The translations under genes and the position numbers were made by a program. Under the pieces are notes generated by a model. That model had not been told where the DNA came from and ran no database searches. It saw only the letters and a list, made by a program, of their open reading frames with translations. Below are positions 1 to 12,414 of a DNA stretch of 12,414 nt, piece by piece. This DNA is from Prolixibacteraceae bacterium (GTDB taxonomy: Bacteria; Bacteroidota; Bacteroidia; Bacteroidales; Prolixibacteraceae), in assembly GCA_014380255.1 (NCBI GenBank), contig JACMKG010000325.1:1-12414 (forward strand). Direction: 5' to 3'. Position 1 is the stretch's first letter. Every line of letters starts with the position of its first letter.

Positions 1-171
1 AATCCACGAACCATATTCCGCTCTCCTACTCTTCTTCCCAAAACCTAAAGAATGCTTTTTTTCCTGTGCGATAGTTTTAAGTCTATTCAGCCAATCCAAT
101 AAGCATTCCTTTCTGATATCTTGATTGGAATGGATTACGATCCTCATCCAATACTCGTCTATTGCCACCAT
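1..171 (-). CDS. Partial ORF of unknown function (N-terminal 57 codons)
   Basis: Reading the minus strand from an ATG at 171 gives 57 uninterrupted codons running off the left edge, so the C-terminus is missing. The N-terminus reads MVAIDEYWMRIVIHSNQ and is followed by a charged stretch with DWLNRLKTIAQEKKH and GKKSRRAEYGSW. No signal peptide or membrane segment is visible and I do not recognise the family. An in-frame TGA at 190-192 fixes the upstream limit of the frame, and the other frames here are broken or less protein-like. The ATG lies inside a direct-repeat unit next to the large palindrome, so the upstream region is unusual. It could be a small accessory or mobile-element gene, or a chance ORF. 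Confidence is limited by the short visible length. Confidence 0.4.
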   Translation of the reverse strand, partial: MVAIDEYWMRIVIHSNQDIRKECLLDWLNRLKTIAQEKKHSLGFGKKSRRAEYGSWI

Positions 172-214
172 TAGTAACTCATTAGTAACTCATCTGTAAC
201 CTTTCTGTAACCTC
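171..214 (+). repeat. Four tandem 11-bp units with a GTAAC core
   Basis: Four consecutive 11-bp units are TTAGTAACTCA (171-181), the same again (182-192), TCTGTAACCTT (193-203) and TCTGTAACCTC (204-214). Each contains a heptamer of the form TAGTAAC or CTGTAAC at 11-bp spacing, as in the promoter arrays elsewhere in the window. No -7 element sits at the expected 10-bp spacing on either strand, so a promoter role is uncertain here. Confidence 0.85.
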
Positions 215-250
215 AGATACAGAAAGGTTACAGATGAGTTACTAATGAGT
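177..250. repeat. 33-bp perfect inverted repeat with 8-nt loop
   Basis: Bases 177-209 are the exact reverse complement of 218-250, and 210-217 form the loop. The stem contains three of the 11-bp GTAAC units, so half-sites occur on both strands. A second, shorter inverted repeat (TCAGATAC at 213-220 and GTATCTGA at 249-256) overlaps the right arm and would compete with the main hairpin. No T-tract follows on either strand, so it does not look like an intrinsic terminator. It could be a protein-binding site, a recombination or transposition end, or a scar of template switching during replication. Confidence 0.95.
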
Positions 251-477
251 ATCTGAAGCAGGGAAAGTATAACACATGGACAGCATCTGTATTTCAACGA
301 TAATGACCTTTACCCATAAAATACAAAATACAGGTTGCTTTTTTTTGAGAGAGTTATACTCCACCTTTTTCTCTTGATCTTTAAAAACCAATAAATCCAA
401 ACTGATTTTTTTTATTGATTCAAAGGAATTGGATATCCCTTCCACTTCATCGCGAAAAGTTGAAAAAATGACAGAAG
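251..477. other. Intergenic stretch with no convincing gene
   Basis: No gene is supported between the palindrome and the terminator at 478-512. A 67-codon minus-strand frame (445-242) can be opened only from a GTG. It has no recognisable family, starts just downstream of a strong terminator and reads into the palindrome. The stretch contains A/T homopolymer runs and no obvious promoter. Confidence 0.6.
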
Positions 478-512
478 AAAAAAAAAGCTTCTTCCGGGAT
501 ACGAAAGAAGCT
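478..512 (-). terminator. Intrinsic terminator of the first CarboxypepD_reg gene
   Basis: On the minus strand, AGCTTCTTTCG pairs with CGGAAGAAGCT across a 5-nt loop (11-bp stem with one G-T pair, 486-512). A run of nine T follows (478-486). It lies 24 bp after the stop codon of the gene at 537-932. The equivalent hairpin follows the paralogue at 6524-6883. Confidence 0.9.
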
Positions 513-782
513 AAATGCTGATAATCCTATAACTACTTATTTAGAAGCTTGCAATTCAATTTTTACCTGGTTTGTTTTTGAATTTACCAGTAATGTTTTC
601 TCGTTTTTGGTGTACGATGTATAGCTGGTAACCAATTTGCACTGTCCTGCTTTTATATTGCTGATCACAAAATGACCGTCAAAATCGGTATAGGCCTTTT
701 TATCCGAACCTTCCACTTTAATTTCTACGCCTACCAATGCTTCCCCTGAAACTTCATCGATCACGTGTCCGCTTAATGAAAC
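478..782 (-). repeat. Long direct repeat, copy 1 (gene body to terminator)
   Basis: This segment matches 6467-6769 at a constant offset of 5987 bp. It covers the terminator, the short 3' untranslated region and the conserved three-quarters of the small CarboxypepD_reg gene. In a hand comparison of 541-780 I count 8 mismatches, and about 130 bp (roughly 649-781) are identical. Similarity breaks down toward the signal-peptide region and returns in the promoter. Confidence 0.9.
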
Positions 783-932
783 CACTGCGGCACCGGTCTT
801 GGCTTCTGTCTTTATTTCAGAAGTGGTATCATTGGCTCCGGCAAATGCTGCTATTGATACAACTGTTATCATATAACCCAAAATAACCATCGATAGAATT
901 GCTATCAAAATTCCCAGGATTATTTTTTTCAT
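537..932 (-). CDS. Small secreted CarboxypepD_reg-like domain protein, copy 1
   Basis: A 131-residue protein. The N-terminus (about 1-32) is a lysine start followed by a long hydrophobic stretch ending in AAFAG. This is a probable signal peptide, although its hydrophobic core is about 12 residues longer than in the paralogue and could act as a membrane anchor. After a polar linker, residues about 52-129 form one carboxypeptidase-like regulatory beta-sandwich domain with the typical SGHVIDEVSGEALVGVEIKV and TDFDGHFVISNI motifs. The same domain forms the N-terminal extension of TonB receptors, including residues 24-102 of the receptor at 8865-11564. No catalytic residues are visible. It probably acts in the periplasm or at the outer membrane, perhaps by binding a partner protein, but its function is unknown. 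It has its own four-half-site promoter (972-1029) and terminator (478-512), so it is probably monocistronic. It is almost identical to 6524-6883 over the domain. Confidence 0.88.
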   Translation of the reverse strand: MKKIILGILIAILSMVILGYMITVVSIAAFAGANDTTSEIKTEAKTGAAVVSLSGHVIDEVSGEALVGVEIKVEGSDKKAYTDFDGHFVISNIKAGQCKLVTSYTSYTKNEKTLLVNSKTNQVKIELQASK

Positions 933-971
933 AGTAGTAATTTTAAACTTATTATTTCCTGTTCATAGCAT

Positions 972-1029
972 CAAAAGTAAAGTTCACGGATTACAATAGA
1001 ATTAAGCTATCAATAAAGGTTGGTTACAG
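972..1029 (-). promoter_or_regulatory. Pho-box-like promoter of CarboxypepD_reg copy 1
   Basis: On the minus strand, four heptamers are spaced exactly 11 bp apart: CTGTAAC (1023-1029), CTTTATT (1012-1018), GCTTAAT (1001-1007) and TTGTAAT (990-996). A 10-bp spacer and a perfect Bacteroidota -7 element, TACTTTTG (972-979), follow. Transcription would start near 965, about 30 bp before the ATG at 932. The last half-site occupies the -33 region, as in PhoB-activated promoters. Binding by a PhoB/OmpR-type regulator is inferred from this geometry. Confidence 0.75.
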
Positions 1030-1094
1030 ATTCCAGAGAAGGCAAACAGGTATACCGATCAGTAAAGTTTTCGACAACCGTCGTTATTCTACGG

Positions 1095-2258
1095 TTAAAT
1101 AGTAAGAACAATTGGTAATTCTACAATAAAGGTGCTGCCTTCATTTAATTCTGATTCTACCCATACCTTGCCCCCATGCAAATCGACCAATTTTTTGACA
1201 ATAAATAGCCCAAGACCTGTTGAAGATTCACCTGCGGTTGGTTTCGCGCTTAACCGGGTAAATTTGTCAAATATTTTTGACTTGTCGTCCTCACTAAGCC
1301 CCGGACCTTCGTCAGATACTTTAATTATGACCGCTTCATCATTGCACTCGACAGATACCTTAATTTGCGTATCTACTTCTGAGTATTTAATCGCGTTAGA
1401 GATGATATTTTCAAAAATTTCCCTTATTTTAGAAGAATCGCCATTGATTGTAATTGGACTTTCAGAGGATGTAAACCGAATTTTTTGATGTTTAGCTTCC
1501 GCCGATTCCTTAAAGTTGTTGGTGATTTGATTCATTAGTTTGATGAGATCGAATGGGGCAGGATGAATAGTATAATCAACCGCATCTTTAATGGCTGATC
1601 CCAAAAGGTCCTTCACCATATTGTTCATTTGGTCTGAGGTCTCCAGTATGGTTTTACTGTATTCCAGAATTTCTTCTTTATTGGGGTCAGATGAATTGAT
1701 TAAACTGGCAAATCCAAGAATCACACTAATTGGATTTCGCAAGTCATGAGCAACCACTCCTAACACTTCCTTTTTAAACTCGTTGGCTTGACGTAATAAT
1801 TTGGTGGTTTGCAAGTGCACCTTGTTTTCGGCCATCAAAAGCACATAATAGTCCAATAATTTGAAGTCCTCTTCAGCACATTGAACAACAATAGGATCGA
1901 ACCGGTTGCTACTTGGTCGACACAAGGCCATTGTTGAGGCGCTTAACACCGAGATATTTACATCTAAAATCAAACAATGCTCTGAGTCGTTCTCATCAAA
2001 GAAATAATGGGCCGATCGGCGGGAATATACATCAAACATGTATTGTTGACTCATTGCTTCAAAGAAACTTGCTTTCGAGAGCATTCTGAAAAATTTACCT
2101 TGCTTTAAAACAATAAGTCCAGGACAGCTTGGATATTTTGCAAAAATATCATAAGCCGATGATAATTTGTCCTCAGCATCAATTGAAACTGAAACCAAAT
2201 CCAGATCACCCAATGTCGCCTTAATTCCAATTTTAGAAACCATATTTATGAATGTCAT
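1095..2258 (-). CDS. Cytoplasmic sensor histidine kinase
   Basis: A 387-residue soluble kinase with no transmembrane segment. Residues 1 to about 155 form an input region I cannot assign firmly; the part around LIVLKQGKFFRMLSKASFF loosely recalls the CBS-like regions found before some signalling domains. HisKA follows, with the phosphoacceptor histidine at H171 in VVAHDLRNPISVILGF. The HATPase_c domain has an N box around N284-N288 (NIISNAIKYSE), a G1 box DEGPG (316-320) and a G2 box TGLGL (347-351). The kinase therefore looks intact. The start codon overlaps the stop of the upstream hybrid kinase as TAATG, and AGGAAAAG just upstream is a possible ribosome site, so the two are probably translated together. 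No response regulator with a DNA-binding domain is adjacent. The hybrid kinase's receiver domain or a distant regulator is the likely partner. No clear terminator follows, only a weak 6-bp hairpin over the stop codon. Confidence 0.92.
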   Translation of the reverse strand: MTFINMVSKIGIKATLGDLDLVSVSIDAEDKLSSAYDIFAKYPSCPGLIVLKQGKFFRMLSKASFFEAMSQQYMFDVYSRRSAHYFFDENDSEHCLILDVNISVLSASTMALCRPSSNRFDPIVVQCAEEDFKLLDYYVLLMAENKVHLQTTKLLRQANEFKKEVLGVVAHDLRNPISVILGFASLINSSDPNKEEILEYSKTILETSDQMNNMVKDLLGSAIKDAVDYTIHPAPFDLIKLMNQITNNFKESAEAKHQKIRFTSSESPITINGDSSKIREIFENIISNAIKYSEVDTQIKVSVECNDEAVIIKVSDEGPGLSEDDKSKIFDKFTRLSAKPTAGESSTGLGLFIVKKLVDLHGGKVWVESELNEGSTFIVELPIVLTI

Positions 2259-4540
2259 TAAACTTTTCCTTGGATCAGAAAATCGATTTTCTGTACTAAT
2301 TCCATTGATTTGATTGGCTTTGAAATATAATCATCAGCTCCGAAATCCAAACATTTTTCCTTTTCGCCAGTCATTGCATGAGCCGTCTGCATGATTATGG
2401 GGATTTCAGACCTGATCAGTTTGATTTGTTTTGTTGCTTCATAACCGTTCATTACAGGCATGCCCACATCCATTAATATCAGGTCTGCCACATTGTTATC
2501 AAGGATGAAATCAACGGCTTCCATTCCATTTTTCACCCAAAATAATTGCACCTGATAGTTTTTCAGCATGTTTTTAATCAATCTAAAATTGGTTTCCATG
2601 TCCTCTGCAATCAAGATTTTCACTCCTGAGATGTTGATTTGCTTCTGAATAGGGTTGTCCATTTCGATACATGGCTTGATTTTACATTTTTCGTAAGGGA
2701 TTGAAACATAGAAATTCGAACCTATTCCGGGCTTTGAATCCATCCAGATTTCTCCACCAAGCAATTTGATGATTGTTTTTGTAATGTATAATCCAAGGCC
2801 TGTACCCGGGTAGAGCCTTTCCTGGTTTTCACTGGCTTTTCTGAATCTTTCAAAGATAATTTCCTGCTTATCCTTAGGTATTCCAATGCCTGTATCCTGC
2901 ACCATAAAGATGATTTTGGATTTATCCTCTGACAGACTGAATCCAAAACGGATGAATCCTTCATTGGTAAAGGTGACTGCATTGGTTAACAGATTAATGA
3001 GTACTTGTCTTAAGCGATGATGATCGGTTACAATCGTATGTTCAAATAGGTCATTTTCATTCAGATTGATCAGCTTTACATTTTGTTTGCTGTTTTGCTT
3101 TTTAATCTCTTTGACCAACAGTTGTAATTCGGAGGCCATTTTATTCAGGTTCGAACTTGTTTTTTTGATACTGATATGCCCTGCTTCGATTTTGGCAATA
3201 TCAACGATGTCATCAATCAATTTTAAAAGTGATTCGCCATTGGAATTAATGATCGAAATAAATTCATCCCGTTCACCAGTGGCTAAATCAGGGTCCTTAA
3301 GCATCTCGGAAAAGCCAATAATGGCATTCATGGGTGTTCGTATTTCATGCGACATATTTGCCAGGAAGGCTGATTTAAGATTGTCGGATTCTTCCGCTTT
3401 TGTTTTCGCATTTTTAAGTTCATTAATGTAGCTGATTCGTTTTCTTTCACTTTCCTGAAAGTGGCTTTCTGCAAGTTCCCGGGCGTTTTCCTTTTGGTGT
3501 AACTGGTCGATCATTTTATTAAATTCTGCTGACAGTATCCTTACTTCCTTTTGTGAATTATGTATCTGCGGATTTAATGGTTTTTCAAAATTACAGCATA
3601 CCAGCTCTTTAATGGAAGCGGTTAAGTCTAAAAATGGTTTTGCGATCAGCTTCGAAATATATATACTGAATAGGATACCCATAAGGATCAGGATCATGGA
3701 AATTATAATGAAAGCAATCTCCATGTTTTCGAAAATTCTATTTTTTTTACTGATGACCAGTTGTTGGGTTTGAACAAGCATCGTTTCAATTTCCTGATTC
3801 TTTGCTGCAATTTTGGCCATATAGCCTGTCTTATTTCGTATACCAATTTCTAAATCGGTTGCTACTAATTTATTAAAGCAGGAATTGTAATTTGTCAAAA
3901 GGCTCAGCAGACTATCCTTTGTTGTTGAGGGTATGCTGCGGCTCTTCTTGATGTCTTCCTTCATGATTTGAACCAACTGATTGAGCTGAATTACATAGGA
4001 TGAATCATTTCTGATCATGTAATCCTTTTCGTGTCTGCGAAGGCTCAATACCTTAGTCTGATCCAGGGCAGGAAATGTTTCAAGCAAATGCACATTTTTC
4101 CTCATTTGTCCTTCCAGTCCAAAATCTTTGAATCCCCTGACTTTGATAGCCTTCACCATTTGTTCAAAGAGATCTTTTTGAACCAATTGTTGAGAATGTA
4201 TGGCTAACAGCAATCTGTCAGTTTCAAAATCATTTTCTTTACAAATTCGCAACAACCTCACATATTTGGAATCCAGGCTATCCTCCTTGATTTTCAAATC
4301 ATCAAGATATTTACTCTGATTGGCTTGGAAGTATTCAGAATTGCGTGTATCGTAATTGATGAAGTCAGATTGGATTTGCCAGAAATGGAGCATATCAAGA
4401 TAATAGGAATCTAAATAATTGAGGGCATATAAAACCTTTTCTTTCCTATTTAAGAAATATTTACAGACGGGGAAAACTGTGCAAAGGAACAACAAAGCAA
4501 ATCCAAGAAAACCGGCAATTAGATGATTTTTGAATGACAT
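2258..4540 (-). CDS. Membrane hybrid histidine kinase with receiver domain
   Basis: A 760-residue hybrid sensor kinase. I chose the ATG at 4540 because GGAG lies 5 nt before it and the protein then begins MSFKNHLIAGF; a TTG at 4567 would add nine residues and sits almost on the predicted -7 element. Numbering from the ATG: first membrane helix about 6-30, then an all-helical periplasmic sensor of about 240 residues whose LRRHEKDYMIRND motif recalls helical-bundle (HBM/4HB-type) sensors, second membrane helix about 275-298, HAMP about 298-350 and a coiled coil. HisKA has H398 in LANMSHEIRTPMNAIIGF. HATPase_c has N516, DTGIGI (549-554) and GTGLGL (579-584). The C-terminal receiver has the acceptor D691 in LILMDVGMP, T719 and K741 in ISKP. 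The ligand is unknown. It is the first gene of the operon, and the half-site array at 4564-4621 suggests regulation along with the phosphate-type genes. Confidence 0.93.
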   Translation of the reverse strand: MSFKNHLIAGFLGFALLFLCTVFPVCKYFLNRKEKVLYALNYLDSYYLDMLHFWQIQSDFINYDTRNSEYFQANQSKYLDDLKIKEDSLDSKYVRLLRICKENDFETDRLLLAIHSQQLVQKDLFEQMVKAIKVRGFKDFGLEGQMRKNVHLLETFPALDQTKVLSLRRHEKDYMIRNDSSYVIQLNQLVQIMKEDIKKSRSIPSTTKDSLLSLLTNYNSCFNKLVATDLEIGIRNKTGYMAKIAAKNQEIETMLVQTQQLVISKKNRIFENMEIAFIIISMILILMGILFSIYISKLIAKPFLDLTASIKELVCCNFEKPLNPQIHNSQKEVRILSAEFNKMIDQLHQKENARELAESHFQESERKRISYINELKNAKTKAEESDNLKSAFLANMSHEIRTPMNAIIGFSEMLKDPDLATGERDEFISIINSNGESLLKLIDDIVDIAKIEAGHISIKKTSSNLNKMASELQLLVKEIKKQNSKQNVKLINLNENDLFEHTIVTDHHRLRQVLINLLTNAVTFTNEGFIRFGFSLSEDKSKIIFMVQDTGIGIPKDKQEIIFERFRKASENQERLYPGTGLGLYITKTIIKLLGGEIWMDSKPGIGSNFYVSIPYEKCKIKPCIEMDNPIQKQINISGVKILIAEDMETNFRLIKNMLKNYQVQLFWVKNGMEAVDFILDNNVADLILMDVGMPVMNGYEATKQIKLIRSEIPIIMQTAHAMTGEKEKCLDFGADDYISKPIKSMELVQKIDFLIQGKV

Positions 4541-4563
4541 AATCTCCAACAAAATATTTGGCA

Positions 4564-4621
4564 GCAAGTTAGAAATTAGGGATCACCAAAGAATAACAAA
4601 ACGATTAAGGAACCATTAAAG
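4564..4621 (-). promoter_or_regulatory. Pho-box-like promoter of the kinase operon
   Basis: Minus-strand heptamers at 11-bp spacing are CTTTAAT (4615-4621), CCTTAAT (4604-4610), TTGTTAT (4593-4599) and a weak TGGTGAT (4582-4588). A 10-bp spacer and TAACTTGC (4564-4571), an imperfect -7 element, follow. The first three half-sites are good and the last is degenerate. Orientation points to the kinases, but the site lies within 110 bp of the divergent gene at 4672, so it may affect both. Confidence 0.5.
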
Positions 4622-4671
4622 CTTTATTCGTATATTTATATAAACATTTCAATTTATTAAATAAAAGAGGC

Positions 4672-5472
4672 ATGAAAAACAATCAGAATTATGCTGCTAA
4701 AATAGATGGTTATGCTAAAATTATCAGCTTATTATCCAGCAACGATCAAATCCTGAAAAGGGTTTCAAGGTTTCAGCTTGCTACCGATCAACTGATTTCA
4801 AATCAGAAAAAATTGATGGTTTTATACCCTCAATTGAGTAAAGATATCACTGCTACTGAAAAAGCCAAGAATAAACGGCGGGCAGTGTTAATAGATAAAA
4901 ATTTGCCTGTTATCAGGATTTTACAGGCTTTTGCCTTTGACAAAAAGAAAAAGAACTTACAGAACCGATTGGATTATCTCACCTTAGACTATCTTAAAAA
5001 CTGTTCGGACAAAGAATTAATGAAAATTTCAAAAAAGACATGGCAGCTGGCTACCAAGTATTCCGGTTATGCAACTACGTATGTCGATAAAATAAAATCA
5101 ACAATAAATCCGGATGAATCAAAAGCTATCACTAAGTTTAAGAACCAATACGGCTTAAAGCCTGAAATGATTAAAGCCATTGAAAATTCAAATATCAAGT
5201 TTATTGAATCAGTGCTGTTGTATCAGCAGGGGATGAAGGAAAAAGAAAAGGTAGCTATGCAAATGAAAAAAGTTAATAAGCAAACAAGTAACCTACTTTC
5301 CAAAAAAATTGATCGGTTTGTACTCCTGTTCGAGAAAGAAAGTCCGCACTTTTACCTAGAATATCGCACATTAAGAGAAAAGTCTGCAGTTGAAGAATCA
5401 AATGAAGATTCAATACAGGTAGCTAAACCTGAAAAGGAATTGATTGCAGAGGAGCATAATGAAATGGCATAA
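4672..5472 (+). CDS. Uncharacterised lysine-rich helical protein
   Basis: A 266-residue protein without signal peptide or membrane segment, predicted almost entirely alpha-helical. Residues 1 to about 235 are rich in lysine and arginine, for example KAKNKRR near 64-70 and DKKKKN near 90-95. The last 35 residues form an acidic, disordered-looking tail. The opening (NYAAKIDGYAKIISLL) and the HFYLEYRTLR segment near the end recall a widespread Bacteroidota family of hypothetical proteins of similar length; I know of no assigned function. AGAGG lies immediately before the ATG with unusually short spacing, but no other in-frame start is close. A weak -7-like TATATTTA lies at 4631-4638. It diverges from the kinases and is followed after 127 bp by the CHAD gene. 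A role in binding polyanions such as polyphosphate is a guess from charge and neighbourhood only. Confidence 0.85.
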   Translation: MKNNQNYAAKIDGYAKIISLLSSNDQILKRVSRFQLATDQLISNQKKLMVLYPQLSKDITATEKAKNKRRAVLIDKNLPVIRILQAFAFDKKKKNLQNRLDYLTLDYLKNCSDKELMKISKKTWQLATKYSGYATTYVDKIKSTINPDESKAITKFKNQYGLKPEMIKAIENSNIKFIESVLLYQQGMKEKEKVAMQMKKVNKQTSNLLSKKIDRFVLLFEKESPHFYLEYRTLREKSAVEESNEDSIQVAKPEKELIAEEHNEMA

Positions 5473-5599
5473 CCAGATATTAAAAAAAACTTAAACATTT
5501 TCATATTCGAATTCTAATTGCCAAAAAACTTATTTGGGTATTGATGGTTTCGGTATAAAAGGATTCGTAAAAGATGTTTGTCAGTAATCAAAATTGAAA

Positions 5600-6433
5600 A
5601 TGAAATTAAAGAATAATCACATTTTAGACCAAATTGGGCAAGTTATTAGTCTCGATTTAATGCTTGAAGAAGATATTCATACGATTCATTCAATTTCAGA
5701 AAATGATATTCAAAGTATTAACAAAAGCGTTCATAAATTACGAAAATCGCTGAAATCTATTTCAGCGATTTTGTTTTTATATGAATTTCAAATTGATCAA
5801 TCTCAATATTTGAACTGGAAATCAGAAATAAAATCCCTTTCAAAACAATTTTCTGAAGTAAGGGAATATTTTATTCACCTTCAAACTTTTAAAAAGGTTG
5901 AAGATAAACTAAAGGATATTGACAAAAGCGACCTGTTTGAGATACGAACCCAATTTGAATCGGAATACGATCAGATTGTGCAGCGAGTCACAGTTAGGGA
6001 AAAAACAATTCTGAAAGGGAAAGAAGCCATCCTTAAAATGTGCCAAGAGATCCAAAACCGGCATATTCATTCTGAGCTTAAATTATTGGAGAGAAGGCTT
6101 TTAAAAAGCAATCAGAAAGCACAAAAACAATTTAAAAAGTTAAGCCTGAATTCTTCCCATAACGAATTTCATGAATTCAGAAAATCATGCAAGCGTTTTT
6201 ATCTACAGCATATAGTTTATAATCGATTAGGATTTGAGAAAACTTCCAAACAGAATAAAAAACTCTATCAGCTCACCGAATATTTGGGAAAAGAACATGA
6301 TTTGAATTTGCTGTATGAATTTTTGAGCATTCATTTTCACGAATTACCACCCTTATCACAATCATTTTTCATGCATAAAATAAGAAAGTTAAGGAAAAAT
6401 GTTTTTATGCTCTATCCTGAAGTCAATTACTGA
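5600..6433 (+). CDS. CHAD domain protein (probable polyphosphate-binding)
   Basis: A 277-residue soluble protein consisting essentially of one CHAD (conserved histidine alpha-helical) domain. I use the ATG at 5600 rather than the TTG at 5594. The first helical repeat shows the hallmark VHKLRKSLKSISAIL with H45 and basic residues. The second shows EFHEFRKSCKRFYL with H191, followed by LGKEHDLNLL (H233, D234). These match the paired conserved histidine and arginine/lysine helices that line the basic pore binding inorganic polyphosphate in characterised CHAD proteins. No fused CYTH/triphosphatase domain is present, so catalysis is not expected. It probably binds or localises polyphosphate in the cytoplasm. 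It lies downstream of the helical protein at 4672 and converges on the gene at 6524. A terminator-like hairpin lies inside its 5' coding region (5743-5778). The gap upstream holds no clear half-site array and only a weak -7-like GATGTTTG at 5573-5580. Confidence 0.9.
   Translation: MKLKNNHILDQIGQVISLDLMLEEDIHTIHSISENDIQSINKSVHKLRKSLKSISAILFLYEFQIDQSQYLNWKSEIKSLSKQFSEVREYFIHLQTFKKVEDKLKDIDKSDLFEIRTQFESEYDQIVQRVTVREKTILKGKEAILKMCQEIQNRHIHSELKLLERRLLKSNQKAQKQFKKLSLNSSHNEFHEFRKSCKRFYLQHIVYNRLGFEKTSKQNKKLYQLTEYLGKEHDLNLLYEFLSIHFHELPPLSQSFFMHKIRKLRKNVFMLYPEVNY
5743..5778 (+). other. Terminator-like hairpin inside the CHAD coding sequence
   Basis: AAAATCGCTGAAAT (5743-5756) and ATTTCAGCGATTTT (5759-5772) are perfect reverse complements separated by 2 nt. 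The T-tract continues as TTTTGTTTTT (5769-5778). On the coding strand this has the form of an intrinsic terminator about 145 bp into the gene, although the stem is AT-rich. It encodes the conserved first CHAD helix, so it may be coincidental, or it may cause early termination or slow translation. Confidence 0.55.
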
Positions 6434-6466
6434 TTCTTTTTAAAACAAATTATAATCAGAATTAAC

Positions 6467-6499
6467 AAAAAAAGCTTCCCCCGAAATCCGGAAGAAGCC
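6467..6499 (-). terminator. Intrinsic terminator of the second CarboxypepD_reg gene
   Basis: On the minus strand, GGCTTCTTCCG pairs with CGGGGGAAGCT over a 5-nt loop (6473-6499), using some G-T pairs, and a run of seven T (6467-6473) follows. It is the counterpart of 478-512 at the same distance from the stop codon. Stem bases differ between the copies while pairing is kept. Confidence 0.88.
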
Positions 6500-6769
6500 A
6501 AGTGTTAATAACCATATAACTACTTATCTTGAAGCTTGCAATTCTATTTTTACCTGGTTGGTTTTTGAATTTACCAGTAAGGTTTTCTCGTTTTTGTTGT
6601 ACGATGTATAGCTGGTAACCAGTTTGCACTGTCCGGCTTTTATATTGCTGATCACAAAATGACCGTCAAAATCGGTATAGGCCTTTTTATCCGAACCTTC
6701 CACTTTAATTTCTACGCCTACCAATGCTTCCCCTGAAACTTCATCGATCACGTGTCCGCTTAATGAAAT
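6467..6769 (-). repeat. Long direct repeat, copy 2 (gene body to terminator)
   Basis: This segment matches 478-782 in the same orientation. The two copies lie about 6 kb apart and bracket the kinases, the helical protein and the CHAD gene. The roughly 130-bp identical core could serve as a substrate for homologous recombination. Confidence 0.9.
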
Positions 6770-6883
6770 CACTGCTGCTTCGGTTTTGGTTTCTGCTTTA
6801 ATTGCTGATTTGGTGTTTGTCTTTCCAGCAAAAGCGGATGTAGACACCAAGGCTATCAAGATTGCAAAGAATACTTTTTTCAT
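6524..6883 (-). CDS. Small secreted CarboxypepD_reg-like domain protein, copy 2
   Basis: A 119-residue paralogue of the gene at 537-932. Residues 1-19 form an ordinary signal peptide with a signal peptidase I site after AFA (STSAFA/GKTN). A short polar linker and one CarboxypepD_reg-like domain at about 40-117 follow. From VSLSGHV to the C-terminus it differs from copy 1 at only two residues (N for T in the TSY-KNEK segment, and a final R for K). This copy is probably exported to the periplasm. No enzymatic motif is present. Such single domains resemble the N-terminal extension of TonB receptors, so a helper or decoy role at a receptor is possible but unproven. It has its own half-site promoter (6915-6972) and terminator (6467-6499). 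It converges with the CHAD gene and lies downstream of the MORN gene on the same strand. Confidence 0.9.
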   Translation of the reverse strand: MKKVFFAILIALVSTSAFAGKTNTKSAIKAETKTEAAVISLSGHVIDEVSGEALVGVEIKVEGSDKKAYTDFDGHFVISNIKAGQCKLVTSYTSYNKNEKTLLVNSKTNQVKIELQASR

Positions 6884-6914
6884 GATGGTATGATTTTTTT
6901 CTGTTTTACATGAC

Positions 6915-6972
6915 CAAAAGTACAGCCTGTTGATTACAGCTCAATTAAGCTTCCATTAAAGTTTTGTTACAG
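6915..6972 (-). promoter_or_regulatory. Pho-box-like promoter of CarboxypepD_reg copy 2
   Basis: Minus-strand heptamers CTGTAAC (6966-6972), CTTTAAT (6955-6961), GCTTAAT (6944-6950) and CTGTAAT (6933-6939) are spaced exactly 11 bp apart. A 10-bp spacer leads to a perfect -7 element TACTTTTG (6915-6922). Spacing and elements match the copy-1 promoter while the spacer bases differ, which suggests the half-sites are under selection. Confidence 0.78.
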
Positions 6973-6990
6973 ATAGTAAGTGATTTCCAG

Positions 6991-7011
6991 GTTCAAAGTT
7001 CAAAGTTTCAA
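6991..7011. repeat. Three 7-bp tandem units in an intergenic region
   Basis: GTTCAAA (6991-6997), GTTCAAA (6998-7004) and GTTTCAA (7005-7011) form a short tandem array. The sequence after it (7015-7068) has a simple, repetitive texture of ACTG-type words. No hairpin-plus-T-run terminator for the MORN gene is seen. It may be a dispersed intergenic repeat of this genome. Confidence 0.6.
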
Positions 7012-7069
7012 GTTTGGCTTGCTGAGAATTGAGACTGATCACTGAAACTGGCTACTGTTACTGGCCACC

Positions 7070-7543
7070 CTATTTCTCCTTCTCGGGATATTCACGCTCA
7101 CTGACAATTTCTCCTTCTTTGCCAAAGTTGCGCCAGATGCCTACCTTTTCTCCCATATTGTAATGCAGCTCGTATAAAAGGTTGCCATTGGCATCCCAGA
7201 TCATCCAGGTACCATGCTTCAGCCCATCCTTGTAATTGGCCAAACCGATCAATACTTTCTGATCGTTGTAGGTTATCCAGGAACCGTGCATCAGGTTATT
7301 TTTGTATGATCTGACTTCATTCAACTGACCGTTTTCGAAATAAACATTGGCTGTACCATTCTTTAACCCGTTTATAAGGTTCAGCTCAATTTTAATCTTA
7401 CCATTGGGAAAATGGGTAACATACTTTCCTGTATAAGCAACGCTGTCGGCGTAATAGATACCGTTAATCTCTTTCAGTTCCTGTGCGTTGCTTACAAATG
7501 ACAGCAAGCTGATTAGTACGAATAATAAACCAAGTTTTTTCAT
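7070..7543 (-). CDS. Secreted MORN-repeat protein
   Basis: A 157-residue protein with a clear signal peptide (residues 1-20, cleavage after SNA, before QE). The mature part is a run of about five MORN-variant repeats of 22-24 residues (about 38-59, 62-83, 86-108, 110-132 and 134-155). They show the pattern aromatic-x-NG-x(n)-Y-x-NG-x-(K/H)-G, as in YFENGQL, IWDANGNLL and DGLKHGTW. Similar proteins are often labelled YwqK-family antitoxin by similarity alone; nothing here supports a toxin-antitoxin role. The repeats form an extended beta-hairpin sheet likely used for binding in the periplasm or at the outer membrane. It lies downstream of the terminator at 7595-7637, so it is probably transcribed separately from the receptor operon. 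I see no half-site array upstream of it. Its substrate or partner is unknown. Confidence 0.85.
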   Translation of the reverse strand: MKKLGLLFVLISLLSFVSNAQELKEINGIYYADSVAYTGKYVTHFPNGKIKIELNLINGLKNGTANVYFENGQLNEVRSYKNNLMHGSWITYNDQKVLIGLANYKDGLKHGTWMIWDANGNLLYELHYNMGEKVGIWRNFGKEGEIVSEREYPEKEK

Positions 7544-7594
7544 GGCGATCTTTTCTTTTCTGACTTATATTTTGATCAGTCGATTAAATGTTTT

Positions 7595-7637
7595 AAAAAG
7601 CTTCAACTACCCCGAGTCCTCGGGGCGAGTTGAAGCT
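7595..7637 (-). terminator. Strong intrinsic terminator of the receptor-lipoprotein operon
   Basis: AGCTTCAACT pairs with AGTTGAAGCT, and inside this CCCCGAG pairs with CTCGGGG across a 2-nt gap, with a small asymmetric bulge (7599-7637). On the minus strand five T (7595-7599) follow. It lies about 60 bp beyond the stop codon of the lipoprotein gene and before the MORN gene. The GC-rich core is unusual in this AT-rich window. Confidence 0.9.
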
Positions 7638-7699
7638 CTGATTCTATTCTATTTGTAGGTTTTTTATTTTGAAATCAATTTAACAAATAAAGGTATTTA

Positions 7700-8821
7700 T
7701 TAAAATTGATAACCAGTCCAGGCGAATACGGATGTATTTGCACCTGTATTTGCAGCGTTTGCGGTAACAGTAGTGCTGATACCATTAAGTAGATTCGTTG
7801 AAATAACGCCATCCACTTTGTAAGCGATCACAGTACCGGCTGCTGCGTCTCCTTTGCTGTCTTTTAAATCAACAATGTCAGTGCACGTACCACCTTTTAC
7901 AAGAATATTTGTAATATTAGCTTTAGCACCGCGACGAACTTTAATAGCATCATGCATTACGAATGTTGATTTATTATGCACAGTAATATTCTTCATAATA
8001 AAATCAGATTGTTTTACATCATTTGGTCCAAGACCATCGAAGTTTCCATCAAGCTCGAGTCCTCGTGGATCTGCCTCTGAACTGGTGAAATCGGCTTGCC
8101 AAACACCGTACGCGTTGTCTAATGTACCTTTCCATCCCTGAGTTGCATCAAACATGTCGTCTTCAGAACCTACTACCAGTAAATTCTTTACACTAACAGA
8201 TCCACCAAAAAATTCAATCCCATCATCATTGGATTCTTTAATGAAGATGTTTTCGATTTTAGTACCACTCCCAACACCGTTAAGGGTTAGACCGTTATGC
8301 TCAATATTAGCTGATGATTTAGCACCGGTATATTCAATAATCAAGTACATTAATTCACCCGAGTTGTCGGTATCAACATCACCGCCATAAGTGACAGCAG
8401 GGTTAATCTCCGTAGTACCTGAAGTTGTAACACCAGTAGGTCCGGAAAGGAATGCTTTACCGTTTATGATTAAACCACCCCAGTCGCCAACTTTAGGAGT
8501 TGCTTCAATGGAAGTTATTTTTACAGGTTTTTCAGCAGTTCCATTTACATAAATTTTACCACCCATTTCAACAAGAATGTACTTGTTAAAACCTTTTGTA
8601 GCTTTGATAACTGTACCAGCGGGAATCCTGAGTACACCACCATTTACTACTTGTAAAGATCCTACCAACTTGTATTCAATGGTTGCATCGAGCGTTACAT
8701 CAGTAGTGATATCACCGCTTAACTCGTTGTTTACCTGAGGGGTCGTTACTGTCGGATCTTCATCATCGCACGAAACGAAAACTATTGCCAGAATGGCCAG
8801 ACTTAAAAGTAAATTTTTCAT
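7700..8821 (-). CDS. Surface-type beta-helix lipoprotein paired with the TonB receptor
   Basis: A 373-residue lipoprotein. The signal sequence ends in the lipobox VFVSC with the lipidated C18, followed directly by DDEDP. Such an acidic run after the cysteine resembles the lipoprotein export signal that sends Bacteroidota lipoproteins to the cell surface. Residues about 45-340 form short repeating strands typical of a right-handed parallel beta-helix, with motifs GGVLRIPAGTVIKA (61-74), GDWGGLIINGKA (112-123), NDDGIEFFGG (198-207) and SEDDMFDATQGW (219-230). The acidic NDDG and EDDM clusters could bind calcium or another cation. No catalytic motif is evident and no type IX secretion C-terminal domain is seen. 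It starts 43 bp after the TonB receptor stop codon on the same strand and ends at a strong terminator, so the two form an operon. A role as a substrate-capturing partner of the receptor, comparable to SusD for SusC but of unrelated fold, is inferred. Confidence 0.85.
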   Translation of the reverse strand: MKNLLLSLAILAIVFVSCDDEDPTVTTPQVNNELSGDITTDVTLDATIEYKLVGSLQVVNGGVLRIPAGTVIKATKGFNKYILVEMGGKIYVNGTAEKPVKITSIEATPKVGDWGGLIINGKAFLSGPTGVTTSGTTEINPAVTYGGDVDTDNSGELMYLIIEYTGAKSSANIEHNGLTLNGVGSGTKIENIFIKESNDDGIEFFGGSVSVKNLLVVGSEDDMFDATQGWKGTLDNAYGVWQADFTSSEADPRGLELDGNFDGLGPNDVKQSDFIMKNITVHNKSTFVMHDAIKVRRGAKANITNILVKGGTCTDIVDLKDSKGDAAAGTVIAYKVDGVISTNLLNGISTTVTANAANTGANTSVFAWTGYQF

Positions 8822-8864
8822 TTTGAATTGTTTTAAAATTATTTAATTGCTGATATATAATACA

Positions 8865-11564
8865 TTAAAGTTTATAGGTTATTCCTAAATCAAAGGACAC
8901 ACCTTTTTTATAGCTATGTGTTACCACAGAAGGGACACTGCCATCAGCACCTTCTCTTGTAAGATTGAATTCGGGGTTTAATAAATTCATGGCTTTAAAA
9001 CCAATTCCCAAGTGTTTGTTAATTTTAATTGTATTTATAAAATCAAGTGTTGTTAAACTTTCTTCAATAAGGTTATTATAACCACGTGTGCCAATGGTGT
9101 GTACTTTATCGCTCAAATAGTTTACTACAAATGCGGAATTCATGGAAAACTTTCCTGATACCATGTTATAGGTAAGATCTGCATTAAATATATAGGGGGC
9201 GGCACCTTCCAAAGTCGATGTGGTGTTTTGTACAAACCATTGGGGGTCGAGTTCAATTTTTGAATAGATATAAGAGGCGTTGATACCAAGATTAATTGTA
9301 TGGTTTTGAGCAAATGACAGAAGTTCTTTCCTCAGCTCCGCCTCAACTCCGGCAGCGATGGCATGATCTGAAACATTGTCAAAGGTCTTTATCCCCGCAG
9401 AATTTCCTTGATCAACCCGGGCGATGGGGTTTAAAATGTATTTGTAAAAACCATTGAGCGAAAACATCTCGTTATCGGATAGGTAATGATCCCATTTAAT
9501 GTCAACATTGTAATTGTTGGAAATCTCCAGCTCAGGATTACCATTTTCAAGTCCATCAAAACCTTGGTAAACAAATGGAGAAATTTCTTTATCCTGTGGC
9601 AACGTGTTGGTGCGACTAGCGCCCATTCTTAAATGATTCTTATCATTTAAAATATATTTCACATTAAGACTTGGCGAGATAAAAACACCCTTAAACGTAT
9701 CATTACCAATATTAGCACCCCTGTTTACCTCATAATTTATTTTGGTATAGACATAATCGCCCCTTAGGCCGACATTCAGGATAAGCGAATTGTTTAACTG
9801 ATATATCAGGTCAATGTATGAACCATGCATGTTACGCACAACATCATAGGTATCATTAAAATATTCCAAATTAAAATTGCTGAGTGATAAAGCATCCTGA
9901 TTAATGTAAGCATCCAGCGTTACATTGTTTCTGTCAAAAATTGGTGATATGACATTCGGATTCCAGGTGTGGTTATAAATTTGAGCAGAAAACTCTTTGT
10001 TGCTGATCCTCGAATCGTATCCAATTTCAATATAAGATCTATTTTCAGGTTCTTCTGATAGCTTGTACTGAATATTGAATTTGGGAATAAGGGCCGTTTC
10101 GGTTATTTCACTATTGAATCTTTCGTTTCTATTTTCTGCCCGGGCCAGTTGAACCTTCCCACCTCCTAATGAAGGGAAGCGAAAAATCCTGCGGTCGGGT
10201 TCCATCCCTGTTATGCGGTTGAGTGATACGCCAAAATTATATTTTACCCTTTTAGACCAAATTCCCTGAAGGATCAGCTGGTTTATAAAGATTGAATTAT
10301 CATTGATTTGCTGACGTCGAACAAGTCCTTCGGAGTTAAATTCATCCGCTATCTGAAATAGCTCGGAGTGCTTACCATATAGATCGGCATAATAGGCTGA
10401 TCCGGAGTGTATGTATAACGAATTGTAAGCCAATTTAATATTATCGATATTCAATTCAATACCACCCATTGCCATTATTGACGATTTTTTCTCGAAACGC
10501 TTGTATGACATATCCATAAAAGGATTTGCGGCATCAGTGGCTGTAATCTCCCGCAATACCCCTTGTTCGTATGTGTTATCGTTGCTCATTGCCCCGGCCA
10601 GAAAAAAGCGGTGCTTATTTAAAAACCTCTTCCCCCCTGAAACATTAATATTTAAGTTATAAGGGTTGTTAACTCTTTTCGAATCGAGTGAGGTGTTAAA
10701 AGAATAATCAGTTAAGTTATTGTAAGGCCCGTCTGATGCGTTGGAATATCCGAAGCTGGTCATCCCATCAGGAAGAAATAAATCTACACCGGCAGTCTGA
10801 CTGTTTAATGAGGAGGAAACCCCAATATTAAATTCACCATCGCTATTTAGTTCTTTCGACTTAATATCAATTAATGCGCCTCCAACATCACCGTTCATCG
10901 AAGCCGAGAATACCTTACTGACCGTAACAGTCTGAATCATATCGTTAGTAAAAAAATCAAGTGATATGTTCTTGTATTCAGGATCCTCAGAAGGTAAAAT
11001 AAAACCATTCAGTGTCGTTGTATTGTAGCGATCGCCCAAACCACGCACGAAAACATTCTTAACTCCTTGCTGTTTTGAAATACCTGAAATTTTTGTGACC
11101 GCACCTTCAGCATCGCTCACTCCCTTTCTGGATAATTCCTGTGCTCCAACAGTTTGAGTTGACATTAAGGAATTTTTCTGTTCCATCATTAATATAGTTT
11201 CCGATTCTGGGTTTCTTCTAGCTGAAACGGTTACTTCATCAACTGAAACGGAGGTACCAGATAATTGAAAACTGACTTCGATAGTCTCCCCGTTTTTGAC
11301 CGTTATCTCTTTCTCAATCTTATCGTATGAAATATACGAACAAACAAGGATGTGATTTCCTAAAGGCATATTGTTTAAGGAAAAATTACCATCGAGATCA
11401 GACATTGTTCCTTTCGTTGTTCCCTCAATGTAAATGGTTGCCCCTACCAGGGTCTCTTTAGTGATGGCATCGGTAATCGTCCCTTTGATTACACCATTTT
11501 GGGCCATGCCTGCAACCGAAATAATTACCCAGATAGCAATCAAAAATAATCTCTTAATTTCCAT
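8865..11564 (-). CDS. TonB-dependent outer-membrane receptor with CarboxypepD_reg extension
   Basis: An 899-residue receptor. A signal peptide spans 1-21 (cleavage near GMA/QN). Residues about 24-102 are a CarboxypepD_reg-like domain (GTITDAITKETLVGATIYIE, SDLDGNFSLNNMPLG). A TonB-box-like VDEVTVSA lies at 108-115. The plug (about 125-237) has GVKNVFVRGLGDRYNTTTLNG and NGDVGGALIDIKS. The rest, to the terminal DLGITYKL, is a 22-stranded-type beta-barrel. It lacks typical SusC length and has no SusD neighbour, so it is a non-SusC receptor. The substrate is not visible in the sequence. The half-site array upstream and the divergent Porin_O_P gene suggest import of phosphate or a phosphorylated compound across the outer membrane using TonB energy. 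It is the first gene of an operon with the beta-helix lipoprotein 43 bp downstream. The N-terminal domain is clearly related to the two small proteins at 537-932 and 6524-6883. Confidence 0.93.
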   Translation of the reverse strand: MEIKRLFLIAIWVIISVAGMAQNGVIKGTITDAITKETLVGATIYIEGTTKGTMSDLDGNFSLNNMPLGNHILVCSYISYDKIEKEITVKNGETIEVSFQLSGTSVSVDEVTVSARRNPESETILMMEQKNSLMSTQTVGAQELSRKGVSDAEGAVTKISGISKQQGVKNVFVRGLGDRYNTTTLNGFILPSEDPEYKNISLDFFTNDMIQTVTVSKVFSASMNGDVGGALIDIKSKELNSDGEFNIGVSSSLNSQTAGVDLFLPDGMTSFGYSNASDGPYNNLTDYSFNTSLDSKRVNNPYNLNINVSGGKRFLNKHRFFLAGAMSNDNTYEQGVLREITATDAANPFMDMSYKRFEKKSSIMAMGGIELNIDNIKLAYNSLYIHSGSAYYADLYGKHSELFQIADEFNSEGLVRRQQINDNSIFINQLILQGIWSKRVKYNFGVSLNRITGMEPDRRIFRFPSLGGGKVQLARAENRNERFNSEITETALIPKFNIQYKLSEEPENRSYIEIGYDSRISNKEFSAQIYNHTWNPNVISPIFDRNNVTLDAYINQDALSLSNFNLEYFNDTYDVVRNMHGSYIDLIYQLNNSLILNVGLRGDYVYTKINYEVNRGANIGNDTFKGVFISPSLNVKYILNDKNHLRMGASRTNTLPQDKEISPFVYQGFDGLENGNPELEISNNYNVDIKWDHYLSDNEMFSLNGFYKYILNPIARVDQGNSAGIKTFDNVSDHAIAAGVEAELRKELLSFAQNHTINLGINASYIYSKIELDPQWFVQNTTSTLEGAAPYIFNADLTYNMVSGKFSMNSAFVVNYLSDKVHTIGTRGYNNLIEESLTTLDFINTIKINKHLGIGFKAMNLLNPEFNLTREGADGSVPSVVTHSYKKGVSFDLGITYKL

Positions 11565-11636
11565 TCAAAAACGCATTTAATAATAGTTGAAATTTAAGCC
11601 ATTCAATCCATTCGGATGGGGCGATAAATTATGGCG

Positions 11637-11694
11637 CTAAGGAATGGGTATTTAATTACATAACGATTAATAATCATTTACACAACGATTACAT
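11637..11694 (-). promoter_or_regulatory. Pho-box-like promoter of the TonB receptor operon
   Basis: Minus-strand heptamers ATGTAAT (11688-11694), GTGTAAA (11677-11683), TATTAAT (11666-11672) and ATGTAAT (11655-11661) are spaced 11 bp apart. After 10 bp comes TTCCTTAG (11637-11644), a weak match to TAnnTTTG. The half-sites are clear but the -7 element is poor, which would fit a promoter dependent on an activator. The predicted leader to the ATG is about 70 nt. Confidence 0.65.
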
Positions 11695-11753
11695 TTCAAG
11701 AATAAGCATGTAATGTGCATAGGATGTAATCAATGCTTGATAAATAACAGGGA

Positions 11754-11811
11754 GTGTAATGAATAATTAATAATTGTTTAATCGTTTTGTAATAATATTA
11801 GAAAACCTTTG
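11754..11811 (+). promoter_or_regulatory. Pho-box-like promoter of the porin
   Basis: Plus-strand heptamers GTGTAAT (11754-11760), AATTAAT (11765-11771), GTTTAAT (11776-11782) and TTGTAAT (11787-11793) are spaced 11 bp apart. A 10-bp spacer and AACCTTTG (11804-11811), one base from a perfect -7 element, follow. Transcription would start near 11818, about 20 nt before the ATG. Two further ATGTAAT words (11708-11714 and 11724-11730) lie upstream, out of the 11-bp phase. Confidence 0.7.
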
Positions 11812-11839
11812 TATCATCTAAAATCACACTTTATATACT

Positions 11840-12414
11840 ATGAGAAAATTTACTTTAATTGTCGCATTGCTGATTTCAGCATTTGTTTTTAATGTAAACG
11901 CCCAGGAGGTTTCTGTAAAGGAACAAATTACCGAGGTGAATGACAAGGTGGATGGCTTAATTGAGCGTTTAGCAGTTGCAGAAACGGACTTATCAAAGTT
12001 AACTAAGATAAAAGTATCAGGTTACATGCAGGCCCAGTACCAGTATTTTGAAAGTAAGGCCGTACAGCCCACCAATTACTTTTCACTAAGACGTGCCCGG
12101 GTAAAGTTTACCTATGAGGCGGCTGATGGAGTAAAATTTGTGCTTACTCCCGAATTTGTGCCAGGAAACCTTTCTGTAAAAGATGCCTATGTAGTTTTAA
12201 ACGACCATTGGTCAAAAGCGTTCAGTTTATGGGCCGGTAAGTTTAATCGACCCAATTATGAAGTAGAATACTCCTCCAGCGGCCGTGAAGTTGCTGAAAG
12301 GTCAACTGTTATCCGTACCTTATATCCAGGAGAACGCGCTATTGGAGCGAAATTGGAGTATAATCCGGTGAATGTACCCATTCATTTACAGGTAGCTGTA
12401 CTGAACGGACCCGA
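11840..12414 (+). CDS. Porin of the Porin_O_P (phosphate-selective porin) family, partial
   Basis: The first 191 codons of a porin cut by the right edge. Residues 1-21 are a signal peptide ending NVNA/Q. A short coiled coil (about 25-54, EVNDKVDGLIERLAVAE) follows, as in trimeric OprP/OprO-type porins. Beta-strands then start with IKVSGYMQAQYQYF. The family signature RRARVKFTYEAADG, then DAYVVLNDHW, WAGKFNRPNYEVEYSSS and YPGERAIGAKLEY matches the Porin_O_P pattern. The protein forms an outer-membrane channel; in Pseudomonas the OprP and OprO members conduct phosphate and polyphosphate and are PhoB-regulated. Specificity cannot be read from this fragment, because many Bacteroidota members are unassigned. 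It is transcribed divergently from the TonB receptor and has its own half-site promoter (11754-11811). Confidence 0.88.
   Translation, partial: MRKFTLIVALLISAFVFNVNAQEVSVKEQITEVNDKVDGLIERLAVAETDLSKLTKIKVSGYMQAQYQYFESKAVQPTNYFSLRRARVKFTYEAADGVKFVLTPEFVPGNLSVKDAYVVLNDHWSKAFSLWAGKFNRPNYEVEYSSSGREVAERSTVIRTLYPGERAIGAKLEYNPVNVPIHLQVAVLNGP

Follow-up and report, generated by a model that had tools for sequence, protein, structure and literature searches.

A four-half-site operator locked to the -7 promoter element in Bacteroidota, a candidate Pho box

Genes and repeat arrays of the window

The window, which denotes the whole stretch of DNA that was analysed (12,414 nucleotides, G+C content 37%), carries the following genes.

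537..932, minus strand: CPD1, small carboxypeptidase-regulatory-domain (CPD) protein (PF13715), behind array 1
1095..2258, minus strand: second histidine kinase (Pfam), after the hybrid kinase
2258..4567, minus strand: hybrid histidine kinase with HisKA, HATPase and receiver domains (Pfam), behind array 2
4672-5472: 266-aa protein, no Pfam match
5594-6433: CHAD-domain protein (Pfam)
6524..6883, minus strand: CPD2, small CPD protein and paralogue of CPD1 (Pfam; 84 of the last 90 residues identical)
7070..7543, minus strand: MORN-repeat protein (PF07661)
7700..8821, minus strand: 373-aa lipoprotein, judged from its N-terminus (no Pfam match), downstream of the TonB receptor gene
8865..11564, minus strand: TonB-dependent outer-membrane receptor (Pfam)
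11840..12412, plus strand: phosphate-selective porin O/P family protein (PF07396, E 3.6e-5, above cut-off), running off the window

No closer relative of the window emerged among the 393 genomes of one order that were searched, the best identity being 44%. The lipoprotein and MORN genes are probably co-transcribed from the TonB promoter, and ATG at 4540 is the likelier start of the hybrid kinase. The N-terminus of CPD1 suggests that the protein is secreted. Besides the 84 identical residues among their last 90, the CPD1 and CPD2 genes share 258 of their last 273 bases and each has its own box; by sequence they look like recent duplicates. CHAD is a polyphosphate-binding domain. It was found in 7 of 22 relatives (G006, G007, G009-G013), none of these Pontibacter, Petrimonas or Bacteroides, and no plus-strand box was detected in the window at ≤5 mismatches near the CHAD gene or the gene before it.

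An earlier note on this DNA had described five arrays, each with four heptamers at 11-bp intervals followed by 10 bp and a -7 octamer. All five lie where the note had placed them, and this geometry was directly observed in every one. A sixth array and an overlapping palindrome complete the list of features.

172..211 (span 172-229), plus strand: sixth array, no -7 element, half-sites TAGTAAC/TAGTAAC/CTGTAAC/CTGTAAC
177..250: perfect 33-bp inverted repeat with an 8-bp loop, overlapping the sixth array
990..1029 (972-1029 including the -7), minus strand: array 1, half-sites CTGTAAC/CTTTATT/GCTTAAT/TTGTAAT
972..979, minus strand: -7 element of array 1, TACTTTTG, 10 bp past the last half-site
4582..4621 (4564-4621 including the -7), minus strand: array 2, doubtful, degenerate half-sites CTTTAAT/CCTTAAT/TTGTTAT/TGGTGAT
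4564-4571, minus strand: -7 element of array 2, TAACTTGC, poor
6933..6972 (6915-6972 including the -7), minus strand: array 3, half-sites CTGTAAC/CTTTAAT/GCTTAAT/CTGTAAT
6915..6922, minus strand: -7 element of array 3, TACTTTTG
11655..11694 (11637-11694 including the -7), minus strand: array 4, TonB promoter, half-sites ATGTAAT/GTGTAAA/TATTAAT/ATGTAAT
11637..11644, minus strand: -7 element of array 4, TTCCTTAG, weak
11754..11793 (11754-11811 including the -7), plus strand: array 5, porin promoter, half-sites GTGTAAT/AATTAAT/GTTTAAT/TTGTAAT
11804..11811, plus strand: -7 element of array 5, AACCTTTG

The note was also correct in recognizing two perfect -7 elements (TACTTTTG, arrays 1 and 3) and one AACCTTTG (array 5); the octamers of arrays 2 and 4 are poor.

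The arrays were assessed by scanning both strands of the whole window for four 11-bp-spaced heptamers, using a heptamer set that was informed by the arrays themselves. The five top-scoring matches were exactly the five arrays, with scores of 23, 23, 22, 22, and 21 of 24, and 200 dinucleotide shuffles yielded a mean of 0.005 matches at a score of 21 and none higher. At scores of ≥20, eight matches were found with a spacing of 11 bp and none with spacings of 8-10 or 12-15. As the heptamer set was drawn partly from the arrays, two further checks were performed. The first used an independent weight matrix constructed from the TonB promoters of 44 relatives, which were picked from 80 by a fit rule, and containing no window sequence. 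Array 3 scored 28.0, array 5 22.2, array 4 19.4, and array 1 10.8 compared to a maximum of 5.5 in 200 shuffles, and array 2 scored -3.9, within the range of the same 200 shuffles and so unsupported by this matrix. The second check counted mismatches to a consensus of 25 specified positions: none for arrays 3 and 5, one for array 1, three for array 4, and four for array 2. In 500 shuffles there were no matches at ≤2 mismatches, 0.004 per window at three, and 0.034 at four. Thus, the matrix scores and mismatch counts establish arrays 1, 3, 4, and 5 as solid and array 2 as marginal, which makes the two kinases doubtful members of any regulon that the arrays define. Promoters of the sigma-70 type showed no excess (44 found versus a shuffle mean of 44.4).

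Gene neighbourhood and boxes in relatives

Homologues of the TonB receptor numbered 2855 at E ≤0.001 among 7995 candidates scored, and the best 80 of 239 confirmed loci on the genome contigs of relatives (L001-L080) were taken as the locus set. Homologues of the receptor, lipoprotein, MORN, and CPD genes hold the same order in relatives as in the window, and in many of these loci the set adjoins pst, phoU, PiT, or phoB-type genes. The lipoprotein homologue was present in 79 of the 80 loci, either as the next gene behind that of the receptor or no more than ~1.3 kb away, and the MORN homologue in 34. Matches to CPD2 occurred in 33 loci, although some correspond to the receptor's own CPD domain, which left 20 separate CPD genes. 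Among the same 80 loci, homologues of pstC, pstA, and phoU of Petrimonas (L149) are each present in 16, PiT homologues in 16, and PhoB-type regulators in 10; the pst names were given by likeness, except for pstS and phoU, which were checked separately. One locus (L053) has the order porin, PhoB-type gene, TonB, lipoprotein, MORN, CPD; at a threshold of ≤3 mismatches its PhoB-type, TonB, and CPD genes are each preceded by a box and its porin gene is not. Another (L016) runs from a 328-aa gene through pstS, pstC, pstA, pstB, phoU, and a PhoB-type gene to TonB, lipoprotein, MORN, and CPD genes. By comparison with these loci, the window resembles one half of a phosphate gene cluster, the half that serves the outer membrane.

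Regions spanning 450 bp 5′ of orthologous genes and 60 bp inside them were examined for the box at ≤2 mismatches, with the reversed pattern as control. The box preceded 43 of 80 TonB orthologues, the other 37 lacking one at this threshold, versus 0 of 80 for the control, and the reversed pattern gave no match in any orthologue group. The box also preceded 14 of 20 separate CPD genes (absent from six), all six Pontibacter porin O/P genes, and three of four homologues of the 328-aa gene. At the same threshold in the 80 loci no box was evident for 11 of 13 PiT genes and eight of nine PhoB-type genes examined, nor directly 5′ of any of three pstS genes (L016, L018, and L019); in L016 and L019 the box precedes the 328-329-aa gene that sits ahead of pstS. 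Lipoprotein (0 of 79) and MORN (0 of 34) genes had no box of their own at ≤2 mismatches, and the lipoprotein group reached 10 of 79 once three mismatches were allowed. The regulon claimed in the earlier note is on the whole well supported: the porin, TonB receptor, and CPD promoters are sustained by boxes 5′ of the orthologues in relatives, whereas the kinases are doubtful in view of the marginal array 2 and the lipoprotein gene has no box of its own.

The genome scan for phosphate genes that the note had proposed was run on 14 relatives at ≤2 mismatches and produced 55 matches versus one for the reversed pattern, bearing out the expectation with boxes 5′ of pstS in five genomes, of PiT genes in three, and of PhoB-type genes in four. 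The matches lie before 11 TonB orthologues, five pstS genes, four PhoB-type regulators, three PiT permeases, four CPD genes, five porin O/P genes, and one metallophosphoesterase gene (33 in total). The scan pattern was drawn from TonB promoters, so that the TonB matches are expected by construction and the other genes constitute the real test, the pstS, PiT, and PhoB-type matches being independent of the pattern. Two further matches precede 328-329-aa genes ahead of pstS in G007 and G010, whose products were taken to be porin-like despite having no Pfam match. In Pontibacter, four are at the receptor promoter but on its other strand, and two, with no frame assigned, are in the region of the porin. 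The remaining 14 comprise one DUF5690 gene, three unassigned matches, and ten before genes without an evident phosphate role (four SulP, three SusC-like receptors, two MarC, and one DUF218). Matches of the latter kind may reflect chance, another regulator, or real sites.

Families in the 14 genomes were assigned by family search of representatives and by likeness for the rest, and the receptor of G016 was identified from where it sits in its locus. The search of four Pontibacter genomes yielded no pstS match. The Bacteroides salyersiae regulator (L162) passes the cut-off of the NCBIfam PhoB family NF053854 (379.8 versus 270 bits); for the Draconibacterium and Maribellus sediminis regulators PhoB is the best family, below the cut-off (215.1 and 216.5, respectively), and the B. 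xylanisolvens PhoB-type regulator was named by likeness. Representatives from L149 and L150 pass the cut-off of the PstS family TIGR00975. The closest solved structure to the Petrimonas regulator encoded after phoU is mycobacterial RegX3, and the receiver domain of E. coli PhoB also was matched.

A scan of 395 genomes of the phylum at ≤1 mismatch returned 104 matches in 66 genomes versus three control matches; as only 66 of the 395 genomes match, the strict consensus is not universal. Twenty-nine new loci among the 104 matches include, by likeness, one PhoB-type gene, one PiT gene, two PstS-like genes (46 and 22% identity), two lipoprotein homologues, several TonB-type genes, and four SulP-like genes, the others being unassigned or without a frame; L227 was set aside, and no reading frame was obtained for L205 and L218. 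In ten pst loci of relatives, the best match to a matrix that included the four good window arrays lay before a pst gene in nine; in the tenth (L142) it lay in a very similar segment to which no frame was assigned. Scores were low in five Bacteroides loci (-2.3 to 1.2) and 27.1 to 44.5 in the other five, pstC having been named by likeness. That the box is conserved in relatives, and that it precedes pst, PiT, and phoB-type genes there, are direct observations. Separately, the Bacteroides pst intergenic regions (L141-L145) show up to six degenerate 11-bp units ahead of the inferred pstC.

Four units in register with the -7 element

The number of half-sites was addressed in nine genomes with an anchor consisting solely of the last two half-sites and the -7 element. 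The anchor gave 22 matches (control nine) that represent 21 distinct promoters. Both upstream half-sites were perfect in 15 of the 21, all of which precede CPD, TonB, PstS, PiT, or 328-329-aa genes. A sixteenth promoter, before a PhoB-type gene, has four of five matches in each upstream half-site, and the other five promoters are without such an upstream pair. No fifth or further half-site was found in three registers further upstream of the 15 promoters, and the count of four was thereby observed directly. More than four half-sites as a rule was rejected, as none of the 15 anchored promoters has them; the Bacteroides pst regions possibly have six.

When the -7 element was ignored, 48 perfect four-unit arrays with 11-bp spacing were recovered in the 1.61 Mb of L001-L080, compared with five at a spacing of 8 and none at 9, 10, or 12-15. 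In 44 of the 48, TTTG occurs at the exact position expected for a -7 octamer that follows at 10 bp; every other distance has ≤1. The loci are mutually related and so the 48 arrays are not independent events. Among the new findings the strongest is that this operator has four units and is locked to the Bacteroidota promoter.

The arrays were compared with the features by which a Pho box is recognized. They consist of direct repeats in an 11-bp register (7 bp plus 4 bp), the last repeat lies at a fixed distance upstream of the -10/-7 element, and in relatives they are positioned before pst, phoB, and other phosphate genes. They do not follow the E. coli consensus CTGTCAT and instead read TGTAAY or TTAAY. 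As the PhoB consensus varies between species (PMC4415409), this mismatch does not define the kind of operator across phyla.

A Pho-box reading and its alternatives

Taken together, the arrays are very probably Bacteroidota Pho boxes through which low phosphate, acting via PhoB and four half-sites, turns on an outer-membrane scavenging set. In this scheme the identity of the binder (PhoB) and of the signal (phosphate), what the proteins do, and the recruitment of polymerase are inferred. When phosphate is scarce, PhoB of the OmpR family, in its phosphorylated form, would bind the four direct half-sites, with one [G/T]TAA[C/T] per 11-bp turn, and by analogy with E. coli PhoB four protomers would be arranged head to tail on the same side of the helix. 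With 10 bp between it and TAnnTTTG downstream, the last half-site would occupy the place of the upstream promoter element, and PhoB bound there could recruit RNA polymerase. The set switched on in this way would comprise the porin, the TonB receptor with the lipoprotein and MORN protein, and the two small CPD proteins.

In E. coli the last unit of the Pho box lies close to the -10 element. TAnnTTTG is the Bacteroidota -7 element, and its E. coli counterpart is TATAAT. The E. coli PHO box consists of two 11-nt units, 7-bp direct repeats with 4-bp spacers, that are bound in tandem head to tail (PMC4415409). The arrays share with it the 11-nt direct units upstream of pst and other phosphate genes (PMC4415409), but differ in three respects: the half-site is CTGTCAT in E. 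coli and TGTAAY or TTAAY here; two units form the E. coli box whereas four are present in 15 of the 21 anchored promoters; and the operator is coupled to TATAAT in E. coli and to the Bacteroidota -7 element TAnnTTTG here. On this reading the Bacteroidota operator belongs to an established type, in a form specific to its phylum. The PhoP operator of Bacillus subtilis has four TTAACA-like repeats at about 11 bp, although in another phylum and with another promoter type. TTAACA-type units, which are close to this PhoP repeat, occur in many genomes of the phylum scan.

PhoB in Bacteroidota is already known (PMC3547664; PMC8115612). The phoBR cluster of Flavobacterium johnsoniae, PUSIV, encodes an OprP porin, PhoR, PhoB, a TonB receptor, and a lipoprotein (PMC8115612), and is like the window set in domains and order. 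Phosphate depletion strongly induces the TonB receptor Fjoh_0545 and the lipoprotein Fjoh_0546, and also induces PhoB (Fjoh_0544), with no induction of the OprP porin Fjoh_0542 beside phoBR (PMC8115612). The main text of that paper names no promoter motif, and it places Bacteroidota among the mobilisers of phosphorus in the rhizosphere (PMC8115612). PhoB of Bacteroides fragilis, a member of the same phylum, binds the pstC promoter in EMSA (PMC3547664); no box sequence is given in the accessible text of that report, and the pst arrays of the Bacteroides relatives examined are degenerate, with perhaps up to six units. Predicted Pho boxes near plcP have been noted in marine bacteria including flavobacteria, with no consensus stated in the accessible text (PMC4796936). 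A literature search aimed at a Bacteroidota Pho box found none defined among the matches listed from open-licence PMC texts.

Whether a single standard operator serves the phylum, with exactly four PhoB half-sites 10 bp from the -7 element, occupied by two dimers or none, and predicting the Pho regulon across much of Bacteroidota, is in our estimation evenly balanced. Given the near-zero background (104 versus three matches in 395 genomes), such a rule would make Pho regulons readable directly from genomic and metagenomic sequence, and lipoproteins, TonB receptors, MORN proteins, and CPD proteins would become candidates for phosphate-related roles. It also provides a clear way of asking how many activator units are needed per promoter. 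A rival to the four-unit rule is that two PhoB molecules suffice, as in one E. coli Pho box which has two 11-nt units (PMC4415409), and that the upstream half-sites form an accessory second box. This is rather unlikely: the search did not demand the upstream pair, yet 15 of the 21 promoters it found carry both in perfect form.

There is a slight chance that the arrays are bound by a different OmpR-family regulator, for example one for envelope stress that is possibly served by the kinases present in the window. SulP permeases in four Pontibacter genomes, and SulP-like genes elsewhere, are preceded by four 11-bp TTTTAAT-type arrays phased to the -7 in the same way, and therefore the 11-bp geometry is not unique to phosphate genes. 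Nevertheless, GTAAC-type boxes precede pstS, PiT, and PhoB-type genes in several genomes, and the gene set of the window adjoins pst, phoU, or phoB-type genes in relatives, both of which speak against a regulator other than PhoB. That the arrays are chance periodicity of A+T-rich promoter DNA is scarcely credible: the G+C content is 37% and array 2 alone is within reach of chance, but for arrays 1, 3, 4, and 5 the shuffles and the boxes before orthologues in relatives refute this origin, and chance or A+T periodicity was ruled out by the shuffles, the spacing, and the reversed-pattern controls.

The SulP-linked TTTTAAT-type arrays were observed in L164, assigned by Pfam, and by likeness in L122-L124, L211-L213, and L215. 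Perhaps they represent a second OmpR-family regulon with the same geometry.

The sixth array of the window, which was absent from the earlier note, achieves the best half-site-only matrix score in the window (29.2) with three mismatches to the consensus. It is the only plus-strand array in the window and L001-L080 that is accompanied by palindrome arms of ≥12 bp, and the RNA fold of positions 166-262 has a predicted energy of -56.8 kcal/mol. The palindrome array (172-250) is a possible titration site, terminator, or mobile palindrome; as a guess, this promoterless array might serve as a PhoB titration or insulator site.
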